The notes under the pieces are model-generated. The model had not been told where the DNA came from and did no database searches. It saw nothing but the letters and a program-made list of their open reading frames with translations. Positions 1 to 64,000 of a DNA stretch of 64,000 nucleotides are shown piece by piece. Location: the NCBI RefSeq assembly GCF_900156805.1, contig NZ_FTOQ01000001.1, positions 620,001-684,000 of the forward strand, given 5' to 3'. Every line of letters starts with the position of its first letter. Position 1 is the first letter of the stretch. A program made the position numbers and the translations under genes. The stretch comes from Roseivivax lentus (lineage in GTDB: Bacteria > Pseudomonadota > Alphaproteobacteria > Rhodobacterales > Rhodobacteraceae).

Positions 1-350
1 GGCCGGATCGCCAGCGGCAGGACCAGCTCGTTCATGTAGCCGATGGAGCGCATGCCCGCCTGATCGAACACGTCCGGGCGCGGCCAGATCACCGACACAC
101 CCGCGAGGTTCCGCGAACCGCGCCAGCCGAATTCGGGCGGAATGCCCGCATCGCCGGGGGCGCGCCAATAGGTCTTCCAACCCGGGGCGAGCGTCAGGTG
201 CAAGGCGGCGATATGGGTGCCGTCGTCGCGCCGCCAGCCGGGGCGCAGTTCGACCCGGACGATGTCGTCGAACTCGCCCGCCCTGAGGGGGGCGGTGGCG
301 ATAGGCAGCGCGGCGATCAGCGCGAGGGCGAGGCAGAGAAGACGCAACAT
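1..350 (-). CDS. DsbD N-terminal-domain-like periplasmic protein (partial)
   Basis: The gene reads leftward from the ATG at 350 and runs off the window edge, so only the first 116 residues are seen. It opens with a signal peptide (MLRLLCLALALIAALPIATA) followed by a domain with the pattern GWKTYWRAPGDAGIPPEF. That pattern is typical of the periplasmic thiol:disulfide interchange (DsbD N-terminal type) proteins found in Rhodobacterales. The known DsbD role is to pass electrons from the membrane core to periplasmic thiol proteins; whether this protein also has the membrane and thioredoxin parts cannot be seen here. It is divergent from the YqgE gene starting at 475, with 124 bases between them. 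Confidence 0.7.
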   Translation of the reverse strand, partial: MLRLLCLALALIAALPIATAPLRAGEFDDIVRVELRPGWRRDDGTHIAALHLTLAPGWKTYWRAPGDAGIPPEFGWRGSRNLAGVSVIWPRPDVFDQAGMRSIGYMNELVLPLAIR

Positions 351-474
351 GTCCCGATCTCTGCCCCTTTGACGGCGAAATGGAAAGTCACGTCTCGCTG
401 AACGCGCTGACACATTGGATTGCTTGCACGGGCGCGCGCGCGCGGTCATGGTAAAGCCGATGCAAGGACACCCC

Positions 475-1050
475 ATGCCCGAGAGCACCCCATCGACCGA
501 TCTGACCGGCCGCATCCTGATCGCGATGCCGGGCATGGGCGATCCGCGGTTCGACCGCGCGGTGATCTATCTCTGCTCGCATTCGGGCGAGGGCGCGATG
601 GGCCTCATCATCAACAAGACCGCGCCGGGGCTCAGCATGGTGGCGCTTCTGGAGCAGCTCGATATCCCGCCGAGCCCGACCCTGTCTTTCGAGCCGGTCT
701 TCTTCGGCGGTCCGGTGGAGACCGGGCGCGGCTTCGTGCTGCACAGCGCGGATGCGCGCGACGATCCCACCACGCTCAACATCAACGCCGATTTCGCCAT
801 GACCGCGACGCTCGATATCCTCGAGGAGATCGCGGCGGGGCAGGGGCCCGCGCAGCGTCGCATGTGCCTGGGGTATTCCGGCTGGGGGCCGGGCCAGCTC
901 GAGCAGGAATTGCAGCAGAACGGCTGGCTGGTCTGCGATGCCGATCCGGACCTCGTCTTCGGCACGAAACCCGCGCAGATGTGGGAGGCGGCGCTGGGAC
1001 GGTTGGGCGTCTCGGCCCTGATGCTGTCGGCGGAGGGCGGGCAGGCCTGA
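475..1050 (+). CDS. YqgE/AlgH family protein
   Basis: The 191-residue product matches the YqgE/AlgH family over its whole length: LTGRILIAMPGMGDPRFDRA at the start, a GLIINK stretch, FFGGPVETGRGFVLH, and a GYSGWGPGQLEQEL segment. These are the conserved blocks of this soluble family, whose biochemical role is not settled; some members have been linked to transcription regulation. I chose the ATG at 475 because AAGGA at 464-468 lies six bases upstream. In-frame ATGs at 448 and 460 would add residues that the family does not need. Confidence 0.93.
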   Translation: MPESTPSTDLTGRILIAMPGMGDPRFDRAVIYLCSHSGEGAMGLIINKTAPGLSMVALLEQLDIPPSPTLSFEPVFFGGPVETGRGFVLHSADARDDPTTLNINADFAMTATLDILEEIAAGQGPAQRRMCLGYSGWGPGQLEQELQQNGWLVCDADPDLVFGTKPAQMWEAALGRLGVSALMLSAEGGQA

Positions 1051-1147
1051 GCGCTGATGCGCAGCCGGCTCGCAATCCCGTCGCGCGGTATCCTTGCGGC
1101 CCTGGGCCTCTCCGGTCAGGTGCCATCCGCGGCGCGCGACCGAAGAC

Positions 1148-2083
1148 TCAGCGCGGTGCGGCGGCGCGGCTGAGCCGGTCGTTGATCGCGATGCCGAGGC
1201 CCCGATGCGGCACCGGGGCGACGGCGATCACCGGTCGGCCCATCGCATCCAGCGCGTGCAGATGCGCAAAGAGGTTCGCGGCGGCCTCGGTCAGATCCTC
1301 GCGCTCCGACAGGTTCAGATCGCAGGGCATCGGCCCGAAACCGAGCGTGGCCTCGCCCTCTTCCCATTCCGCCGCGTTGAGCCGCATCGCCGCGCGCGGG
1401 GCGTAATGCGAGGGCGTCTGCCCGGGCGCCGAGATCGCCTCGGTATCGTGGCGTCGCGAGACGCGGGTGCCCAGCACCTCGGAGAGCGACTCGATGGCGA
1501 TGCCGCCGGGGCGCAGCAGCGTGGGCCGGCCCGTGAGCCCGAGGATGGTCGATTCGAGACCCACATCGGACGGCCCGCCATCGACCACCGCCTCGATCCG
1601 CCCGTTGAGCGTGGCCAGCACATGCGCGGCCCGCGTCGGGCTGATCCGGCCCGACCGGTTTGCCGAGGGCGCGGCGATGCCGCCGCCGAACGCGCGCAGA
1701 AGCTGGCGCGCGACGGGATGGGCGGGCATGCGGATGCCGACGCTGTCGAGCCCCGCCGTGACCAGCGAGGAGACCCGCGCGCCGGGCCTCAGCGGCAGCA
1801 CCAGCGTCAGCGGGCCGGGCCAGAACGCCGCCGCCAGCGCCTCCGCCGTCTCCGACCAGACCGCGAGTTCGCGGGCCTGCTCCAGCGTCGCCACGTGCAC
1901 GATCAGGGGATTGAAGCTGGGCCGGTCCTTGGCCTCGAAGATGCGCGCCACGGCGATATCGGAGGCCGCATCGGCACCCAGCCCGTAGACCGTTTCGGTC
2001 GGAAAGGCGACGCGTCCGCCCGCGCGCCAGATCTCCACGGCGCGGGCAATATCGGCGTCGGCGGGCGTTAGACGTATCGTCAC
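1148..2083 (-). CDS. L-threonylcarbamoyladenylate synthase (Sua5/TsaC family)
   Basis: This enzyme makes threonylcarbamoyl-AMP from threonine, bicarbonate and ATP, the first step of the t6A37 modification of ANN-decoding tRNAs. The YrdC core is clear: PTETVYGLGADA near the N-terminus, the substrate loop EAKDRPSFNPLIVHV, then a C-terminal Sua5 domain beginning around SQTPSHYAPRA-type residues (here GQTPSHYAPRA). The length of about 311 residues fits the two-domain Sua5 form rather than the short TsaC form. The start chosen is GTG at 2083 (VTIRLTPADAD), since homology begins there; an in-frame ATG at 2140 would add 19 basic residues without family support. It is convergent with the YqgE gene. 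Confidence 0.92.
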   Translation of the reverse strand: MTIRLTPADADIARAVEIWRAGGRVAFPTETVYGLGADAASDIAVARIFEAKDRPSFNPLIVHVATLEQARELAVWSETAEALAAAFWPGPLTLVLPLRPGARVSSLVTAGLDSVGIRMPAHPVARQLLRAFGGGIAAPSANRSGRISPTRAAHVLATLNGRIEAVVDGGPSDVGLESTILGLTGRPTLLRPGGIAIESLSEVLGTRVSRRHDTEAISAPGQTPSHYAPRAAMRLNAAEWEEGEATLGFGPMPCDLNLSEREDLTEAAANLFAHLHALDAMGRPVIAVAPVPHRGLGIAINDRLSRAAAPR

Positions 2084-2237
2084 TCTGCGTTCCGCTCTTC
2101 TCGTGACGCCGCGTTTCGGTTGCCCGTTCCGGCCCGGCACGACACTTTCGGCTCAGCAGGCATCGGGTGCCCGCGCTTGGATAGGGCGCGGTGGTACGTC
2201 AACCGGACCCGATTGCCAAGATGCCCACGAGGACCCA

Positions 2238-3935
2238 ATGCCCTATACCTCTCCTGTTTCCGATTTCCGTTTCCTGTTCGATCACGTGGTCGACCTCGCC
2301 CGGGCCACCGAGACCGAGCTTTACGCCGATGCGACGCCCGACGTGATCGAGGCGATCCTGACCGAGGCCGGCAAGCTCTGCGACGAGGTGGTGGCCCCCA
2401 CACGCCGCGCGGGCGATACGCATCCGGCGGTTCTGGAGAACGGGGTCGTGCGCACCTCGCCCGGGTTCAAGGAAGCCTATCAACAGATCGCCGAAGGCGG
2501 CTGGGTGGCCATCGCCGCCTCGCCCGAGCATGGCGGGATGGGCCTGCCGCAGGCCATCGCCACCGCGGTCAACGACATGCTGTCGGCGGCGAACCTGTCG
2601 CTGCAGCTCTGCCCGCTTCTGAGCCAGGGCCAGATCGATGCGATCGAGGCGCATGGATCGGACGCGCAGAAGGCGCTCTACCTGCCCAAGCTGATCTCGG
2701 GCGAATGGACCGGCACGATGAACCTCACCGAACCGCAGGCGGGATCGGATGTGGGCGCCGCACGCGCCAAGGCCGAGCCCAACGGCGACGGCTCCTACGC
2801 GGTGTCGGGGCAGAAGATCTACATCTCCTGGGGCGATCACGACGTGGCCGAGAATGTCTGCCATCTCGTCCTAGCGCGTTTGCCCGGCGCGCCCGAGGGC
2901 ACCAAGGGTCTGAGCCTGTTCCTCGTGCCGAAATACATCCCCGACGAGGACGGCACGCTCGGCGCGGCCAATTCCCTGCGCGTCGTCTCCCTCGAGGAGA
3001 AGATGGGCATCCACGGCTCGCCCACGGCGGTGATGGAATACGACCGCGCGACGGGCTGGCTCGTCGGTGCCGAGGGCGCGGGCATGAAGGCGATGTTCAC
3101 GATGATGAACAACGCGCGGCTCGGCGTCGGCGCGCAGGGCGTCGGCATCGCCGAGGGCGCCTATCAGCACGCGTTGGCCTATGCGATGGACCGCAAGCAG
3201 GGCGCGACCGCCAGCATCGTCGATCACGCCGATGTGCGGCGCATGCTGGCCTCGATGAAGGCCGACATCTTCGCGGCCCGGGCGATCACGCTCGCCTGCG
3301 GCACCGCGATCGACATGGCCCGCGCCACCGGCGAACGGGACTGGGACGCGCGCGCCGCGCTGCTGACCCCGATCGCCAAGGCCTTCGGCACCGAGGTCGG
3401 GATGCGCGTCGCCGATGACGGCGTGCAGGTCCATGGCGGCATGGGCTTCATCGAGGAGACGGGCGCGGCGCAATATCTGCGCGACGTGCGCGTGACCGCG
3501 ATCTACGAAGGCACCAATGGCATCCAGGCGATGGATCTGGTGGCGCGCAAGATGATGGATGGCGGCGAGGCGGCCTTCGCGCTGCTCGACGAGATCGAGG
3601 AAGTGGCCGAGACCGCGCGCGCGACCCTGCCCGATCTGGCCACCCCGGTCTGGCAGGCGACCGAGACGCTGCGCGAGGCGGTCGAATGGCTGGTCGCCGA
3701 GAGCAACATGAACGCGCGTTTCGCGGGCTCCGTGCCGTTCCTCATGGCCTTTGCCCGGGTGCTCGGCAGCTATTACCACCTGCGCGCCGCGATGGCCGAG
3801 CCCGAGGGCAGCCGCGCCCGCCTCGCGCGGTTCTACATTACCCGGCTTCTGCCCGAACATGCCGGGCTCATCGCCCATGCCCGCAGCGGGGCGGAGGATC
3901 TCTTTGCGATCACGCCCGACGATCTGGCGGCATGA
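2238..3935 (+). CDS. Long-type acyl-CoA dehydrogenase with C-terminal extension (DmdC-like)
   Basis: A 565-residue FAD-dependent acyl-CoA dehydrogenase. It starts with the short N-terminal domain of the long subfamily, then shows TGTMNLTEPQAGSDVGA, the flavin-binding segment of the family, and VTAIYEGTNGIQ, which holds the catalytic glutamate. The C-terminal extension after about residue 460 separates it from ordinary 380-residue dehydrogenases. Members of this subfamily include 3-methylthiopropanoyl-CoA dehydrogenase (DmdC) of marine Rhodobacterales, but several paralogues of unknown substrate exist, so the substrate is not assigned. The ATG at 2238 follows GAGGA at 2229-2233. The stop overlaps the start of the MBL-fold gene, indicating translational coupling. 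Confidence 0.9.
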   Translation: MPYTSPVSDFRFLFDHVVDLARATETELYADATPDVIEAILTEAGKLCDEVVAPTRRAGDTHPAVLENGVVRTSPGFKEAYQQIAEGGWVAIAASPEHGGMGLPQAIATAVNDMLSAANLSLQLCPLLSQGQIDAIEAHGSDAQKALYLPKLISGEWTGTMNLTEPQAGSDVGAARAKAEPNGDGSYAVSGQKIYISWGDHDVAENVCHLVLARLPGAPEGTKGLSLFLVPKYIPDEDGTLGAANSLRVVSLEEKMGIHGSPTAVMEYDRATGWLVGAEGAGMKAMFTMMNNARLGVGAQGVGIAEGAYQHALAYAMDRKQGATASIVDHADVRRMLASMKADIFAARAITLACGTAIDMARATGERDWDARAALLTPIAKAFGTEVGMRVADDGVQVHGGMGFIEETGAAQYLRDVRVTAIYEGTNGIQAMDLVARKMMDGGEAAFALLDEIEEVAETARATLPDLATPVWQATETLREAVEWLVAESNMNARFAGSVPFLMAFARVLGSYYHLRAAMAEPEGSRARLARFYITRLLPEHAGLIAHARSGAEDLFAITPDDLAA

Positions 3936-4975
3936 GCCCCGCGGCGCGCGCCGGCATAAGATACCCCTGGGCCGAGCCGCCCGCCGAGGGCGCGGCCCTC
4001 GAGGTGGCGGAGGGCATCCTGTGGCTGCGCCTGCCGCTGCCCATGGCGCTCGACCACGTCAATGTCTTCGCCCTCGATGAGGGCGAGGGCTGGACGCTGG
4101 TCGATACCGGCATGCATTCGCGCCGCTCCGTCGCGCTGTGGGAGGCGATCCTCGCGGGTCCGCTTGCGGGCAAGCCCGTCACCCGTGTGATCCTGACCCA
4201 TCACCATCCCGACCATGTGGGTATGGCGGGCTGGTTCCGCAAAGTGCATGGCGCGGAGCTCTGGACCACGCGCACGGCGATGCTGATGGCGCGGATGCTG
4301 ACCCTCGACGAGCAGGCCGTGCCCACGCCCGAGACGCTGGAATTCTGGCGCAATTGCGGGATGGAGCCGCGCATCTACGCCGAACGCGAGGCGGGGCGCC
4401 CGTTCAACTTCGCCGACATGGTGCACCCGCTGCCGCTGGGCTACCGGCGGATCAAGGAGGGCGACGTGATCCGCGTGGGCGGGCGCGACTGGGATGTGCG
4501 CATCGGCAACGGCCATGCGCCCGAGCACGCCACGCTCTGGTCCCGCGACGACGATCTGGTGCTGGCGGGCGATCAGATCCTGCCCTCGATCAGCTCCAAT
4601 ATCGGCGTCTACGCGACCGAGCCGCTGGCCGACCCGGTGGGCGACTGGATCGAGGCCTGCGAACGGCTGAGCGATCATGCCCGGCCCGAGCACCTCGTGC
4701 TCGGCGGCCACAAGCTGCCCTTCACCGGCCTGCCCATGCGGCTGCGGCAGCTGATCGACAATCACCACGGCGCGCTACACCGGCTGCATCGCCATCTCGA
4801 CGTGCCGAAACCGGCCACCGCCTGCTTTCCACCGCTCTTCAAGCGGCGGATCGGCGATTCGGAATACGGGCTGGCCATGGTCGAGGCGATGGCGCATTGC
4901 CTGCACCTCTGGCATGACGGGCGCGCGGAGCGGAGCATCGGCGAGAACGACGCGTGGCTCTTTCGCGCGATCTGA
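3932..4975 (+). CDS. MBL-fold metallo-hydrolase
   Basis: The 347-residue product carries the metallo-beta-lactamase metal-binding signature HHHPDHVG near residue 90, preceded by the typical DTGMHS turn. Later family ligands are seen as GNGHAPEH, LAGDQILP and GGHKLPF. The C-terminal part, after LIDNHHGAL, resembles the helical tail of the LACTB2-like branch. Such enzymes hydrolyse thioesters, esters or phosphodiesters; linkage to the acyl-CoA dehydrogenase through an ATGA overlap makes an acyl-thioester substrate plausible, but this is inference. The ATG at 3932 is fixed by that overlap. Confidence 0.88.
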   Translation: MSPAARAGIRYPWAEPPAEGAALEVAEGILWLRLPLPMALDHVNVFALDEGEGWTLVDTGMHSRRSVALWEAILAGPLAGKPVTRVILTHHHPDHVGMAGWFRKVHGAELWTTRTAMLMARMLTLDEQAVPTPETLEFWRNCGMEPRIYAEREAGRPFNFADMVHPLPLGYRRIKEGDVIRVGGRDWDVRIGNGHAPEHATLWSRDDDLVLAGDQILPSISSNIGVYATEPLADPVGDWIEACERLSDHARPEHLVLGGHKLPFTGLPMRLRQLIDNHHGALHRLHRHLDVPKPATACFPPLFKRRIGDSEYGLAMVEAMAHCLHLWHDGRAERSIGENDAWLFRAI

Positions 4976-5073
4976 CGCGGAAAGCGTCAACTGCGACTTC
5001 CGGTGCCCGTGACAGCCGCTTTCGAATCCGCTATCCCGCGAACAAATCGCGTCACTGGGAAGGAACGACCGAG

Positions 5074-5208
5074 ATGGCTGAGCACAAGCACGGTGAGATG
5101 GACACGACCGAGCAGGAGAAGACCTTCGAGGGTTTCGTCAATTTCACGATCCGCACGGTGATCGTGATCCTTGTTGCGGTGGTGCTGCTTGCGATCTTCA
5201 ACGGCTGA
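5074..5208 (+). CDS. aa3-type cytochrome c oxidase subunit IV
   Basis: A 44-residue single-span membrane protein: a charged N-terminus (MAEHKHGEMDTTEQEKTFEG) followed by one hydrophobic helix, FTIRTVIVILVAVVLLAIFNG. This size and pattern match the small subunit IV of bacterial aa3 cytochrome c oxidases in Rhodobacter and Paracoccus, which is not needed for catalysis. The ATG at 5074 has AAGGAACGA upstream at about 5060-5068. As in relatives, it is not next to the other oxidase subunits. Confidence 0.88.
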   Translation: MAEHKHGEMDTTEQEKTFEGFVNFTIRTVIVILVAVVLLAIFNG

Positions 5209-5851
5209 TCCGGCCCCCATCGGTCACCGCATACGCGCCGTCGCGGCGGCACTGGGTCTCGCCGCCCTCGCGGGCTGCGCGACGAACCCCTCGGGCGTGC
5301 CGGATGCCAGCCCGGAGGCCGTGGCGCAGGCCGCCTATCGCCATGACGGCCCGCCCGCCATCACGCTCTACACCATGGTGTCGAACAATTCCGGCGCGGG
5401 CGCGCATTCGAGCCTGATGATCAACGCCTCCGAGCGGGTGATCTTCGATCCCGCGGGCAGCGTCCGGCATTCGCGCCTCGCCGAACGGGGTGATGTGCTT
5501 TACGGCGTCACGCCCGAGATCGCGCGCTTTTACGAACTGGCCCATGCGCGCGAGACCTATCACGTGGTCGTCCAGCGCCTCGAGGTCAGTCCCGAGGTCG
5601 CCGAGCAGGCGCTGCAGCTGGCCCGCACGAACGGGCGCGTGGCACAGGCCTTCTGCACCATGGCGACCTCCGGTCTTCTGCGGCAGCTTCCGGGCTTCGA
5701 CGGCATCGGTCAGACCTTCTTTCCGCTGGGCCTGTTGGAGGATTTCGAACGCCTGCCCGGCGTCGAGACGCGGCGCGTCTACGACAATGACGGCGACGAC
5801 AAATCCACCGCCATCGCCGATTTCGAGGCGGTGGCCGTGCCGGGCGGCTGA
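5189..5851 (+). CDS. Putative lipoprotein of unknown function
   Basis: The frame encodes a hydrophobic leader ending in the lipobox LAALAGC at about residues 25-31, so the mature protein would be a lipid-anchored envelope protein of about 190 residues. I do not recognise a catalytic motif. HSSLMINASERVIFDPAGS is suggestive of proteins of the same kind seen next to coxIV-like genes in Rhodobacterales. The start is uncertain: no ATG or GTG lies near the leader. TTG codons at 5171, 5174 and 5189 are available, all overlapping the coxIV reading frame; 5189 gives the most normal signal peptide. Translation is therefore probably coupled to coxIV. Confidence 0.7.
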   Translation: MRSSTADPAPIGHRIRAVAAALGLAALAGCATNPSGVPDASPEAVAQAAYRHDGPPAITLYTMVSNNSGAGAHSSLMINASERVIFDPAGSVRHSRLAERGDVLYGVTPEIARFYELAHARETYHVVVQRLEVSPEVAEQALQLARTNGRVAQAFCTMATSGLLRQLPGFDGIGQTFFPLGLLEDFERLPGVETRRVYDNDGDDKSTAIADFEAVAVPGG

Positions 5852-5944
5852 TTTTTCGGGGCGGGTCCGGCGCGGCCTGCTTTTCGCGCCACGATCCGGT
5901 CGGCCTCGGATATCGGCGGAACTGCCAGGTCCGCGGGGACGCGC

Positions 5945-6271
5945 TCAGCTGAGGAAGCCGAGCCCCAGCACGAGGATCGCCGCACCGGTGCCCATCGCCG
6001 CCAGCACGTTCCTGGTGAAATAGGCCACGGCCAGCGTGGCGATGCCCGCGGTGAAGCGCACCGGCTCGAACTCGCCATCCGTGGCGCGCGGCCAGACCAG
6101 AAGCGGCGCGATCAGCGCCGGCAGGATCGCCACCGCCGTGTAGCGCAGGTGCCGCAGCAGCCAGGGCGGCAAGGGCCGGTCGCCGACCAGCCCCAGAAAG
6201 ACGAAGCGCAGCGCGAAGCTGCCCGCGCCGAGGGTCAGGATCACCGTCCAGAGCGTGTCCGTGTCGATCAT
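5945..6271 (-). CDS. azlD: AzlD-family branched-chain amino acid export subunit
   Basis: A 108-residue protein with three to four membrane spans and the AzlD features FALRFVFLGL, LRHLRYTAVAILPALIAPLL and YFTRNVLAAMGTG. AzlD is the small partner of AzlC; together they form a branched-chain amino acid exporter in the inner membrane. The start overlaps the azlC stop (GTGATG at 6274-6269), so either the GTG or the following ATG could be used; the ATG at 6271 is preferred. Confidence 0.88.
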   Translation of the reverse strand: MIDTDTLWTVILTLGAGSFALRFVFLGLVGDRPLPPWLLRHLRYTAVAILPALIAPLLVWPRATDGEFEPVRFTAGIATLAVAYFTRNVLAAMGTGAAILVLGLGFLS

Positions 6272-6981
6272 CACGCGGGCTCCAGCCCGAGGCGGCGTTC
6301 GGTCTCGGCGCCCGCGATCATACCGGCGATGCCGCCCACCATCAGGCCGAGATTGTAGGGCAGGCCCGCCGCCAGCAGCGACACCACCACGGCGACGAAG
6401 GCCGCGGCCATGTGCGCGGGGGTGCGCAGCATCGGCCCAATCATGGCCAGGAAGGCGATGGGCAGCGCGAAATCGAGGCCGTAGCCCGTCGAGATGCTCT
6501 CGCCCAGAAGCGCGCCCGCGACCGTGGCCACGTACCAGAACGGGCAGATCGGCGTCATCACCCCCATGAAATAGGCGAACCGCTGCGCCCGGGTCTGCTC
6601 AGGCCGCAATTCGTATTCTAGGATCGAGCAGGCATAGGTCTGATCGACGAGGAAATAGGCCACGAGCGCGCGCTTCCACAGCGGCAGGCCGCCGAGATAG
6701 GGTGTGATCGAGGCCGAATACATCGCCATGCGCAGGTTGATCGCCAGCGCGGAAAGGATCACGATGAGGGTGGGCGCCTGGTCCTGCATCAGCTGCAGCG
6801 CGGTGAATTGCGCGGCCCCCGCGATCACCACGACCGAAAAGGACAGCGCCTCGAAGACCGAAAGCCCCGCCTCGGTGGCCAGAACCCCGAACAGGAGGGC
6901 GAAGGGCACGATCACCAGAAGGAAGGGAAGGCCATCCTCGACGCCGCGCCGATAGCTTGACTTTGCCTCTCTGTCGGCCAT
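6271..6981 (-). CDS. azlC: AzlC-family branched-chain amino acid permease
   Basis: The 236-residue product is a multi-span membrane protein with the AzlC hallmarks: GVEDGLPFLLVIVPFALLFG at the N-terminus, FSVVVIAGAAQFTALQL, and LRMAMYSASITPYLG. It is the main subunit of an AzlCD amino acid exporter. The ATG at 6981 lies downstream of a GAGGGCAGAG stretch on the minus strand; a GTG at 6984 is an alternative. It is divergent from fdhD with about 60 bases between the two starts. Confidence 0.9.
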   Translation of the reverse strand: MADREAKSSYRRGVEDGLPFLLVIVPFALLFGVLATEAGLSVFEALSFSVVVIAGAAQFTALQLMQDQAPTLIVILSALAINLRMAMYSASITPYLGGLPLWKRALVAYFLVDQTYACSILEYELRPEQTRAQRFAYFMGVMTPICPFWYVATVAGALLGESISTGYGLDFALPIAFLAMIGPMLRTPAHMAAAFVAVVVSLLAAGLPYNLGLMVGGIAGMIAGAETERRLGLEPA

Positions 6982-7042
6982 CACTCTGCCCTCCGAACCA
7001 CCCTGGTCTCCGGGCCTTAGTCCCCAGCGAAGGAAAGTGCAA

Positions 7043-7927
7043 TTGTCCGACCAGACCGAGCCCGACAGCCCCTATCTGATCGCGCCCGACCCGGCCCGCG
7101 CGGGCCTGACGCGCGCCGTCACCGGCACCGACCAGACCGGCGCCGAGGTCACCATCCCGGTGGTGGAGGAGCGGCCCCTGACCATCTATCTCAACGGTCA
7201 GGAAATCGTGACGGCGATGACGATCGGCGATTACCCCGAATTCCTCGCGGTCGGATTCCTGCGCAACCAGGGCATGTTGGCCGATGGCGAGACGGTGACC
7301 GGCATCGACTTCGACGAGGAGCTTGAGACCGTCGTGGTGCGCACCGCCTCGGCCACCACCTTCGAGGAGAAGATGAAGAAGAAGACGCGCACCTCGGGGT
7401 GCGCGGTGGGGACCGTCTTCGGCGACATGATGGAGGGGCTCGAAGGGCTGACGCTGCCCGCGACCGAGGTGCGGGCCTCGTGGCTCTACGCGCTCGCGCA
7501 CAAGATCAACACGACGCCCTCGCTCTATCTCGAGGCGGGCGCGATCCACGGTACGGTGCTTTGCCACGGCGACCGGCCGCTCGTCTACATGGAGGATGTC
7601 GGGCGGCACAACGCGGTCGACAAGATCGCGGGCTGGATGTTCCTCAACGGCGAGGATGCGGCGGACAAGATCCTCTACACGACCGGGCGGCTGACCTCGG
7701 AGATGGTCATCAAGACCGCGCTGATGGGCATTCCGGTGCTGGCCTCGCGCTCGGGCTTCACCGCCTGGGGGGTGGAGATCGCCCGGCAGGTCGGGCTGAC
7801 CTGCATCGGGCGGATGCGCGGGCAGCGCTTCACCTGCCTTTCGGGCGAGGACCGGCTGATCCGCGACGCCGATCCGGGCAGCGTTCCGGACGAGGCCCGC
7901 AAGAGCCGTCGCAAGGGGGCGGCGTGA
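7043..7927 (+). CDS. fdhD: Formate dehydrogenase accessory sulfurtransferase FdhD
   Basis: FdhD takes sulfur from a cysteine desulfurase and places it on the molybdenum cofactor of formate dehydrogenase. The sequence shows the family blocks: DYPEFLAVGFLRNQGM, the flexible cysteine loop RTSGCAVGTVFG, VLCHGDRPLVYMEDVGRHNA and TTGRLTSEMVIKTALMGIPV. Only one cysteine is present in the loop, where the E. coli-type protein has a CxxC pair. The start is likely TTG at 7043, seven bases after AAGGAA at 7030-7035; a GTG at 7037 would be too close to that ribosome site. It heads a molybdenum-cofactor operon with mobA, mobB and moeA. Confidence 0.93.
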   Translation: MSDQTEPDSPYLIAPDPARAGLTRAVTGTDQTGAEVTIPVVEERPLTIYLNGQEIVTAMTIGDYPEFLAVGFLRNQGMLADGETVTGIDFDEELETVVVRTASATTFEEKMKKKTRTSGCAVGTVFGDMMEGLEGLTLPATEVRASWLYALAHKINTTPSLYLEAGAIHGTVLCHGDRPLVYMEDVGRHNAVDKIAGWMFLNGEDAADKILYTTGRLTSEMVIKTALMGIPVLASRSGFTAWGVEIARQVGLTCIGRMRGQRFTCLSGEDRLIRDADPGSVPDEARKSRRKGAA

Positions 7928-7928
7928 C

Positions 7929-7974
7929 GGAATTTTCGCAAAATTCCGGGCAGAAAATGACCCATTTTCTGCCC
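7929..7974. repeat. Two back-to-back perfect hairpins between fdhD and mobA
   Basis: The 73-base gap between fdhD and mobA holds two adjoining inverted repeats. The first has arms GGAATTTT (7929-7936) and AAAATTCC (7940-7947) with a three-base loop. The second has 12-base arms GGGCAGAAAATG (7948-7959) and CATTTTCTGCCC (7963-7974) with loop ACC. Both are AT-rich at the core in a GC-rich genome. They could act as an RNA processing or stability element, a weak attenuator, or a short dispersed palindromic repeat; there is no following T-run, so a classical terminator is unlikely. Confidence 0.75.
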
Positions 7975-8000
7975 CCGCCCGTGGTGGCGGAGCGCGCATC

Positions 8001-8633
8001 ATGACCCTGCCGCCGGGGGTGATCCTCGCGGGCGGGCGCGCCACGCGGATGGGCGGCGGCGACAAGGGCCTCCTGCCGCTCGGCGAGGGGCGCCTGATCG
8101 ACCGGGTGCTCGCGCGGCTGCGGCCGCAGGTGGGCGCCATCGCGCTCAATGCCAATGGCGATCCGGCACGGTTCGCCGATCTCGGCCTGCCGGTCATCCC
8201 GGACACGCTGGCGGACCATCCCGGCCCGCTCGCGGGGGTGCTGGCCGGGCTCGACTGGGCCGCGGCCACCGGCGCGGAGACCATCGTGACCGTCGCCGCC
8301 GACACGCCGTTCTTTCCGCGCGACCTCGTGGCCCGGCTGCAGGAGGCGGCGGCGGGCATGACCCATCCGCTGGTCCTCGCCGCCACCACGGGCGATGCGG
8401 AGACGAAAAGCCGCTCCCGCTCGGGCCTCATTCGCCACCCGACCTTCGGGCTCTGGCCGGTGGCGCTGCGTGACGATCTGCGTGCGGCCCTGCAGGACGG
8501 TCTGAAAAAGGTCGTGCTCTGGACCGAGCGGCATGGCGGGCGCGAGGCGGTGTTTCCCGGCGGCGATGTCGATCCTTTCTTCAACGTCAACACGCCGGAC
8601 GACCTGGCGCGCGCGGAGGCGCTTCTGCCATGA
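8001..8633 (+). CDS. mobA: Molybdenum cofactor guanylyltransferase MobA
   Basis: MobA joins GMP from GTP to molybdopterin to give the molybdopterin guanine dinucleotide used by DMSO-reductase-family enzymes such as formate dehydrogenase. The 210-residue protein starts with the nucleotide-binding signature GVILAGGRATRMGGGDKGL, and continues with DTLADHPGPLAGVLAGLDWA and VAADTPFFP, which hold the metal and GTP ligands, ending in the NVNTPDDL block common in this family. The stop overlaps the ATG of mobB by four bases. Confidence 0.96.
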   Translation: MTLPPGVILAGGRATRMGGGDKGLLPLGEGRLIDRVLARLRPQVGAIALNANGDPARFADLGLPVIPDTLADHPGPLAGVLAGLDWAAATGAETIVTVAADTPFFPRDLVARLQEAAAGMTHPLVLAATTGDAETKSRSRSGLIRHPTFGLWPVALRDDLRAALQDGLKKVVLWTERHGGREAVFPGGDVDPFFNVNTPDDLARAEALLP

Positions 8634-9133
8634 GGCTTTACGGTGTGACCGGCTGGAAGAATTCCGGCAAGACCGGGCTGGTGGAGCGGCTGGTCGCCGA
8701 GCTCACCGCGCGCGGGTTCTCCGTCTCGACGGTCAAGCATGCCCATCACAGCTTCGACGTCGATCATCCGGGCCGCGACAGCTACCGCCACCGCGATGCG
8801 GGCGCGCGGGAGGTGCTGCTATCCTCGCGCAACCGGATCGCGCTGATGACCGAACTGCGCGGCGCCGAGGAGCCCGCGCTCGAGACGTTGCTGACACGCC
8901 TCGCGCCGGTCGATCTGGTGCTGGTCGAGGGCTACAAGCGCGACCGTCATCCCAAGATCGAGGCGCACCGGGCCGAGACCGGGCAGCCCTTGATCGCGCC
9001 CGGCGACGAAACGATCCGCGCCGTCGCCTCCGACAGCGCCCGTAGCCTGCCCGAGGGGCTGGCGCGGCCGGTCTTCGATCTCGACGACACCGGCGCCATC
9101 GCGGATTTCATCCTCTCCGAGGTTGGGCTTTGA
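8630..9133 (+). CDS. mobB: Molybdopterin-guanine dinucleotide biosynthesis adaptor MobB
   Basis: A 167-residue P-loop protein that assists MobA. The Walker A motif is GWKNSGKTGL near residue 8, followed by VSTVKHAHHSFDVDHPGRDS, DLVLVEGYKRDRHPKIE and a GDETIRAVASD segment, all MobB landmarks. Its start overlaps mobA, and its stop overlaps the TTG start of the moeA fusion, so the three genes are translationally coupled. Confidence 0.95.
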   Translation: MRLYGVTGWKNSGKTGLVERLVAELTARGFSVSTVKHAHHSFDVDHPGRDSYRHRDAGAREVLLSSRNRIALMTELRGAEEPALETLLTRLAPVDLVLVEGYKRDRHPKIEAHRAETGQPLIAPGDETIRAVASDSARSLPEGLARPVFDLDDTGAIADFILSEVGL

Positions 9134-11238
9134 CCGGCTTCGACCGCATCGTCGTGGTCGACTGGTCGGCGCGGTCGAAGCCGTCGCCCGCAAGGCCCGC
9201 GCGGGACGCGATCTGGATAGCCGAGGCCCGGGGCGGAGAGATCGCCTGCCACTACCTGCGCACCCGCGCGGAGGCCGAGACCTGGCTCGCGGACGCGTTC
9301 GGACAGGCCCTCGCGGCGGGCGAGCGGATGCTCGCCGGGTTCGACTTCCCCTTCGGCTATCCGCGGGGCTTTGCCCGCGCGGTCACGGGGCAGGACGACC
9401 CGCTGGCGCTTTGGGCCGCCCTCGATGAACGGATCGAGGACGGGCCCGACAATGCCAACAACCGCTTCGCCGTGGCGCGCGCGCTCAACGGGCTCTTTCC
9501 CGGGGTGGGGCCGTTCTGGGGCTGTCCCCGCGCCGAGACGACGCCCGATCTACCGGAACGCGGCACCGACCGGAGGGACCACGGGCTGCCGGAGAAACGC
9601 GGCGCCGAGGCCGCCGTCGCGCGCGCGCAGCCCTGCTGGAAGCTCTTCACCACGGGCTCCGTCGGCTCGCAGGCGCTTCTGGGTCTGCCGGTCCTGCACC
9701 GGCTGCGGCAGCGCTTCGGGGCGGACCTGTCGGTCGCGCCCTTCGAGGCGCCCGAGACCCCCATCGTGCTGGCGGAACTCTTCCCCTCGCTCATCGCCAA
9801 GACCGTCGCGGCCGAGGCCGAGCCGGGCGAGATCAACGACCGGACGCAGGTCCGGGTTCTGGCGCGGGCGCTGTCGCGGCTGCCCGACCCCACGCTGGAC
9901 GACTGGCTGCGCGAGGGCGATCCCGAGGAGGGCTGGATCCTCGGCCTCGGCCACGAGGAGGCGCTGTCGCGTGCCGCGCTGCCGCTGCGCCCGCCGCCGC
10001 TGTCGAACGATTGTTTTGCGCTGCCCGCAGGCGTGGACTGGACGCCGGTGGATGACGCGCTGGCGCTGCTGCGCGCCCGACTGCACCCGGTGACCGCCGA
10101 GACGGAGGTCGCGCTGGGCGCGGCCGAGGGCCGTGTGCTGGCCCGCGACCTGCCCGCGCTGCGGTCGAACCCGCCGCATCCCAACTCGGCGGTGGACGGC
10201 TACGGCTTCGCGGCGGAGAGCCTGCCCGAAGGCGATGCCGATCTGCCGGTGGTGCCGGGCCGCGCGGCGGCAGGCGCGCCTTTCGACGGGATCGTGCCGC
10301 CCGGGCACGCCCTGCGCGTGTTGACCGGCGCGGCGCTGCCGGATGGCGTCGACACGGTGGTGCTGGACGAGGATTGCACGCTGGGCGACGGGCGCGTTGC
10401 CTTTCGCGCGGGCACGCGGCGGGGCGCCAATACCCGCAAAGCGGGCGAGGATGCCGAGGCCGGCCAAGTCGTGCTGCGCGCGGGTCAGTGCCTGCGCCCG
10501 CCCGACCTCGCGCTGGCCGCCGCGGTGGGGCACGGGCGCCTGCCGGTGCGCGCGCGGCTGCGCGTCGCGGTCCTGTCCACCGGCGACGAGCTTTGCGAAC
10601 CGGGCGGTCGTCCGGGCCCGGGCGGCATCTTCGATGCGAACCGCCCGATGCTTCTGAGCCTCGCGGCGCGCTGGGGCCACGAGGCCGTCGATCTGGGCCG
10701 GGTGCCCGACGACCGCGACAGCTTGCGCGCCACGCTCGACCGCGCCGCGGCGGAGGCGGATGTGATCCTGACCTCGGGCGGCGCGTCGGCGGGCGACGAG
10801 GATCACGTCTCGGCACTGTTGCGCGCGGCGGGCGCGTTGCAGGAATGGCGCATCGCGCTGAAACCGGGCCGGCCGCTGGCGCTGGGTCTCTGGCAGGGCG
10901 CGCCGGTCTTCGGCCTGCCGGGCAATCCCGTCGCGGCCTTCGTCTGCACGCTGATCTTCGCGCGCCCTGCGCTGTCGCTGCTGGCCGGGGCGGGCTGGAC
11001 CGCGCCCGAAGGCTTCGAGTTGCCCGCCGCCTTTTCCAAGCGCAAGAAGCCGGGGCGGCGGGAATACCTGCGCGCGCGGATGCGGGATGGCCGGGCGGAG
11101 GTTTTCGCCTCGGAAGGATCGGGTCGCGTCTCGGGGCTGTGTTGGGCCGAAGGGCTTGTGGAATTGCCGGACGGACCCGCCGAGATCAAGCCGGGCGATC
11201 CGGTCCGCTTCCTGCCATACGGAAGTTTCGGGCTCTAG
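9130..11238 (+). CDS. moeA: Fusion of an unknown N-terminal domain to molybdopterin molybdotransferase MoeA
   Basis: Residues from about 295 to 702 form a complete MoeA: NPPHPNSAVDGYGF, VRLTGAALPDG-type residues (RVLTGAALPDGVDTVV), LSTGDELCEPG, SGGASAGDEDHV and FGLPGNPVAAFVC. MoeA inserts molybdate into adenylylated molybdopterin. Residues 1-285 are an added domain starting FDRIVVVDWSARSKPSP, with AGFDFPFGYPRGFA and the C-terminal AELFPSL and DRTQVRVLARAL. The VVVDWS and DFPFGYP pieces look like an RNase H-like or DUF429-like nuclease/ATPase fold, but I cannot confirm that. The TTG start at 9130 overlaps the mobB stop. The two parts are in one uninterrupted frame with no sign of a sequencing join. 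Confidence 0.9.
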   Translation: MTGFDRIVVVDWSARSKPSPARPARDAIWIAEARGGEIACHYLRTRAEAETWLADAFGQALAAGERMLAGFDFPFGYPRGFARAVTGQDDPLALWAALDERIEDGPDNANNRFAVARALNGLFPGVGPFWGCPRAETTPDLPERGTDRRDHGLPEKRGAEAAVARAQPCWKLFTTGSVGSQALLGLPVLHRLRQRFGADLSVAPFEAPETPIVLAELFPSLIAKTVAAEAEPGEINDRTQVRVLARALSRLPDPTLDDWLREGDPEEGWILGLGHEEALSRAALPLRPPPLSNDCFALPAGVDWTPVDDALALLRARLHPVTAETEVALGAAEGRVLARDLPALRSNPPHPNSAVDGYGFAAESLPEGDADLPVVPGRAAAGAPFDGIVPPGHALRVLTGAALPDGVDTVVLDEDCTLGDGRVAFRAGTRRGANTRKAGEDAEAGQVVLRAGQCLRPPDLALAAAVGHGRLPVRARLRVAVLSTGDELCEPGGRPGPGGIFDANRPMLLSLAARWGHEAVDLGRVPDDRDSLRATLDRAAAEADVILTSGGASAGDEDHVSALLRAAGALQEWRIALKPGRPLALGLWQGAPVFGLPGNPVAAFVCTLIFARPALSLLAGAGWTAPEGFELPAAFSKRKKPGRREYLRARMRDGRAEVFASEGSGRVSGLCWAEGLVELPDGPAEIKPGDPVRFLPYGSFGL

Positions 11239-11565
11239 CCGCGTTGTCGGCGCGGGGCCGCGTTGTCTGCGGCGGCCCGCAGCCGCGCGCGACCATGCGT
11301 CGGCGCAGAACTCTGCCCATTTTTTAGAATTGTATGCAATTTTTGCATAAAGTTACGGCATACATCCTGTCTTTGCCCAACGCATCCCCCGAAATGTTGG
11401 TGGCGCTTGACGCAGCGTCATACCTCATCGCGGCGCCGTGACCGCGATGGGCCCCAAAGGCCGTCCGGCGCGTCTTGCACAATGCAGGACGCCACGTCGC
11501 ACGGACGGATGAGAAGATGCGGCCCCTCGAACGGGCCGATCCCAGAGACAACACGGAGGACGATC
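11239..11565. other. Intergenic region upstream of the BMP transporter operon
   Basis: These 327 bases hold no gene that I can support. The middle part (about 11320-11370) is strikingly AT-rich and contains the palindromes described separately. The remainder is GC-rich leader sequence ending in a GGAGGA ribosome site at 11555-11560 before the ATG at 11566. Confidence 0.6.
11329..11348. promoter_or_regulatory. Candidate GntR/FCD operator upstream of the BMP transporter operon
   Basis: ATTGTATGCAAT at 11329-11340 is a near-perfect inverted repeat, and it overlaps a second one, ATGCAATTTTTGCAT at 11334-11348. The first closely matches the TTGTATACAA-like sites bound by many GntR-family FCD regulators. 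A very similar sequence, with the same ATGCAATTTTTG tail, occurs at 19122-19140 read on the other strand, in front of the second transporter operon. The GntR gene at 17897 lies between them. Binding is inferred, not shown. Confidence 0.6.
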
Positions 11566-12675
11566 ATGGACCAGACACGCATGAACCGCAGAGGCTTTCT
11601 TCGTCACGGCGGCAATCTCGTGGCCGCGGGCACGCTCGCGGCGGCGCTGCCGAGCCTCGTTGCGGCGCAGGGGGCCGTCACGGTGGGCTTCATCTATGTG
11701 GGCCCGCGGCAGGATTACGGCTGGAACCAGTCCCACTGGGACGCGGCGCAGAAGATCGCGGCGATGGACGGCGTGAGCGTGGTCGAGCAGGAGAACGTGC
11801 CCGAAACCGCCGAGGTCGAGAAGGTCATCCAGTCGATGATCGAACTGGACGGGGCCAAGGTGATCTTCGGCACCTCCTTCGGCTACTGGGACAGCCTCAA
11901 GAAGATGGCGGTGGAATATCCTGACGTGCTCTTCACCCATATCGGCGCGATCTGGAAAGAGGGCGATCCGGAGAACGTGGTGGGCTATCGCGGCTATACC
12001 GAGGAGGCGCATTACCTCTGCGGCATGGCGGCGGCGCGGATGTCGAAGACCGGCAAGCTGGGCTTCATCGGCTCGAAGCCGCTCTATTTCATCTACAACA
12101 ATGCCAACGGCTTTATCCTCGGCGCCAAGGCGGTCAATCCGGACATCACCTGCAACGTCGTCATCACCGGGGACTGGAACAATCCGGTGCGGGAGGCCGA
12201 GACCACGAACGCGCTGATCGACCAGGGCTGCGATGTCATCATCGCCAACGTGGATAGCCCCAAAGTGTCGGTCGAGACCTGCGAGCAGCGCGGCGTCTAC
12301 AGCTGCGGCTACCATTCCGACCTCGGCGCGCTCGCGCCCAACGGTTTCCTGACCGGGGCGGAATGGAACTGGGCGGCGGGCGCGGAATTCATGCAGGCCT
12401 TCCTCGCGGGCGAACCCTATCCCAACCTCAAGCGCGGCGGCTTCGCCGAGGACATGATCGCCCTCAGCCCCTTCGGCGCTGCGGTCCCGCAGGACGTCCG
12501 GGACGAGGTCATGGCCGCCAAGCAGGGTTTCATCGACGGCAGCCTGATCCTCTACAAGGGGCCCTTGAAGGACAATCAGGGCAACGTCATCCTCGAAGAG
12601 GGCGAGAGCATCGCCAATTCCGACACGCCGTTCAAACTGGGTGTCGACTTCTTCGTCGAGGGAGCCATCGGCTGA
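11566..12675 (+). CDS. BMP-family ABC transporter substrate-binding protein
   Basis: A 369-residue periplasmic binding protein of the basic membrane protein (BMP/PnrA-like) family, shown by VGFIYVGPRQDYGWNQSH, EVEKVIQSMIELDGAKVIFGT and LGFIGSKPL. Family members bind purine nucleosides or related compounds. The leader carries a twin-arginine pattern, RRGFLRHGG, followed by a hydrophobic stretch ending AAQG, so export by Tat is possible. The ATG at 11566 follows GGAGGA. It is the first gene of an operon with two permeases, an ATPase and an amidohydrolase. Confidence 0.93.
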   Translation: MDQTRMNRRGFLRHGGNLVAAGTLAAALPSLVAAQGAVTVGFIYVGPRQDYGWNQSHWDAAQKIAAMDGVSVVEQENVPETAEVEKVIQSMIELDGAKVIFGTSFGYWDSLKKMAVEYPDVLFTHIGAIWKEGDPENVVGYRGYTEEAHYLCGMAAARMSKTGKLGFIGSKPLYFIYNNANGFILGAKAVNPDITCNVVITGDWNNPVREAETTNALIDQGCDVIIANVDSPKVSVETCEQRGVYSCGYHSDLGALAPNGFLTGAEWNWAAGAEFMQAFLAGEPYPNLKRGGFAEDMIALSPFGAAVPQDVRDEVMAAKQGFIDGSLILYKGPLKDNQGNVILEEGESIANSDTPFKLGVDFFVEGAIG

Positions 12676-12694
12676 GCGGGCCGAGACAGACCCC

Positions 12695-13756
12695 ATGACC
12701 CCCGTCGCCATCGCTCAAAGCCGCGAAGCGGTCACGATCAACGTGGCCGCCTTCCTCCTCACGCTCGCCCTGTTCGGGGTTTACGTGACCTTCCTCGGGC
12801 ATAATCCGTGGGATGTCTATTACGTGCTCTGGCTGGGCTCCTTCGCGCGCATGATCTCGATCGAGAGCACGCTGACCAATGCCGCGCCGCTGATGCTGAC
12901 GGCGCTCTGCACGGCCATCCCGGCGCGCGCGGGCCTCTTGGTGATCGGCGGCGAAGGCGCGCTGGTGGTGGGGGCGCTGGCGGCGGTTCTCGTCGGCGTG
13001 ACGCTCGGCGGGCTGCCGGCCTGGCTCGGCATCACGCTTGTGGGCCTCTCCGCGGCCATCGCCGGCGGGGCCTGGATCGGGGCGGCGGGGGCGTTGCGGC
13101 AACGGCGCGGGGTGAACGAGACGATCTCGACGCTGCTTCTCAACTACATCGCCATCGCGGTCATGTATCACCTGATCTCCGGGCCGATCCGCGATTACGA
13201 GCGGGTGCTGAAAACCTCGAGCTGGTCGATCCCCGACAGCCTGCGCGTGGGCGAGATGCCGTTCATCGACGTGCATTGGGGCCTCGGCGTCGGCGTCATC
13301 GCCTGCCTGGTCCTCTACGTGGTGATGCGGCGCACGTCGTTCGGCTTCGGTGTCGACATCCTCGGCGGCAACCAGCGCGCGGCGCAGGTGGCGGGGCTGC
13401 CCATCGACCGCATGGTGATCCTGTGCTGCTTTGCGGGCGGTGCCGCGGCAGGTCTTGCCGGCGGGTTCGAGATCATGGCCGTGCACGGTTTTGCCAGCGA
13501 ATCCCTCGCCGTCGGTTTCGGCTATGCGGGCATCCTGGTGGCCTTCCTCGCGCGGCAGAACCCGGCCGCGATCATCCTCATGGCGATCCTTCTGGGCGGC
13601 ATCACCGCAAGCGGCGGCCTGCTTCAGCGCCGCTTCGATCTGCCCGATGCCACGACGCAGGTGCTGCAGGGGATTCTGTTCATGATCGTCCTGGCCTCGA
13701 ATGCCTGTTACGGGCGCATCGGCTTCCTGCAGCCCAAACAGAAGGCGGGCGCGTGA
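12695..13756 (+). CDS. ABC transporter permease (BMP-type, YufP-like)
   Basis: The 353-residue membrane protein has the features of the nucleoside-type BPD_transp_2 permeases: GGEGALVVGALAAV, RRGVNETISTLLLNYIA, GGNQRAAQVAGLPIDRM and a C-terminal ARQNPAAIILMAILLGG. The phrase LRQRRGVNETISTLLLNYIA is the cytoplasmic coupling region typical of the larger subunit in these transporters. The start at 12695 is 19 bases after the binding-protein stop, and the stop overlaps the next permease start (TGATG). Confidence 0.92.
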   Translation: MTPVAIAQSREAVTINVAAFLLTLALFGVYVTFLGHNPWDVYYVLWLGSFARMISIESTLTNAAPLMLTALCTAIPARAGLLVIGGEGALVVGALAAVLVGVTLGGLPAWLGITLVGLSAAIAGGAWIGAAGALRQRRGVNETISTLLLNYIAIAVMYHLISGPIRDYERVLKTSSWSIPDSLRVGEMPFIDVHWGLGVGVIACLVLYVVMRRTSFGFGVDILGGNQRAAQVAGLPIDRMVILCCFAGGAAAGLAGGFEIMAVHGFASESLAVGFGYAGILVAFLARQNPAAIILMAILLGGITASGGLLQRRFDLPDATTQVLQGILFMIVLASNACYGRIGFLQPKQKAGA

Positions 13757-14679
13757 TGGAAGGCGATGCAGGCTGGCTCAGCGTTCTGGTGGCGATCCTC
13801 GGCGGGGCGATCCGGGTCTCGACGCCCTATCTCTTCGTGAGCCTCGGCGAGACGCTGACCGAGAAGGGCGGGCGGGTGAATCTCGGCCTCGAAGGCGTGC
13901 TGGTGATGGGCGCGATGACCGGCTACGCCACCGCCGTCCTGACCGGCGAGCCATGGTTCGGCGTGCTGGTCGCAGGCTGCGCGGGGGCGATGCTGTCGCT
14001 GGTGCACGGGCTGATCTGCAGCCTGCCGCGGGTGAACGACATCGCCGTCGGCATCGCGCTTTTCATCTTCGGCACGGGCCTTGCGTTCTTTCTGGGCAAG
14101 GCCTTCATCAATCCCTCGGCCCCGCGTCTGCCCTCAATCTCGCTCGGGGGCTGGAGCGACGTGCCGCAGATCCGCTCCGCGCTCGAGATCAACGTGCTGT
14201 TTCTGGTGGGCCTCGCGCTTGCGCTCTTCATCGCCTGGGGGCTCAGGAATACCCGCTGGGGCCTCGTGCTGCGCACCGTGGGCGACAGTTCCGAGGCGGC
14301 CGAGGCGCTGGGCTACCGGGTCAACCGGGTGCGGATCGCGGGCACGGTCGCGGGCGGGTTTCTGTCGGGCATAGGCGGGTCCTACCTGTCGCTTTATTTC
14401 CCGGGCACCTGGAACGAGGGCCTGTCGAGCGGTCAGGGCCTGATGGCGGTGACGCTGGTTATCTTCGCGCGCTGGGACCCGATCCGCTGTTTCTATGCCT
14501 CTTTGCTTTTCGGTGGCGCGACCGCGCTTGGCCCGGCGCTGCAGACGGTGGGCATCACCGCAAATTACTACCTTTACGGGGCGGCGCCCTATTTCCTGAC
14601 GCTCGGCCTTCTGATCTACAGCTCGTCCCGCCAGCACGCGCTGGCAGGCGCCCCGGGAGAGGTGTCGATCAGCCGATGA
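13756..14679 (+). CDS. ABC transporter permease (BMP-type, YufQ-like)
   Basis: The 307-residue second permease has SLGETLTEKGGRVNLGLEGV, SLVHGLICSLPRVNDIAVGI, LVLRTVGDSSEAAEALGYRV and GIGGSYLSLYFPGTWNEGLS, the usual blocks of the smaller BMP-transporter permease. With the preceding gene it forms the membrane heterodimer of the transporter. The ATG shares a base with the upstream stop, and its own stop overlaps the ATG of the ATPase, so translation is coupled throughout. Confidence 0.92.
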   Translation: MEGDAGWLSVLVAILGGAIRVSTPYLFVSLGETLTEKGGRVNLGLEGVLVMGAMTGYATAVLTGEPWFGVLVAGCAGAMLSLVHGLICSLPRVNDIAVGIALFIFGTGLAFFLGKAFINPSAPRLPSISLGGWSDVPQIRSALEINVLFLVGLALALFIAWGLRNTRWGLVLRTVGDSSEAAEALGYRVNRVRIAGTVAGGFLSGIGGSYLSLYFPGTWNEGLSSGQGLMAVTLVIFARWDPIRCFYASLLFGGATALGPALQTVGITANYYLYGAAPYFLTLGLLIYSSSRQHALAGAPGEVSISR

Positions 14680-16220
14680 AACACGCCTCCAGCCTCGCCC
14701 GCATCTCGCCTCTGGCCCCGCCCGAGGTCGCGATCACCGATCTGACCAAGCGTTTCGGCGCGCTGACCGCGCTCGATGCGGTCTCGCTGACCGTGCGGCC
14801 CGGCACCGTGCATGCCCTTCTGGGCGAGAACGGCGCGGGCAAAAGCACGCTCGTCAAATGCCTGATGGGCACCTATCGCGCCGATGGCGGGCAGATCCGT
14901 GTGGATGGTGCCGAAATGCGCCTGAGCAATCCGCGCGAGGCGCAGAAGCTGGGGCTCGGCATGGTCTACCAGCATTTCACACTGGTCCCGAGCATGAGTG
15001 TCGCCGAGAACCTTGTTCTGGGCGAGGAAGACATGCCCGCCGTGATCGACTGGCCCAACCGGCGCAAGGCGCTGCGGGAGTTCATGGACTCGATGCCCTT
15101 CCGGCTCGATCTCGACCGCGTCGTCTCGGGTCTATCGGCGGGCGAGAAGCAGAAGCTCGAGATCCTCAAGCAGCTGCATCTCGGCAGCCGGTTCCTGATC
15201 CTCGACGAGCCCACCAGCGTGCTGACCCCGGACGAGGCCGACCAGATCCTCGGGCTCATGCGTGATCTGGCGCGGGAGGGCCGGATTTCGGTGGTGCTGA
15301 TCTCGCACAAGTTGCGCGAGGTCGAGACCTATGCCGACGAGGTGACGGTGCTGCGCGGCGGCAAGCGCGTGGGGCAGGGGCAGGTGTCGGATCTCGGGCG
15401 TGCGGACATGGTGCGGATGATGGTCGGCGAGGCCCCGCCCGCCACCGAGCGCGCCGGGGCGGAGCACGTGACGGGCGCGGAGGTTCTGCGCATCGACGGG
15501 CTGTCGGTGGACAACGACCGGGGCGTAACCGCCGTGCGGGATCTCGGCCTTGCGGTGCGCGCGGGCGAGGTTCTTGGCATCGCGGGCGTGTCGGGCAACG
15601 GCCAGACCGAACTCGTCGAGGCGCTGGCGGGGCAGCGCGATGCGACCGGCGGGGCGATCACGGTCGACGGTAAGCCCTTCCACCGGACGCGCGCTGAGAT
15701 GCGCGACCTGAAGATCCGGCTGCTGCCCGAGGATCCGCTGCGCAATGCCTGCGTGCGGGCCATGTCCGTGGCCGAGAACCTGTCGCTGCGCAGCTATGAC
15801 GAGCCGCCGTTCTCGCGCTGGGGTTTCTGGCTCGACCGGGCGGCGATCCGCAGCCATGGCGAAGAGCTGATCGCGCGGTTTCACGTGAAGACCCAAGGGC
15901 CGGACGCCCTCATCGGCACGCTTTCGGGCGGCAACGTGCAGCGCACGGTTCTGGCGCGCGAGCTCTCCGAGGGGGTGCGCGTGCTGATCGTGCAGAATCC
16001 CTGTTTCGGGCTCGACCTGAAGGCCGTGGCCGAGATCCGCAGCCGCATTCTCGCCGCCCGCGACGACGGCGCGGCGGTGCTTCTGATCAGCGAGGATCTC
16101 GACGAGATCCTCGAATTGTCGGATCGGATCGCGGTGATGTCGCAGGGTCGGCTGGTGCACGAGACGCCGCGCGCGGCGGCCTCGCTGCAGGAGATCGGCC
16201 GCCACATGGCGGCGCATTAG
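14676..16220 (+). CDS. Double-domain ABC transporter ATP-binding protein (BMP/nucleoside type)
   Basis: A 514-residue protein with two ABC domains, as in sugar and nucleoside transporters. Domain 1 has Walker A GENGAGKST, signature LSAGEKQKLEILKQL and Walker B LILDEPTSVLTP. Domain 2 has the altered P-loop GVSGNGQTE, signature LSGGNVQRTVLAREL and a non-catalytic Walker B (VLIVQNPCFGLD), a pattern that is normal for this subfamily. It energises the two permeases upstream and ends nine bases before the amidohydrolase start. Confidence 0.94.
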   Translation: MKHASSLARISPLAPPEVAITDLTKRFGALTALDAVSLTVRPGTVHALLGENGAGKSTLVKCLMGTYRADGGQIRVDGAEMRLSNPREAQKLGLGMVYQHFTLVPSMSVAENLVLGEEDMPAVIDWPNRRKALREFMDSMPFRLDLDRVVSGLSAGEKQKLEILKQLHLGSRFLILDEPTSVLTPDEADQILGLMRDLAREGRISVVLISHKLREVETYADEVTVLRGGKRVGQGQVSDLGRADMVRMMVGEAPPATERAGAEHVTGAEVLRIDGLSVDNDRGVTAVRDLGLAVRAGEVLGIAGVSGNGQTELVEALAGQRDATGGAITVDGKPFHRTRAEMRDLKIRLLPEDPLRNACVRAMSVAENLSLRSYDEPPFSRWGFWLDRAAIRSHGEELIARFHVKTQGPDALIGTLSGGNVQRTVLARELSEGVRVLIVQNPCFGLDLKAVAEIRSRILAARDDGAAVLLISEDLDEILELSDRIAVMSQGRLVHETPRAAASLQEIGRHMAAH

Positions 16221-16229
16221 GAGGCGGGA

Positions 16230-17744
16230 ATGACCGGTGATTTCACCGTGCTGCGCGGCGGGCTCCTGCTCGATATCGGCAGGCAGGACAGCTACCCGGC
16301 GGATATCCTGATCGAGGGCGACACGATCCGCGAGATCGGCGCGCCGGGCATGGCCGCCCCCGAGGGGGCGACAGTCGAGGATGCCAGCGGGCGGCTGATC
16401 CTGCCCGGTCTCGTCAACGCCCACACGCATGGGCACGGCGCGCTGGCCAAGGGGCTCGGGGATCGCTGGTCGCTGGAGCTGCTGCTCAACGCGGCGCCCT
16501 GGACCGGTGGCGGCTTCACCCATGAGGACAAGCGGATCGCGGCGCGGCTGAACGCCGCCGAGATGGTGCTCAAGGGCTGCACCGCCGCCTATGACATGTT
16601 CTTCGAGTTCCCGACCGCCACGCCCGAAGGGATCGCGGCCATCGGCGCGGGCTACCGCGACGTGGGCATGCGCGCGGTGATCGCGCCGATGATGGCCGAC
16701 ATCCCGTTCTTCCGGTCGATCCCGGGGCTGATGGACCTGCTGCCCGCGCCGCATCGCGACCGCATCGCCGCGATGGAGGCCGCACCCTTCGACACGCATC
16801 TCGCCCAGTGCCGCCGCATCGTCGAGAGCTGGGCCTTCGATCTGGACGCGGTGCGCCCAGCGCTCGGGCCCACCATCCCGCTGATGTGCACCGACGATTT
16901 CCTGCGGGGCTGCCGCGACCTCGCCCGCGATCACGGGCTGGGCATCCAGATGCATCTCGCGGAATCGCCCGTTCAGGCGGTGTCCGCGGCCCGGCGTTAC
17001 GAGACGACGCTGGCCGCGCGGCTCGATGCGCTGGGGCTGATCGATGCGCGCTTCACCGCGGCCCACGGCGTCTGGCTGACCGATGCGGACATGGCGATGA
17101 TGGCCGAGAGGGGCGCCAGCGTCGCCCATAACCCGGGCAGTAACCTGCGGCTCGGATCGGGGATCGCGCGGGTGCGCGCCATGCGCGATGCGGGGCTCTG
17201 CGTCGGGATCGGCACGGACGGGTCGGGATCGTCGGACAACCAGAACATGTTCGAGGCGATGCGCATGGCCGCCTTCGTCTCGCGCGTCGTGACCAAGCCG
17301 CCGGAGACCTGGTTCGGCACCTGGGAGGTGCTGGAAATGGCGACTGCGGGCAGCGCGCAGGCGCTGGGCATGGGCGATGCCATCGGGCGGATCGCGCCGG
17401 GCTACAAGGCAGACATGGTCCTTCTGGATCTTGCCAGCGTCAATTACGTGCCGCTGAACAACCCCGCGAACCAGGTGGTGAACTGCGAGGATTCGAGCGC
17501 CGTCTCAGCGGTCATGATCGGCGGCCGCATGGTGCTGCGCGACCGGCGCTTCACCGGGTTCGACTTCGACAAGCTGCGGGCGGACGTGGCGGCGGCGGTC
17601 GCGCGCATCCAGGCGGCGAATGCCGGCACGCGCGCCGAATTCGAGGCCGTGGCGCGTTTCGTCTCGCATCACTGCGTTGGCCTTTGCCCCGACGCGCCCA
17701 ACCCGCAGAACCCGCCGCTGCGCCATGCGCCCCACGCGCGGTGA
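16230..17744 (+). CDS. Amidohydrolase (TRZ/ATZ/guanine-deaminase-like superfamily)
   Basis: The 504-residue protein is a metal-dependent hydrolase: a beta-sandwich N-terminus (ADILIEGDTIREIG), the metal motif NAHTHGHGALAKG, MHLAESP, AHGVWL and IGTDGSGSSDN, which supply the HxH, H, H and D ligands. The pattern resembles deaminases of nucleobases or their analogues. Lying directly behind a BMP-type transporter, it probably deaminates or hydrolyses the imported N-compound; the substrate cannot be read from sequence. The ATG at 16230 has GGAGG at 16220-16224. Confidence 0.88.
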   Translation: MTGDFTVLRGGLLLDIGRQDSYPADILIEGDTIREIGAPGMAAPEGATVEDASGRLILPGLVNAHTHGHGALAKGLGDRWSLELLLNAAPWTGGGFTHEDKRIAARLNAAEMVLKGCTAAYDMFFEFPTATPEGIAAIGAGYRDVGMRAVIAPMMADIPFFRSIPGLMDLLPAPHRDRIAAMEAAPFDTHLAQCRRIVESWAFDLDAVRPALGPTIPLMCTDDFLRGCRDLARDHGLGIQMHLAESPVQAVSAARRYETTLAARLDALGLIDARFTAAHGVWLTDADMAMMAERGASVAHNPGSNLRLGSGIARVRAMRDAGLCVGIGTDGSGSSDNQNMFEAMRMAAFVSRVVTKPPETWFGTWEVLEMATAGSAQALGMGDAIGRIAPGYKADMVLLDLASVNYVPLNNPANQVVNCEDSSAVSAVMIGGRMVLRDRRFTGFDFDKLRADVAAAVARIQAANAGTRAEFEAVARFVSHHCVGLCPDAPNPQNPPLRHAPHAR

Positions 17745-17896
17745 CGCCCGGGGGCCGGTCGCGGCGCATCGAAACGCGGCACAACCCGTCCCGGGCCACC
17801 CGCCGGACGGCGAATTCGCGTCAGGGCCGCGCTTTCTATTGAGTGCCGGTGGCCGGGATGTCATTTCTGTGGTCCACGAGGAATTGGAGGCAGCCC

Positions 17897-18607
17897 ATGG
17901 CGTCCCGCGCCCAGCAGAAGAACCGCGCCGAGCTGATCTGCGCCGCCCTGCGATCGGCGATCCTCGAACGCGCGCTCCTGCCGGGGATGAAGCTGCCCGA
18001 GGATTCGCTGGGCGAGAGGTTCGGCGCGTCCCGCACGATCATCCGCCAGTCGCTGGAACGGCTGGCCGCCGAGGGTCTGGTGGAGCTGCGTCACAACCGC
18101 GGCGCGGCGGTCGCGCAACCCAGCCTCGAGGAGGCGCGGGACCTCTTCGAGCTGCGCGCTCAGGTCGAGGACCTGGTGATCGCGCGGCTGGCCGCGGGTC
18201 TGACGGCGGCGCAGGAGGCCGCGCTCAACGCGCATATCGCGCGCGAAGAAGAGGCGATGAGCGGCCCGTCGGCGATCTCGATCCGGCTGGCCACGGAGTT
18301 CCACATCCTGATGGCCGAGCTGACCGGCAGCCCGGTGCTCATCCGCTATGTCAACGAGATCGGCTATCGCTGCGGCTTCACCCTGTCGCAATTCTCGCGG
18401 CCGCATTCCACGCATTGCGGCATCCAGGAGCATCGCGACATCGTCGCGGCGCTGAAATCGGGCGACGGGGCCGCCGCGCAGGCTGTCGCGCGGCAGCATC
18501 TCGATCAGGTCGCCGCGAGGGCGCAGTTCAACGGGGCCGATTTCAACGGCTTTTCCCATCTCGACGCGCTGGAGCCCTATGCCAGCCCGGTGCGCGGCAA
18601 GGGCTGA
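17897..18607 (+). CDS. GntR-family transcriptional regulator (FCD/FadR subfamily)
   Basis: A 236-residue regulator with an N-terminal winged helix (LPGMKLPEDSLGERFGASRT, SLERLAAEGLVELRHNRGA) and a C-terminal FCD ligand domain. FCD metal-ligand residues are visible in LRAQVEDLVIARL, EFHILMAELTG and the HCGIQEHRDIVAALKSGD stretch. It probably controls the two transporter operons on either side in response to the imported compound or a product. The ATG at 17897 follows GGAGG at 17886-17890. It is convergent with the SnoaL-like gene. Confidence 0.92.
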   Translation: MASRAQQKNRAELICAALRSAILERALLPGMKLPEDSLGERFGASRTIIRQSLERLAAEGLVELRHNRGAAVAQPSLEEARDLFELRAQVEDLVIARLAAGLTAAQEAALNAHIAREEEAMSGPSAISIRLATEFHILMAELTGSPVLIRYVNEIGYRCGFTLSQFSRPHSTHCGIQEHRDIVAALKSGDGAAAQAVARQHLDQVAARAQFNGADFNGFSHLDALEPYASPVRGKG

Positions 18608-18623
18608 TCCACGCGGGCCTCAG

Positions 18624-19046
18624 TCAGGCGTCGATCCCGCGCATGGTCAGGATCCGCTCGGCGCTGTCGTTCCAGACATCCATCTTCACGATCTTGCCGT
18701 TCTCCACCACGAAGCGGTCGACATAGCGGTTGCCCTCGAAGGCCGTGCCGTCGGGCCATTCGCCGTAAAGATAGCCGGTGGAATAGACCACGACCCCCTC
18801 GGCGCCCCGGGCCACGTCGAACTGGCGCATGTCCTTCTTCACCCAGGCGTAGCGCTTGGCGTTGACGCCCGTGGGGCCGGACGGATGATGAAAGACCCGC
18901 CCGCCGGTGAAGGTGATCACCACGCCCTCGGCCATGAAGGTCGCGGCGCGGTCGGGGTCGGGTTTCATCGACGCCTCGAGGTAGTCGTAGACGATCCGGG
19001 CCTCTTCGGGCAGCGCGTCGTAGTCGAGCGTGAGCGTGTCTGACAT
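18624..19046 (-). CDS. SnoaL-like/NTF2-fold protein
   Basis: The 140-residue product has the cone-shaped NTF2 fold pattern: an N-terminal helical start (IVYDYLEASMKPDPDRAATF), the loop VVITFTGGRVFHHP, and a final strand pair with RYVDRFVVENGKIVKMDVWNDS. Such proteins act as small isomerases, cyclases or binding domains. The ATG at 19046 has GGAGAA 7-12 bases upstream on the minus strand; an ATG at 19058 is an alternative. It is divergent from the Liv-type operon and shares the operator region with it, so it probably belongs to the same pathway. Confidence 0.8.
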   Translation of the reverse strand: MSDTLTLDYDALPEEARIVYDYLEASMKPDPDRAATFMAEGVVITFTGGRVFHHPSGPTGVNAKRYAWVKKDMRQFDVARGAEGVVVYSTGYLYGEWPDGTAFEGNRYVDRFVVENGKIVKMDVWNDSAERILTMRGIDA

Positions 19047-19121
19047 CGGGTTCTCCATCGTTGAGCCGATTCGAGACGTGCCACAGATCGGGCGCCGCGT
19101 AATCTGCATGCGACAATTAAA

Positions 19122-19140
19122 TACAAAAATTGCATGCAAT
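19122..19140. promoter_or_regulatory. Candidate GntR/FCD operator in the divergent promoter region
   Basis: ATTGCATGCAAT at 19129-19140 is a perfect 12-base palindrome in the 221-base gap between the SnoaL-like gene and the Liv-type operon. On the minus strand it continues as ATGCAATTTTTGTAT, closely matching the 11334-11348 site (ATGCAATTTTTGCAT). The same regulator, probably the GntR protein encoded at 17897, could control both directions from here. Confidence 0.6.
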
Positions 19141-19267
19141 CTGCCTCATCTCTGGGCAGTTCCGGGGCCGGGGCCGGAAAAACCGTCCATTTTTCGCAGC
19201 GGCGTTTGACAGATTCGGGCCGTCCCGCGCCTCTGGAGGCACCCCTCGCTTCTGTTCACGGAGACAC

Positions 19268-20443
19268 ATGATGCCCAACCGCTTCCCTCTTTCCCGCCGT
19301 CTGCTGCTGGCCGGCGCGGCTGCGTTGTCGCTTGGCGCGGTGCTGCCCGCCCATGCCCAGGAAGACCCGATCAAGATCGGTCTCGTCGCCGCGCTCAGCG
19401 GTCAATCGGCCAAGTCGGGCGAGGCGATCACCCGCGGCATCACGCTCGCGCTCAACAAGATCAACGGCGAGGGCGGCGTGCTCGGCCGCCCGCTGGAGCT
19501 GGTCAGCCGCGACGATGAAAGCAATCCCGGCAAGGGCCTCATCGCCGCGCGCGAACTGGTCCAGCGCGAAGGCGTCGCGGCCATGATCGGCGGGCTCGAC
19601 ACGCCCGTGTCGCTGGCCATCGTGCCCTTCGTCAACGATGCGCAGATGCCCTTCATCGGGCCCTGGGCCGCGGGCACGCCGATCACCCAGAACGGCGCCG
19701 AGGAGAACTACGTCTTCCGCGTCTCGGCGGTGGACGAATATGTCGACGAGGCGATCACCGAATATCTCGTGACCAAGTACGGCAGCCAGAAGCCGGGCAT
19801 GATCCTCATCAACAACCCCTGGGGCGAGTCGAACGAGAAGGGCCTGATGAAGGCGCTCGAGAAGCGCGGCATGGAGCATGCGGGCATCGAGAAGTTCGAA
19901 TCGAACGACGTGGACGTGGTCCCGCAGCTGACGCGGCTGCGCGAAAACGGCGCTGACGGGCTGTTCCTCGTGGCCAACGTGGCGCCCTCGGCGCAGGTGG
20001 TGAAATCGCTCGACCGGATGGGCTGGGACGTGCCCATCGCCTCGCATTGGGGGCCCGCCGGTGGCCGCTTCACCGAGCTGGCCGGCCCCTCGGGCGAGAA
20101 GGTGCACTTCATCCAGACCTTCCTCTTCACCGATCCCGAGGAGCCCTTCTTCAAGGATCTGCAGGCGGAGTTTCCCGAAATCGAGAACCTTGCGGACGTG
20201 ACGCCCGCCACCGGCATCGCCAATGCCTATGACGCGACGCTCCTTCTGGCCGCGGCGATTGAGAAGGCGGGCTCCACCGACGGTCCCGCGATCCGTCAGG
20301 CCATGTACGAGATCTCGGGCGTCGAGGGGGTCATCAAGACCTACGACATGCCGTTCACGCCCGACGATCAGGATGCGCTCGGCCCCGAGGATTACATCTT
20401 CGCCAACTTCGTCGATGGCGAAATCGTCCCGCTCGCCGACTGA
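19268..20443 (+). CDS. Branched-chain-amino-acid-type ABC transporter substrate-binding protein
   Basis: A 391-residue periplasmic protein of the LivJ/Peripla_BP_6 family. It has a Sec signal peptide with an arginine pair (SRRLLLAGAAALSLGAVLPA) cut after AHA, then IKIGLVAALSGQSAKSGEAI, GGVLGRPLELVSRDDESNPG and GLDTPVSLAIVPFVND. The family binds amino acids, amides, urea and other small polar compounds; neighbours suggest a nitrogen compound. ATG codons at 19268 and 19271 are both possible. Confidence 0.92.
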   Translation: MMPNRFPLSRRLLLAGAAALSLGAVLPAHAQEDPIKIGLVAALSGQSAKSGEAITRGITLALNKINGEGGVLGRPLELVSRDDESNPGKGLIAARELVQREGVAAMIGGLDTPVSLAIVPFVNDAQMPFIGPWAAGTPITQNGAEENYVFRVSAVDEYVDEAITEYLVTKYGSQKPGMILINNPWGESNEKGLMKALEKRGMEHAGIEKFESNDVDVVPQLTRLRENGADGLFLVANVAPSAQVVKSLDRMGWDVPIASHWGPAGGRFTELAGPSGEKVHFIQTFLFTDPEEPFFKDLQAEFPEIENLADVTPATGIANAYDATLLLAAAIEKAGSTDGPAIRQAMYEISGVEGVIKTYDMPFTPDDQDALGPEDYIFANFVDGEIVPLAD

Positions 20444-20449
20444 AAATCT

Positions 20450-20517
20450 GCGCGGCGGCTTGTCCCTTGCGCCGCCGCGCGCCCGGTCCCGGCCGCAAGG
20501 CCGGGGCTTCGGCTTTT
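20450..20517 (+). terminator. Hairpins between the binding-protein and permease genes
   Basis: Directly after the binding-protein stop lies a stem with 10-base arms GCGCGGCGGC (20450-20459) and GCCGCCGCGC (20471-20480). A second stem follows, CCCGGCC/GGCCGGG (20488-20505) with loop GCAA, and four T residues at 20514-20517. This arrangement is usual where a transport operon makes more binding protein than permease, through partial termination or 3' end protection. Readthrough must occur, since the permease gene has no other obvious promoter. Confidence 0.55.
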
Positions 20518-20568
20518 CCCGTCCTGCCCGTCCCGTGCGTCCAGACCCAGCCTGATCGGAGCCCACCC

Positions 20569-21444
20569 ATGACCCTATTCCTGACCGCCCTCGTGACCGG
20601 CATCGGCCTTGGCGCCATGTACGGGCTGATCGCGCTCGGTTTCCAGATCACCTATTCGGTCTGTTCCCGGGTGAATTTCGCGCAGGGCTCCATGGTCATG
20701 CTGGGCGCGGTCATGGGCTTCGTTCTGACCGAACGGGCGGGCCTGCCGGTGATCGTGGCCTATCCGCTGGCGCTGCTGTTCTGCGCCTTCATGGGCGTCG
20801 TCGTGGAGTTCTGCCTCGTGCGGCCCTTCGCCAAGCGCGGGTCGGAGGCGTGGCTCATGGCCACCGTCGCGGGCGGCATCCTTCTCGACAACACCGTGCT
20901 CTTCACCTTCGGCAACGAGCCGCGCAGCCTGCCCTCGCCCCTCGTGGAGACGAGCTGGCAGATCCTCGGCACCGGGGTCTATCCGCAGCAGCTTCTCATT
21001 CCGCTCGTGGCCATCGGTTTCGCCGTGGCGCTGCAGCTTCTGTTCCGGCGCACGCGGCAGGGCCGGGCGCTTCTGGCGGTGGTGCAGAACCCCGAAGCCG
21101 CCCGGCTCATGGGCATCAACACCCAGCTGATGATCTCGGGCTCCTTCGCGCTGTCGGCCCTTCTGGCGGGGGCGGCGGGGCTTCTGATCGCGCCGCTCTT
21201 CTCGGTGCATTCGGACATGGGCACGCTCTTCGGCATCAAGGCCTTCGCGGTGGCGATCCTCGGGGGCATGACATCCGCCTCGGGCGTGATGCTCGCCGGG
21301 TTCATCTACGGGCTGGTGGAGGCGTTCGTGACGACCTTCCTCGGCTCCTCGCACACCTACATCCTGACCTTCGGGCTGCTCATCGCCGTGCTCGCCGTCA
21401 AGCCCAACGGGCTGTTCGGCAAGGCCGCGCTGCGGAAGGTGTGA
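20569..21444 (+). CDS. Branched-chain-amino-acid-type ABC permease (LivH-like)
   Basis: The 291-residue membrane protein has the LivH blocks LGAMYGLIALGFQITYSVCS, VNFAQGSMVMLGAV, LLAVVQNPEAARLMGIN and KAFAVAILGGMTSASGVML. It forms the transmembrane pore with the permease portion of the fused protein that follows. The ATG at 20569 starts at the first residue of homology. It ends four bases before the next gene. Confidence 0.93.
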   Translation: MTLFLTALVTGIGLGAMYGLIALGFQITYSVCSRVNFAQGSMVMLGAVMGFVLTERAGLPVIVAYPLALLFCAFMGVVVEFCLVRPFAKRGSEAWLMATVAGGILLDNTVLFTFGNEPRSLPSPLVETSWQILGTGVYPQQLLIPLVAIGFAVALQLLFRRTRQGRALLAVVQNPEAARLMGINTQLMISGSFALSALLAGAAGLLIAPLFSVHSDMGTLFGIKAFAVAILGGMTSASGVMLAGFIYGLVEAFVTTFLGSSHTYILTFGLLIAVLAVKPNGLFGKAALRKV

Positions 21445-21448
21445 TCCG

Positions 21449-23968
21449 ATGACCAGGCTTTTCACCAATCGCGGTCTCGACCTGACCATCCTCGCGCTCA
21501 CCGCCGCGGCGATCCTGTCGCTGGGCCTCATCGGCGGCTACACGCAATTCGTCATCGGCCTCGTGGCGATCTGGACGATCCTCTGCGTCGGGCTCAACGT
21601 GCTGTATGGCCTCACGGGCCTCGTGTCGCTGGGGCAGGTGGGCTTTTTCGCCATCGGCGCCTATGGCCACGCGATCCTGATGCAGGCGGGTTTCAGCTTC
21701 TGGCTGGCGCTGCCGCTGGCCACGGCGATCACGGCGGGCGTGGGCGCCTTGCTCGCCGTTCCGGCGGTGCGCATGGCCGGGCCGTTCCTCGCGATGGTGA
21801 CCATCGCCTTTGCCTTCATCGTGGAGCATCTGGCCATCGAATGGCGCAGCCTCACGGGCGGGCAGAACGGCCTGATGGGCTTCGACATGCCGGGCCTGTT
21901 CGGGCTGAGCTTCGGCGAGCGGGAGCTGGTGGTCCTGACCATTCTCATCGCCGGCGCGGCGCTTCTGGCCTATCGCCATATGGCGGCAAGCGGCTGGGGC
22001 ATGGCGATGGCGGCGCTGCGCGACCAGGAGGTCGCCGCCGGATCGCTGGGCTTCGATCCCTTCGTCACCAAGCTCACCGCCTTTGCCATCGCGGCCGGCG
22101 CGGCAGGGCTTGCGGGCGGGCTTTTCGCCACGCTGATGCAGTTCATCGCGCCGTCGAACTTCCTCTTGTCGCAATCCATCCTGTTCCTCTTCGCGGTGAT
22201 CCTCGGCGGGGCGGGCACGGTCCTCGGGCCGCTCGTCGGCGCGGCCATCGTGGTCTTCCTGCCCGAAATGCTGTCGGGCCTCGCCGAATACCGGCTTTTG
22301 TTCTTCGGCGCGCTGCTGGTGGCCGTGCTGCTGGTCGCGCCGCGCGGCATGGTCGGCACCATCGCGGCCTTCCTGCCGCGCCACCGGGACTCGACGCCGC
22401 CCGCTTCGCGCGATGCGGTCATGGCATTCATCCGCCCCGAAACGCGCGGCGGCCTCAAGGTCGAGGGCCTCGGCATCACCTTCGGCGGGCTGAAGGCGGT
22501 GGACGACGCCACCTTCGACGCAAAACCCGGCGACGTGACCGCGATCATCGGGCCCAACGGCGCGGGCAAGACGACGCTGCTGAACATGGTGTCGGGCTTC
22601 TACGTGCCGGGAAGGGGCCGGATCGAGACGGCGGGGCAGGATATCGCGGGCTGGTCGATGCACCGCGCCGCCCGGCTGGGCGTCGCCCGCACCTACCAGG
22701 CGACGCGGCTTTTCGGCGCGCTTTCGGCCGAGGACAACGTGATGGCGGGCCTGCCGCGGGGCCGGGGCGGCGCGCCGTTCCGCGCGCTCGCCTCGAGCGA
22801 ACGGCGGGCGCTGGCGCGCGGGCTTCTGACGCTGGTGGGCTATGCGGGCGATCCCGCGACGCCAGCCGCCGATCTGCCGCATGTGGATCGCCGGCTGGTG
22901 GAGATCGCCCGCGCGCTGGCCATGCGCCCGCATGTGCTGCTGCTCGACGAGCCCGCCGCAGGTCTCATGGCCGGCGACAAGCGCATTCTCGCGCAGCTGC
23001 TGCGCAAGCTTGCCGATTGCGGCATCGCGGTGGTGCTGGTCGAGCATGACATGGAGATGGTCATGGGCATCTCGGACCGGATCTTTGCGATGGATGCGGG
23101 CCAGCCGATTGCCTTCGACACGCCCGAGAAGGTGCGCAAGGACCCCAAGGTCATCGCGGCCTATCTCGGCGAAGGCACGCTTGATGCGCCGGCGCGCACG
23201 CTGGACTACGTGCCCGGCGCGATGGACCGCCTGATCACCCGCAAGCTCTGCGCGGGATACGGTGCGGCGGATGTGTTGCAGGATGTGGAGCTTCGTGTGG
23301 GGCAGGGCGAGCTCGTGGCGCTTCTGGGCGCCAATGGCGCGGGCAAGTCGACCTTCCTGAAGACGCTGTCGGGTCTCATGGCGCCAAGCTCCGGCGAGAT
23401 CATCCTCGAGGATACGTATATCCAGGGCAAGCCCGCCCACCAGATCGTCGCGCGGGGCCTCGTCCTCGTGCCCGAGGGGCGGCAGGTCTTTCCGGACCTG
23501 ACCGTGGCGCAGAATATCGAGCTCGGCGCCTACAAGCGCCGCGAACAGCCGGGCCCGGAGGAGCTGGAGGCGATCCTGACCCGCTTCCCCCGCCTGCGCG
23601 AACGCATGGACAGCCCGGCGGGCCTCTTGTCGGGCGGCGAGCAGCAGATGATGGCCATTGCACGCGGGCTCATGGCGAAGCCCCGGCTTCTGCTGCTCGA
23701 CGAGCCGTCGCTGGGCCTCGCGCCCGCCATGGTCGAGGAGCTTTACGCCATCCTCGCAGAGCTGCGCGACGACGGCATCACCATCCTGCTCGTGGATCAG
23801 ATGGCGACGCTGGCACTGGCGGTCGCGGACCGGGCCTATGTGCTCGAACAGGGCCGCGTGGTCGCGCAGGGCAGCGCGGCGGAGCTGCAGGGTGACGAGG
23901 CGCTGATCGCGGCCTATCTGGGTGGGAGCGCGGATGCCGAAGCGCCCGAATTGCGGGAGGTTGTGTGA
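21449..23968 (+). CDS. LivM-LivG-LivF fusion: ABC permease joined to two ATPase domains
   Basis: One 839-residue frame carries three transporter subunits in series. Residues 1-315 are a LivM-like permease (LNVLYGLTGLVSLGQVGFFA, AALRDQEVAAGSLGFDPF). Residues 335-580 are a LivG-like ATPase with Walker A GPNGAGKT (368-375) and Walker B LLLDEPAAGL, but the signature region reads LPHVDRRLVEIARAL where the family normally has L-S-Y-G-x-Q, so the key serine and glycine are missing. Residues 592-839 are a LivF-like ATPase with Walker A GANGAGKS, canonical signature LSGGEQQMMAIARG and Walker B LLLLDEPSLGLAP. Permease-ATPase fusions of this family are known, but all three together is uncommon. Linkers are short and no frame break is seen. 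It ends by overlapping the next ATG. Confidence 0.93.
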   Translation: MTRLFTNRGLDLTILALTAAAILSLGLIGGYTQFVIGLVAIWTILCVGLNVLYGLTGLVSLGQVGFFAIGAYGHAILMQAGFSFWLALPLATAITAGVGALLAVPAVRMAGPFLAMVTIAFAFIVEHLAIEWRSLTGGQNGLMGFDMPGLFGLSFGERELVVLTILIAGAALLAYRHMAASGWGMAMAALRDQEVAAGSLGFDPFVTKLTAFAIAAGAAGLAGGLFATLMQFIAPSNFLLSQSILFLFAVILGGAGTVLGPLVGAAIVVFLPEMLSGLAEYRLLFFGALLVAVLLVAPRGMVGTIAAFLPRHRDSTPPASRDAVMAFIRPETRGGLKVEGLGITFGGLKAVDDATFDAKPGDVTAIIGPNGAGKTTLLNMVSGFYVPGRGRIETAGQDIAGWSMHRAARLGVARTYQATRLFGALSAEDNVMAGLPRGRGGAPFRALASSERRALARGLLTLVGYAGDPATPAADLPHVDRRLVEIARALAMRPHVLLLDEPAAGLMAGDKRILAQLLRKLADCGIAVVLVEHDMEMVMGISDRIFAMDAGQPIAFDTPEKVRKDPKVIAAYLGEGTLDAPARTLDYVPGAMDRLITRKLCAGYGAADVLQDVELRVGQGELVALLGANGAGKSTFLKTLSGLMAPSSGEIILEDTYIQGKPAHQIVARGLVLVPEGRQVFPDLTVAQNIELGAYKRREQPGPEELEAILTRFPRLRERMDSPAGLLSGGEQQMMAIARGLMAKPRLLLLDEPSLGLAPAMVEELYAILAELRDDGITILLVDQMATLALAVADRAYVLEQGRVVAQGSAAELQGDEALIAAYLGGSADAEAPELREVV

Positions 23969-25221
23969 TGTCGCTTGATCTGGTGATCCGGAACGCCCGG
24001 CTGCAGGATGGCGCCGCGGAGCAGGATATCGGCATCCGCGGCGGCAGGATCGCGACCATCGCGCCCGGCATCGCGACCGAGGCGCGTGCGCTCGATGCCG
24101 GCGGCGGGCTGGTCATCGCGGGCTTTGCCGACAGCCATCTGCATCTCGACAAGGCCTGCCTGCTGGACCGAGCGGCCAATCCCTCGGGCACGCTCAAGGG
24201 CGCGATCGAGGCGGTGAGCGCGGCCAAGCGCGACTTCACCACCGAGGATGTCTATGCCCGCGGCGCGCGCGTTCTCGACAAGGCCATCGGGCAGGGCACC
24301 ACGCTGATCCGCACCCATGTGGAGATCGACCCCGCCGTGGGCCTCGCGGGTTTCGACGCGGTGCGCCGGCTCAAGGCAGATTACGCCTGGGGCGTGGACC
24401 TGCAAATCTGCGTCTTTCCGCAGGAAGGCCTCCTGAACTATCCCGGCACCGAGGAGCTGCTGCGCCAGGCGCTCGATCAGGGCGCAGACCTCTTGGGCGG
24501 CTGCCCCTATACGGACAGCGATCCCGAGGGCCAGATCGAGCGGCTCTTCGCGATGGCGCGCGAATATGACGTGGATCTCGACTTCCACCTCGATTTCGAT
24601 CTCGACACGAGCTGGCGGCACCTCGACTGGGTGGCGCGCGACGCCATCGCGCATGGCATGCAGGGCCGGGTCGCCATCGGCCATGTCACCAAGCTGTCAA
24701 TGCTCGCGCCCGATACGCTGTCGGACACCATCGCGCTGATGAAGGATGCGGGCATCGCCCTGACCGTGCTGCCCGCGACGGATCTGTTCATGACCGGGCG
24801 CGATCACGACCATGCCGTGCCGCGCGGCGTCGCCCCGGCGCACAAGTTCCACGCGGCGGGCCTGTGCTGCACGGTCGCCACCAACAACGTGCTGAACCCG
24901 TTCACGCCCTATGGCGATTGCTCGTTGCCGCGCATGGCGAACCTCTTTGCCAACGTGTCCCAGCTTGGCAGCCCCGAGGCGCTGGAGGGCTGCTTTGCCA
25001 TGGTCACCGAAAGCCCGTTCCGCCTTCTGGGTCGCGATCCGGTGATCCGCGAAGGCGCGCCCGCCGATCTGGTGGCGCTGCCGGTGCAGAGCAGAGCCGA
25101 TGCGGTGGCCGAGATCGGTCGCCCGATCTGGGGGGTGAAGGGCGGCGCGCTCAGCTTCGAGGCGCCGCAGCCCCGGCTGCACCGGCCCGGCCAGGCGCGG
25201 CCCACGGCGCTGGCGGGCTGA
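23968..25221 (+). CDS. Cytosine-deaminase-like amidohydrolase
   Basis: The 417-residue protein resembles the CodA branch of amidohydrolases. Metal-site motifs are DSHLHLDKACL near residue 54, EIDPAVGL with the upstream TLIRTHVEI, FHLDFDLD, AIGHVTKLSML and VLPATDLFMTGR. This branch hydrolyses cytosine, isocytosine, creatinine-like and related rings. It is the second amidohydrolase of the locus, next to a Liv-type transporter, so it likely opens or deaminates the substrate brought in by that system. The ATG at 23968 follows GGGAGG at 23954-23959; a GTG sits three bases earlier. Confidence 0.87.
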   Translation: MSLDLVIRNARLQDGAAEQDIGIRGGRIATIAPGIATEARALDAGGGLVIAGFADSHLHLDKACLLDRAANPSGTLKGAIEAVSAAKRDFTTEDVYARGARVLDKAIGQGTTLIRTHVEIDPAVGLAGFDAVRRLKADYAWGVDLQICVFPQEGLLNYPGTEELLRQALDQGADLLGGCPYTDSDPEGQIERLFAMAREYDVDLDFHLDFDLDTSWRHLDWVARDAIAHGMQGRVAIGHVTKLSMLAPDTLSDTIALMKDAGIALTVLPATDLFMTGRDHDHAVPRGVAPAHKFHAAGLCCTVATNNVLNPFTPYGDCSLPRMANLFANVSQLGSPEALEGCFAMVTESPFRLLGRDPVIREGAPADLVALPVQSRADAVAEIGRPIWGVKGGALSFEAPQPRLHRPGQARPTALAG

Positions 25222-25223
25222 GC

Positions 25224-25604
25224 ATGACCGAGATCAACCTGCCCGACGTTCTGGCCGAGGTGACCGAGGCGTTCCGGCGCTACGAGGCGGCGCTGACCGG
25301 CAACGACGTGGAGACGCTCGATGCGCTGTTCTGGTCCTCCGACCAGGTGATCCGCTACGGGGCGACCGAGAACCTGTACGGGCATGACGAGATCCTCGCC
25401 TTCCGCAAGGCGCGCCCCTCCAAGGGGCTCGACCGGACGCTGACCCGCACGGTCATCACCACCTTCGGGCGCGATTACGCCACCGCCAATACCGAGTTCA
25501 CCCGCGCGGGCATCGACCGCATCGGGCGGCAAAGCCACACATGGGCGCGCCTGCCCGAGGGCTGGCGGATCGTCGCCGCGCATGTCTCCTGGATGGAGGG
25601 CTGA
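25224..25604 (+). CDS. AtzH/HpxZ-like protein (DUF3225)
   Basis: The 126-residue protein has an NTF2-like fold signature, DVLAEVTEAFRRYEAALTGN, FWSSDQVIRYGATENLYGHD, TVITTFGRDYATANTEFTR and the terminal VAAHVSWMEG. That matches the AtzH/HpxZ family, in which AtzH is the small subunit of the AtzEH amidase of cyanuric acid degradation and HpxZ occurs in oxalurate use. The amidase gene starts only four bases after its stop, matching the AtzH-AtzE pairing. Confidence 0.9.
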   Translation: MTEINLPDVLAEVTEAFRRYEAALTGNDVETLDALFWSSDQVIRYGATENLYGHDEILAFRKARPSKGLDRTLTRTVITTFGRDYATANTEFTRAGIDRIGRQSHTWARLPEGWRIVAAHVSWMEG

Positions 25605-25608
25605 GCCG

Positions 25609-26778
25609 ATGGCCGACGACGTGAACGCCTTTATCGACCGCTTCACGCTGGACGGGGTCGGCGATGGCCCGCTTTCGGGGCGAACCTTCGGCGCCAAGGA
25701 CCTTTTCGACATCGCGGGCCGCGTGACGGGCTACGGCAATCCGGCCTGGGCGGCCTCCCGCGAACCGGCTTACACCACCGCTTCGGCGGTGCGCCGCCTG
25801 CTCGATGCGGGCGCGACCTGCCTCGGCAAGACCCATACGGATGAGCTGGCCTATTCGCTGATGGGCGTGAACGCGCATCACGGCACGCCGCTGAACAGCG
25901 CCGATCCGCGCCGGGTGCCCGGGGGCTCGTCTTCGGGATCGGCGGCGGCGGTGGCCGCGGGCCTCGTCGATATCGGGCTCGGCAGCGATACCGGTGGATC
26001 GGTGCGGATGCCCGCGTCGTTCTGCGGGCTCTGGGGGATCCGCACGACCTTCGGGGCGGTGCCGCTCGACGGGGCGATGCCCTTCACCGCGTCCTTCGAC
26101 ACCGTCGGATGGCTGACCCGTTCCGGTCCGCTGCTGGCCGAGGTGCTGCGCGTTCACGGCTTTGCATCGGGCGCCCCGCGGCGGCTGGTGCTGCCGGTCG
26201 ATCTCTGGGCCGAGGCCGAGGCGGATTGCGTCGCGGCGCTCGGGCCCGCGATGGCGGCGCTGCAGGCGCATCTCGGTCCGGCAATGCCCGTGATCCTGGC
26301 GCCCGAAGGCCTCGCCCATTGGCGCGAGACGTTCCGGGTCTGCCAGGCAGGCGAGATCTGGCAGGCGCTGGGCGATTGGGTCTCGACCCACGATCCGCAA
26401 TTCGGCCCCGGCACGCGCGAGCGCTTCGAGATGGCCGCGTCGATCACGCCGGAGGCCTTCGAGGCAGCCCAGGGCGAAAAGTCGCGCATCGCCGGATGGT
26501 TGGAGAGCATCATCGACCCCGAGACCGTCGTCGTCCTGCCGACAGCACCCGCGCCGGCGCCCCTGCGCGAGGCCGATCCCGCGGCGCTCGACGGTTTTCG
26601 GCTCCGGGCGCAGGCGCTCTTGTGCGCGGCGGGTCTGGGCGGTCTGCCGCAGCTCTCGATCCCGGCGGGGGCGGTCGAGGGCGGCCCGGTCGGGATCAGC
26701 CTCATGGGCGCGGGGGGGGCCGATCTCGCGCTGGTCGAACTGGCTTGCGATGCGGGCCTCGGGGCACTTTCCGCGTAG
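25609..26778 (+). CDS. Amidase-signature hydrolase (AtzE-like partner)
   Basis: A 389-residue amidase with the Ser-cisSer-Lys triad visible: GAKDLFDI (lysine near residue 26), PGGSSSGSAAAVAAG, and GSDTGGSVRMPASFCG. It is shorter than the usual 450-500-residue amidases. Because the preceding gene is AtzH-like, I expect the two proteins to form an AtzEH-type heteromer that hydrolyses a carboxy-urea or ureido acid, but the substrate is inferred from context alone. It is the last gene of the Liv-type operon, convergent with the next gene. Confidence 0.88.
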   Translation: MADDVNAFIDRFTLDGVGDGPLSGRTFGAKDLFDIAGRVTGYGNPAWAASREPAYTTASAVRRLLDAGATCLGKTHTDELAYSLMGVNAHHGTPLNSADPRRVPGGSSSGSAAAVAAGLVDIGLGSDTGGSVRMPASFCGLWGIRTTFGAVPLDGAMPFTASFDTVGWLTRSGPLLAEVLRVHGFASGAPRRLVLPVDLWAEAEADCVAALGPAMAALQAHLGPAMPVILAPEGLAHWRETFRVCQAGEIWQALGDWVSTHDPQFGPGTRERFEMAASITPEAFEAAQGEKSRIAGWLESIIDPETVVVLPTAPAPAPLREADPAALDGFRLRAQALLCAAGLGGLPQLSIPAGAVEGGPVGISLMGAGGADLALVELACDAGLGALSA

Positions 26779-26802
26779 CGCTGCGGCGCGGGTGGCGCGG
26801 GC

Positions 26803-27816
26803 TCAGTCGAAGGTGCCCGCGACGCGGCCCAGCAGCATGAAGGCGCGGGCGGTGCGGGTCGTGGCCAGTTCCGAAAGCTCGGAATCGGTGGCTTCGGGCT
26901 CGAACCGGGCGAGGCCCTTGTCGAAGAGCCGCAGGAAGTGATGCGCGGCATCGCGGAAGATCGCGTCTTCCTTGATCCGGGCATTGGTCAACGCCAGCGA
27001 CGAGCGGTCGCGCACGCCGCCCAGTGCCGCAATGGTGCGGCCGCGTTCTCCCCGGGCAAAGCGGCGCCACAGTTCGGGGCGGGCCATGTCGGGGCGCAGG
27101 TCGTCCATGTAGATGCCGTCCTGGCTGAGCAGCGTGAGCACGTCCTGGCTGGCCTGGACAAGCTGCGCCGCGGGGCGATGCTTCAGCGCGCGCCGCAGGG
27201 CGGCAAAGCCCGCCTCGTCCTCCGCCGTGTCGGGGAAATTGAGCGCGCGGATGAAATCGGCATTGGCAAGCGGCGGCACCAGCGCCTCGGACGGCGTCCC
27301 GAGGGCCAGCGTCGGCTGATCGCCGCCGGGATGTTGCGCCGCGGGCGCCGGGGCGGGGCTGCGCAGCGACGTGGCCTCGTCCCGTGCCCGGGTCGAGACG
27401 AACATCGCCAAGGCCGTCTCGGCCTTCTTCTGGGTCGCCGCGATCTCGTCGAGCTTGCGGGTGATGGTCGCGCCGGTTTCCTTCGAGGCGTCGCGCGATT
27501 GCGCCACATAGGCCCGCCGCAGCGCGTCCACCGCCACTTCGAGGCGCTTGGCCTCGGTGCGCATGACCCGCGTGGCGCGCATCGCCATGGCGGCCACCCA
27601 GATCATCGCCACCGGCAGGAAGATCACCATGATCGTCAACAGGAAACGCAGGCCGCCTTCGCCCTCGATCCCGGCAAACAGGAAGAACCCGCCCGACAGG
27701 AGCAGCCACAGCAGGCTGAGCGCCGCCGCGCTGATCTCGATGGCGGTCACGGACGGTTTGTCCCGCTCGGGATAGACCCCGAGCGGCGTTCCGCTCATGT
27801 CTCTTGAATCGGCCAT
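26803..27816 (-). CDS. Conserved membrane protein of unknown function
   Basis: A 337-residue protein with two membrane spans near the N-terminus (about residues 29-50 and 57-80), a coiled-coil-prone charged stretch (RVMRTEAKRLEVAVDALRRAY to KKAETALAMF) and a soluble C-terminal helical domain ending RTARAFMLLGRVAGTFD. I recognise it as a type of protein widespread in Rhodobacterales beside greA but know no function for it. The ATG at 27816 lies 18 bases downstream of the greA stop, so the two are likely cotranscribed. Confidence 0.8.
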   Translation of the reverse strand: MADSRDMSGTPLGVYPERDKPSVTAIEISAAALSLLWLLLSGGFFLFAGIEGEGGLRFLLTIMVIFLPVAMIWVAAMAMRATRVMRTEAKRLEVAVDALRRAYVAQSRDASKETGATITRKLDEIAATQKKAETALAMFVSTRARDEATSLRSPAPAPAAQHPGGDQPTLALGTPSEALVPPLANADFIRALNFPDTAEDEAGFAALRRALKHRPAAQLVQASQDVLTLLSQDGIYMDDLRPDMARPELWRRFARGERGRTIAALGGVRDRSSLALTNARIKEDAIFRDAAHHFLRLFDKGLARFEPEATDSELSELATTRTARAFMLLGRVAGTFD

Positions 27817-27834
27817 GGCATGGCCCTTTCGGGA

Positions 27835-28305
27835 TCAGACGAAGTCGATCGACAATATCTCGTAGCTCTTTTCGCCGCCGGGCGTGCGGACCTCGACGCT
27901 GTCGCCGACCTCCTTGCCGATGAGGGCACGGGCGATGGGCGATTTCACGTTCAGCAGACCCTTTTCGATGCTGGCTTCATGCTCGCCGACGATCTGCCAG
28001 GTCTTTTCCTCCTCGGTGTCCTCGTCCACGAGTTTCACCGTGGCGCCGAATTTCACCGCGCCCGACAGGGTCTTGGGGTCGATCACCTCGGCGAGGCCGA
28101 GCACGCCTTCCAGCTCCTTGATGCGGCCCTCGATGAAGCCCTGCTTCTCGCGCGCGGAATGATACTCGGCGTTTTCCTTCAGGTCGCCCAGTTCGCGCGC
28201 CTCGGCGATCGCCTGGATCACCGCGGGCCGCTCGATGGATTTGAGCTTCTTCAACTCGGCCTGAAGCGCGTCATTGCCCGCGCGGGTCATCAAAATCTTT
28301 TCCAT
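27835..28305 (-). CDS. greA: Transcription elongation factor GreA
   Basis: GreA rescues backtracked RNA polymerase by stimulating transcript cleavage. The 156-residue protein has the N-terminal coiled coil with [20 protein letters not shown], whose acidic tip acts in the polymerase channel, and the C-terminal FKBP-like domain ending [15 protein letters not shown]. Length is normal. The start [10 protein letters not shown] is conserved. Confidence 0.97.
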
Positions 28306-28328
28306 GGGTCATGGTCCAACATCATAAC

Positions 28329-28351
28329 ACGGGCCGCGCAAGGCGGCCCGT
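28329..28351 (-). terminator. Hairpin between the EthD-like gene and greA
   Basis: Arms ACGGGCCGC (28329-28337) and GCGGCCCGT (28343-28351) form a 9-bp stem with a five-base loop. It lies downstream of the EthD-like gene and upstream of greA. The T content after the stem on the minus strand (GTTAT) is low, so it is at best a weak terminator. Confidence 0.4.
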
Positions 28352-28398
28352 CTGGTCAGCGCGAAAGGTGGCCCGAGACGCCGCCCGATGCAAGGGGG

Positions 28399-28716
28399 TC
28401 AGTCCTGAAATGCCGCCTCTCCGACCAGCATCTGAACGTCGCAATCGGTGAAATTGGCCAGATCCTCGATTGCGGGCCCCGCGGCACCGATCATCGCCTG
28501 CAGCGCGTCTTGATCGGCACAGGTGAAGGTGGCGATGGCGAAATAGTCCGGCGCGGCGCCCGGTGCGCCGCCGGCCAGACCGCGGGTCACATGGGCCGCC
28601 TGGTAATGCGGCGACATGTGTTCTTTCACGATATCCATATGGGTCGACAAGTAATAGTCGTAGTCGAAGCTCTTCCCCTCCGCGACGGGGTAGATCACCT
28701 GCAAGGTTGACGGCAT
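28399..28716 (-). CDS. EthD-family protein
   Basis: The 105-residue protein has the dimeric alpha-beta barrel signature of EthD: VIYPVAEGKSFDYDYYLSTHMDIVKE with the conserved YYxxxH, and a C-terminal FTDCDVQMLVGE. Family members often act with oxygenases or as small lyases; no partner is adjacent, so function stays open. Confidence 0.85.
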   Translation of the reverse strand: MPSTLQVIYPVAEGKSFDYDYYLSTHMDIVKEHMSPHYQAAHVTRGLAGGAPGAAPDYFAIATFTCADQDALQAMIGAAGPAIEDLANFTDCDVQMLVGEAAFQD

Positions 28717-28918
28717 GGGCTGTGTCCTTCTGTCCCTCTATCCCCGGAGCCTAGCACGTAATCGGCCCGCACCGCCCGAATTCCGTGCGTCCCCGCGCCG
28801 AAACCGGCGGCCCGGGCATGTTTGGACGCCGTGTCACAATTGACCCCCGGGTGCGGCGGCCTTTATGTCACTCAGGATTTTGAACACCGCAGGGGGCCCC
28901 GGCCCCGGAGGGAGAGAG

Positions 28919-30571
28919 ATGAGCGATATCGAGCGCGAAGCAATGGAATACGACGTCGTGATCGTGGGGGCGGGCCCGGCCGGCCTGTCCGCCGCGATCC
29001 GGCTCAAGCAACTCGATGCCGATTGCCAGGTCGTCGTGCTCGAGAAGGGCTCCGAGGTGGGCGCGCATATCCTGTCGGGTGCCGTGCTCGATCCCTCGGG
29101 CCTCGATGCGCTGATCCCGGACTGGAAGGAAAAAGGCGCGCCGCTCAACACCCCCGTGACCGAGGACAATTTCTACGTCCTGGGCGAGGCGGGCAGCATC
29201 CGCGTGCCGAACTGGCCGATGCCGCCCCTGATGAACAACCACGGCAATTACATCGTCTCGATGGGCAATGTCTGCCGCTGGATGGCCGAACAGGCCGAGG
29301 CGCTGGGCGTCGAGATCTTCCCCGGCATGGCCTGCTCCGAGATCGTCTATGGCGAGAACGGCGAAGTGAAGGGCGTGGTCGCGGGCGAGTTCGGCAAGAA
29401 CCCCGACGGCAGCAAGGGCGACGGCTACGAGCCGGGCATGGAGCTGCACGGCAAGTATGTCTTCCTGTCCGAAGGCGTGCGCGGGTCGCTGTCGAAAGAG
29501 GTGATCGAGAAGTATAACCTGAGCCAGGGTCACGAGCCGCAGAAATTCGGCCTCGGCATGAAGGAACTCTGGGAAATCGACCCCGAGAAGCACCGCGAGG
29601 GCACGGTCACCCATACGATGGGCTGGCCGCTCGGCTCGAATGCGGGCGGCGGGTCGTTCATCTACCACCTCGAGAACAACCAGGTCTATGTGGGCTTCGT
29701 GGTGCACCTGAACTACGAGAACCCGCACCTCTACCCCTACATGGAGTTCCAGCGCTTCAAGCATCACCCGATGGTCGCGGAGCTTCTGGAGGGCGGCAAG
29801 CGCGTGGCTTACGGCGCGCGGGCGATCTCGGAAGGCGGCTACCAGTCGATGCCCAAGATGGTGGCGCCCGGCGTGGCGCTTCTGGGCTGCTCGGTGGGCA
29901 TGGTCAACGTGCCGCGCATCAAGGGCAATCACAACGCGATGCTGTCGGGCAAGGCGGCGGCTGAAGCCGCCCACGCGGCGATCGCGGCAGGGCGCGCGTC
30001 GGACGAGCTGGGCGATTACGAAAAAGAGGTCCGCGAGGGCGCCATCGGCGAGGACCTGAAGAAGGTGCGCAACGTCAAGCCGCTCTGGTCGAAATACGGC
30101 CTCGCCACCAGCCTCGTGGCAGGCGGTCTCGACATGTGGACCAACACGCTGGGCTTTTCGCTCTTCGGCACGCTGAAGCACGGCAAGACCGATGCGGAGG
30201 CCACCGGCAAGGCCAAGGATCACAAGAAGATCGACTATCCCAAGCCCGACGGCAAGCTCAGCTTCGACCGGCTCACAAACGTGTCCTTCGCGGCCACCAA
30301 TCACGAGGAAAGCCAGCCGGCGCACCTGAAGCTCAAGGACCCGGCGAAACCCCTGGAGATCGACTACAAGATCTATGGCGGACCCAGCGCGCGGTACTGC
30401 CCGGCAGGCGTCTACGAGTTTGTCGAGCCCGAGGGCGGCGGCGAGCCGCGCTTCGTGATCAACTTCCAGAACTGCGTGCATTGCAAGACCTGCGACATCA
30501 AGGATCCCGCGCAGAACATCGTCTGGACCACGCCGCAGGGCGGGGACGGGCCGAATTATCCCAATATGTAA
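28919..30571 (+). CDS. Electron transfer flavoprotein-ubiquinone oxidoreductase
   Basis: This inner-membrane enzyme passes electrons from the electron transfer flavoprotein, and so from acyl-CoA dehydrogenases, to ubiquinone. The 550-residue protein begins with the FAD motif VIVGAGPAGLSAAIRL, has the quinone-binding region typical of the family (GWPLGSNAGGGSFIYH), and ends with a [4Fe-4S] domain: CPAGVYEF and NCVHCKTCDIKDP. The ATG at 28919 follows GGAGGGAGAG. Confidence 0.96.
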   Translation: MSDIEREAMEYDVVIVGAGPAGLSAAIRLKQLDADCQVVVLEKGSEVGAHILSGAVLDPSGLDALIPDWKEKGAPLNTPVTEDNFYVLGEAGSIRVPNWPMPPLMNNHGNYIVSMGNVCRWMAEQAEALGVEIFPGMACSEIVYGENGEVKGVVAGEFGKNPDGSKGDGYEPGMELHGKYVFLSEGVRGSLSKEVIEKYNLSQGHEPQKFGLGMKELWEIDPEKHREGTVTHTMGWPLGSNAGGGSFIYHLENNQVYVGFVVHLNYENPHLYPYMEFQRFKHHPMVAELLEGGKRVAYGARAISEGGYQSMPKMVAPGVALLGCSVGMVNVPRIKGNHNAMLSGKAAAEAAHAAIAAGRASDELGDYEKEVREGAIGEDLKKVRNVKPLWSKYGLATSLVAGGLDMWTNTLGFSLFGTLKHGKTDAEATGKAKDHKKIDYPKPDGKLSFDRLTNVSFAATNHEESQPAHLKLKDPAKPLEIDYKIYGGPSARYCPAGVYEFVEPEGGGEPRFVINFQNCVHCKTCDIKDPAQNIVWTTPQGGDGPNYPNM

Positions 30572-30703
30572 TCGGCCTGTAAGCTGGCTGACTGCAACGT
30601 GACGCGCGGGGCGGACCTTCGGGCCCGCCCTGCATTGCGTTCGGCCCTGCGCTCACGTTACGCTGGCCCGCAATTGAACGCGTCGGGCAGAAGGATGCGA
30701 CGA

Positions 30704-32425
30704 ATGTCAGGCTCCGCAACCAGATGGATGAAGGCGGCGCTGGCCGCGATGGTATTGGCCGCGCCGGGGATGGCGGGCGCGCAGGGCGTGTCGGGCGATT
30801 ACCTCGCCGCGCGCTCGGCGGCGATGGCGGGCGATTTCGCGGCGGCGGCGGAATATTTCGACCGCACGCTGCTCTACGACAAGAGCCGGGTGGAATTCCT
30901 CGAACGCGCGGCGCTCGCGCATATGTCGCTCGGCAATCTCGAACGCGCGGCGATCCTCGGGGAGCGCATCCTCGACGAAGGCGCCGGCAGCCAGGTCGCG
31001 CAGATGGCGGTGATGGCGCGCGACGCCAAGGCCGAGAACTACGCGGCGATTCTCGCGGCCATCGCCGACGACAAGGGCCCGGGGCCCCTGACCGACGGGC
31101 TGGTGCGGGCCTGGTCGCTTCTGGGGCAGGGCGACATGACCGCCGCGCTCAATGCCTTCGACGCGGTGGGCGCGCTGCAGGGCATGCAGCCCTTCGCCAC
31201 CTATCACAAGGCGCTGGCCCTGGCCTCGGTCGGGGATTTCGAAGGCGCCGAGGCGCTGATGGGCAGCGATATCGGCGGCGTGCAGTTCACCCGCCGCGCG
31301 ATCATCGCCCGGGTCGAGGTGCTGAGCCAGCTCGACCGGAACGACGAGGCGCTGGCGCTGATTGACCAATCCTTCAACGCCCGGTTCGATCCCGCCCTGT
31401 CGGGCATGGTCGCGGCCCTCGAAGCCGGAGAGGCGCTGCCCTTCAGCCATGTGCGCGGCGCCAAGGACGGCATCGCCGAGACCTTCTTCACCATCGGCTC
31501 TGCGCTGACCAACGATGCGGCGGACGATTTCACGCTGCTCTATGCGCGGATCGCGACCTATCTCAATCCCGACCATACCGATGCGACGCTGATGGCCGCG
31601 GAGCTTCTGCGCGCGCTGGGCCAGCACGAACTGGCCGGGGCCGCCTACAACACCGTGTCGCGCGACGATCCGGCCTTCCACGCCGCCGAGATCGGGCGCG
31701 CCGAGGCGCTGCGCGCATCCGACAAGGTCGATGCCGCGGTCGAGGTGCTGGAAAGCCTGGCCGAGACCCATGGCGATCTGCCGGTGGTGCAATCGACGCT
31801 GGCGGATTTCATGCGCCGCCTCGACCGCTACGACGACGCCATCGCGGCCTATACCCGCGCGCTCGACGCCTATGGCGAACCCGCGACCGAGCAATGGTTT
31901 CTCTATTACGCGCGCGGCATCTCCTATGAACGCTCCGGCCGCTGGGACGAGGCCGAGGCCGATTTCCGCGCCGCGCTCGAGCTGAACCCCGAGCAGCCGC
32001 AGGTGCTGAACTATCTCGGCTATTCGCTCGTCGAGCAGCAGATCAAGCTCGACGAAGCGCTCGACATGATCGAACGCGCCGTCGCGGCCCGGCCCGATGC
32101 GGGCTATATCGTCGACAGTCTCGGCTGGGTGTATTACCGGCTCGGCCGCTACGACGAGGCGGTGGGCCAGCTCGAACGCGCGGCCGAACTCATGCCCATC
32201 GACCCGGTGGTGAACGACCATCTCGGCGATGCCTATTGGGCCGTGGGCCGCGAACTCGAGGCCGAATTCATGTGGAAACGGGCGCTGTCCTTCGTGGATT
32301 ACGAGGATGTCTCCGAGGATGCCGATCCCGAACGCATCCGCCGCAAACTGGAGATCGGCCTCGACGCGGTGCTCGCCGAAGAGGGGGCGCCGCCGCTGAG
32401 CGTCGCATCCGGCGCCGGTGATTGA
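30704..32425 (+). CDS. Periplasmic tetratricopeptide-repeat protein
   Basis: The 573-residue protein has a signal peptide ([20 protein letters not shown]) and then tetratricopeptide repeats along its length, with clear units such as [40 protein letters not shown] and [20 protein letters not shown]. These act as protein-interaction scaffolds in the envelope. The ATG at 30704 is preferred over 30695, since AAGG at 30691-30694 is too near the latter. Its end overlaps ispE by eight bases, so the pair may be coupled. Confidence 0.85.
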
Positions 32426-33245
32426 GGAGCGCGCGCCCGCCAAGATCAACCTGACGCTGCATGTGACCGGGCAAAGGCCCGACGGCTATCACCTGCTCGA
32501 CAGCCTCGTGGTCTTCGCCGCGCTGGGCGATATGGTCCGCGTCGAGGAGGCCGAGACGCTGAGCCTCGCGGTGACGGGGCTGATGGCGGCGGGGGTGCCC
32601 GATGGCGAGGACAACCTCGTCCTGCAGGCGGCCCGCTTTCTCGATCCCGTCCGCGGCGCGCGGATCGTGCTGGAAAAACACCTGCCAAGCGCTGCGGGCA
32701 TCGGGGGCGGCTCGTCCGATGCCGCGGCCACGCTGCGCGCGCTGTCGGCGCTCTGGGGGGTGCCGCTGCCGCGCAATTGCCTGTCCCTCGGCGCCGATGT
32801 GCCGATGTGCCTCGCGCCGGGCGCACAGCGCGTCTCGGGCATCGGTGAGGGCGCCTTGCCCCTGTCCGGCCTGCCCTCCCTGCCCGCGGTGCTGGTCAAT
32901 CCCGGCCTCTCGGTGCCGACGCCGGATGTCTTCGCGGCGCTGAAGGAAAAGAACCATCCGCCGATGCCCGCGCGCCTGCCCGCGCTGGGTGACTTCGGCG
33001 CGCTGACGCGCTTTCTCGACACCACCCGGAACGACCTGACGGCGCCTGCCTCAGCGCAAGCGCCCGAGATCGGCACGGTGCTGGAGGCCCTCGAAGATGC
33101 GCGCATCGCGCGGATGTCGGGATCGGGCGCGACCTGCTTCGGCCTCTATCCCGATGCCGCCGCCGCGCGCGCCGCCGCCACCCGCATCGGCGAGGCGCAT
33201 CCGGACTGGTGGGTCGCCGACACGACGCTCAACCCGGCACCCTGA
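32418..33245 (+). CDS. ispE: 4-diphosphocytidyl-2-C-methyl-D-erythritol kinase
   Basis: IspE phosphorylates CDP-methylerythritol in the MEP isoprenoid pathway. The 275-residue GHMP kinase shows [20 protein letters not shown], the ATP loop [20 protein letters not shown], and [15 protein letters not shown]. The start is GTG at 32418, inside the end of the TPR gene. A polyprenyl synthase gene using the pathway products lies just beyond, on the other strand. Confidence 0.95.
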
Positions 33246-33331
33246 GCGCCTGCCAACCGCCCGCGCGACCCACGTCCCCGAATGCGCGCGCCGCCCCTGT
33301 CACGGCCGGACCATAAATACCTCCGGGGAGC

Positions 33332-33354
33332 GCGAGGGGCTGGCCCCTCGCTTT
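33332..33354 (+). terminator. Rho-independent terminator after ispE
   Basis: Arms GCGAGGGGC and GCCCCTCGC (about 33332-33350) form a 9-bp stem with a two-base centre, followed directly by TTTT at 33351-33354. It lies 86 bases after the ispE stop and inside the first unit of the tandem repeat described separately. Confidence 0.7.
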
Positions 33355-33490
33355 TCAGAGTGCGCCATTGGTCCAAGGACAATGGCGACGGGGCTGGCCT
33401 CTCGCTTTTCGGAGTGCGCCATTGGTCTAAGGACAATGGCGACGGGGCTAGCCCCTCGCATTTCCGGGTGCGCCGATGGCCCGAACGCGG
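33339..33490. repeat. 54-bp tandem repeat, two full copies and a partial third
   Basis: Units begin at 33339, 33393 and 33447, a constant 54-base period. Units 1 and 2 differ at only a few bases; unit 3 diverges after about 30 bases. Each unit holds a GGGGCTGGCCCCTC-like stem followed by a short T-run and an inner CCATTG...CAATGG inverted repeat, so the array repeats a terminator-like hairpin three times. It fills most of the convergent gap between ispE and the polyprenyl synthase gene. Confidence 0.85.
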
Positions 33491-33541
33491 AAGCGGCGCG
33501 CATATCCCGACCGCCGCACGCGGAACAAGGGCCGCAATTGC

Positions 33542-34543
33542 CTAGCTGATCCGCGCCACCACGTAATCCGCAAGCTCGATCAGCATGTCGCGCAGATCGC
33601 TTTCGGGCAGGGTGGCCATGGCGTCCTTGGCCTTCGCGGTCCAAGCCAGCGCATCGGCGCGGGTCTCGGCCAGCGCGCCGTGCCGCTCCAGGAGGCTCAG
33701 GGCATGATCGAGATCGCCGTCTTCCTGGCGGCCCTTCTCGATCACCCGGCTCCAGAAGGCGCGCTCGGTGGCGTCGGCCTTCGCCACGGCCTTGATGACC
33801 GGCAGGGTCAGCTTCCGTTCGCGGAAATCGTCGCCGATATTCTTGCCCGTGGCCTTGCTGTCGCCCTGGTAGTCCAGAAGGTCGTCGACGATCTGGAAGG
33901 CAATCCCCAGCGCGTCGCCGTAATCGAAAAGCGCCTGCACCTGCGCCTCGTCCACCCCGGCGATCACGCCGCCCACTTCCGTCGCCGCCGAGAACAGCGC
34001 CGCGGTCTTGCCGCGCACGACCTTCAGGTAAATGCCCTCGTCGGTGCGCAGATCCTGTGCCGCGGAAAGCTGCAGCACCTCGCCCTCGGCGATGGTGGCC
34101 GCCGCGTTCGACAGGATGTCGAGCACGCGCAGATTGCCGGTCTCGACCATCAGCTGGAACGAGCGCGCGAAGAGGTAATCGCCAACGAGCACGCTCGACT
34201 TGTTGTCCCAGAGCAGGTTCGCCGTGGGCCGGCCGCGCCGCTGCGCGCTTTCGTCGACCACGTCGTCATGCAGAAGCGTCGCGGTGTGGATGAACTCCAC
34301 CGTCGCCGCGAGATGAACGTGGTAGGGGCCGTCATAGCCGCAGAGCTTCGCCGCCGCGAGCGTCAGCATGGGGCGCAGACGCTTGCCGCCCGCCTCCACC
34401 AGATGCGCGGTCACTTCGGGGATGCGCGGGGCGTGTTCGGACGCCATGCGGGTGCGGATCAGCCCGTTGACGGCCTCCATTTCGGCTGCGAGCGCCGCGG
34501 CGAGGCGGTCATGGGGTTTTTGGGTGGCGTGGTCCAGGCTCAT
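33542..34543 (-). CDS. Polyprenyl diphosphate synthase
   Basis: A 333-residue long-chain trans-prenyl synthase. The first aspartate-rich motif is LLHDDVVDESAQRRG and the second is VDDLLDYQGD, with GGKRLRPML and GDYLFARSF also present. The length and motifs suit the octaprenyl or decaprenyl enzyme that makes the ubiquinone side chain; chain length cannot be told from sequence alone. The ATG at 34543 has AGGAAAGAGA just upstream on the minus strand. It is divergent from the DUF2007 gene. Confidence 0.94.
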   Translation of the reverse strand: MSLDHATQKPHDRLAAALAAEMEAVNGLIRTRMASEHAPRIPEVTAHLVEAGGKRLRPMLTLAAAKLCGYDGPYHVHLAATVEFIHTATLLHDDVVDESAQRRGRPTANLLWDNKSSVLVGDYLFARSFQLMVETGNLRVLDILSNAAATIAEGEVLQLSAAQDLRTDEGIYLKVVRGKTAALFSAATEVGGVIAGVDEAQVQALFDYGDALGIAFQIVDDLLDYQGDSKATGKNIGDDFRERKLTLPVIKAVAKADATERAFWSRVIEKGRQEDGDLDHALSLLERHGALAETRADALAWTAKAKDAMATLPESDLRDMLIELADYVVARIS

Positions 34544-34598
34544 TCTCTTTCCTGCTCGCATCTCGACAGTCGAAAGCTCAGAGGGTTAGATCGCGGAT

Positions 34599-34814
34599 AT
34601 GGAAGAATTATTGCGCACCAACGATATCACGCTGATCCCGCGCGCCCGGGCTCTCCTTGCTGACGAGGGTATAGAGTCGTTCGAGCTGGACGTAAATATG
34701 AGCATCCTCGAGGGCAGCATCGGCATTTTGCCGCGGCGCTTGATGGTGCGCACGGCCGAATTGGCGCGGGCCCGCGCCGTGCTTTGGGAAAATGGCGTCA
34801 AGTTTGAGGGATGA
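34599..34814 (+). CDS. DUF2007-family small protein
   Basis: A 71-residue protein, LRTNDITLIPRARALLADEG to LPRRLMVRTAELARARAVL, matching the DUF2007 pattern of a small ferredoxin-like fold proposed to bind signals. In Rhodobacterales it usually precedes the methyltransferase gene found here, which starts 23 bases before this gene ends. The function is not known. Confidence 0.9.
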   Translation: MEELLRTNDITLIPRARALLADEGIESFELDVNMSILEGSIGILPRRLMVRTAELARARAVLWENGVKFEG

Positions 34815-35589
34815 GGCCGGTCAGTTCGCGGCGGAGGCGCTGAGCGTCGACGCCTATCTCGGGGGCCGGCTGCGCCTCGCGCAGCCGCTCAGGGGCTATC
34901 GCGCGGGGATCGACCCGGTGCTGCTGGCGGCCGCGGTGCCGGCCATGGCGGGGCAGCGGGTGCTCGATCTGGGTTGCGGCGCGGGGGCGGCGCTCTTCTG
35001 CCTCGCCACCCGGATACCCGGCCTCTTGCTGACCGGAGTGGAGCGGCAGGCGGATTACGCCGCGCTCGCCATGCGCAACGCCGAGGAAAACGGGCTCGCG
35101 GCGCGGATCGCGACGGCGGATCTCGCCGCCCTTCCGGCGGACCTGCGGCAGGAGCGGTTCGATCACATTCTCGCTAATCCGCCCTATTGGCAGGCCGAGG
35201 CCCGGGACGCGGCGCAGGATCCGGGCCGTGAGGCAGCCCTCTGCGAGGTGACGCCGCTGGCCACCTGGATCAAGGTCGCCGCGCGGCGGCTGGCGCCCGC
35301 GGGGCAGCTGCACATGGTGCACCGGGCGGAACGCCTGCCCGATATCCTGACGGCGCTGCACGGGCGGCTGGGCTCGATCGAACTGAAGCCGCTGGCGCCG
35401 CGCACGGGCCGCGCCGCGCGGCTGATCCTGGTGCGGGCGCGCAAGGGCGGACGGGCCGGTTTCCGGCTGCACGCGCCGCTGATTCTGCATGACGGCGCGC
35501 AGCATGTCGCCGATGGCGAGGATTACACCCCGGCCGTCCGGGCCATGCTGCGCGACGCGGCGCCGCTCGATTTCGAGGCCTGCGCCTGA
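34792..35589 (+). CDS. tRNA1(Val) adenine-N6-methyltransferase-like protein (TrmN6 family)
   Basis: The 265-residue SAM-dependent methyltransferase has the SAM site VLDLGCGAGAALFCLATR, an acidic VERQADYA and the amino-methyltransferase motif LANPPYW. The GYRAGIDPVLLAAAVP segment is characteristic of the TrmN6/YfiC group, which methylates A37 of a tRNA. The ATG at 34792 lies within the end of the DUF2007 gene. Confidence 0.9.
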   Translation: MASSLRDEAGQFAAEALSVDAYLGGRLRLAQPLRGYRAGIDPVLLAAAVPAMAGQRVLDLGCGAGAALFCLATRIPGLLLTGVERQADYAALAMRNAEENGLAARIATADLAALPADLRQERFDHILANPPYWQAEARDAAQDPGREAALCEVTPLATWIKVAARRLAPAGQLHMVHRAERLPDILTALHGRLGSIELKPLAPRTGRAARLILVRARKGGRAGFRLHAPLILHDGAQHVADGEDYTPAVRAMLRDAAPLDFEACA

Positions 35590-35697
35590 TTTTCGCTCAA
35601 TTGGCGGCAAATCCCGGCGCGCCTTTCGCGCCTGCAGCGTGACTTGGCGGGGCATCTATGCTCCACTCGAGAGTCTACACAGCAAAGGAGGTCCCCC

Positions 35698-35874
35698 ATG
35701 AGCCTGAGTTCGCATTTGATGGAGCTGAAGAAGAAGCATGCCATTTTGTCGGACAAGGTAGAGGAGGCCCAGCGATCCCCAGGCATCGACGGATTGCAGG
35801 TGGCTGAATTGAAGAAGCAGAAACTGCGCCTGAAGGAAGAGATCTCGCGCCTCAGCGCCGAGACGATGCATTAA
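35698..35874 (+). CDS. YdcH-family (DUF465) small protein
   Basis: A 58-residue helical-hairpin protein, LSSHLMELKKKHAILSDKVE then LKKQKLRLKEEISRL, matching DUF465/YdcH. The ATG follows a strong AAGGAGGT at 35685-35692. The role is unknown; the family is widespread in proteobacteria. Confidence 0.92.
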   Translation: MSLSSHLMELKKKHAILSDKVEEAQRSPGIDGLQVAELKKQKLRLKEEISRLSAETMH

Positions 35875-36123
35875 CCCGACCCATCGGGCACCGGCATGAC
35901 CTCATGCCGTTGCCCACACCAGGGATGACGCAAGGCCGCACATGGCCTTGCCGGGGTTTGTCCGCGCAGTGATGCGTGGTGAACGGTTACTCGAACCCAC
36001 ATCGGAACCGCGCTTCGAAAGAGCGCCGGACCCAACATGTCTGCCCGCCGCCGAAGGTCATGCCCCGGCGGCGGTGTCGTGTCTGGCTGTCGCGCGTCCG
36101 GCGTTGCCCTGTGGGCGCCGGGC
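35875..36123. other. Intergenic region with no supported gene
   Basis: The 249 bases between the YdcH-type gene and the hydrolase read convergently from both sides. I see no clear stem with a T-run, no RNA gene and no reading frame with family support. Confidence 0.5.
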
Positions 36124-36735
36124 TCAGGCCTCGGGCGTGAAGAACGCGGTGAGCGCGGTCACTTCGCTGTCCCGCAACTCGTGCCCGCCGGGATGCAACG
36201 CGGCGGTGATGTCGCTGCCCTGCGCCTCGAAATACGCGATCAGCGCCTTGGTCTGCGGGGCCGGGCAGATCGGGTCGCGTTCCCCGGCGGAGATCAGGAC
36301 GCGCGCGGCCGAAAGCCCGGGTGCGGGATCGGGCGTCCAGGGAATGAGCGGATGCAGGAGCGCGAGATCGGTGAATAGATCCGGTCGTGCGAACGCCACC
36401 GCTGCGGCGATGTTCGCGCCGTTGGAATAGCCGAGCGCGATCACCCGCGTGGCCCCGAGCCGCGCCTTATGAGCGCCGATGAAATCGGCCATGGCCGTGC
36501 GCCGCCGGGCCAGGTCGTCCATGTCGTAGACGCCCTCGCCGGTTCGCCGGAAGTAGCGCAGCGCCCCGCCTTCGGAGACATCGCCCCGCGGCGAGATCAC
36601 ATGCGCGCCGGGAACGAGATCGCCCGCGAAGCGGTGGAACTGCTGTTCGTTGCCGCCGGTGCCGTGGAAGGTGAAGACGAGCGGGGCGCCCGCCTTCCCT
36701 TCGGTTTCGGCGAAGATGTAGCCCGCCTCAGTCAT
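36124..36735 (-). CDS. Alpha/beta hydrolase (MhqD/phospholipase-carboxylesterase type)
   Basis: The 203-residue protein has the oxyanion segment FTFHGTGGNEQQF, the nucleophile elbow GYSNGAN (serine near residue 108), an acidic DPICPAPQ turn and the final PGGHELR histidine. It fits the small phospholipase/carboxylesterase group that includes MhqD. Its start overlaps the end of the dioxygenase gene upstream by eight bases, and the pair resembles the mhqD/mhqO arrangement that protects Bacillus from quinones. Confidence 0.87.
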   Translation of the reverse strand: MTEAGYIFAETEGKAGAPLVFTFHGTGGNEQQFHRFAGDLVPGAHVISPRGDVSEGGALRYFRRTGEGVYDMDDLARRRTAMADFIGAHKARLGATRVIALGYSNGANIAAAVAFARPDLFTDLALLHPLIPWTPDPAPGLSAARVLISAGERDPICPAPQTKALIAYFEAQGSDITAALHPGGHELRDSEVTALTAFFTPEA

Positions 36736-37660
36736 GGATCGGCGCCAGGTAGCGGCTTTCGAGGGCGGCGCGCAGATGTTCGTGCTGGCTGGGCAGCTTC
36801 AGCGCCTCGCCCAGATGCGCGGTGTCCTCGTCGCGGTCGAAGCCGGGCTCGTTCGTGGCGATCTCGAACAACACGCCGCCGGGCGTGCGGAAATAGATCG
36901 CGTAGAAATAATCGCGGTCGATGACCGGCGTGACCTGGTAGCCGGTGTCGAGCAGGGCCTTGCGCACGACCTTCTGCTTGTCGCGATTTTCGACGGCGAA
37001 GGCCACGTGGTGGACCGAGCCCGCGCCCTGGTCGCCGAAGGGCGCGTCGATCCGGGTGAGGTCGATCACGTTGGCGTCGTTGCCGCCGGGCACGTGAAAG
37101 CGCGTGACGGCGCCGGTCCTGTCCATCTCCTCGTAGCCCATGAAGCGCAGCAGCTCCGCGGTGGCAGCCTCGTCGCGGAGGCGCATGTCGGTGGAATGGA
37201 AGCCGCGGATCGCCACGTCCTCGGGCACGCCGCCGGCGGTCCAGGGCGCGCGGTTGTCCGATGCGACCTCGGTCAGGGCGAAGCCGTCGCCATCGGGGCC
37301 GGAAAAGCGCAGCCGCGCCGCGCCGAAGCGGCTGTCTTCGGAAAGGTTCGCGACACCGGCCTTCGACAGGCGCTCGCGCCAATAGGGCAGGGCGCCTTCG
37401 GGGACGGAAAAGACCGTCGTGCCGACCTCGCCGGTGCCCGCGCGGCCGCGGCGGGCGCCCGGAAAGGGGAAGTAGGTCATCACGGTGCCGGGCGTGCCGG
37501 TCTCGTCGCCGTAATAGAGGTGGTAAACCTCCGGCGCGTCAAAATTCACGGTCTTCTTGATCCGGCGGAGACCGAGCGTCTTGGTGAAGAAGTCGTTGTT
37601 GGTCTGGGCATCGGACGCCAGCGACGTGACGTGGTGCAGCCCGGTGATGTCGGAAATCAT
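36728..37660 (-). CDS. Ring-cleaving dioxygenase of the glyoxalase/VOC fold (MhqO/MhqE-like)
   Basis: A 310-residue protein with two vicinal-oxygen-chelate domains. Domain 1 opens ISDITGLHHVTSLASDAQTN with LHH as a metal ligand; domain 2 begins RGFHSTDMRLRD and has SVHHVAFAVENRD; the final ligand glutamate lies in GGVLFEIATNEPGF. This is the signature of the MhqE/MhqO hydroquinone dioxygenases. With the hydrolase it forms a likely quinone-detoxification pair. Confidence 0.9.
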   Translation of the reverse strand: MISDITGLHHVTSLASDAQTNNDFFTKTLGLRRIKKTVNFDAPEVYHLYYGDETGTPGTVMTYFPFPGARRGRAGTGEVGTTVFSVPEGALPYWRERLSKAGVANLSEDSRFGAARLRFSGPDGDGFALTEVASDNRAPWTAGGVPEDVAIRGFHSTDMRLRDEAATAELLRFMGYEEMDRTGAVTRFHVPGGNDANVIDLTRIDAPFGDQGAGSVHHVAFAVENRDKQKVVRKALLDTGYQVTPVIDRDYFYAIYFRTPGGVLFEIATNEPGFDRDEDTAHLGEALKLPSQHEHLRAALESRYLAPIHD

Positions 37661-37751
37661 GGCAGAGCCTCCTGATGTGTCGCGGCAGATATAGGCGGTC
37701 GGGGATCGTGCGTCGACGCGCGGGCGCGCGCCGATGATGTGCGCGAACGCA

Positions 37752-37780
37752 AAGAGCCCCGGCGCGGCGGCCGGGGCTCC
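37752..37780 (-). terminator. Probable terminator after phaB
   Basis: Arms GAGCCCCGG (about 37754-37762) and CCGGGGCTC (37771-37779) make a strong stem with an eight-base loop. Read on the minus strand the stem is followed by TTTG, a short U-run. It lies 30-60 bases after the phaB stop. Confidence 0.55.
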
Positions 37781-37811
37781 TCCGCCCTTGCGGGCGTCCT
37801 CGCGTCAGCGA

Positions 37812-38534
37812 TCAGACGAAGAACTGCGCGCCGTTGGCCGAGATCGTCGAGCCGTTGATGAACTGCGCGTCGTCGGAGGCAAGGAAGGAGACGCAGCGCG
37901 CGATCTCCTCGGGCTCGCCGAGGCGGCCTGCGGGGATCTGGCTAATGATCGACTCGCGCACCTTCTCGGGCACCGCCATGACCATCTCGGTCGCGATGTA
38001 GCCCGGGCAGACGGCGTTGGCGGTGATGCCCTTGCCGGCACCTTCCTGCGCCAGCGACTTGATGATGCCGAGATCGCCCGCCTTGGTCGCGGCGTAGTTC
38101 ACCTGGGCGAACTGGCCCTTCTGGCCGTTGATCGACGAGATCACGATGATCCGCCCGAAGCCGCGCTCGCGCATGCCGGGCCAGATCGGGTGAATGGTGT
38201 TGAACACGCCGGTCAGGTTGGTGTCGATCACCTCCTGCCATTGCTGCGGCGTCATCTTGTGGAAGGGCGCGTCGCGGGTGATGCCGGCATTGGCCACCAC
38301 GACGTCGATCGGGCCGAGATCGGCCTCGACCTGCGCGAGGCCTTCCTTGGAGCTTTCGTAATCGCCCACGTTCCACTTGTAGGTCTTGATGCCGGTCTCT
38401 TCGGTGAAGGCCTTGGCCTTCTCGTCATTGCCGGCATAGGTCGCGGCGACCTCGTAGCCCTTGGCTTTCAGTTCCTTGGAAATGGCGGCGCCAATACCGC
38501 GGCTTCCGCCGGTGACGACTGCTACACGTGCCAT
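37812..38534 (-). CDS. phaB: Acetoacetyl-CoA reductase
   Basis: PhaB reduces acetoacetyl-CoA to (R)-3-hydroxybutyryl-CoA with NADPH for polyhydroxybutyrate synthesis. The 240-residue short-chain dehydrogenase has the nucleotide motif VTGGSRGIGAAI, NAGITRD, the catalytic SSINGQKGQFAQVNYAATKA (serine, tyrosine, lysine) and the family ending NGAQFFV. The ATG at 38534 follows AGAAGGAGAG on the minus strand. Confidence 0.95.
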   Translation of the reverse strand: MARVAVVTGGSRGIGAAISKELKAKGYEVAATYAGNDEKAKAFTEETGIKTYKWNVGDYESSKEGLAQVEADLGPIDVVVANAGITRDAPFHKMTPQQWQEVIDTNLTGVFNTIHPIWPGMRERGFGRIIVISSINGQKGQFAQVNYAATKAGDLGIIKSLAQEGAGKGITANAVCPGYIATEMVMAVPEKVRESIISQIPAGRLGEPEEIARCVSFLASDDAQFINGSTISANGAQFFV

Positions 38535-38618
38535 GTTGTCTCTCCTTCTGTCAGGTTCGGGGTTCGATATACGACGCGGCGCGGAAATGCGCCGCGACAT
38601 GGGGTCGGACAGCCGGTG

Positions 38619-39461
38619 TCAGCCATCCGGATGGTTCTCGATCAGGCGGCGGGCATCGGCTTCGCCCTGCGCCCATGTGGCCCGGAGTTTCTCGGGGTCG
38701 GTGAAGTCGATCTTGTCGGCAGGCGTCTCCTCGCCGGGATGCAGGTAGAAGCGGCCTTCCATGTCTGGCAGGGTCCGGTACTTGCGCGTGAGCAGGATCA
38801 TCGTCGTGCCTTCGTCGGGGTCGGGCATCGGGGCTTGGTCGGCCATGCCGCCATCGACGACCGGGCGTCCGTCCCATTCGGGGGGCTCGAAGACCGGCGG
38901 GATGACCGCGGCGGCGCAGATCAGATCGAAGAGGCGGCCCTCGCGCGCGGCGGCGTTGGCGTCGACCAGCGAATAATCGAGGCCCATCTTCTCGGCCCAG
39001 CCGAAATGCGGCGCGTTGATACTGTGCAGCTCGGCCTCGTAGGCGACGGTCATGGCCATGCCCGATAGGGTCGGCAGGTGGCTGTCCGGCGGATGCGCGA
39101 TCAGGATCTGGAAGGCCGGGCCCTCGGCGATCCGGCGCGCCGCCTCGGCGTCGATGACCTTGTCCACCACCTCGCAATAGATCGACTGGTGCGGGGTCAG
39201 CCCGGCATCGCCCGCGTGAAACAGGTCGATATTGCTGTCCTGCGCCGCGAAGGCCGCGCACATCTCCTCGAGAAGCGCGTGTTCGCGCCCGGCGAGATAG
39301 GCCGCACCGGCAAGCGCGCCGCCCGAGACCCCGGTCAGCCGCTTCGGTGCAAGCGACCGGCTTTCGGTCAGCGTCGTCATGAACCCGCCCTGCCAGAAGC
39401 AGCGCAGGCCACCGCCGGAAAAGACCAGCTGATCGGGATTATGTGGAAGCACCTGCCGCAT
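38619..39461 (-). CDS. Patatin-like phospholipase family protein
   Basis: A 280-residue acyl hydrolase with the patatin features: glycine-rich LVFSGGGLRCFWQGGF, nucleophile LTGVSGGALAGAAYLAG (serine in G-x-S-x-G) and the dyad aspartate in PVVDGGMADQ. These enzymes cleave lipid acyl esters. It sits between phaA and phaB on the same strand; a role in granule or lipid turnover is possible but unproven. The ATG at 39461 is preferred over a TTG at 39467; no ribosome site is obvious. Confidence 0.88.
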   Translation of the reverse strand: MRQVLPHNPDQLVFSGGGLRCFWQGGFMTTLTESRSLAPKRLTGVSGGALAGAAYLAGREHALLEEMCAAFAAQDSNIDLFHAGDAGLTPHQSIYCEVVDKVIDAEAARRIAEGPAFQILIAHPPDSHLPTLSGMAMTVAYEAELHSINAPHFGWAEKMGLDYSLVDANAAAREGRLFDLICAAAVIPPVFEPPEWDGRPVVDGGMADQAPMPDPDEGTTMILLTRKYRTLPDMEGRFYLHPGEETPADKIDFTDPEKLRATWAQGEADARRLIENHPDG

Positions 39462-39465
39462 GGGC

Positions 39466-39491
39466 AAAAGGCGGGGACGCGCCCCGCCTTT
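39466..39491 (-). terminator. Rho-independent terminator after phaA
   Basis: On the minus strand AAAGGCGGGG, loop CGCGT and CCCCGCCTTTT form a 10-bp stem with a four-base U-run, 16 bases after the phaA stop. It also lies directly before the patatin start, so the patatin gene is either transcribed by readthrough or from a promoter very close to its ATG. Confidence 0.8.
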
Positions 39492-39506
39492 CCCGTCGCG
39501 CGCCTG

Positions 39507-40682
39507 TTACGGGCGCTCGAGGCACATGGCGACACCCATGCCGCCACCGATGCAGAGCGTGGCGAGGCCCTTCTTGGCACCGCGGCGCTTCATCTCGAAC
39601 AAGAGCGTGTTCAGGATGCGCGCGCCCGAGGCGCCGATCGGGTGACCGATGGCGATGGCGCCGCCGTTCACGTTCACGATGGACGGGTCCCAGCCCATGT
39701 CCTTGTTCACGGCGCAGGCCTGCGCGGCGAAGGCTTCGTTGGCCTCGACGAGGTCGAGATCCTCGGCCTTCCAGCCGGCCTTTTCGAGCGCCTTGCGCGA
39801 CGCGTAGATGGGGCCCACGCCCATGATCGACGGGTCGAGGCCCGCGGTCGCGTAGGACACAATGCGCGCGAGCGGCTCGATGCCGCGCTTCTCGGCGTTT
39901 TCGGCGGTCATGATGAGGGCACCGGCGGCGCCGTCATTGATGCCCGAGGCATTGCCCGCGGTGACCGAACCGTCCTTGGTGAAGGCCGGGCGCAGCTTGG
40001 TCATGTTGTCGATGGTCGCGCCGTGGCGGATGTATTCGTCCTTGTCTACGACGATATCGCCCTTGCGGGTCTTGACGGTGAAGGGGATCACCTCGTCGTC
40101 GAACTTGCCGGCCTTCTGCGCCGCTTCGGCCTTGTTCTGGGAGGCGAGCGCGAATTCGTCCTGCTGGTCGCGGCTGATCTGCCACTTCTCGGCGACGTTC
40201 TCGGCGGTCTGGCCCATGTGGTAGCCGTTGAAGGCGTCCCAGAGGCCGTCGCGGATCATCGTGTCGATATACTTGACGTCGCCCATCTTGTGGCCGGCGC
40301 GCAGATGCGCGGCATGCGCCGAGAGCGACATGCTTTCCTGGCCGCCCGCGCAGATGATGTCGGCATCGCCGAGCTGGATGTGCTGGGCGCCGAGCGCCAC
40401 GGCGCGCAGACCAGAGCCGCAGACCTGGTTGATGCCCCAGGCGGCGCTTTCCTGCGGCAGGCCCGCGTTGATATGCGCCTGGCGCGCGGGGTTCTGGCCC
40501 TGCGCTGCGGTCAGCACCTGGCCGAGGATGGTCTCGGACACTTCGGACTTGTCGACGCCCGCGCGCTCCACCAGCGCTTCGAGCATGGCCGCGCCGAGGT
40601 CGTGGGCGGGGGTTGTGGCGAAGGAGCCGTTGAAGCTTCCCACGGCGGTCCGGGCCGCGGATGCGATCACGATATTCGTCAT
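39507..40682 (-). CDS. phaA: Acetyl-CoA C-acetyltransferase (beta-ketothiolase)
   Basis: PhaA condenses two acetyl-CoA into acetoacetyl-CoA, the first step of polyhydroxybutyrate synthesis. The 391-residue thiolase has the acyl-binding cysteine in [19 protein letters not shown], the NEAFAAQA motif, [17 protein letters not shown] with the catalytic histidine, and [14 protein letters not shown] with the second cysteine. The ATG at 40682 follows GAGAGGAGAT. It is transcribed in the same direction as phaB, with a patatin gene between. Confidence 0.96.
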
Positions 40683-40716
40683 GCCAGATCTCCTCTCTTG
40701 CACGATGTGGCCGAGG

Positions 40717-40797
40717 CCCCCGGGATGATCCCGGGGGCGCGCCACGTTGCGCATCTTGGTATCGGATGACGGGAAGGTGAGCAACCGACGTAACGTC
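40717..40797 (-). promoter_or_regulatory. phaA leader hairpin and upstream inverted repeat
   Basis: Two structures lie in front of phaA. CCCCCGGGA (40717-40725) and TCCCGGGGG (40729-40737) form a 9-bp stem with a three-base loop, within the probable leader or as an end for the EAL gene upstream. GACGTAACGTC at 40787-40797 is a 5-1-5 inverted repeat about 105 bases before the start, placed where an operator would be. No regulator is assigned. Confidence 0.4.
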
Positions 40798-40866
40798 ACG
40801 GGATGCCGCAACGGCAGTCTTGCGGGCTCTCAACCGGGGCGTTGCAGGCGCGCGCGGCCCCCCGGG

Positions 40867-41685
40867 TCAGACCGGGGCGGAGCCGATCCTGCGCCAGGGC
40901 GGATCGAGGGTCGGGGCGGCGAAGTAGAAGCCCTGCAGGCAATCGATGCCGATATCGGTCATGAATTGCGCGTCATCCTGGGATTCGATGCTTTCGGCAA
41001 TGGTGAAGACGTCGAATTCGCGGGCCATGGCGAGGATGGCGCGCAGCAGGACCTGGGTGTCGGCATCCTCTGCGGCCCCACGGGTCAGCCGTCCGTCGAT
41101 CTTCAGGATATCGAAGGTGAACCGGCTGAGAACACGCAGATTCGTGGCCGTCGCGCCGAAATTGTCGAGCGCGAAGGTGATGCCCTTGGGGCCGTAGCGG
41201 CGCATGAAGTCGCTGACGAGTTCGGGCACCAGCATCGCCGAGGGTTCGGTCACTTCGAGAATGAGCCGGTCCGCGATGGTCGGATCGCCGGTGAGCGCCT
41301 GTTCGAGGATGTTGGTGTATTTGCGATACCCGATAGAGCGCGCCGAGAGGTTGAGCGAGAGCCGGATGTCGGGATTGCGCGACAAGATGCCGAGGCCCTT
41401 GCTGAGGGCGACGCAATCCAAGAGGCGGCCCGTCTCCTGCTCCTCGATGTCGCGGATGAAGTCGCGGGCGGGAATGATTCGCCCCGCGGGGTCGAGCACC
41501 CGGGCAAGCCCCTCGTAGAAGGCCACGCGGTCATGCGCGGCGCTTTGCACCACGGGCTGGAAGGCGAGATTCACGTTTCGCGCGCGCACCGCGTTCTCCA
41601 CGATCCGCGGCGTGTCGCGATCGAGCTCGCGCACCGCAAAATCGAGTGCGTTCTTAGGGACGCTGATATCGAGCCCGCTGACCAT
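40867..41685 (-). CDS. EAL-domain protein (putative cyclic-di-GMP phosphodiesterase or sensor)
   Basis: The 272-residue protein is a stand-alone EAL domain. It keeps the first glutamate (YEGLARV), NLSAR, ILEVTEP, the lysine of ILKIDG and the glutamine of CLQGFYF. The metal motif usually read DDFGTG is DNFGAT here, and the loop usually AEGVE is AESIES, so the second aspartate of the metal site is an asparagine. It may be a weak enzyme or a c-di-GMP binder. No membrane or PAS domain is attached. The ATG at 41685 follows GGGAAAGG. It is divergent from rpsD. Confidence 0.85.
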
Positions 41686-41808
41686 GACCTTTCCCAACCT
41701 GTTGAGCGTTCCCGTCCTGTCTGCGGCAGGAGGTCTTTCCAAAGCGCTAATGCCGCAAGTCCGAGCCCCGGTCATTTGTCTCAAATCCAACCGATCGCGG
41801 GGCGCTAT

Positions 41809-41836
41809 TGACAGCCCAACGCGCGGGCGTATAAGC
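41809..41836 (+). promoter_or_regulatory. Housekeeping-type promoter of rpsD
   Basis: TTGACA at 41809-41814 and TATAAG at 41831-41836, separated by 16 bases, match the sigma-70 consensus well. Transcription would start near 41843, giving a leader of about 138 bases before rpsD. The leader has GC-rich inverted repeats (for example CCCGCAAGGGG) that could fold, but I cannot assign a known S4 autoregulatory structure. Confidence 0.7.
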
Positions 41837-41980
41837 GCGCCTTCATTGGTGTTGGTGGCCCCCGCAAGGGGATGCCTGTCAGGGCTCCGGGAAACCGGGC
41901 ACAAGGCCCAGAGGACAACGCCCTTCATAGCCGCCCCCGAGACCACCGAAGGGGCCGCGTCAAACGAAGGAGATCAGACG

Positions 41981-42601
41981 GTGACCAAACGCACCTCTGC
42001 CAAGTACAAACTCGACCGCCGGATGGGCGAAAACATCTGGGGTCGTCCGAAATCCCCGGTCAACCGCCGCGAATACGGCCCCGGCCAGCACGGCCAGCGC
42101 CGCAAGGGCAAGATCTCGGATTTCGGTCTGCAGCTGCGCGCCAAGCAGAAGCTGAAGGGCCATTACGGCGATCTGACCGAGAAGCAGTTCCGCCGCATCT
42201 TCGCCGATGCCGAGCGCCAGAAGGGCGACACCGGCGAGCTGCTCATCGGCCTGCTGGAGCGCCGCCTCGACGCGGTCGTCTACCGCGCCAAGTTCGTGCC
42301 GACCGTCTTCGCCGCGCGCCAGTTCGTGAACCACGGCCACGTCACGGTGAACGGCCAGAAGGTCAACATCCCCTCCTACCGCGTGAAGGAAGGCGACGTA
42401 ATCGAGGTCCGCGAGAAGTCCAAGCAGCTCGCCTCCGTGCTCGAGGCCTCGCAGCTGCCCGAGCGGGACGTGCCCGATTACATCGAGGTCGACCATTCCA
42501 AGATGAAGGCGACCTTCGTGCGTCAGCCCGGCCTGTCGGACGTGCCCTACGCGGTGCAGATGGAGCCTAACCTCGTCATCGAATTCTACGCACAGAACTG
42601 A
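41981..42601 (+). CDS. rpsD: 30S ribosomal protein S4
   Basis: S4 nucleates assembly of the 30S 5' domain. The 206-residue protein has the S4 N-terminal domain ([39 protein letters not shown]) and the RNA-binding S4 fold ([40 protein letters not shown]). The start is GTG at 41981 after AAGGAGAT at 41967-41974. It has its own promoter and terminator and is not in a ribosomal operon here, as is usual in this order. Confidence 0.98.
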
Positions 42602-42627
42602 TCCTGCGTTCTGTGCCGAAAGACAGG

Positions 42628-42653
42628 GGCCGCACCTTCGGGTGCGGCCTTTT
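42628..42653 (+). terminator. Rho-independent terminator of rpsD
   Basis: GGCCGCACC and GGTGCGGCC form a 9-bp stem closed by a TTCG tetraloop, followed by TTTT at 42650-42653, 27 bases after the rpsD stop. Confidence 0.92.
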
Positions 42654-42701
42654 CCATGCCCGCGGCCCGGTCGCGGCGCAGTGTCGGCCGGGGCCCAACG
42701 C

Positions 42702-42735
42702 AAAACGGCCGCGCCTTCGAGGCACGGCCGTTTTT
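42702..42735. terminator. Bidirectional terminator between rpsD and the DUF1127 gene
   Basis: AAAACGGCCG and CGGCCGTTTT form a 10-bp stem (with a further GCC/GGC pair around loop TTCGA), flanked by A-run on the left and T-run on the right. It can stop transcription arriving from either side; the DUF1127 gene ends 27 bases to its right. Confidence 0.85.
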
Positions 42736-42761
42736 CATTGTCGCCCAGGCGCGGTCGCCGT

Positions 42762-42983
42762 TCAGAGGTAGAACAGGTCGCGGTAGACGTGCCGGGCGAT
42801 GTCTTCACGCTTCAGCCCGCGCTTTGCGAGCTCGGCGTCGCTCATCGCCTGAAGTTGTTCCGCCTGACGGACGCGCGGATTGCGCTCTGCGATCCAGACC
42901 ATCCCGTCATAGAGACGCTGAAGGATGCCTTTGCGCTCGTTGGCGTGGGTTGCGGTATGTGCGGTCGCGGTGGCCGTAGCCAT
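42762..42983 (-). CDS. DUF1127-domain small protein
   Basis: A 73-residue protein with a poly-Ala/Thr N-terminus and the DUF1127 arginine-rich tail: EQLQAMSDAELAKRGLKRED followed by IARHVYRDLFYL. In Rhodobacter, small DUF1127 proteins such as CcaF1 bind RNA and act in RNA turnover and stress; whether this one does is inferred. The ATG at 42983 has GGAGATAT upstream on the minus strand. Confidence 0.9.
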   Translation of the reverse strand: MATATATAHTATHANERKGILQRLYDGMVWIAERNPRVRQAEQLQAMSDAELAKRGLKREDIARHVYRDLFYL

Positions 42984-43118
42984 GGGATATCTCCAATCGG
43001 TTTGTCGTTCCCCCTTGGCACAATAAATAGGCACTCTGCGAAGACCCAACCATGCCCATTCATTCAGACCCGCGTCCCGTCTGGTGCATGGCTGCGGATC
43101 CCCGGGACGGATCGCACG

Positions 43119-43235
43119 AAAAAAGGGAGTGACCGATGGCCACTCCCGCTTGTGCTGAAAATCATTTCGTCAAAGCGCGTGCCCGTGCAGCGAAACACGG
43201 AATCTTGGGGATCGAGCAAACGCAGGCCAATGCCT
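43119..43235 (-). ncRNA. Candidate small RNA with its own promoter and terminator
   Basis: The 311-base gap between the LacI gene and the DUF1127 gene has no supported frame, but on the minus strand it holds a complete transcription unit. TTGACG (43272-43267) and TATAAT (43247-43242) are 19 bases apart. About 110 bases on lies a terminator, GGGAGTG/CACTCCC (43147-43141 with 43131-43125) followed by six T residues at 43124-43119. The predicted RNA is about 115 nucleotides. The long spacer is a weakness. An alternative is a leader and attenuator for the DUF1127 gene, which lies downstream on the same strand. Confidence 0.5.
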
Positions 43236-43241
43236 AGCGAT

Positions 43242-43272
43242 ATTATATGACAGTTGCATGACGCTGCGTCAA
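43242..43272 (-). promoter_or_regulatory. Promoter of the candidate small RNA
   Basis: A perfect TATAAT (minus strand, 43247-43242) with TTGACG at 43272-43267. The spacer of 19 bases is two longer than ideal. The perfect -10 box is unusual in GC-rich intergenic DNA. Confidence 0.5.
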
Positions 43273-43294
43273 CTTTTCTGAAAACGCGTCCCGC

Positions 43295-44320
43295 TCAGCG
43301 TTTCTTGAGCGTCTCGCCCATCGCCACCTTCGGCGTCAGCTCCACGATGCGGTCGATCTCGGCATCGGGGTCCTCGACCAGGGCCGCGACGATCTCGGCG
43401 GCCTTGCGGCCGATCTCGGTGCGCATGGCGTCCATGGTGGCCAGCTTGCGCGGCAACCCGTCCAGCAGTTCCACCCCGTTGAAGCCCGCAAGCCCGATCT
43501 GGCCGGGCACGTCGATGCCCTTGTCGAGACAGTAGAGCAACCCGCCCGCGCCAATCATGTCGTTGGAATAATAGAGGAAATCCAGCTCCGGTGTGCGTTC
43601 CAGGATCGTTTGCGTCATCTCCCGGCCCTTGGCCAGTGCCGAGCCGCCGGAATAGAATTCCTGGTCCATGACCTCGACGCCCGCCTTGGCCAGCGTCTCG
43701 GTGAAGCCCTCGAAGCGCTTCCGCGCCCGGTGATCGAGCGGCATCTTGGTGCCCAGAAAACCGATATTCGTGTAGCCGGCCTTCAGGATCGCCTGCGCCA
43801 TCTCGCGGCCCGCGCGGCGGTGCGAGATGCCGACCATGGCGTCGATCGGCGTGCCGTCGGTATCCATGATCTCGACAACCGGGATGCCGGAGGCGGCGAG
43901 CATCGCGCGCGAGGCATCGGAATGCTCCAGCCCGGCGATGATGACCGAGGAGGGGCGCCAGGACAGCATCTCGTAGAGGACGCGTTCCTCCTTCTCGGGC
44001 ATGTAATCGGTCACGCCCACCACCGGCTGCAGCTCGGTATCCTCGAGCACGGCGCTGATGCCCGACATCACCTCCGGAAAGACCATGTTGCGCAGGCTGG
44101 GGATGATCACGGCCACGAGGTTGACCCGCTGGCTGGCCAGCGCGCCGGCGATCTTGTTCGGCACGTAGCCCAGCGATTTCGCCGCTTCGAGCACCTTCGC
44201 CCGGGTCGCCTCCGAGACATCGCCGCGATTTCGGAGCACACGGCTGACGGTCATTTCGGAGACGCCGGACGCTTCGGAGACATCCCGCAGGGTCAACGGG
44301 CGGGGGGGCGTTGCGGCCAA
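43295..44320 (-). CDS. LacI-family transcriptional regulator
   Basis: A 341-residue repressor with the LacI helix-turn-helix (LRDVSEASGVSEMTVSRVLR and the hinge YVPNKIAGALASQR) and a periplasmic-binding-like effector domain (VAVIIPSLRNMVFPEVMSGI). The effector domain resembles GntR, the gluconate repressor, but its sugar is not known and no transport or catabolic genes are adjacent. The start is TTG at 44320, preceded by GAGGAAC on the minus strand. Confidence 0.9.
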   Translation of the reverse strand: MAATPPRPLTLRDVSEASGVSEMTVSRVLRNRGDVSEATRAKVLEAAKSLGYVPNKIAGALASQRVNLVAVIIPSLRNMVFPEVMSGISAVLEDTELQPVVGVTDYMPEKEERVLYEMLSWRPSSVIIAGLEHSDASRAMLAASGIPVVEIMDTDGTPIDAMVGISHRRAGREMAQAILKAGYTNIGFLGTKMPLDHRARKRFEGFTETLAKAGVEVMDQEFYSGGSALAKGREMTQTILERTPELDFLYYSNDMIGAGGLLYCLDKGIDVPGQIGLAGFNGVELLDGLPRKLATMDAMRTEIGRKAAEIVAALVEDPDAEIDRIVELTPKVAMGETLKKR

Positions 44321-44463
44321 TGCGCGTTCCTCGTTCTTGCGGCGTTATGAGGACGTTAGACCATGGACCGCCCGGCCCACAAGTCATCCCGATGCCGCCC
44401 CTTGTGATTTGGCGCCCTCGGGTGGTGACAGCGCCCCGGCGCCGCGCTAGACCGAAAGCACGC

Positions 44464-44540
44464 GGCCCCGTGGCTCAACTGGATAGAGCAGCCCCCTCCT
44501 AAGGGGCAGGTTGCAGGTTCGAATCCTGCCGGGGTCGCCA
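44464..44540 (+). tRNA. tRNA-Arg (anticodon CCT)
   Basis: A 77-base cloverleaf: acceptor arm GGCCCCG pairing with CGGGGTC, D stem GCTC/GAGC, anticodon stem GCCCC/GGGGC with loop CTCCTAA and anticodon CCT at 44498-44500, T arm GCAGG-TTCGAAT-CCTGC, discriminator G and an encoded CCA at 44538-44540. It reads AGG codons. An AT-richer island begins immediately after it, and tRNA 3' ends are common integration sites. Confidence 0.97.
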
Positions 44541-44738
44541 ATTCAATTTTTAAAATGTTGAATTTAAAAAATAATTTCGTTCTTGTCTGAGGCCATCCCA
44601 CACTTATTCCCACATAGCGCGCCGGGTTTCCTCGGTACCTTCGTGCCTTGGGCTGCATCCGGTTCAGCGTGCGTCAGGCAGGTGTACCCGACGCACGCGC
44701 GGAGCTATGCAGGCGCATTCAGACGTGGTTAAGGATGC

Positions 44739-45023
44739 TTATCTGCACTGAACGACAAGGTTGGACTGTGAAAAAATTAAGGTACCGCCTCCGGTCTGCG
44801 GTATCCCCTTCGCCTCCGAGATCCTGTCTACTATGTCATAGCCGCTTGGACACTTCTTCCCCGCTTCCGCATAGCACTGTTCAATAGTGCGCCCCATTCC
44901 GGAGCAACGCATCGTGTAGGCTTGGCGTCCATCTGGTCCCAAAAACGAGGTGGGCGACACTTCAGCGCACCCTGAAATGGAAGAAATCGAGATTATCGAG
45001 ATCCAAGTAGCTGAGCGTATCAT
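44739..45023 (-). CDS. Small lipoprotein of unknown function
   Basis: The 94-residue protein has a short signal peptide ending in lipobox SSISGC, then a mature part with QAYTMRCSGMGRTIEQCYAE and AGKKCPSGYDIVD, four cysteines in a spacing seen in a group of short bacterial lipoproteins. I know no function for them. The ATG at 45023 has AAGGA seven bases upstream on the minus strand, which is better placed than the in-frame ATG at 45038. It lies in the AT-richer island. Confidence 0.72.
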   Translation of the reverse strand: MIRSATWISIISISSISGCAEVSPTSFLGPDGRQAYTMRCSGMGRTIEQCYAEAGKKCPSGYDIVDRISEAKGIPQTGGGTLIFSQSNLVVQCR

Positions 45024-45074
45024 GAGAAAATCCTTCATCAGTCCAACGCCCGTCAGACTAACATCCGCACGCAC

Positions 45075-45296
45075 TTGATTAGCAACTTATTCGTTACGAC
45101 CATACCCCTCAGGCCAGCCTTTGAAGCGATTTTTGATGGATACCGCACCTACTACGATCCTGACTGGAAGAATGATGAAAAGGTGGAGCGCCGGGTGGAG
45201 AAGAATGCCAACAAGATGGGCAAGAAGAAGTTTAAGAAGCGGATGGGCGGCAGCGGAAAGCTCAAGGTTAGTGACTTGTCGGATCGCTCTGGCTAA
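45075..45296 (+). CDS. Possible small lysine-rich protein
   Basis: A 73-codon frame starting with TTG encodes a charged C-terminal half (EKVERRVEKNANKMGKKKFK). No family is recognised, no ribosome site is clear, and an overlapping frame at 45121-45399 is equally open. It could be a remnant of an island gene. It is recorded because the codons look less GC-biased than shadows elsewhere. Confidence 0.22.
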   Translation: MISNLFVTTIPLRPAFEAIFDGYRTYYDPDWKNDEKVERRVEKNANKMGKKKFKKRMGGSGKLKVSDLSDRSG

Positions 45297-45365
45297 GACT
45301 AGACAGAGATTCAACAGCTCGATATCCGCCGAAAGATACAGTAGGCGCAAAGAAGAAACCCGACA

Positions 45366-46952
45366 ATGCCACTCCATAATAAGATACAAGGCGACATAGT
45401 CGCCGATAGCGTTGAATTATGGAGGAAATGCTCAAATGCGGCGGCAGTTCTTTTGCTGTCGATTTTCACTCTGCAAAGCGTTGGGGTTATTTTCTTTGGA
45501 TTCCCGAAACTTGCCAGTATCGTAAGTTTTGCATTCGGTACGCTTATATCATCCTTAACTTTCCTAACCTATTTATCACTAAGATCACACCCACGATTAG
45601 CACATAGATTCCTTCAGGTTTCGCTGTTAGCAATCATTTCCTTCCAGCTTATCATAGCTCTGATATACGCTTTAAGTTTGGCTGCGAAAGCTGCTTGGGG
45701 GAATCTCGTGACCCTGAAAGAAATAGAGCCGTATCTTTCACATTCTGGAGAGAAAGGCCGATATCTTCTGGAGATTGTGGGGCAAAATGGGCTTTACCCA
45801 ATAGCTGCTTTGATTTTGACCGCAAGCCCAGCGCTTCTTCTAGGCTCAAATGGCAGCGCTAACAGAATCATCTCAAAGCTTCTGTCCAGGAAGATGCTGA
45901 TTTCCGGGCTGATTTTTTCAATGCTAGTTCTGTTAATGGCGCCAAAAGGATGGAAGGCGGGTAGCCCTCTCTACTACTTTTTCTCAAGCCCTAGATTCAA
46001 TGCAGCGATGGGCAGTGAGGATCATAAGCGGGCATTTGAGAGTGGGTATCTCTCAGGCCTTCAAATAAGTGACTATGATCATCGGCCAATATTCCTCATT
46101 ACTGTTGATGCAATGAGAGCTGATTTTGCCTTAGGGGAAAACGAATCCAGCCCCAGCAACTTCCTCTCGGTGCTTCGAGAGCATAAGAATCTAGTATACG
46201 AGGGTAAAATAAATGCGACTTGCACCTCCTCATATTGCGGAATAGCTTCGATTTTCTCAGCAGAGCAGGTAGGTGAACTCAATGTTTTCTCTGATAACCT
46301 TGTGGATGTGCTTGAATCATTAAAGTATCAGACTCAGTTTATATTGTCGGGAGATCATTTGGGGCACTACAGGCTCAAGGAAGTATATCGATCCAAATAC
46401 AAGTTATTTTTTGATGGTAACAGCTCGCAAGATTTTTCGATTAATGATGATCGGCTTCTATTTGAGGGTATGGATCTGGTAGGTGAAAAAAGGGCCGACG
46501 ATTTCTATTATTTTCACCTCATGTCCCCACATGGCGCCGGAAAGATATTCATAGAGGGTGCTTCCACGTCAAGAAATCGCTCTCTTCTTCAACGGATAAT
46601 TGGGTGGCAAGATGAAAAAGAATTTGCTGCAAACTATCTACTTGGCCTAAGGCAGGCAGAAGGCGTCATTAACGAAATTTTCAGATTTATCGAAGGTAAT
46701 TATTTAGGGATGAAGCCCCTCGTGATTGTGACGTCTGATCATGGAGAGCTGTTAGGCGAGGGCGGGAGATTCGGCCATGGTGGCGAGCCTGCAAAAGAAT
46801 TGATTGAGATCCCTATTTTCATAATCGACTACGGGGCTAAATCCCAAAGAATGAATCTCATAAGCCCCTCACTTCAATCTCAGTCTGACATTGCGCCTTT
46901 CATTCTGCGTTCGCTGGGAGTTCCTCTTCCGGACATATGGAGCGAAAAGTAA
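45366..46952 (+). CDS. Membrane sulfatase/phosphoethanolamine-transferase-like protein
   Basis: A 528-residue protein with about five membrane spans in the first 200 residues and a periplasmic alkaline-phosphatase-fold domain after. The metal aspartate lies in ITVDAMRAD (near residue 248), the nucleophile candidate in CTSSYCG (near 286-291), and further metal ligands in VTSDHGELLGEGG and FGHGG. This layout resembles lipoteichoic acid synthase and EptA-type enzymes that modify envelope lipids. Base use is much AT-richer than the flanking genes, a mark of recent transfer. The substrate is not known. Confidence 0.82.
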   Translation: MPLHNKIQGDIVADSVELWRKCSNAAAVLLLSIFTLQSVGVIFFGFPKLASIVSFAFGTLISSLTFLTYLSLRSHPRLAHRFLQVSLLAIISFQLIIALIYALSLAAKAAWGNLVTLKEIEPYLSHSGEKGRYLLEIVGQNGLYPIAALILTASPALLLGSNGSANRIISKLLSRKMLISGLIFSMLVLLMAPKGWKAGSPLYYFFSSPRFNAAMGSEDHKRAFESGYLSGLQISDYDHRPIFLITVDAMRADFALGENESSPSNFLSVLREHKNLVYEGKINATCTSSYCGIASIFSAEQVGELNVFSDNLVDVLESLKYQTQFILSGDHLGHYRLKEVYRSKYKLFFDGNSSQDFSINDDRLLFEGMDLVGEKRADDFYYFHLMSPHGAGKIFIEGASTSRNRSLLQRIIGWQDEKEFAANYLLGLRQAEGVINEIFRFIEGNYLGMKPLVIVTSDHGELLGEGGRFGHGGEPAKELIEIPIFIIDYGAKSQRMNLISPSLQSQSDIAPFILRSLGVPLPDIWSEK

Positions 46953-47346
46953 GGCACTTTATACTTTCTTTCCCGAGAATAAGAGACGGAGCACAGCGCT
47001 GTGGGTTATGCTGTTGAGGCCTAAAAGCATCACGCGACCTTCTGGGCTATCGTCTGAGCCGAGGTAGTCGGTTTTTTTTTTGGTCAGAAATGGTCGGGGT
47101 GAGTTTCGTTGCAGGTATCTGGCCTTGCTCCCGTTTCACCGCATGCCCAGACCCTTCTCGAATTGGTCGGAGGTTGGATCGACGGCTGCAACGATAACCG
47201 CCCCTACTCAGGCCTGAAAATGCGCTAGCCCCGCGAAATTATTGCAGCTCAGACCGAAATCGGTTGAGGCTACGGTGGAACGGGGCAAGACCAATAGGAT
47301 TGCTGAGATAAGCAGAGATTATTGTCCTCCTAAGCAATGCAGAGTT
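46953..47346. other. Non-coding island stretch with a transposase remnant
   Basis: After the sulfatase-like gene there is no intact gene for 394 bases. A run of ten T residues at 47072-47081 follows CCGAGGTAGTCGG, a weak 4-bp stem that may end the sulfatase transcript. The transposase remnant from about 47139 is listed separately. The rest shows no recognisable feature. Confidence 0.55.
47139..47267 (+). pseudogene. IS3-family transposase remnant (OrfB C-terminus)
   Basis: In one frame this stretch reads TLLELVGGWIDGCNDNRPYS, then GLKMR, a stop at 47226-47228, and PREIIAAQTEIG before a second stop at 47265-47267. The NDNRPYSGL and SPREIIAAQTE-like pieces match the C-terminus of IS3-type OrfB transposases, with the stop codon replacing the serine of SPRE. 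No upstream part or inverted repeats are recognised, so it is a scar of an old insertion. Confidence 0.7.
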
Positions 47347-47610
47347 TCATTTTGAACGCACTTTGCGCGTTCTTGCTTCCCGCTTTCTGCATCCCTCGCA
47401 GCAAAATCGCGCATCGGCGCGCCGCCAGATCGGTAGCTCATCTCTACACCTCTGGCACTTCCAATCGCTCCGCGCCATGCGCCGGGCAATGGTAATTGCC
47501 CGTTTTTGGCGGTTGGCCTTGTTGCCGGTCCAGAAGTAGCACTCAAAGGTTGCTCGCCAGCGGCCTTCCTCCACCTCGATCCAAATCGTATCCGGGTCAG
47601 GTCCTGGCAT
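47347..47610 (-). CDS. Small zinc-ribbon-like protein
   Basis: An 87-residue protein with two cysteine pairs, WKCQRCRDELP and FCCEGCRKRE, which could bind zinc, and a basic C-terminus KREARTRKVRSK. I do not recognise the family; similar short proteins occur in prophages and islands. The ATG at 47610 has GGGAG upstream on the minus strand, and the gene begins 24 bases after the chimeric acyltransferase frame ends. Confidence 0.5.
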   Translation of the reverse strand: MPGPDPDTIWIEVEEGRWRATFECYFWTGNKANRQKRAITIARRMARSDWKCQRCRDELPIWRRADARFCCEGCRKREARTRKVRSK

Positions 47611-47634
47611 GGCGCTCTCCCGCTTTTTGAGAAC

Positions 47635-48699
47635 TCACAGCCGGGTCAAGTCTCTGAATTTTTTCGCTTTCCATTTTATATTTACCCCGTTGCACATCCG
47701 TCCGTTCGGCCCGTGTCGCTCCCATTCAATAAGGGCGCGCCACTCTTCGAGAGAGACAACTCGCTCGGTCCAAGTTTTGGGCCTGCCTTCGGGCGTCAGG
47801 CCGTGCTGGAAGGTTTCGCCTTTGGTGGCCGGAGGGCGTGCTACACATGCTACAGGTGCTACACGTAGTTCCGGCTTTTCAGCCCGTTCAGCCGGAGGAG
47901 ATTGGCGCGCGGGTGATTTGCGAGGAGACATGTCGCCCCTCATTAATTCGACTAGCGCGGCTTTGGCGTCAAACCACATCGCTGCCACGGGCGTGTCCAC
48001 GCGCGTCCTGAACTCCTTGACCAACAACCCCATCCGCAGAGTCGCATGCAGGTGGCTCGCCAATTGGAACAGGCGGCTCGTATGCCCGTCGAAAAACACC
48101 GGAAGGACGGTCGCATCCGCGCGGGTGATCATCCGGGCCGTAAAACCGCGCCATCCCGGATCCATCGGCGTGCCGAACGGCTTGGCCGAGGTGCTGACCG
48201 CTCCGCCGGGAAAGACGCCGATCGCACCGTCCTGCTCGAGATACCGAAGCGCCTTCCGGCGCGTCTCGAGATTGATGTGCATCGCCGCCTTCGTCTCGTC
48301 GAAGCTGATCGGCAGGATCGTCTCGCCCAGATCGGGGGCGCGGCTGAACACTTCATGCGCCAACTTCCGGAAATCCGAGCGGGTCCGACACAGGATATGC
48401 GCCATCATCAAACCGTCGAGAATACCGTATGGGTGGTTGGCGATCATCACCAGGGGCCCCTCGCGCGGGATATTCGACAGGCACCCGTCCATGACCTCCA
48501 GCGTCAGTCCGAACCGGTCGACCATGACCTGCCAGATGTCGCGACCGTCCCGCATGTCGCGCTCATAGCCATGCGCGCGTTTGATCAGCCCGATTCGCCC
48601 GGTGGCGTTCTCCATGGTCCGGATCAACGCCCGGCTGCTGCGGGACCGCGCGGAATGCGCGTAGCTGATGTCGCGTGCGACGTGCCTGTCCTGCAGCAT
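47635..48699 (-). CDS. Lysophospholipid acyltransferase with an island-derived C-terminus
   Basis: The first 237 residues of this 354-residue protein are a normal PlsC-type acyltransferase: NHPYGILDG (the histidine-aspartate motif), DETILPISFDE-like core strands, VFPGGAVS and FTARMITRADATVLPVFFDG. At RVDTPV (about 47986) the family sequence stops, where relatives continue with a VRVAIG-type strand. The tail is unrelated, low-complexity then TPEGRPKTWTERVVSLEEWR and ERHGPNG, the type of sequence found in island or phage proteins. The ATG at 48699 has AAGGAAGG upstream. I infer that island DNA joined in frame here; the hybrid may be inactive. Confidence 0.8.
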   Translation of the reverse strand: MLQDRHVARDISYAHSARSRSSRALIRTMENATGRIGLIKRAHGYERDMRDGRDIWQVMVDRFGLTLEVMDGCLSNIPREGPLVMIANHPYGILDGLMMAHILCRTRSDFRKLAHEVFSRAPDLGETILPISFDETKAAMHINLETRRKALRYLEQDGAIGVFPGGAVSTSAKPFGTPMDPGWRGFTARMITRADATVLPVFFDGHTSRLFQLASHLHATLRMGLLVKEFRTRVDTPVAAMWFDAKAALVELMRGDMSPRKSPARQSPPAERAEKPELRVAPVACVARPPATKGETFQHGLTPEGRPKTWTERVVSLEEWRALIEWERHGPNGRMCNGVNIKWKAKKFRDLTRL

Positions 48700-48976
48700 G
48701 GCCTTCCTTTTCGCCTTCGCAGCGGGGTCGCTGCCTGTGACGATCGTATGTCCCGGTGCTGTGAAGGTTTGATGACAGGGCACGGGGCGATTGATCCAGC
48801 TGCCATCGAGACGACAGCGCCTTGGGGGGAAGCTGGGAAAGATAACTACGCCGGCCGGGCGCGCCTTCGGGTCGACCGGAACGCAGGAGAGCGCCCCGCT
48901 CTTCCTGCGCAGGTCGTATACGTCGAACCGCCCGCTCTGCGGACATCCGGCAAGACTTGCCACGCGCAAGCGCGGA
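48700..48976. other. Intergenic region with no supported gene
   Basis: The 277 bases between the acyltransferase start and the PCuAC-like gene end hold no frame with family support on either strand. The acyltransferase promoter must lie here, but I see no convincing boxes. Confidence 0.5.
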
Positions 48977-49513
48977 TCAATGCGCGTGCCCCGCGTGGCT
49001 GTGGTGCCGGGCGTCGGCCGCCTCGACCGCGACGGTCACGGGGATCGGCCCGGCGGAGGTCAGCAAGGTTATCGCCGCGGTGTCGCCCTCCGAAAATCCT
49101 GTCGCGAGACCCGTTGCCCGAAGGGCCAGCCCCTGCGGGGCCAGCGTGAGGCTGCGGCCAGGTTGGACCGGCACGGAGGGCAGGGGCTGATAGGTGGCCT
49201 CGCCGCGCTCAAGCGCGAAGCCCACGAGCGCGGCGGTTTCGGCGAAGGGGATCTCGGCCCCGTCGAGCGTCACCCGCGTGTCGCCGGTATTCGCGAGCTC
49301 CAGAAAGATCAGCGCCTCGCGCCCATCGGTCGCGTTCATCCAGGGATGCACCACCTTGAACCCGCCCGCTTCGAACGCGTGATCGGCGCCGTGATGCGCT
49401 TCGGCCGCCACCGTTTCGGCTGGGTCGCGGGTGTGACCGTCCGCGGCGAAGGACTGCGCGGCCAGCACAGTGAGCAGGGCGGCGAGGCGGGCGAGATGGG
49501 GCGAACGGATCAT
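48977..49513 (-). CDS. PCu(A)C-like periplasmic protein lacking the usual copper ligands
   Basis: A 178-residue exported protein (signal peptide to SFAADG) with a PCuAC/DUF461-like beta domain: FKVVHPWMNATDGREALIFL and LANTGDTRVTLDG, then LPSVPVQPGRSLTLAPQGL. In copper chaperones the stretch before that has a conserved H-x-M and M-R pair; here it reads GFALERGEATYQPLP, without them. The C-terminus HHSHAGHAH could bind metal instead. It is the last gene of a leftward cluster with an ABC permease and ATPase, so it may deliver or buffer a metal for it. Confidence 0.72.
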   Translation of the reverse strand: MIRSPHLARLAALLTVLAAQSFAADGHTRDPAETVAAEAHHGADHAFEAGGFKVVHPWMNATDGREALIFLELANTGDTRVTLDGAEIPFAETAALVGFALERGEATYQPLPSVPVQPGRSLTLAPQGLALRATGLATGFSEGDTAAITLLTSAGPIPVTVAVEAADARHHSHAGHAH

Positions 49514-49535
49514 GGCTTGGCCTTTCGGATGTCGG

Positions 49536-50852
49536 TCAGGCGCGCAATCCGTCGACGACGGGCTGGCGGAGGATGGCGAGCGCGGGCAGGACGGACAGCA
49601 CGCTGGTGACGGCGAGGAAGGCGGCGGCGAGGTGAACTTCGCCCCAGCCCAGCACCGCATTGACGAGGATGTCGGTGCGGCGCGTGAGCACGGCGGAGAT
49701 CGCCGCCGTCGCCGCGATGCCCAGCACGACGCCGAGGGCGGTTCCCGCCAGGAGCAGGCTCGCGGCGTAGCTCCACACTACCGACAAGATGAAGCGGCGG
49801 GGCGCACCCAGCGCGCGCAGCATCGCCACTTGCCGCCGGAAGAGGCGCGTCAGGATGAACAGGCCCAGAAGGACCGATGCCGCCACAAGCACCTGCGTGA
49901 CCAGCGACATGATGGACATGACCTGCCGCACATCGCCCATGACGCGGTAGAGATTGGCCAGAACCGTGCCGGGAAAGAAGGACATCGTCTCGTTCGCGCG
50001 GGTGAATTCCGAGCGCAGGGCGTAATTGGCCCAGAGCGCCTCGGCCCGCACGATGATCGAGGGGGTGCCGGGGAAACATTCGGCATCGAAAGGCGGACCG
50101 AGCTGGCCGCCGGCCTCGGGGGCGTGACCATTGGCGAGGCCGTGCACCTCCCAGACCGCCTCGACCGGGACGAGGATCGCGCGGTCCCACGGTGTGCCGG
50201 TGCGGGGCAACGTGCCCACCACGGTGAAGGCGTAGGCTGCATGTGCCGAGTCCTCGGCCTCGTCGCCCGAACCGTGTGCGGAGGGAAAGACCTGCCCGAT
50301 CGAAACCGGCGCGGCCGCTCCTGCGATGGCCTCAAACGGGGTTCGCCAGACGCGGCCAGCGATGCGGTTGTCCGAGAGGTGGCGGGCGAAATCCTCGGTC
50401 GTGCCGATCACGGGAGCGTCGCCGTAGCTGTCGCCGAAGGCCAGCGGTGCCGCCAGGGCCACGTCCGGGTGGGTCGCGACCAGGTTGTAGGTCTCGCCAT
50501 CCAGAAGCGGCGCGTCGGAGGGCTGCAGGAACACCGTGGCCAGCATCATCGTCATCTCCGAGCCGGGGGCCGAGACGATCAGATCGAACTTGTCCGCCGC
50601 CGCCGCCGTGCCCTGACGCAACCCGCGTTCCTGCGCGATGAGCCCGATGCCCATGCCGACAGATATGGCGATGAGCGCCACGAACATCGCATTGGCCCAG
50701 CGAAAGCGCCACAGCACCGCGCGCACCAGCGACCAGGGGGCGAAGCCGCGCAGGAGCAGGGTGCCGAGGATCACGAGAGGGGCCAGCAGCGCGACAAGCA
50801 CGGCCATGTCCTGCACCAGAACCGGCAGCCCGTCCCAGAGATCACGCAGCAT
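49536..50852 (-). CDS. FtsX/MacB-like ABC transporter permease
   Basis: A 438-residue membrane protein of the MacB/LolC fold: an N-terminal span region (RFRWANAMFVALIAISVGMG), a large periplasmic domain (about residues 100-310) and a C-terminal set of three spans with QVAMLRALGAPRRFILSVVW. The family moves lipoproteins, peptides or other envelope molecules by mechanotransmission. The ATG at 50852 lies inside the end of the ATPase gene. Its frame is intact, but its partner ATPase is broken (see next entry). Confidence 0.87.
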   Translation of the reverse strand: MLRDLWDGLPVLVQDMAVLVALLAPLVILGTLLLRGFAPWSLVRAVLWRFRWANAMFVALIAISVGMGIGLIAQERGLRQGTAAAADKFDLIVSAPGSEMTMMLATVFLQPSDAPLLDGETYNLVATHPDVALAAPLAFGDSYGDAPVIGTTEDFARHLSDNRIAGRVWRTPFEAIAGAAAPVSIGQVFPSAHGSGDEAEDSAHAAYAFTVVGTLPRTGTPWDRAILVPVEAVWEVHGLANGHAPEAGGQLGPPFDAECFPGTPSIIVRAEALWANYALRSEFTRANETMSFFPGTVLANLYRVMGDVRQVMSIMSLVTQVLVAASVLLGLFILTRLFRRQVAMLRALGAPRRFILSVVWSYAASLLLAGTALGVVLGIAATAAISAVLTRRTDILVNAVLGWGEVHLAAAFLAVTSVLSVLPALAILRQPVVDGLRA

Positions 50853-51397
50853 CGGGCACCTGTTGGCTGAGGCGGCCATCCTCGATCCAGAGCACGCGCT
50901 CCATCCGGTCCAGCAGGTGCGGATCGTGACTGACCGCGATCAGGGTCCGGCCATGCGCGCGGGTGAGGGCGACGAGATCGCCGATCAGCGCGTCGGCGGC
51001 TTCCCGATGCAGGCTGGCCGTGGGCTCGTCCGCCAGCAGGATGGGCGCGCTGGCGGCCAGCGCGCGGGGCGAACATCGCGGGCAGCGCGGCATTGTCGGT
51101 GCTGCCAAGCTCTTCGAAGAGCAGAAAGTCCTGGAAGATCATGCCGATATGGGCGGCGCGGAAAGCGGTGCGCGCCGCATCCGGAAGCGCGGTCAGGTCG
51201 GTCTCGCCCCATCGCAACGCGCCATGCGCGGCCAGCAGCCCGGCCAGCGCGTAAAGCAGCGTGGACTTGCCCGCGCCCGACGGGCCGCGCACGCCGATCA
51301 AACTGCCGGGCGCCGCGTCGAGCGCATCCACCGCCAGCAGCACGCGGCCCCGTGGCCCGGTGATCCGCAGGTCGCGTATCGACAAGGGCAGTCCCAT
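50842..51397 (-). pseudogene. ABC transporter ATP-binding protein with an out-of-frame internal deletion
   Basis: The frame starts normally at 51397 (MGLPLSIRDLRITGPRGRVL) with Walker A GVRGPSGAGKSTLL and the Q-loop HIGMIFQDFLLFEEL, then breaks near 51061-51070 after AMFAPRA. The end of the protein, with Walker B ILLADEPTASL and the switch histidine IAVSHDPHLL, is in another frame. The segment that should carry the LSGGQ signature is absent; compared with a 220-residue family norm about 36 residues are missing. The join lies in a CGCG-rich stretch. It is either a real pseudogene or an assembly fault. Confidence 0.82.
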
Positions 51398-51822
51398 CAG
51401 CCGTAGGTCGCGTCCTCGAGCCGCACGAGCGACAGGAAGCCGGTATCGGGGTCGCGGTAAGCCCCGGTCTCGAGCCTGCCGCGCACCTCGTTCTTGCGGT
51501 TGAAGGGGATCACGTCGATCACCCGCTTGGAATAAACGGCGACGATGTTGAGCGGCCATTCCGCCTCGGTCTCGCAGAAGGGGCAGACCGACATCGGCAG
51601 CGCGGTCAGGACGAAGAAGGTCGCATCGGCCTTGAGCGGCGGGGCCATGTAGCCCTCGAAGGTCACGCGGTCGCCCACGTTGGATTGCGCCCATTCGCTG
51701 AGATTGCGCCCGCCCGCATAAAGATCGCGGATCTTGGCGGCGTCTTCGGCGCGGGCGCGTCCGGCCAGGACCTGCGTGGCGGCAAGGGCGATCCCGGTGG
51801 TCAGCAGGGTGCGGCGGTTCAT
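51397..51822 (-). CDS. Exported protein of unknown function with a CxFC motif
   Basis: A 141-residue protein with a signal peptide (MNRRTLLTTGIALAATQVLA), then a single domain: VGDRVTFEGYMAPPLKADAT, FVLTALPMSVCPFCETEAEW, IVAVYSKRVIDVIPF and VRGRLETGAY. The CPFC and OB-like pattern resemble DUF3299-type proteins; a metal or disulfide role is possible. It starts the ABC cluster; its stop overlaps the ATPase start (TGATG). The ATG at 51822 has AAGGAGCC upstream. Confidence 0.75.
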   Translation of the reverse strand: MNRRTLLTTGIALAATQVLAGRARAEDAAKIRDLYAGGRNLSEWAQSNVGDRVTFEGYMAPPLKADATFFVLTALPMSVCPFCETEAEWPLNIVAVYSKRVIDVIPFNRKNEVRGRLETGAYRDPDTGFLSLVRLEDATYG

Positions 51823-51844
51823 GGCAGGCTCCTTCGTCAATCGT

Positions 51845-51876
51845 GGCGCCCGGCGGTCGCGTGACCTCCGGGCGCC
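51845..51876. repeat. Long stem-loop in front of the ABC cluster
   Basis: Outer arms GGCGCCCGG (51845-51853) and CCGGGCGCC (51868-51876) enclose an inner stem GGTC/GACC around loop GCGT. No T-run follows on the minus strand, and the hairpin ends about 20 bases before the start of the signal-peptide gene. It could be an end point for the phosphatase transcript or shield the ribosome site. Confidence 0.55.
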
Positions 51877-51935
51877 GTTCGGTGGGGCCGGGCCCGGCGG
51901 GTCATGCCCCCGGACCCGGCGATGCGGCGCGAGAC

Positions 51936-53408
51936 CTAATTCGGCGGTGGCGGCGTGGTGCATCACGTGGAAGATCAGGTTCTGCTCGATGGTGCCGTCC
52001 AAGAGGTGCGCCCAGGGGCCCTTGGCGTAGACGGCCACGTCCTCGCCCGAATGGGTTTCGGAGGATTTCGGCACCAGCGCCTGCTGCGGGTAGTCGAGAT
52101 CGGTGGCGTCCTCTTCGGTCACGTTGGGGCGGGTGCCGAAATAGGACCCGTCCGGCTGCTCGATCAGGACCGAGCCGGGACCGTTGAGGTAGCTCGCCAC
52201 CGTGAAGGGCTTGTCATCGGCAGCCAGTTCCGGCTCGCCGTTATGGTCGATGCCGGCGCCGTCGATTCCCATGCAGAGGCCGAGGATGTCCGAGCCGCGC
52301 CCGCAATAGCCGTTGAAGGCGAGCGCGTGTTCATGGTCCGCCGTGACGATGATCAGCGTGTTGGCATCGCGGTCATCTCGTCGGCCATGGCGACCGCATC
52401 GGCGAAGGCCTTCTGGTCGCGCACGACGCGGGCGAGGTTGCCGGCATGGTTGGCGTGATCGACGCGGCCCGCCTCGACCTGCAGGAAGAAGCCGTTTTCG
52501 CCTGCCTTGGCCGACAGTACCTCGATGGCGGCGCCGGTCATCTCCGCAAGGCTCGGCTCGTCGGCGCGGTCGGCCTCGTACATCATGTGGCTGGCCTCGA
52601 AGAGGCCGAGGATGGGTGTGCCGTCGCGCGGCGCGGCGTCGAAGCTCGCCTGATCCATGGCGAAATGCGCGCCAAGGCCTTCGGCGCGTTCGATCAGGTT
52701 CACGCCGTCCTCGCGGCTGCCGCCCTCATCGGCGTGGAAGTTGCGCATGCCGCCGCCCATGGCGACGTCGATAATGCCCGCCTCCATCGCGTCGATCAGC
52801 TGCGTCGCGATGTTCTTCTGTTCGGTGCAGCCCTCGGGCACGGCGGCCTCGAAGTTGCGGTCGACCGTCTTGGCATAGGCCGAGGCGGGCGTCGCGTGGG
52901 TGAGGCGCGCCGTGGAGACGATGCCGGTCTCCTTGCCCATCTCGGTCATGATCTCGTTGATCGAGGCGACGGTGTTGCCGGGAAGGGTGGCGCAATCGCC
53001 GCGCACCACGTTCTCGTTCACGCCGATGATGCCGGCCTTGGTCTTGATGCCCGCCATCATCGCGGTGCCGGTGCCGGCCGAGTCCGGCGTCTGGGCGTTG
53101 ACGTTGTAGGTCTTGACCAGCGCGAGGTTCGGGAAGGCCTCGTGCGGCTGGACGTATTCGTCGCCGAAGCCGCCCTCCTGCTGGCCCGCGAAGAGGCGCG
53201 AGGCGTAGTTGGTGCCGACGCCGTTGCCGTCGGAGATCAACAGGATCACGTTGAGGGCGGTGTTGGTGTACACCTCCTTGGCAAGCTCGGCCGCAAGCCG
53301 CTCCTGCGCGGTGACGAACCATGCGTTGTTCGCCTGGGCAAGGTCTTGTGCCTGAGCCGCCACAGCGGCGGTCAGGGCGAGAGCAGATATCGCGAGGGTG
53401 GTCTTCAT
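51936..53408 (-). pseudogene. phoA: Alkaline phosphatase disrupted by a frameshift
   Basis: The gene starts at 53408 with a signal peptide and has the phosphatase features LNVILLISDGNGVG, the nucleophile TPDSAGTGTAMM, RLTHATPAS and VDHANHAGN. After VAMADEMTAM the frame hits a stop near 52353. The next stretch, in the -1 frame, reads DANTLIIVTADHEHALAFNG, the rest of the enzyme with its metal histidine, so one base is missing near 52368-52371. The C-terminal half stays open into the next gene; an out-of-frame TAG at 51938-51936 suggests a second indel at the 3' end. The gene belongs to the phosphate-stress set; either it is decaying or the sequence has errors here. Confidence 0.85.
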
Positions 53409-53478
53409 CTCTTGGCTCCGTGTGAGAGATCACGGCCAAGGCGCTAAGGGCGGTTCAAGTCAGGCGTGTTAAGGGCGG

Positions 53479-53496
53479 GTGAAACTTTGGTGACGC
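53479..53496 (-). promoter_or_regulatory. Possible PhoB box upstream of phoA
   Basis: On the minus strand CGTCACC, AAAG, TTTCACC gives two 7-base half-sites with the 11-base spacing of Pho boxes, about 70-88 bases before the phoA start. The match to the TGTCAT-type consensus is partial. Confidence 0.4.
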
Positions 53497-53554
53497 CGGG
53501 TGGTCGCGGCAGGCGTCGGCCTTGTCCCAGGGCGTCGCGGTCAGCGCCCGGTCT

Positions 53555-54817
53555 TCAATGTGTGCCGGGGCGCAGGAAGCCCGCGGCGATCGCCGACAGC
53601 GCGACCATGATCGCCGCAACGCCCAGCATCAGGGGCAGGCCGCCCAGCTGGTAGGTCAGGCCGGACAGAAGCGTTCCGGCAAGGCGTCCCGCGGCGTTGG
53701 CCATGTAGTAAAAGCCCACATCCATCGTCACCCGCTCCGCCTTGGTGAAGGACAGGATGAGGTAGGAATGCAGCGAGGAGTTCACCGCGAAGATCGCACC
53801 GAACACGAGCAGCCCGATCACCAGCGTCACGGTCAGCCATGTCTGCGGCGCGCCTGCGACCAGGGCGGCGGCGGCCAGAGCGGCGGGCACGACGGCCAGC
53901 GCCCAGGCCCAGCCGCGTGCGGCGGCGATCAGCTCGTCTTCGGGTCGCGCGCGGGCGCGCAGGATGCGCGGCGCATTGGCCTGCACGAGCCCGTAAAGGA
54001 TCACCCAGCCCGCCATGAAGCTGCCGATCATGAAGAAGGCCGCGCGGTTGCCCTCTATCGTGCCGTCGGACAGCACGGCGTAGAAATAGATCGGGATGCC
54101 GACGACGAACCACACGTCGCGCGCCCCGAACAGGAACACCCGCGCGGCACTCAGCCAGTTCACGTTCGCGGACTTCGAGAAGACCTCGGAGAACTTCGCG
54201 CCCTTGCGGCCTTTCGGCAGGCCCGGCGGCATGGCCCAAAGGACGGCCACCAGGATGAGCGCGAGGATCGCCGCCATGCCGAGCACCGCCCAGGTGAAGC
54301 CGAGCGTGGCCAGAAGGGCCGCCCCCAGCAGAAAGCCCGCGCCCTTGACCATGTTCTTCGATCCGGTCAGCAGCGCCACCCAGCGGAAAAGCCCGCCGTC
54401 TTGCGCGGGCGCCAGCAGCTTCACCGCCGATTTCGACGACATCTTGGCCAGATCCTTGGCCACGCCACTGGCCCCTTGCACCAGCATGACGTAGACGACC
54501 GACAGGCCCATCGCCCAGCCCGGATCGAGCTGCGCCAGCGCGAGCAGCGCCACGACCTGAAGGCCGAGCCCGGCATAGAGCGTCGAGGTCAGGCCGAACC
54601 GCGCCGCGATCCAGCCGGCGCAAAGATTGGTCACCACACCCGCGATCTCGTAGAGAACGAAGAGATAGGCCAGCTGCACCGGCGAGAAGCCCAGCGTGTG
54701 AAAGTGCAAGAGCACCAGCATCCGCAGCGCGCCATCGGTCAGCATGAACGCCCAGTAGGACGCGGTGACCGCGATATAGGCGGACAGCCCCTCGGGTCGT
54801 GTCGATGTGTCGGTCAC
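53555..54817 (-). CDS. arsJ: Organoarsenical efflux MFS transporter ArsJ
   Basis: ArsJ exports 1-arseno-3-phosphoglycerate. The 420-residue, 12-span protein has the marked ArsJ patterns [60 protein letters not shown] and [11 protein letters not shown]-like residues ([15 protein letters not shown]). It overlaps the GAPDH stop by four bases, matching the known arsJ-gapdh gene pair. Confidence 0.95.
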
Positions 54818-55812
54818 ACCGAGGCCCCGACCATGAAGGCCACGTCCACCAGCCGGTGCGCATAGCCCATCTCGTTGTCGTACCAGACGTAGACCTTCAC
54901 CTGCGTGTCGTTGACGACCATGGTCGAGGGCGCATCGACGATGCCGGACCGCGTGTCATTGGTGTAATCGGCGGAGACGAGCGGCCGCTCCTCGTAGCCC
55001 AGAATGCCCTTCAGCGCGCCGTCGGCGGCGGCTTTGAAGAGCGCGTTGACCTCTTCCGCGGTCGTCTCGCGCTCCACCTCGAAGACGCAATCGGTCAGCG
55101 AACCGTTGAGCAGCGGCACGCGCACCGCATGGCCGTTCAGCCGCCCGGTCAGTTCGGGATAGATCAGCGTGATCGCCGTGGCGCTGCCCGTGGTCGTGGG
55201 GATCAGCGAATTCAGCGCGGACCGCGCGCGGCGCAGGTCCTTCGCGGGGCGATCCACGATGGTCTGCGTGTTGGTCACGTCGTGGATCGTGGTGATCGAG
55301 CCGTGTCTGATGCCGAGCGCCTCGTGAATGACCTTCACCACCGGGGCCAGGCAATTGGTCGTGCAACTGGCCGCCGTCACTATGCGGTGGCGGTCGGGGG
55401 AATAGATATCTTGGTTCACGCCGTAGACGATATTGGCGGCATCCACGTCCTTGACCGGGGCGGAGACGACGACCTTCTTCACCCCCGCTTCGAGATAGGG
55501 CGCGATCGTCGCCTCGGTCTTGAAGACGCCGGTGCAGTCGATCACCACGTCCACGCCCTGAAGCGGCAGGTCGGCGACATCGCGCGCCCCGATGAAGGGC
55601 AGGCGGGTGCCGTCGATGGTCACGCTCCGGGCATCATGGGCGAAATCGGCCTCCCAGCGTCCGTGCACGGTGTCGAATTCCAGCAGATGCGCGTGCATCG
55701 CGGGATCGCCCACGGCGTCGTTGATCCAGGCGATCTCGGCGCCGCGCTCCAGGAGGGGTCTGAGGGCGAGCTTGCCGATACGGCCGAGGCCGTTGAGGGC
55801 ATAGACGGTCAT
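54814..55812 (-). CDS. ArsJ-associated glyceraldehyde-3-phosphate dehydrogenase
   Basis: This 332-residue GAPDH uses arsenate in place of phosphate to make 1-arseno-3-phosphoglycerate, which ArsJ exports. It has the NAD fold start [18 protein letters not shown], the catalytic [18 protein letters not shown] with the cysteine, and the C-terminal [19 protein letters not shown]. It starts with ATG at 55812, overlapping the arsC stop; with its neighbours it forms a complete arsenate export route. Confidence 0.94.
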
Positions 55813-56657
55813 GGGGCGGGGCTTTCTTCCTTGGATCGGCCGATATCATCGACGGCCTTCTGCAATGACATCCGGTCGAGCGAAGTGATCGGCAGCGCGG
55901 TGAAGACCGACATCCGGTTGTGGAGGGCGCCGTAGGTCTGGTGGAAGGCGAGGCTCTTCTCGGCATCGGTGCCGACGACCTTCACCGGGTCGGGCAGCCC
56001 CCAATGGGCGCTGATCGGCTGTCCCTGCCAGGCGGGGCAATCCTCGTTCGCGGCCTGGTTGCAGACGGTGAAGACGAAGTCGAATCTCGGCGCATCCGCA
56101 CCCTGAAATTCCGACACGTTCTTGGCGCGCAGCGCCGACACGTCGTGCCCTTTGTCCTTCAGGACCTCGAGGGCGAAGGGGTTGAGCTCTGAGCTGGGCC
56201 GCGTCCCGGCGGAATGGACATTGAACCTGTCCCCGGCCATGTCGCGCAGGATGCATTCGGCGAAGATCGAGCGGGCGGAATTGCCCGTGCAGATGAACAG
56301 GACGTTGTAGCGGCGGTCGGTCATGGCGTCGGTTCCTGCCAGCGATGAAAGCGCATCCGGGGCGCAGATATCCGGGCGCCCGCGACAGCAATCGTTCAGA
56401 AGATAGCCGATGGTCTCGCGCGCGGCGCCGAGGTCGATGGCGTAGCGCAGGGACGTGCCGACGCGTTCCTGGGTCACCAGACCGGCCTGCAGTAGCGCGC
56501 CCACATAGGTCGACAGCGTGTTCGGCTTCAGCCCCAGCGCCCGCGCCAGCTCGGTCGCCGGGACGCGGTCGGGATAGCGGCGCATCAAGAGCCGGAAAAG
56601 CGCCAGCCGCTGCGGGTGGCCCAGCGTCGAGAGGCGATGGGGAATCAGTGTTTCCAT
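55809..56657 (-). CDS. ArsR regulator-arsenate reductase fusion
   Basis: Residues 1-105 are an ArsR-type winged helix ([40 protein letters not shown]), and residues 115-282 are a low-molecular-weight-phosphatase-type ArsC: P-loop [14 protein letters not shown] with the catalytic cysteine, [14 protein letters not shown] with the resolving cysteines. One frame joins both, so a single protein senses and reduces arsenic. It has no clear ribosome site and the start codon overlaps the operator region, so the mRNA may be leaderless. It leads the operon with the GAPDH gene and arsJ. Confidence 0.93.
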
Positions 56658-56679
56658 AATTCATGGATATTTGAAATAT
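56654..56679. promoter_or_regulatory. Candidate ArsR operator at the ars operon start
   Basis: ATATTTGAAATAT at 56667-56679 is a perfect 6-1-6 inverted repeat, centred 16 bases before the ATG of the arsR-arsC gene. CCATAATTCATGG at 56654-56666 abuts it and covers the start codon. ArsR proteins bind such AT-rich dyads, and autorepression is usual in the family. Confidence 0.6.
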
Positions 56680-56900
56680 GGGGCTTGGCAAGTGAAGGTT
56701 TTGTGACGGTCTGCGCGGTTGCCGGGGCGGCTGCGACGGGCCTTGGGCCTGAACGCGCCGCGCCGGTCGCCTGACAGGGCGGCGCGCTCTTTGCCTGCTG
56801 GATCACAGCCGCCTTGGCCGTCCAGGCGCGGGCCCTCAGAAGCGCGCTCCACGTCGCGGCGGGGTATGTGCGGACGCAGACCGCGCCCGCACATGATCCG

Positions 56901-58319
56901 TCAAAGACCCGACAGCGTCGCGCCTTCCACCTCGGTGGCCTCGGCCATCGCGCCGCCCGAGACGTCCACGGACCCTGCGCCGTCGTCCTCCTGCACGACC
57001 TCGAGCGCGGTCTCGCCGTCATCATTGCCGTAGCTCACCATGTCGCGGATCGTGACGGCCACACCGCCCGCGCCTTCCTCTTCGAAGACCGCGCCGACGC
57101 CGCCATTGCCGATGGCCGAGGACCCGAGAACCGTACCGGTCACGTCGCCCGCATCCTCTTCGGACATCTTGTAGCCGTCGTCGTTGTTGCCCGTGGCGGT
57201 GCTGCGCACGATGGACACGACGATGCCGCCCGCACCTTCCTCGTCGAAATCGAGCCCTTCGTCGAGGTTCCGGGCGATCTCGGAGCCGTCCATCACGAGA
57301 TGGATCGAGCCGTCACCGGCCTCGTCCACGTCGAACCCGTCATCGAGGTCGATGCCGAACGCGTAGGCCTCGACCGAGCCGTCCTCGTAAAGATCGACCT
57401 CGCGTTCGATGCAGCCGTCGTCCAGCGTGCCGGTGACCGGGCCGGGAATGTCGGCCTCGGCGACCTCGCCTTCTTCGTATTCCGCCTCGTCGGGATCGGG
57501 CAGGGCGGAGGCCAGCAGGTCCGGGTCGCAATAGGCGCCGTTGTCGTTGAAGGCCGAGGCGGTGACCTCGACGATCACGTCGCCCGCCTGGCCTTCGTCC
57601 AGTTCCACGCCATCGGCGCCGACGCCCGTGAAGACGGAGCGATGGGCGATGAAGGTCACCGACCCCTCCGCGCGCTCGTCCACGCGCAGGCCGTCGGCGT
57701 CGAACTTGCCGTTGCCGGCATCCTCGACGCGCACGTCGCTCAGATGCACGAGGATCGAGGCGGGCGAGCCTTCGCCGCCGCCGCCGGAGCCGCCGCCGCA
57801 TTCATCGGCGAGCGAGCAATCGGAAACGTGGATGCCGTGGTTGGCCACACCCGACACGCTGACATCGTGCAGCACGAGCGAGACGAGCCCGGTCTGGTCG
57901 TCGCGGACATCGACGAAGATGCCCTTGCCCGCGCTGCCATCCGCATCGGCGCGGTTCTCGATGGACCATCCGCCGGGGCCTGCGAAATGCAGCGCGCGCA
58001 AGGTCAGGTCCGCGCCGTTCGACGCGGAGAACAGCGTGACATCGGCCGCGGTCGTCACGGAATTGCCGTTGCCGAAGATCGAAAGCGGTGCCGTGCCGGG
58101 ATAATCCAGCGTCTCGTCGATCGCGATGTCGCCTGCGGCCGTGACGATGATCTGGGCGGGTGCGTCCATCGCGGCGGCTTCCGCGAGGGCCGCGCGCAGG
58201 GAGCCTGCGCCGCTATCGGCGGTGGTGGTCACCAGGATCGGCGCCTGGGCCTGCGCCGGTCCGGCATAGACTGTGAGCGCCAGAACGCTCGTTGCGGCGA
58301 AGCTGCGAAAAGTCATCAT
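56901..58319 (-). CDS. Secreted acidic right-handed beta-helix protein
   Basis: A 472-residue protein with a signal peptide (ATSVLALTVYAGPAQAQ), then the pattern DSGAGSLRAALAEA and a series of short, very acidic repeats such as GADGVELDEGQAGDVIVEVT and DDGFDVDEAGDGSIHLVMDG. This is the sequence style of the parallel beta-helix (pectate-lyase-like) fold, in which the aspartates may bind calcium. No catalytic motif is evident. The ATG pair at 58319/58316 follows a run of G residues. Confidence 0.75.
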   Translation of the reverse strand: MMTFRSFAATSVLALTVYAGPAQAQAPILVTTTADSGAGSLRAALAEAAAMDAPAQIIVTAAGDIAIDETLDYPGTAPLSIFGNGNSVTTAADVTLFSASNGADLTLRALHFAGPGGWSIENRADADGSAGKGIFVDVRDDQTGLVSLVLHDVSVSGVANHGIHVSDCSLADECGGGSGGGGEGSPASILVHLSDVRVEDAGNGKFDADGLRVDERAEGSVTFIAHRSVFTGVGADGVELDEGQAGDVIVEVTASAFNDNGAYCDPDLLASALPDPDEAEYEEGEVAEADIPGPVTGTLDDGCIEREVDLYEDGSVEAYAFGIDLDDGFDVDEAGDGSIHLVMDGSEIARNLDEGLDFDEEGAGGIVVSIVRSTATGNNDDGYKMSEEDAGDVTGTVLGSSAIGNGGVGAVFEEEGAGGVAVTIRDMVSYGNDDGETALEVVQEDDGAGSVDVSGGAMAEATEVEGATLSGL

Positions 58320-58606
58320 ATCCCCCAATCATGGTCTTTCGGGCCCGGATGCGGACCGAGAGGAGGGGTAGCGAGCCTAGATGACACTTCCGTGACAGGC
58401 ACCTGCGGGGTGTATTCCCGCATCGCCCTTCTGCACGCGGTCCGGAGGGTTTGACGGCTGGAAAGGCGTCTTGCGCGATCCGCGCCGGAGGCGAAGAGAT
58501 CGCGGCAGGGTGGCCCTGCGCCCGGATTGCACGCGCCGCGCGGATCGCGCAGGTGTTGCGCGGGACTTACCGCTCCGGTGGCGCGGATCAGGACGGGCCG
58601 GAACCC

Positions 58607-58864
58607 TCAATGCGCGCGGCGGTCGAACCAGAGCCGGAATTCCTGCTCGGGCGCGCCGTACAAACTCGCTTGCTCCAACAAAGCGCCATGCGCTTCGGCG
58701 TCCCTGATCGGTCGCGCTTTCGATGTTTTTTCCCGCTGAACCCAGACCCAGACAACACTGCCGTTCTCGTCGGTCTCTGCAATCAGTCGAACCATGTTGC
58801 ACCCCCAAGCTGCAAGGCTCCGACGGTAAGGAACGGCGATGCGATGGCGCAAGTTTTTTGCCAT
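58607..58864 (-). CDS. Possible small protein of unknown function
   Basis: An 85-codon frame from ATG at 58864, or 63 codons from ATG at 58795 (MVRLIAETDENGSVVWVWVQ). The shorter version reads like a compact soluble protein with normal composition. No family is recognised and no strong ribosome site is seen. Confidence 0.35.
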   Translation of the reverse strand: MAKNLRHRIAVPYRRSLAAWGCNMVRLIAETDENGSVVWVWVQREKTSKARPIRDAEAHGALLEQASLYGAPEQEFRLWFDRRAH

Positions 58865-59291
58865 GGCGTCACGATCTGAGCGAGCGAGTTGGCCAATTCC
58901 GCGCCAATTGGGATCATGGTGACTGCCCGACTTTTGACCATTCCGGTTTGCGGCCCATCCCGAAGCGTCGGGAAAAGCGCGGGCGCCGGGGCGCAGATGC
59001 TGCGCGCGTGAATGGGGCGGGGAAAAGCCCGACTTGCCGCGACAAGGCCTGCACTCCCCTCGGCAGACCCGCTGCGGCGAGGCCTTGAGCGTGGATCTGC
59101 TTGAACCCCGCGTCCTCGATGATCGGGTTGGCTGCCAGCACATCGGCCACCGATCCGAAGGGTCCCTTCGCTCTGCCACCCCGCGGCGTCCCTGTTTGCC
59201 ACCATCGCGACACGAAAACGCGCGTGACCGGTGACCCCCGGGGCGTCCCGCAGCCCCTCCGAATGCGCACGCGCCGATCCGGCGGGACCGG
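58865..59291. other. Intergenic region with no supported gene
   Basis: About 430 bases without a gene that I can support. Open frames on both strands are of the arginine- and alanine-rich kind produced by GC-rich DNA. One minus-strand piece, SVADVLAANPIIEDAGFKQI near 59110-59160, reads like real protein but has no coherent start or end, and could be a gene relic. Confidence 0.4.
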
Positions 59292-59996
59292 TCACACCAC
59301 CTGGATCACGCCCTTGTCGACCGCCAGCACGTAGCCGCGCTTGGCGATGGTCTTGACCAGCAGTTCCGACACCATCTGGTTGCCGAGCCCGTCGCGCAGC
59401 CGCTTGACCCGCGTGGCGCCTGCCGCCTCGTCGCAATCGGCCTCCGACCGGCCCGAGATCATCGCCTCGATCTGCACGCCGGTCAGCATTTCCTCGTCGA
59501 GGCGCGCCTCGGCCAGCACCGCCAGCGTCTCCATCATCGCCTCGGTCAGCTTGAAGCCCATCGTGTTGAGATAGACGGTGTTCTCCTCCCGGCTGATGAC
59601 CAGCGAGGACACCTCGATGCCCGACCGTTCCACCGCGGCCATGCGGCGGTTGAGCGTCACCAGCATCACCAGGAACACCAGCGCCGCGATCAGCATCGCG
59701 GTGGCGAAGATCAACAGCACGAAGATCACCACCCGGTAGCTTTCCAGCGTCTCGGCGAAGGCGGTGCCGGACTGGGCGAGGATTTCCAGAAGCTTGACCT
59801 CGGCCTGCGCGGTCAGGTCGTCATTCTCGACGAAGAGGCGCTCGACCCGGTCGTTGAAAGCGCCCGCATCGGGCAGGGTGAACAAGAGCCACGCGCCGAG
59901 CGCCGCCAGCATGGCGACGATCGCGGCAAGGCCAAGGGTAACGATCCGCACGCCGGAGCGGCGGGACTCAGTAACGGAGGTAGTTGGGTCCGGCAC
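59292..59996 (-). CDS. Membrane-anchored protein with a C-terminal winged-helix-like domain
   Basis: The 234-residue protein has two membrane spans (about residues 16-40 and 88-115) around a short periplasmic loop, then a cytoplasmic domain from about 135: VYLNTMGFKLTEAMMETLAV, the helix GATRVKRLRDGLGNQMVSEL and the wing KTIAKRGYVLAVDKGVI. That ending resembles the OmpR-type winged helix, with the RVKRLRDGLG helix in recognition position. It may be a membrane-bound transcription factor. The start is GTG at 59996, within the end of the preceding gene. Confidence 0.72.
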   Translation of the reverse strand: MPDPTTSVTESRRSGVRIVTLGLAAIVAMLAALGAWLLFTLPDAGAFNDRVERLFVENDDLTAQAEVKLLEILAQSGTAFAETLESYRVVIFVLLIFATAMLIAALVFLVMLVTLNRRMAAVERSGIEVSSLVISREENTVYLNTMGFKLTEAMMETLAVLAEARLDEEMLTGVQIEAMISGRSEADCDEAAGATRVKRLRDGLGNQMVSELLVKTIAKRGYVLAVDKGVIQVV

Positions 59997-60252
59997 TCGC
60001 CTTCCTCTCTTCCAGCCCCGATGCGTCGAACACCGACACCACGTTCAGAAGCGCCCAGCCACCCTCGGCAAGACGCGGTTTCAGCGCTTTGCGGGCGGCG
60101 GCCTTGGTGCAGGCGCCGTCGTCGATTTCAGCCACGCCGTAATGCAGCCGCAAGGGGTTTTCGCGTTTGGCCTTGTAATCGGCGTAGCACGCGGCCTCGG
60201 CCGCCTGTGCGGCGCCAAGCGCGAGGGCCAGGATCAGGATGAACTGTTTCAT
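59968..60252 (-). CDS. Small secreted protein of unknown function
   Basis: A 94-residue protein with a signal peptide (MKQFILILALALGAAQAAEA) and mature part CYADYKAKRENPLRLHYGVA to LNVVSVFDASGLEERKAS. I know of similar short exported proteins in Rhodobacterales but no function. It overlaps the membrane-anchored regulator by 29 bases; the two are probably cotranscribed. Confidence 0.75.
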   Translation of the reverse strand: MKQFILILALALGAAQAAEAACYADYKAKRENPLRLHYGVAEIDDGACTKAAARKALKPRLAEGGWALLNVVSVFDASGLEERKASAGPNYLRY

Positions 60253-60438
60253 GGCCCCGACACTGCGCCAGCCCGCGTCGTCATTCAATAACGCAGGCCC
60301 GCCGGGCGGCGCTATCCGATAACCGCGCCGCTGTCATTGAGCGACCGGACGGGACCGGGCGAGCCTAGGGGCATTCGGCGATCCGGCCCCGCGCGGGCAG
60401 ATCGGACCGCCTGCCGCAAAAGCCAGAAGGAGGTTCCC

Positions 60439-61011
60439 ATGGCCCGACGTTTCATCACCCTTGTGCTGGCGGTCGCCACCGCGCTCAGCCTCGCATCGAC
60501 ACAGGCGCGCGCCGCCACCAACGAAGAGATCGCGAAGATCGCGGGCGGCGTCGCGCTGCTTCTGATCCTCGGCACCGCGATCGAGGCGGCGCAGGACGAC
60601 GATGACGACGACAAGAAGAAAAAGAAGCAGAAGCAGCAACAGAAACAGCAGCAGGCCCATGCGCAGGATGCCGGGCGCTACGGCTACCCCGGCCCCTACG
60701 GCGCGCCGCCCCGCCATGGCGGTCATCCGGGCAAGCATTGGGACGATCCCTATCGCGGCGGCGCGCGCCATGGCGGGTACGGCTATCATGCCGGGCCGCG
60801 GACGCTGCCGCCGCAATGCCGGGTGCGCCTGCCGGTCTCCGACGATCGCAGCCGCGGCTTCTACCCGTCGGGCTGCCTGAAGCGGAACTATCCCGCCTTC
60901 TCGTCGCTGCCCGCCGCCTGCAACATCAAGGTGAAGAAGGATGGCCGCAAGATCGTGGGCTTCGTTGAACGCTGCCTCGACAAGCGCGGCTATCACACGC
61001 CGCGCTACTGA
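60439..61011 (+). CDS. Exported low-complexity protein with conserved C-terminal cysteines
   Basis: A 190-residue protein: signal peptide (FITLVLAVATALSLASTQAR), a hydrophobic helix, an acidic then lysine/glutamine run (DDDDDDKKKKKQKQQQKQQQ), a Gly/Tyr/His-rich linker, and a conserved C-terminal part with PQCRVRLPV, PSGCLKRNYP, PAACNIKV and VERCLDKRGYHTPRY. The four cysteines may form disulfides in the periplasm. The ATG follows AGAAGGAGG. Confidence 0.82.
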   Translation: MARRFITLVLAVATALSLASTQARAATNEEIAKIAGGVALLLILGTAIEAAQDDDDDDKKKKKQKQQQKQQQAHAQDAGRYGYPGPYGAPPRHGGHPGKHWDDPYRGGARHGGYGYHAGPRTLPPQCRVRLPVSDDRSRGFYPSGCLKRNYPAFSSLPAACNIKVKKDGRKIVGFVERCLDKRGYHTPRY

Positions 61012-61161
61012 ACGCGGATCGGACGAGCAGCGGGGCGGGCCGGGCATTGCCCGCCCCCCCCCGGTCGCCGGGGACAGGCCGAACCCGCGCCTGTCCGCTT
61101 TTTCATGCGCGTCAGGGCCCGGGCACTGGCGCCGGGCCGCGCGGCTTGGCAGGAAGGGGCC

Positions 61162-61792
61162 ATGACCGGACCGGACGATCAGCATGAACAGGCGCTTCTG
61201 GCCGAGGGCGCGCGCCGCGTGATCGGCGTGGACGAGGTCGGGCGCGGCCCGCTGGCAGGGCCGGTCGTCGCCGCCGCCGTGGTCTTCGATCCCGCCTGCC
61301 TGCCCGCGGGGCTTGCCGACAGCAAGACGCTCGGCAAGGCGCGGATCGACCAGCTGGCAGAAGAGATCGCCGCCCGCGCGGAGACGGCCATCGGGGTCGC
61401 CAGCGTGGCGGAGATCGACACGCTCAATATCCTGCGCGCCTCGCATCTGGCGATGATGCGGGCGGTGGCGGGGCTGGCCGCGCCGCCCTGTCATTTGCTG
61501 ATCGACGGCAACCTCATTCCGCGCGATTGCGCCTATCCGGCGACCGCGCTGGTCAAGGGAGATGCCCGCTCGGTCACCATCGCGGCGGCCTCGATTGTGG
61601 CGAAATCATGGCGCGACAAGGAGATGCGGGATTTGGCGCAACACTTCCCCGGATATGGCTGGGAGACGAATGCCGGTTATCCGTCAAAAAGCCACAGGGC
61701 GGCGCTCGAAAATCTCGGGGTGACCCCACACCATAGGACGTCGTTCAAACCGGTGCACAAGATATTGTGGCAAGGTAAAAAGCCAAACCCCT

Positions 61793-61794
<2 letters not shown>
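61162..61794 (+). CDS. rnhB: Ribonuclease HII
   Basis: RNase HII cuts RNA in RNA/DNA hybrids and removes single ribonucleotides from DNA. The 210-residue protein has GVDEVGRGPLAGPVVAAAVV with the catalytic DEDD start, LADSKTLGKARI, HLLIDGNLIP and IAAASIVAKSWRDKEM. The ATG at 61162 follows AGGAAGGGG. It is followed by ccrM, an order seen in many alphaproteobacteria. Confidence 0.96.
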
Positions 61795-62998
<1,204 letters not shown>

Positions 62999-63102
62999 GC
63001 CGACCCCCTCCAGTTACCGCCAGTGCCCCACACCGCCTGTGGGGTGCCACTTCCCCGCCTGCCGTCCGGTTGGCGGGGCTTTTCGTTGGCGGGCCTCCGC
63101 GC

Positions 63103-63576
63103 TCAGCCCTCCGGCGCGGGCGGCCATGCCAGCGCCGGACCGGTGCGGAAATGGGACACGTTGTTGGTGAAAACCGTCTCGGGCTCGAGCCGGATCAGCC
63201 GTCCCTCGGGATCATCGATGCGCGCGATGTTCTCGATGAACCACGCGTTCCAGTCCCGCTCCTCGGGGCCGAGATACTTGGCGAGAAGCCGACGGAAGCG
63301 CCCCGCATCCATGGGCCGGATCGCCGCACGCCCGCGCAGGCCGAGATGCAGCAGGAGGCCCGCCGCGTTGTCGAAATGCACGATCTCCACCGCGCATCGC
63401 GGATCCTGCGCGAGCCTGTGCACCGAAGAGCCGGACCGCGCCCCGGGCATCCAGAGCGCCCCGTCTTCCCAGAGAAACCAGACCGGCGCGTTGCGGGGAC
63501 CCTCCGGCGACATGGTCGCGAGATTGGCCATGAGCGGTTGCGACAGAAGCGCATCGGGATCGAAGCTGCGTGCCAT
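63103..63576 (-). CDS. Pyridoxamine 5'-phosphate oxidase-family protein
   Basis: A 157-residue FMN-binding split-barrel protein: ANLATMSPEGPRNAPVWFLW, SSVHRLAQDPRCAVEIVHFD, LGLRGRAAI and a final LEPETVFTNNVSHF. It is of the general stress or F420/flavin oxidase type rather than the true PdxH, and its substrate is unknown. It is divergent from the EamA transporter. Confidence 0.85.
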   Translation of the reverse strand: MARSFDPDALLSQPLMANLATMSPEGPRNAPVWFLWEDGALWMPGARSGSSVHRLAQDPRCAVEIVHFDNAAGLLLHLGLRGRAAIRPMDAGRFRRLLAKYLGPEERDWNAWFIENIARIDDPEGRLIRLEPETVFTNNVSHFRTGPALAWPPAPEG

Positions 63577-63693
63577 GCCGCGATCCTAGCCCGCGCGGCA
63601 GGCCATGTCTGCAGCGGCCGGTGCGCGCAGGCGCGCGCTACCGGCTTGCACCCGGTCCCGGCTCCGGGTCATGTGTCGGCCTGAGGAGACCGC

Positions 63694-64000
63694 ATGGATA
63701 TTCGCGCAGTGATGATGGGGCTGGCCTTCGCGGCCATGTGGTCGTCGGCCTTCACCTCGGCGCGGGTGATCGTGCAGGCCGCCCCGCCGCTTTACACGCT
63801 GTCGCTGCGCTTCTTCATCTCGGGGCTGATCGCCGTCGGGATCGCGCGCGCCATGGGCCAGACCTGGCATCTGAGCCGGGCGCAATGGCGCGCGGTGGTC
63901 ATTTTCGGATTGTGCCAGAACGCGATCTATCTGGGTCTGAATTTCATCGCGATGCAGCGGGTGGAGGCGTCGCTCGCCGCGATCATCGCCTCGACCATGC
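63694..64000 (+). CDS. EamA-family transporter (partial)
   Basis: The first 102 residues of a DMT/EamA multi-span exporter: MDIRAVMMGLAFAAMWSSAF, TLSLRFFISGLIAVGIARAM and NAIYLGLNFIAMQRVEASLA, the first three or four spans of the ten-span fold. The ATG at 63694 has GAGGAGA upstream. The remainder lies beyond the window. Confidence 0.85.
   Translation, partial: MDIRAVMMGLAFAAMWSSAFTSARVIVQAAPPLYTLSLRFFISGLIAVGIARAMGQTWHLSRAQWRAVVIFGLCQNAIYLGLNFIAMQRVEASLAAIIASTM

Follow-up and report, generated by a model that had tools for sequence, protein, structure and literature searches.

It is debated whether an ABC importer must have both of its ATP sites functional, and a gene in a 64,000-nucleotide stretch of Roseivivax lentus DNA (hereafter the window) raises it for the LivG/LivF importers, a large bacterial family: can one permease half and two unequal ATPases, joined in a single polypeptide, belong to an importer that relies chiefly on one of its ATP sites? 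Judged from the sequence comparisons presented here, the pump that contains this fusion probably works mainly through one ATPase site.

The gene (21449-23968, forward strand) is one ATG-started open reading frame of 839 residues without an internal stop and, as originally predicted, it unites LivM, LivG and LivF. Pfam detects a permease domain and two ABC_tran stretches, with a BCA_ABC_TP_C match (PF12399) at residues 553-576 (E 1.5e-13); the LivG profile scores best on residues 336-575 and the LivF profile on 597-826, and residues 598-825 match the ABC transporter ATPase of PDB entry 1ji0 (E 4e-65), which we take to be LivF of T. maritima. The locus has the composition of a HAAT/LivHMGF-type importer (Table 1): two permeases of the PF02653 family, to which RbsC also belongs (residues 34-294 of the fusion and 43-309 of the product of 20467-21444), a LivG-type ATPase with the BCA_ABC_TP_C tail plus a LivF-type ATPase, and a Peripla_BP_6 binding protein within the operon.

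Table 1. Features of the fusion gene, its motifs and its neighbours, in window positions, and the loci of two further groups of triple fusions.
Feature	Position	Strand	Basis or remark
GntR/FCD regulator	17843..18607	+	Pfam; conserved cassette part
NTF2/SnoaL-like protein	18624..19139	-	weak Pfam match below cut-off; conserved cassette part
Substrate-binding protein	19268..20443	+	PF13458; ATG start within longer frame 19130-20443
Separate LivH-like permease	20467..21444	+	PF02653; ends 4 bases ahead of fusion
LivM-LivG-LivF triple fusion	21449..23968	+	ORF, Pfam, relatives
LivM-like permease domain, residues 34-294	21548..22330	+	Pfam PF02653 (BPD_transp_2)
LivG-like ATPase domain and its BCA_ABC_TP_C tail, residues 336-576	22454..23176	+	Pfam and profiles
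Altered LivG signature LPHVD, residues 476-480	22874..22888	+	alignment; Val at second signature Gly position
LivG switch-loop His533, intact	23045..23047	+	alignment
LivF-like ATPase domain, residues 597-826	23237..23926	+	profile and PDB match
LivF signature LSGGE, residues 727-731, intact	23627..23641	+	alignment
LivF switch-loop position, Gln784 replacing His	23798..23800	+	alignment
CodA-like amidohydrolase	23965..25221	+	Pfam; start overlaps fusion stop
HpxZ/AtzH-like protein	25227..25604	+	NCBIfam, 204 vs cut-off 135 bits
Amidase	25582..26778	+	PRK08310 family, above cut-off; gene overlaps HpxZ/AtzH-like gene
Clades B and C loci			L031-L034, L117, L119, L121-L124, L152, L153, L157, L158, L160, L161; L118, L120, L162

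A scan of contigs from 84,980 species returned 225 relatives, of which the best 80, representing 76 distinct loci, were kept. Among these best 80 of 225 are 39 single-frame triple fusions (L036-L074), 63-89% identical to the window protein in the best segment; both domain joins are open and LPHVD is present in every one of the 39. GC3 remains at 0.84-0.91 across all fusion domains and both joins, which, together with the relatives open through both joins, excludes joined frames and base-call errors. The original prediction had proposed looking for frame breaks at the joins, and none was found; it had also allowed for a sequence error should relatives with the same fusion all have a normal first signature, which they do not, and LPHVD is genuine sequence. 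With the same open frame in 39 of 39 relatives, even GC3 and a plasmid record (SC52) in which the fusion is annotated as a single CDS and the motif is read too, the probability that an assembly artefact or mis-joined frames created the fusion is practically nil.

More distant fusions (45-75% identity) extend this group to a clade of 80 loci, window included, whose LivG signatures read LPHVD (67), LAHVD (8), LPHGE (4) and LPHID (1); removal of identical rows leaves 76 clade fusions (63, 8, 4 and 1, respectively). Clade members were picked by fusion and motif and their identity was checked afterwards: all triple fusions read at at least 45% identity to the window protein fall into the clade, the remaining ones being 36-40% identical. 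The original prediction had suggested searching for joint occurrence of triple fusion and LPHVD; fusion and loss of the signature Gly are found together in 72 of the 76 clade fusions thus picked, which have Val or Ile at this position (window included). The hosts of the 39 close relatives are Thalassospiraceae (16), Rhodobacterales (14), Stappiaceae (8) and unplaced Rhodospirillales (1). Counting the window's own genome, searches of the class (E <= 1e-100) and the phylum (E <= 1e-120) place clade fusions in 5 of 385 and 14 of 398 genomes, respectively; one family, searched separately, has them in 22 of 119 genomes (E <= 1e-140), and a sample of the window's own family in 1 of 198, namely the window's genome only (1e-110). 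The motif is also plasmid-borne, in four records from a Rhodobacteraceae strain, Cupriavidus (Betaproteobacteria), Sphingobium and Novosphingobium.

The fusion sits in a cassette consisting of GntR regulator, NTF2-like protein, binding protein, LivH, fusion and amidohydrolase. In 43 loci with flanks of up to 8 kb, counting as homologues proteins at least 30% identical over half their length, we found GntR in 43, the NTF2-like protein in 40, binding protein and LivH in 43 each and the amidohydrolase in 41; in L036-L074 all five non-fusion cassette genes are there in 39 of 39 loci. Twenty more distant loci (at least 28%) have the binding protein and LivH in all 20, the amidohydrolase in 14 and the NTF2-like protein and GntR in 12 each, with some cassette genes elsewhere in the flank or on the opposite strand. 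The architecture foreseen in the original prediction, two unequal ATPases joined to a single permease half while LivH stays separate, finds support in the sequences, a LivH-like gene accompanying the fusion in all 43 and all 20 of these loci. In the CodA-like amidohydrolase, HDDV of CodA aligns to TNNV and HCDE to HLDF, at residues that are presumably a metal-ligand Asp and the catalytic Glu of cytosine deaminase, and both look replaced; TNN or SNN ahead of V/I is found in 66 of 66 relatives at at least 45% in the loci covered, while HLDF was read in the window protein only. The sole tRNA found in the window is a tRNA-Arg (anticodon cct, 44464-44540).

Which parts of the two ATPases depart from the usual pattern? 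LPHVD aligns without gaps to LSGGE in solved LptB structures, and the position of Val479 is, we assume, that of Gly551 in CFTR. The LivG signature departs from the consensus at both Ser and Gly, which is one mark of a degenerate site. Two other marks, replacement of the Walker B catalytic Glu and the RbsA-type loss of the second Walker A Lys, were not found: both residues are kept in both ATPase domains of the fusion and in 76 of 76 non-redundant clade fusions, window included. The alignment bears out the original reading of a LivG part with intact Walker A and B and an LPHVD signature. The LivF part, described there as canonical, is so in its signature and Walker motifs but not at the switch-loop His position, which is Gln784. 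The family consensus L-S-Y-G-D assumed for LivG is likewise too strict, with Ser in just 59 of 120 LivG-LivF pairs from outside the clade and absent from E. coli K-12 LivG; that LPHVD is altered holds nonetheless.

In an ABC dimer, each ATP site combines the Walker A and B motifs and the A-, Q- and H-loops of one domain with its partner's signature, according to the available part of a review (PMC7756269). From this general composite-site architecture, we expect the LivG signature change and the LivF Gln to lie in the same site. Upon head-to-tail closure of the two ATPase domains, a complete site would form from the LivG Walker motifs and His facing LSGGE of LivF, and a degenerate one from the LivF Walker motifs and Gln facing [PA]H[VI]D of LivG. 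Hydrolysis at the complete site would drive transport, and the degenerate site would mainly hold ATP and keep the domains together. The fusion would ensure that one G pairs with one F and prevent G:G and F:F pairs, which matters because such pairs would carry a defect in both sites. The fused polypeptide would in turn pair with the separate LivH as the core of a type II HAAT importer. We consider it fairly likely that this LivHMGF-type core, fusion plus LivH, indeed combines one complete and one degenerate site, the former driving transport.

In favour of this reading, the switch His is called essential in the related ATPase LptB (excerpted in PMC6703430). The switch Gln alone proves nothing in this respect and need not kill a site: at NBS2 of MRP1 Gln and Asn switch mutants retained transport (available part of PMC7756269). 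The weaker site may likewise still hydrolyse, since Walker Lys and catalytic Glu are intact in all 76 clade fusions.

The original prediction held that such asymmetry is not normal in this importer family, and here it finds no support. We assembled 196 non-redundant LivG-LivF pairs, 76 from the clade and 120 adjacent pairs from outside it, including one probably non-HAAT pair (L003), with the E. coli pair read separately, outside the 196. As the pairs were gathered mostly by similarity to the fusion or the LivG profile, best first and not at random, the proportions they give do not stand for the family as a whole: Ser and Gly of the LivF signature are present in 196 pairs, the LivG switch His in 196, the LivG signature Gly in 118 and the LivF switch His in 19. 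Within the 120 non-clade pairs, every LivF signature retains both Ser and Gly, whereas only 58 LivG signatures do so (Ser is present in 59 and Gly in 114); all 120 LivG proteins have the switch His, while LivF has Gln there in 97 pairs, the others having His (19), Lys (3) or Ser (1). Clustering of these pairs at 60% yields 51 clusters with the same tendency (signature Ser and Gly in 51 LivF and 21 LivG, Gly in 46 LivG; switch His in 51 LivG and 4 LivF, Gln in 44 LivF). Gly is also lost from LivG of unfused systems, which read LEALT (L077, L104), LPYAL (L085), LNLYE (L105) and LTPYE (L015/L025). One of them is a second, unfused HAAT in the window's own genome (L025:1-2914; G000:C32, about 69809-71159), with LTPYE in LivG and a switch Gln (TDQ) in LivF. 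The unfused LivG proteins of two Deltaproteobacteria MAGs (L077, L104) and a Dehalococcoidia MAG (L105) read DEVAAG or DEVMAG in the Walker B region, and the LivF beside the eroded LivG (LEALT or LNLYE) has a normal signature. L003, a two-ATPase protein with the signature LSIAN, is of the RbsA type in our reading.

Taken together, this survey suggests a consistent division of labour between the two ATPases of the importer family. All 19 LivF-His pairs retain the LivG Gly, a pattern that fits decay at one shared site, with few independent losses; all belong to two further clades of triple fusions (LSYGG in 16, LPHGA in 3). We rejected fusion alone as the cause of signature loss: 23 non-redundant triple fusions retain Gly (the same 16 and 3, and 4 LPHGE) and unfused systems lose it, so fusion does not predict Gly loss. 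The four LPHGE triple fusions share the LivF Gln, indicating that Gly is compatible with a clade fusion.

Could the site formed by LivF Walker motifs and LivG signature simply be little used throughout the family and erode without functional meaning, the clade having inherited one such loss? LivG Ser in only 59 of the 120 non-clade pairs and the missing Gly in five other HAAT loci (LEALT twice, LPYAL, LNLYE, LTPYE) point that way, as does the moderate conservation of position 479, which is well kept but not exceptional, since 36% of LivG-domain columns are conserved as well or better. However, drift would scatter the motif, whereas the clade has held it over 42-91% pairwise identity: of 57 rows, 52 have Val at position 479, 4 have Gly and 1 has Ile. 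In codons 470-495, moreover, dN lies well below dS in all five comparisons: 13 of 26 codons differ from L036, 1 changing the residue (dN 0.018, dS 0.99); 12 from L038, 2 changing it (0.047, 0.70); 12 from L048, 1 changing it (0.019, 0.73); 8 from L043, 3 changing it (0.077, 0.45); and 17 from L053, 8 changing it (0.241, 1.54). We therefore regard relaxed drift as decidedly improbable. As judged from codons and alignments, the altered signature is a fixed, selected state, the extreme of a family-wide tendency.

Alternatively, LPHVD may be an unusual but fully working signature, with hydrolysis at both sites and a neutral, clade-specific Val tolerated through neighbours such as the fixed H478 and R482. 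Intact Walker Lys and Glu in both domains of all 76 clade fusions, the invariance of L476, H478 and R482 over the 57 rows and the LPHGE relatives, in which the position accepts Gly as well as Val, are in keeping with this. Elsewhere, however, the second Gly is near-universal, present in 196 of 196 LivF and 114 of 120 other LivG proteins, and the remaining losses are likewise found on the LivG side. We rate a working LPHVD as unlikely, though as the better of these alternatives, and continue to favour one complete and one degenerate site.

The order in which fusion and Gly loss arose is less clear-cut. The nearest relative found without the triple fusion, L116, has LivM fused to LivG, a separate LivF and the signature LPFGH. 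In a first tree the outgroup was not monophyletic, and three long outgroup rows (L159, L186, L163) and seven signature columns were dropped before a second tree and an AU test. Both trees nest the four LPHGE rows among the Val rows, which taken literally is a reversal, and contain long branches; a topology that unites the Val and Ile rows survives the AU test (p 0.155), and Gly may have been either kept or regained. A search for nearer outgroups with the L116 bifusion hit 6 of 385 genomes: its own, G381, G475 and G552, whose bifusions were already in the data set, and two with clade fusions. It is possible that fusion preceded the loss of Gly.

One-sided decay of this kind invites a wider reading, in which the whole LivG/LivF family would run on one catalytic site, made of LivG Walker motifs and LivF signature, the other being a loosely constrained structural ATP site, and the clade would have made the split permanent through exchange of the signature Gly for Val or Ile and confinement of both ATPases to one chain. 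We put this forward tentatively, as somewhat short of an even chance.

What the importer carries can be approached through its neighbours. Branched-chain amino acid labels are not earned by the E. coli Liv equivalog scores, which stay below their cut-offs (in bits, LivG 351.9/362, LivF 295/441, LivH 120.9/379, binding protein 76/477), and the gene neighbours suggest another cargo. Our best guess, of low certainty, is that a nitrogen compound of the ureide or N-carbamoyl-amide type is imported, something akin to oxalurate or biuret. An HpxZ/AtzH-like gene and an amidase adjoin the transporter genes; the former's product matches AtzH structures and is the only HpxZ match in its genome, and biuret and allophanate hydrolases are among the matches of the amidase. 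Of 63 clade loci, 23 have a GGT-fold hydrolase in their flanks (17/39, 1/4 and 5/20, two of the last having supplied the queries), its PDB matches including 5hft, presumably the oxamate amidohydrolase HpxW, behind a cephalosporin-acylase entry as top match. The variability of the cargo genes counts against this guess, with HpxZ in 3 of the 43 and 1 of the 20 loci and the amidase in 1 and 4. For the binding protein, most structure matches are to generic binders of Leu/Ile/Val or of amino acids, and they name no cargo. The overlap of the HpxZ/AtzH-like and amidase genes (25227-26778) resembles AtzE-AtzH and HpxY-HpxZ, which we take to be known gene pairs. A urea importer, UrtABCDE, was considered and rejected, the cut-offs being failed for UrtD (297.1/304.1 bits), UrtB (139.7/250.3) and UrtA (58.4/492.75). 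The fusion passes the UrtE cut-off (316.6 vs 285.8), which means little, as it also passes that of LptB (290.5 vs 240) and the scores sum both ATPase halves.

Among known systems, E. coli LivKHMGF resembles the fusion system in its parts, with a binding protein, two permeases and the LivG and LivF ATPases. E. coli K-12 LivF shares the switch Gln (VEQN; signature MSGGE), and LivG, reading LAYGD with the switch EHD, lacks the Ser just as LPHVD does. In contrast, the E. coli genes are separate, the LivG signature Gly is kept, and the annotated substrates are branched-chain amino acids and phenylalanine. Among importers, RbsA and NupO of B. subtilis provide earlier examples of fused ATPases: both are of type II, with two ATPases in one chain and one degenerate site (available part of PMC11466899). 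They lack the second Walker A Lys, whereas the fusion has both Lys and both Glu intact and, unlike RbsA and NupO, includes a permease in the same chain. The exporters TM287/288, BmrCD and MRP1 are similar in that one composite site is altered, in the signature and in some cases also in the H-loop. Replacement of the Walker B Glu, which ranks second in frequency among the changes in human exporters (available part of PMC7756269), is absent from the fusion.

The available portion of a Brucella ABC inventory yielded no HAAT fusion (PMC2821768), and the open-licence literature, represented mostly by listings and the opening lines of abstracts, yielded no description of such a fused, asymmetric Liv-type importer. 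Other close counterparts are clades B and C, which also join LivM, LivG and LivF in one chain and are 36-40% identical to the window fusion, but have a Gly-bearing signature, LSYGG or LPHGA, and His instead of Gln at the LivF switch. An asymmetric fusion with intact Walker motifs and its Gly-bearing fused relatives offer a ready natural comparison and, if our reading is true, the clade would be a natural single-site importer in which to probe how many ATPs are needed per import cycle.
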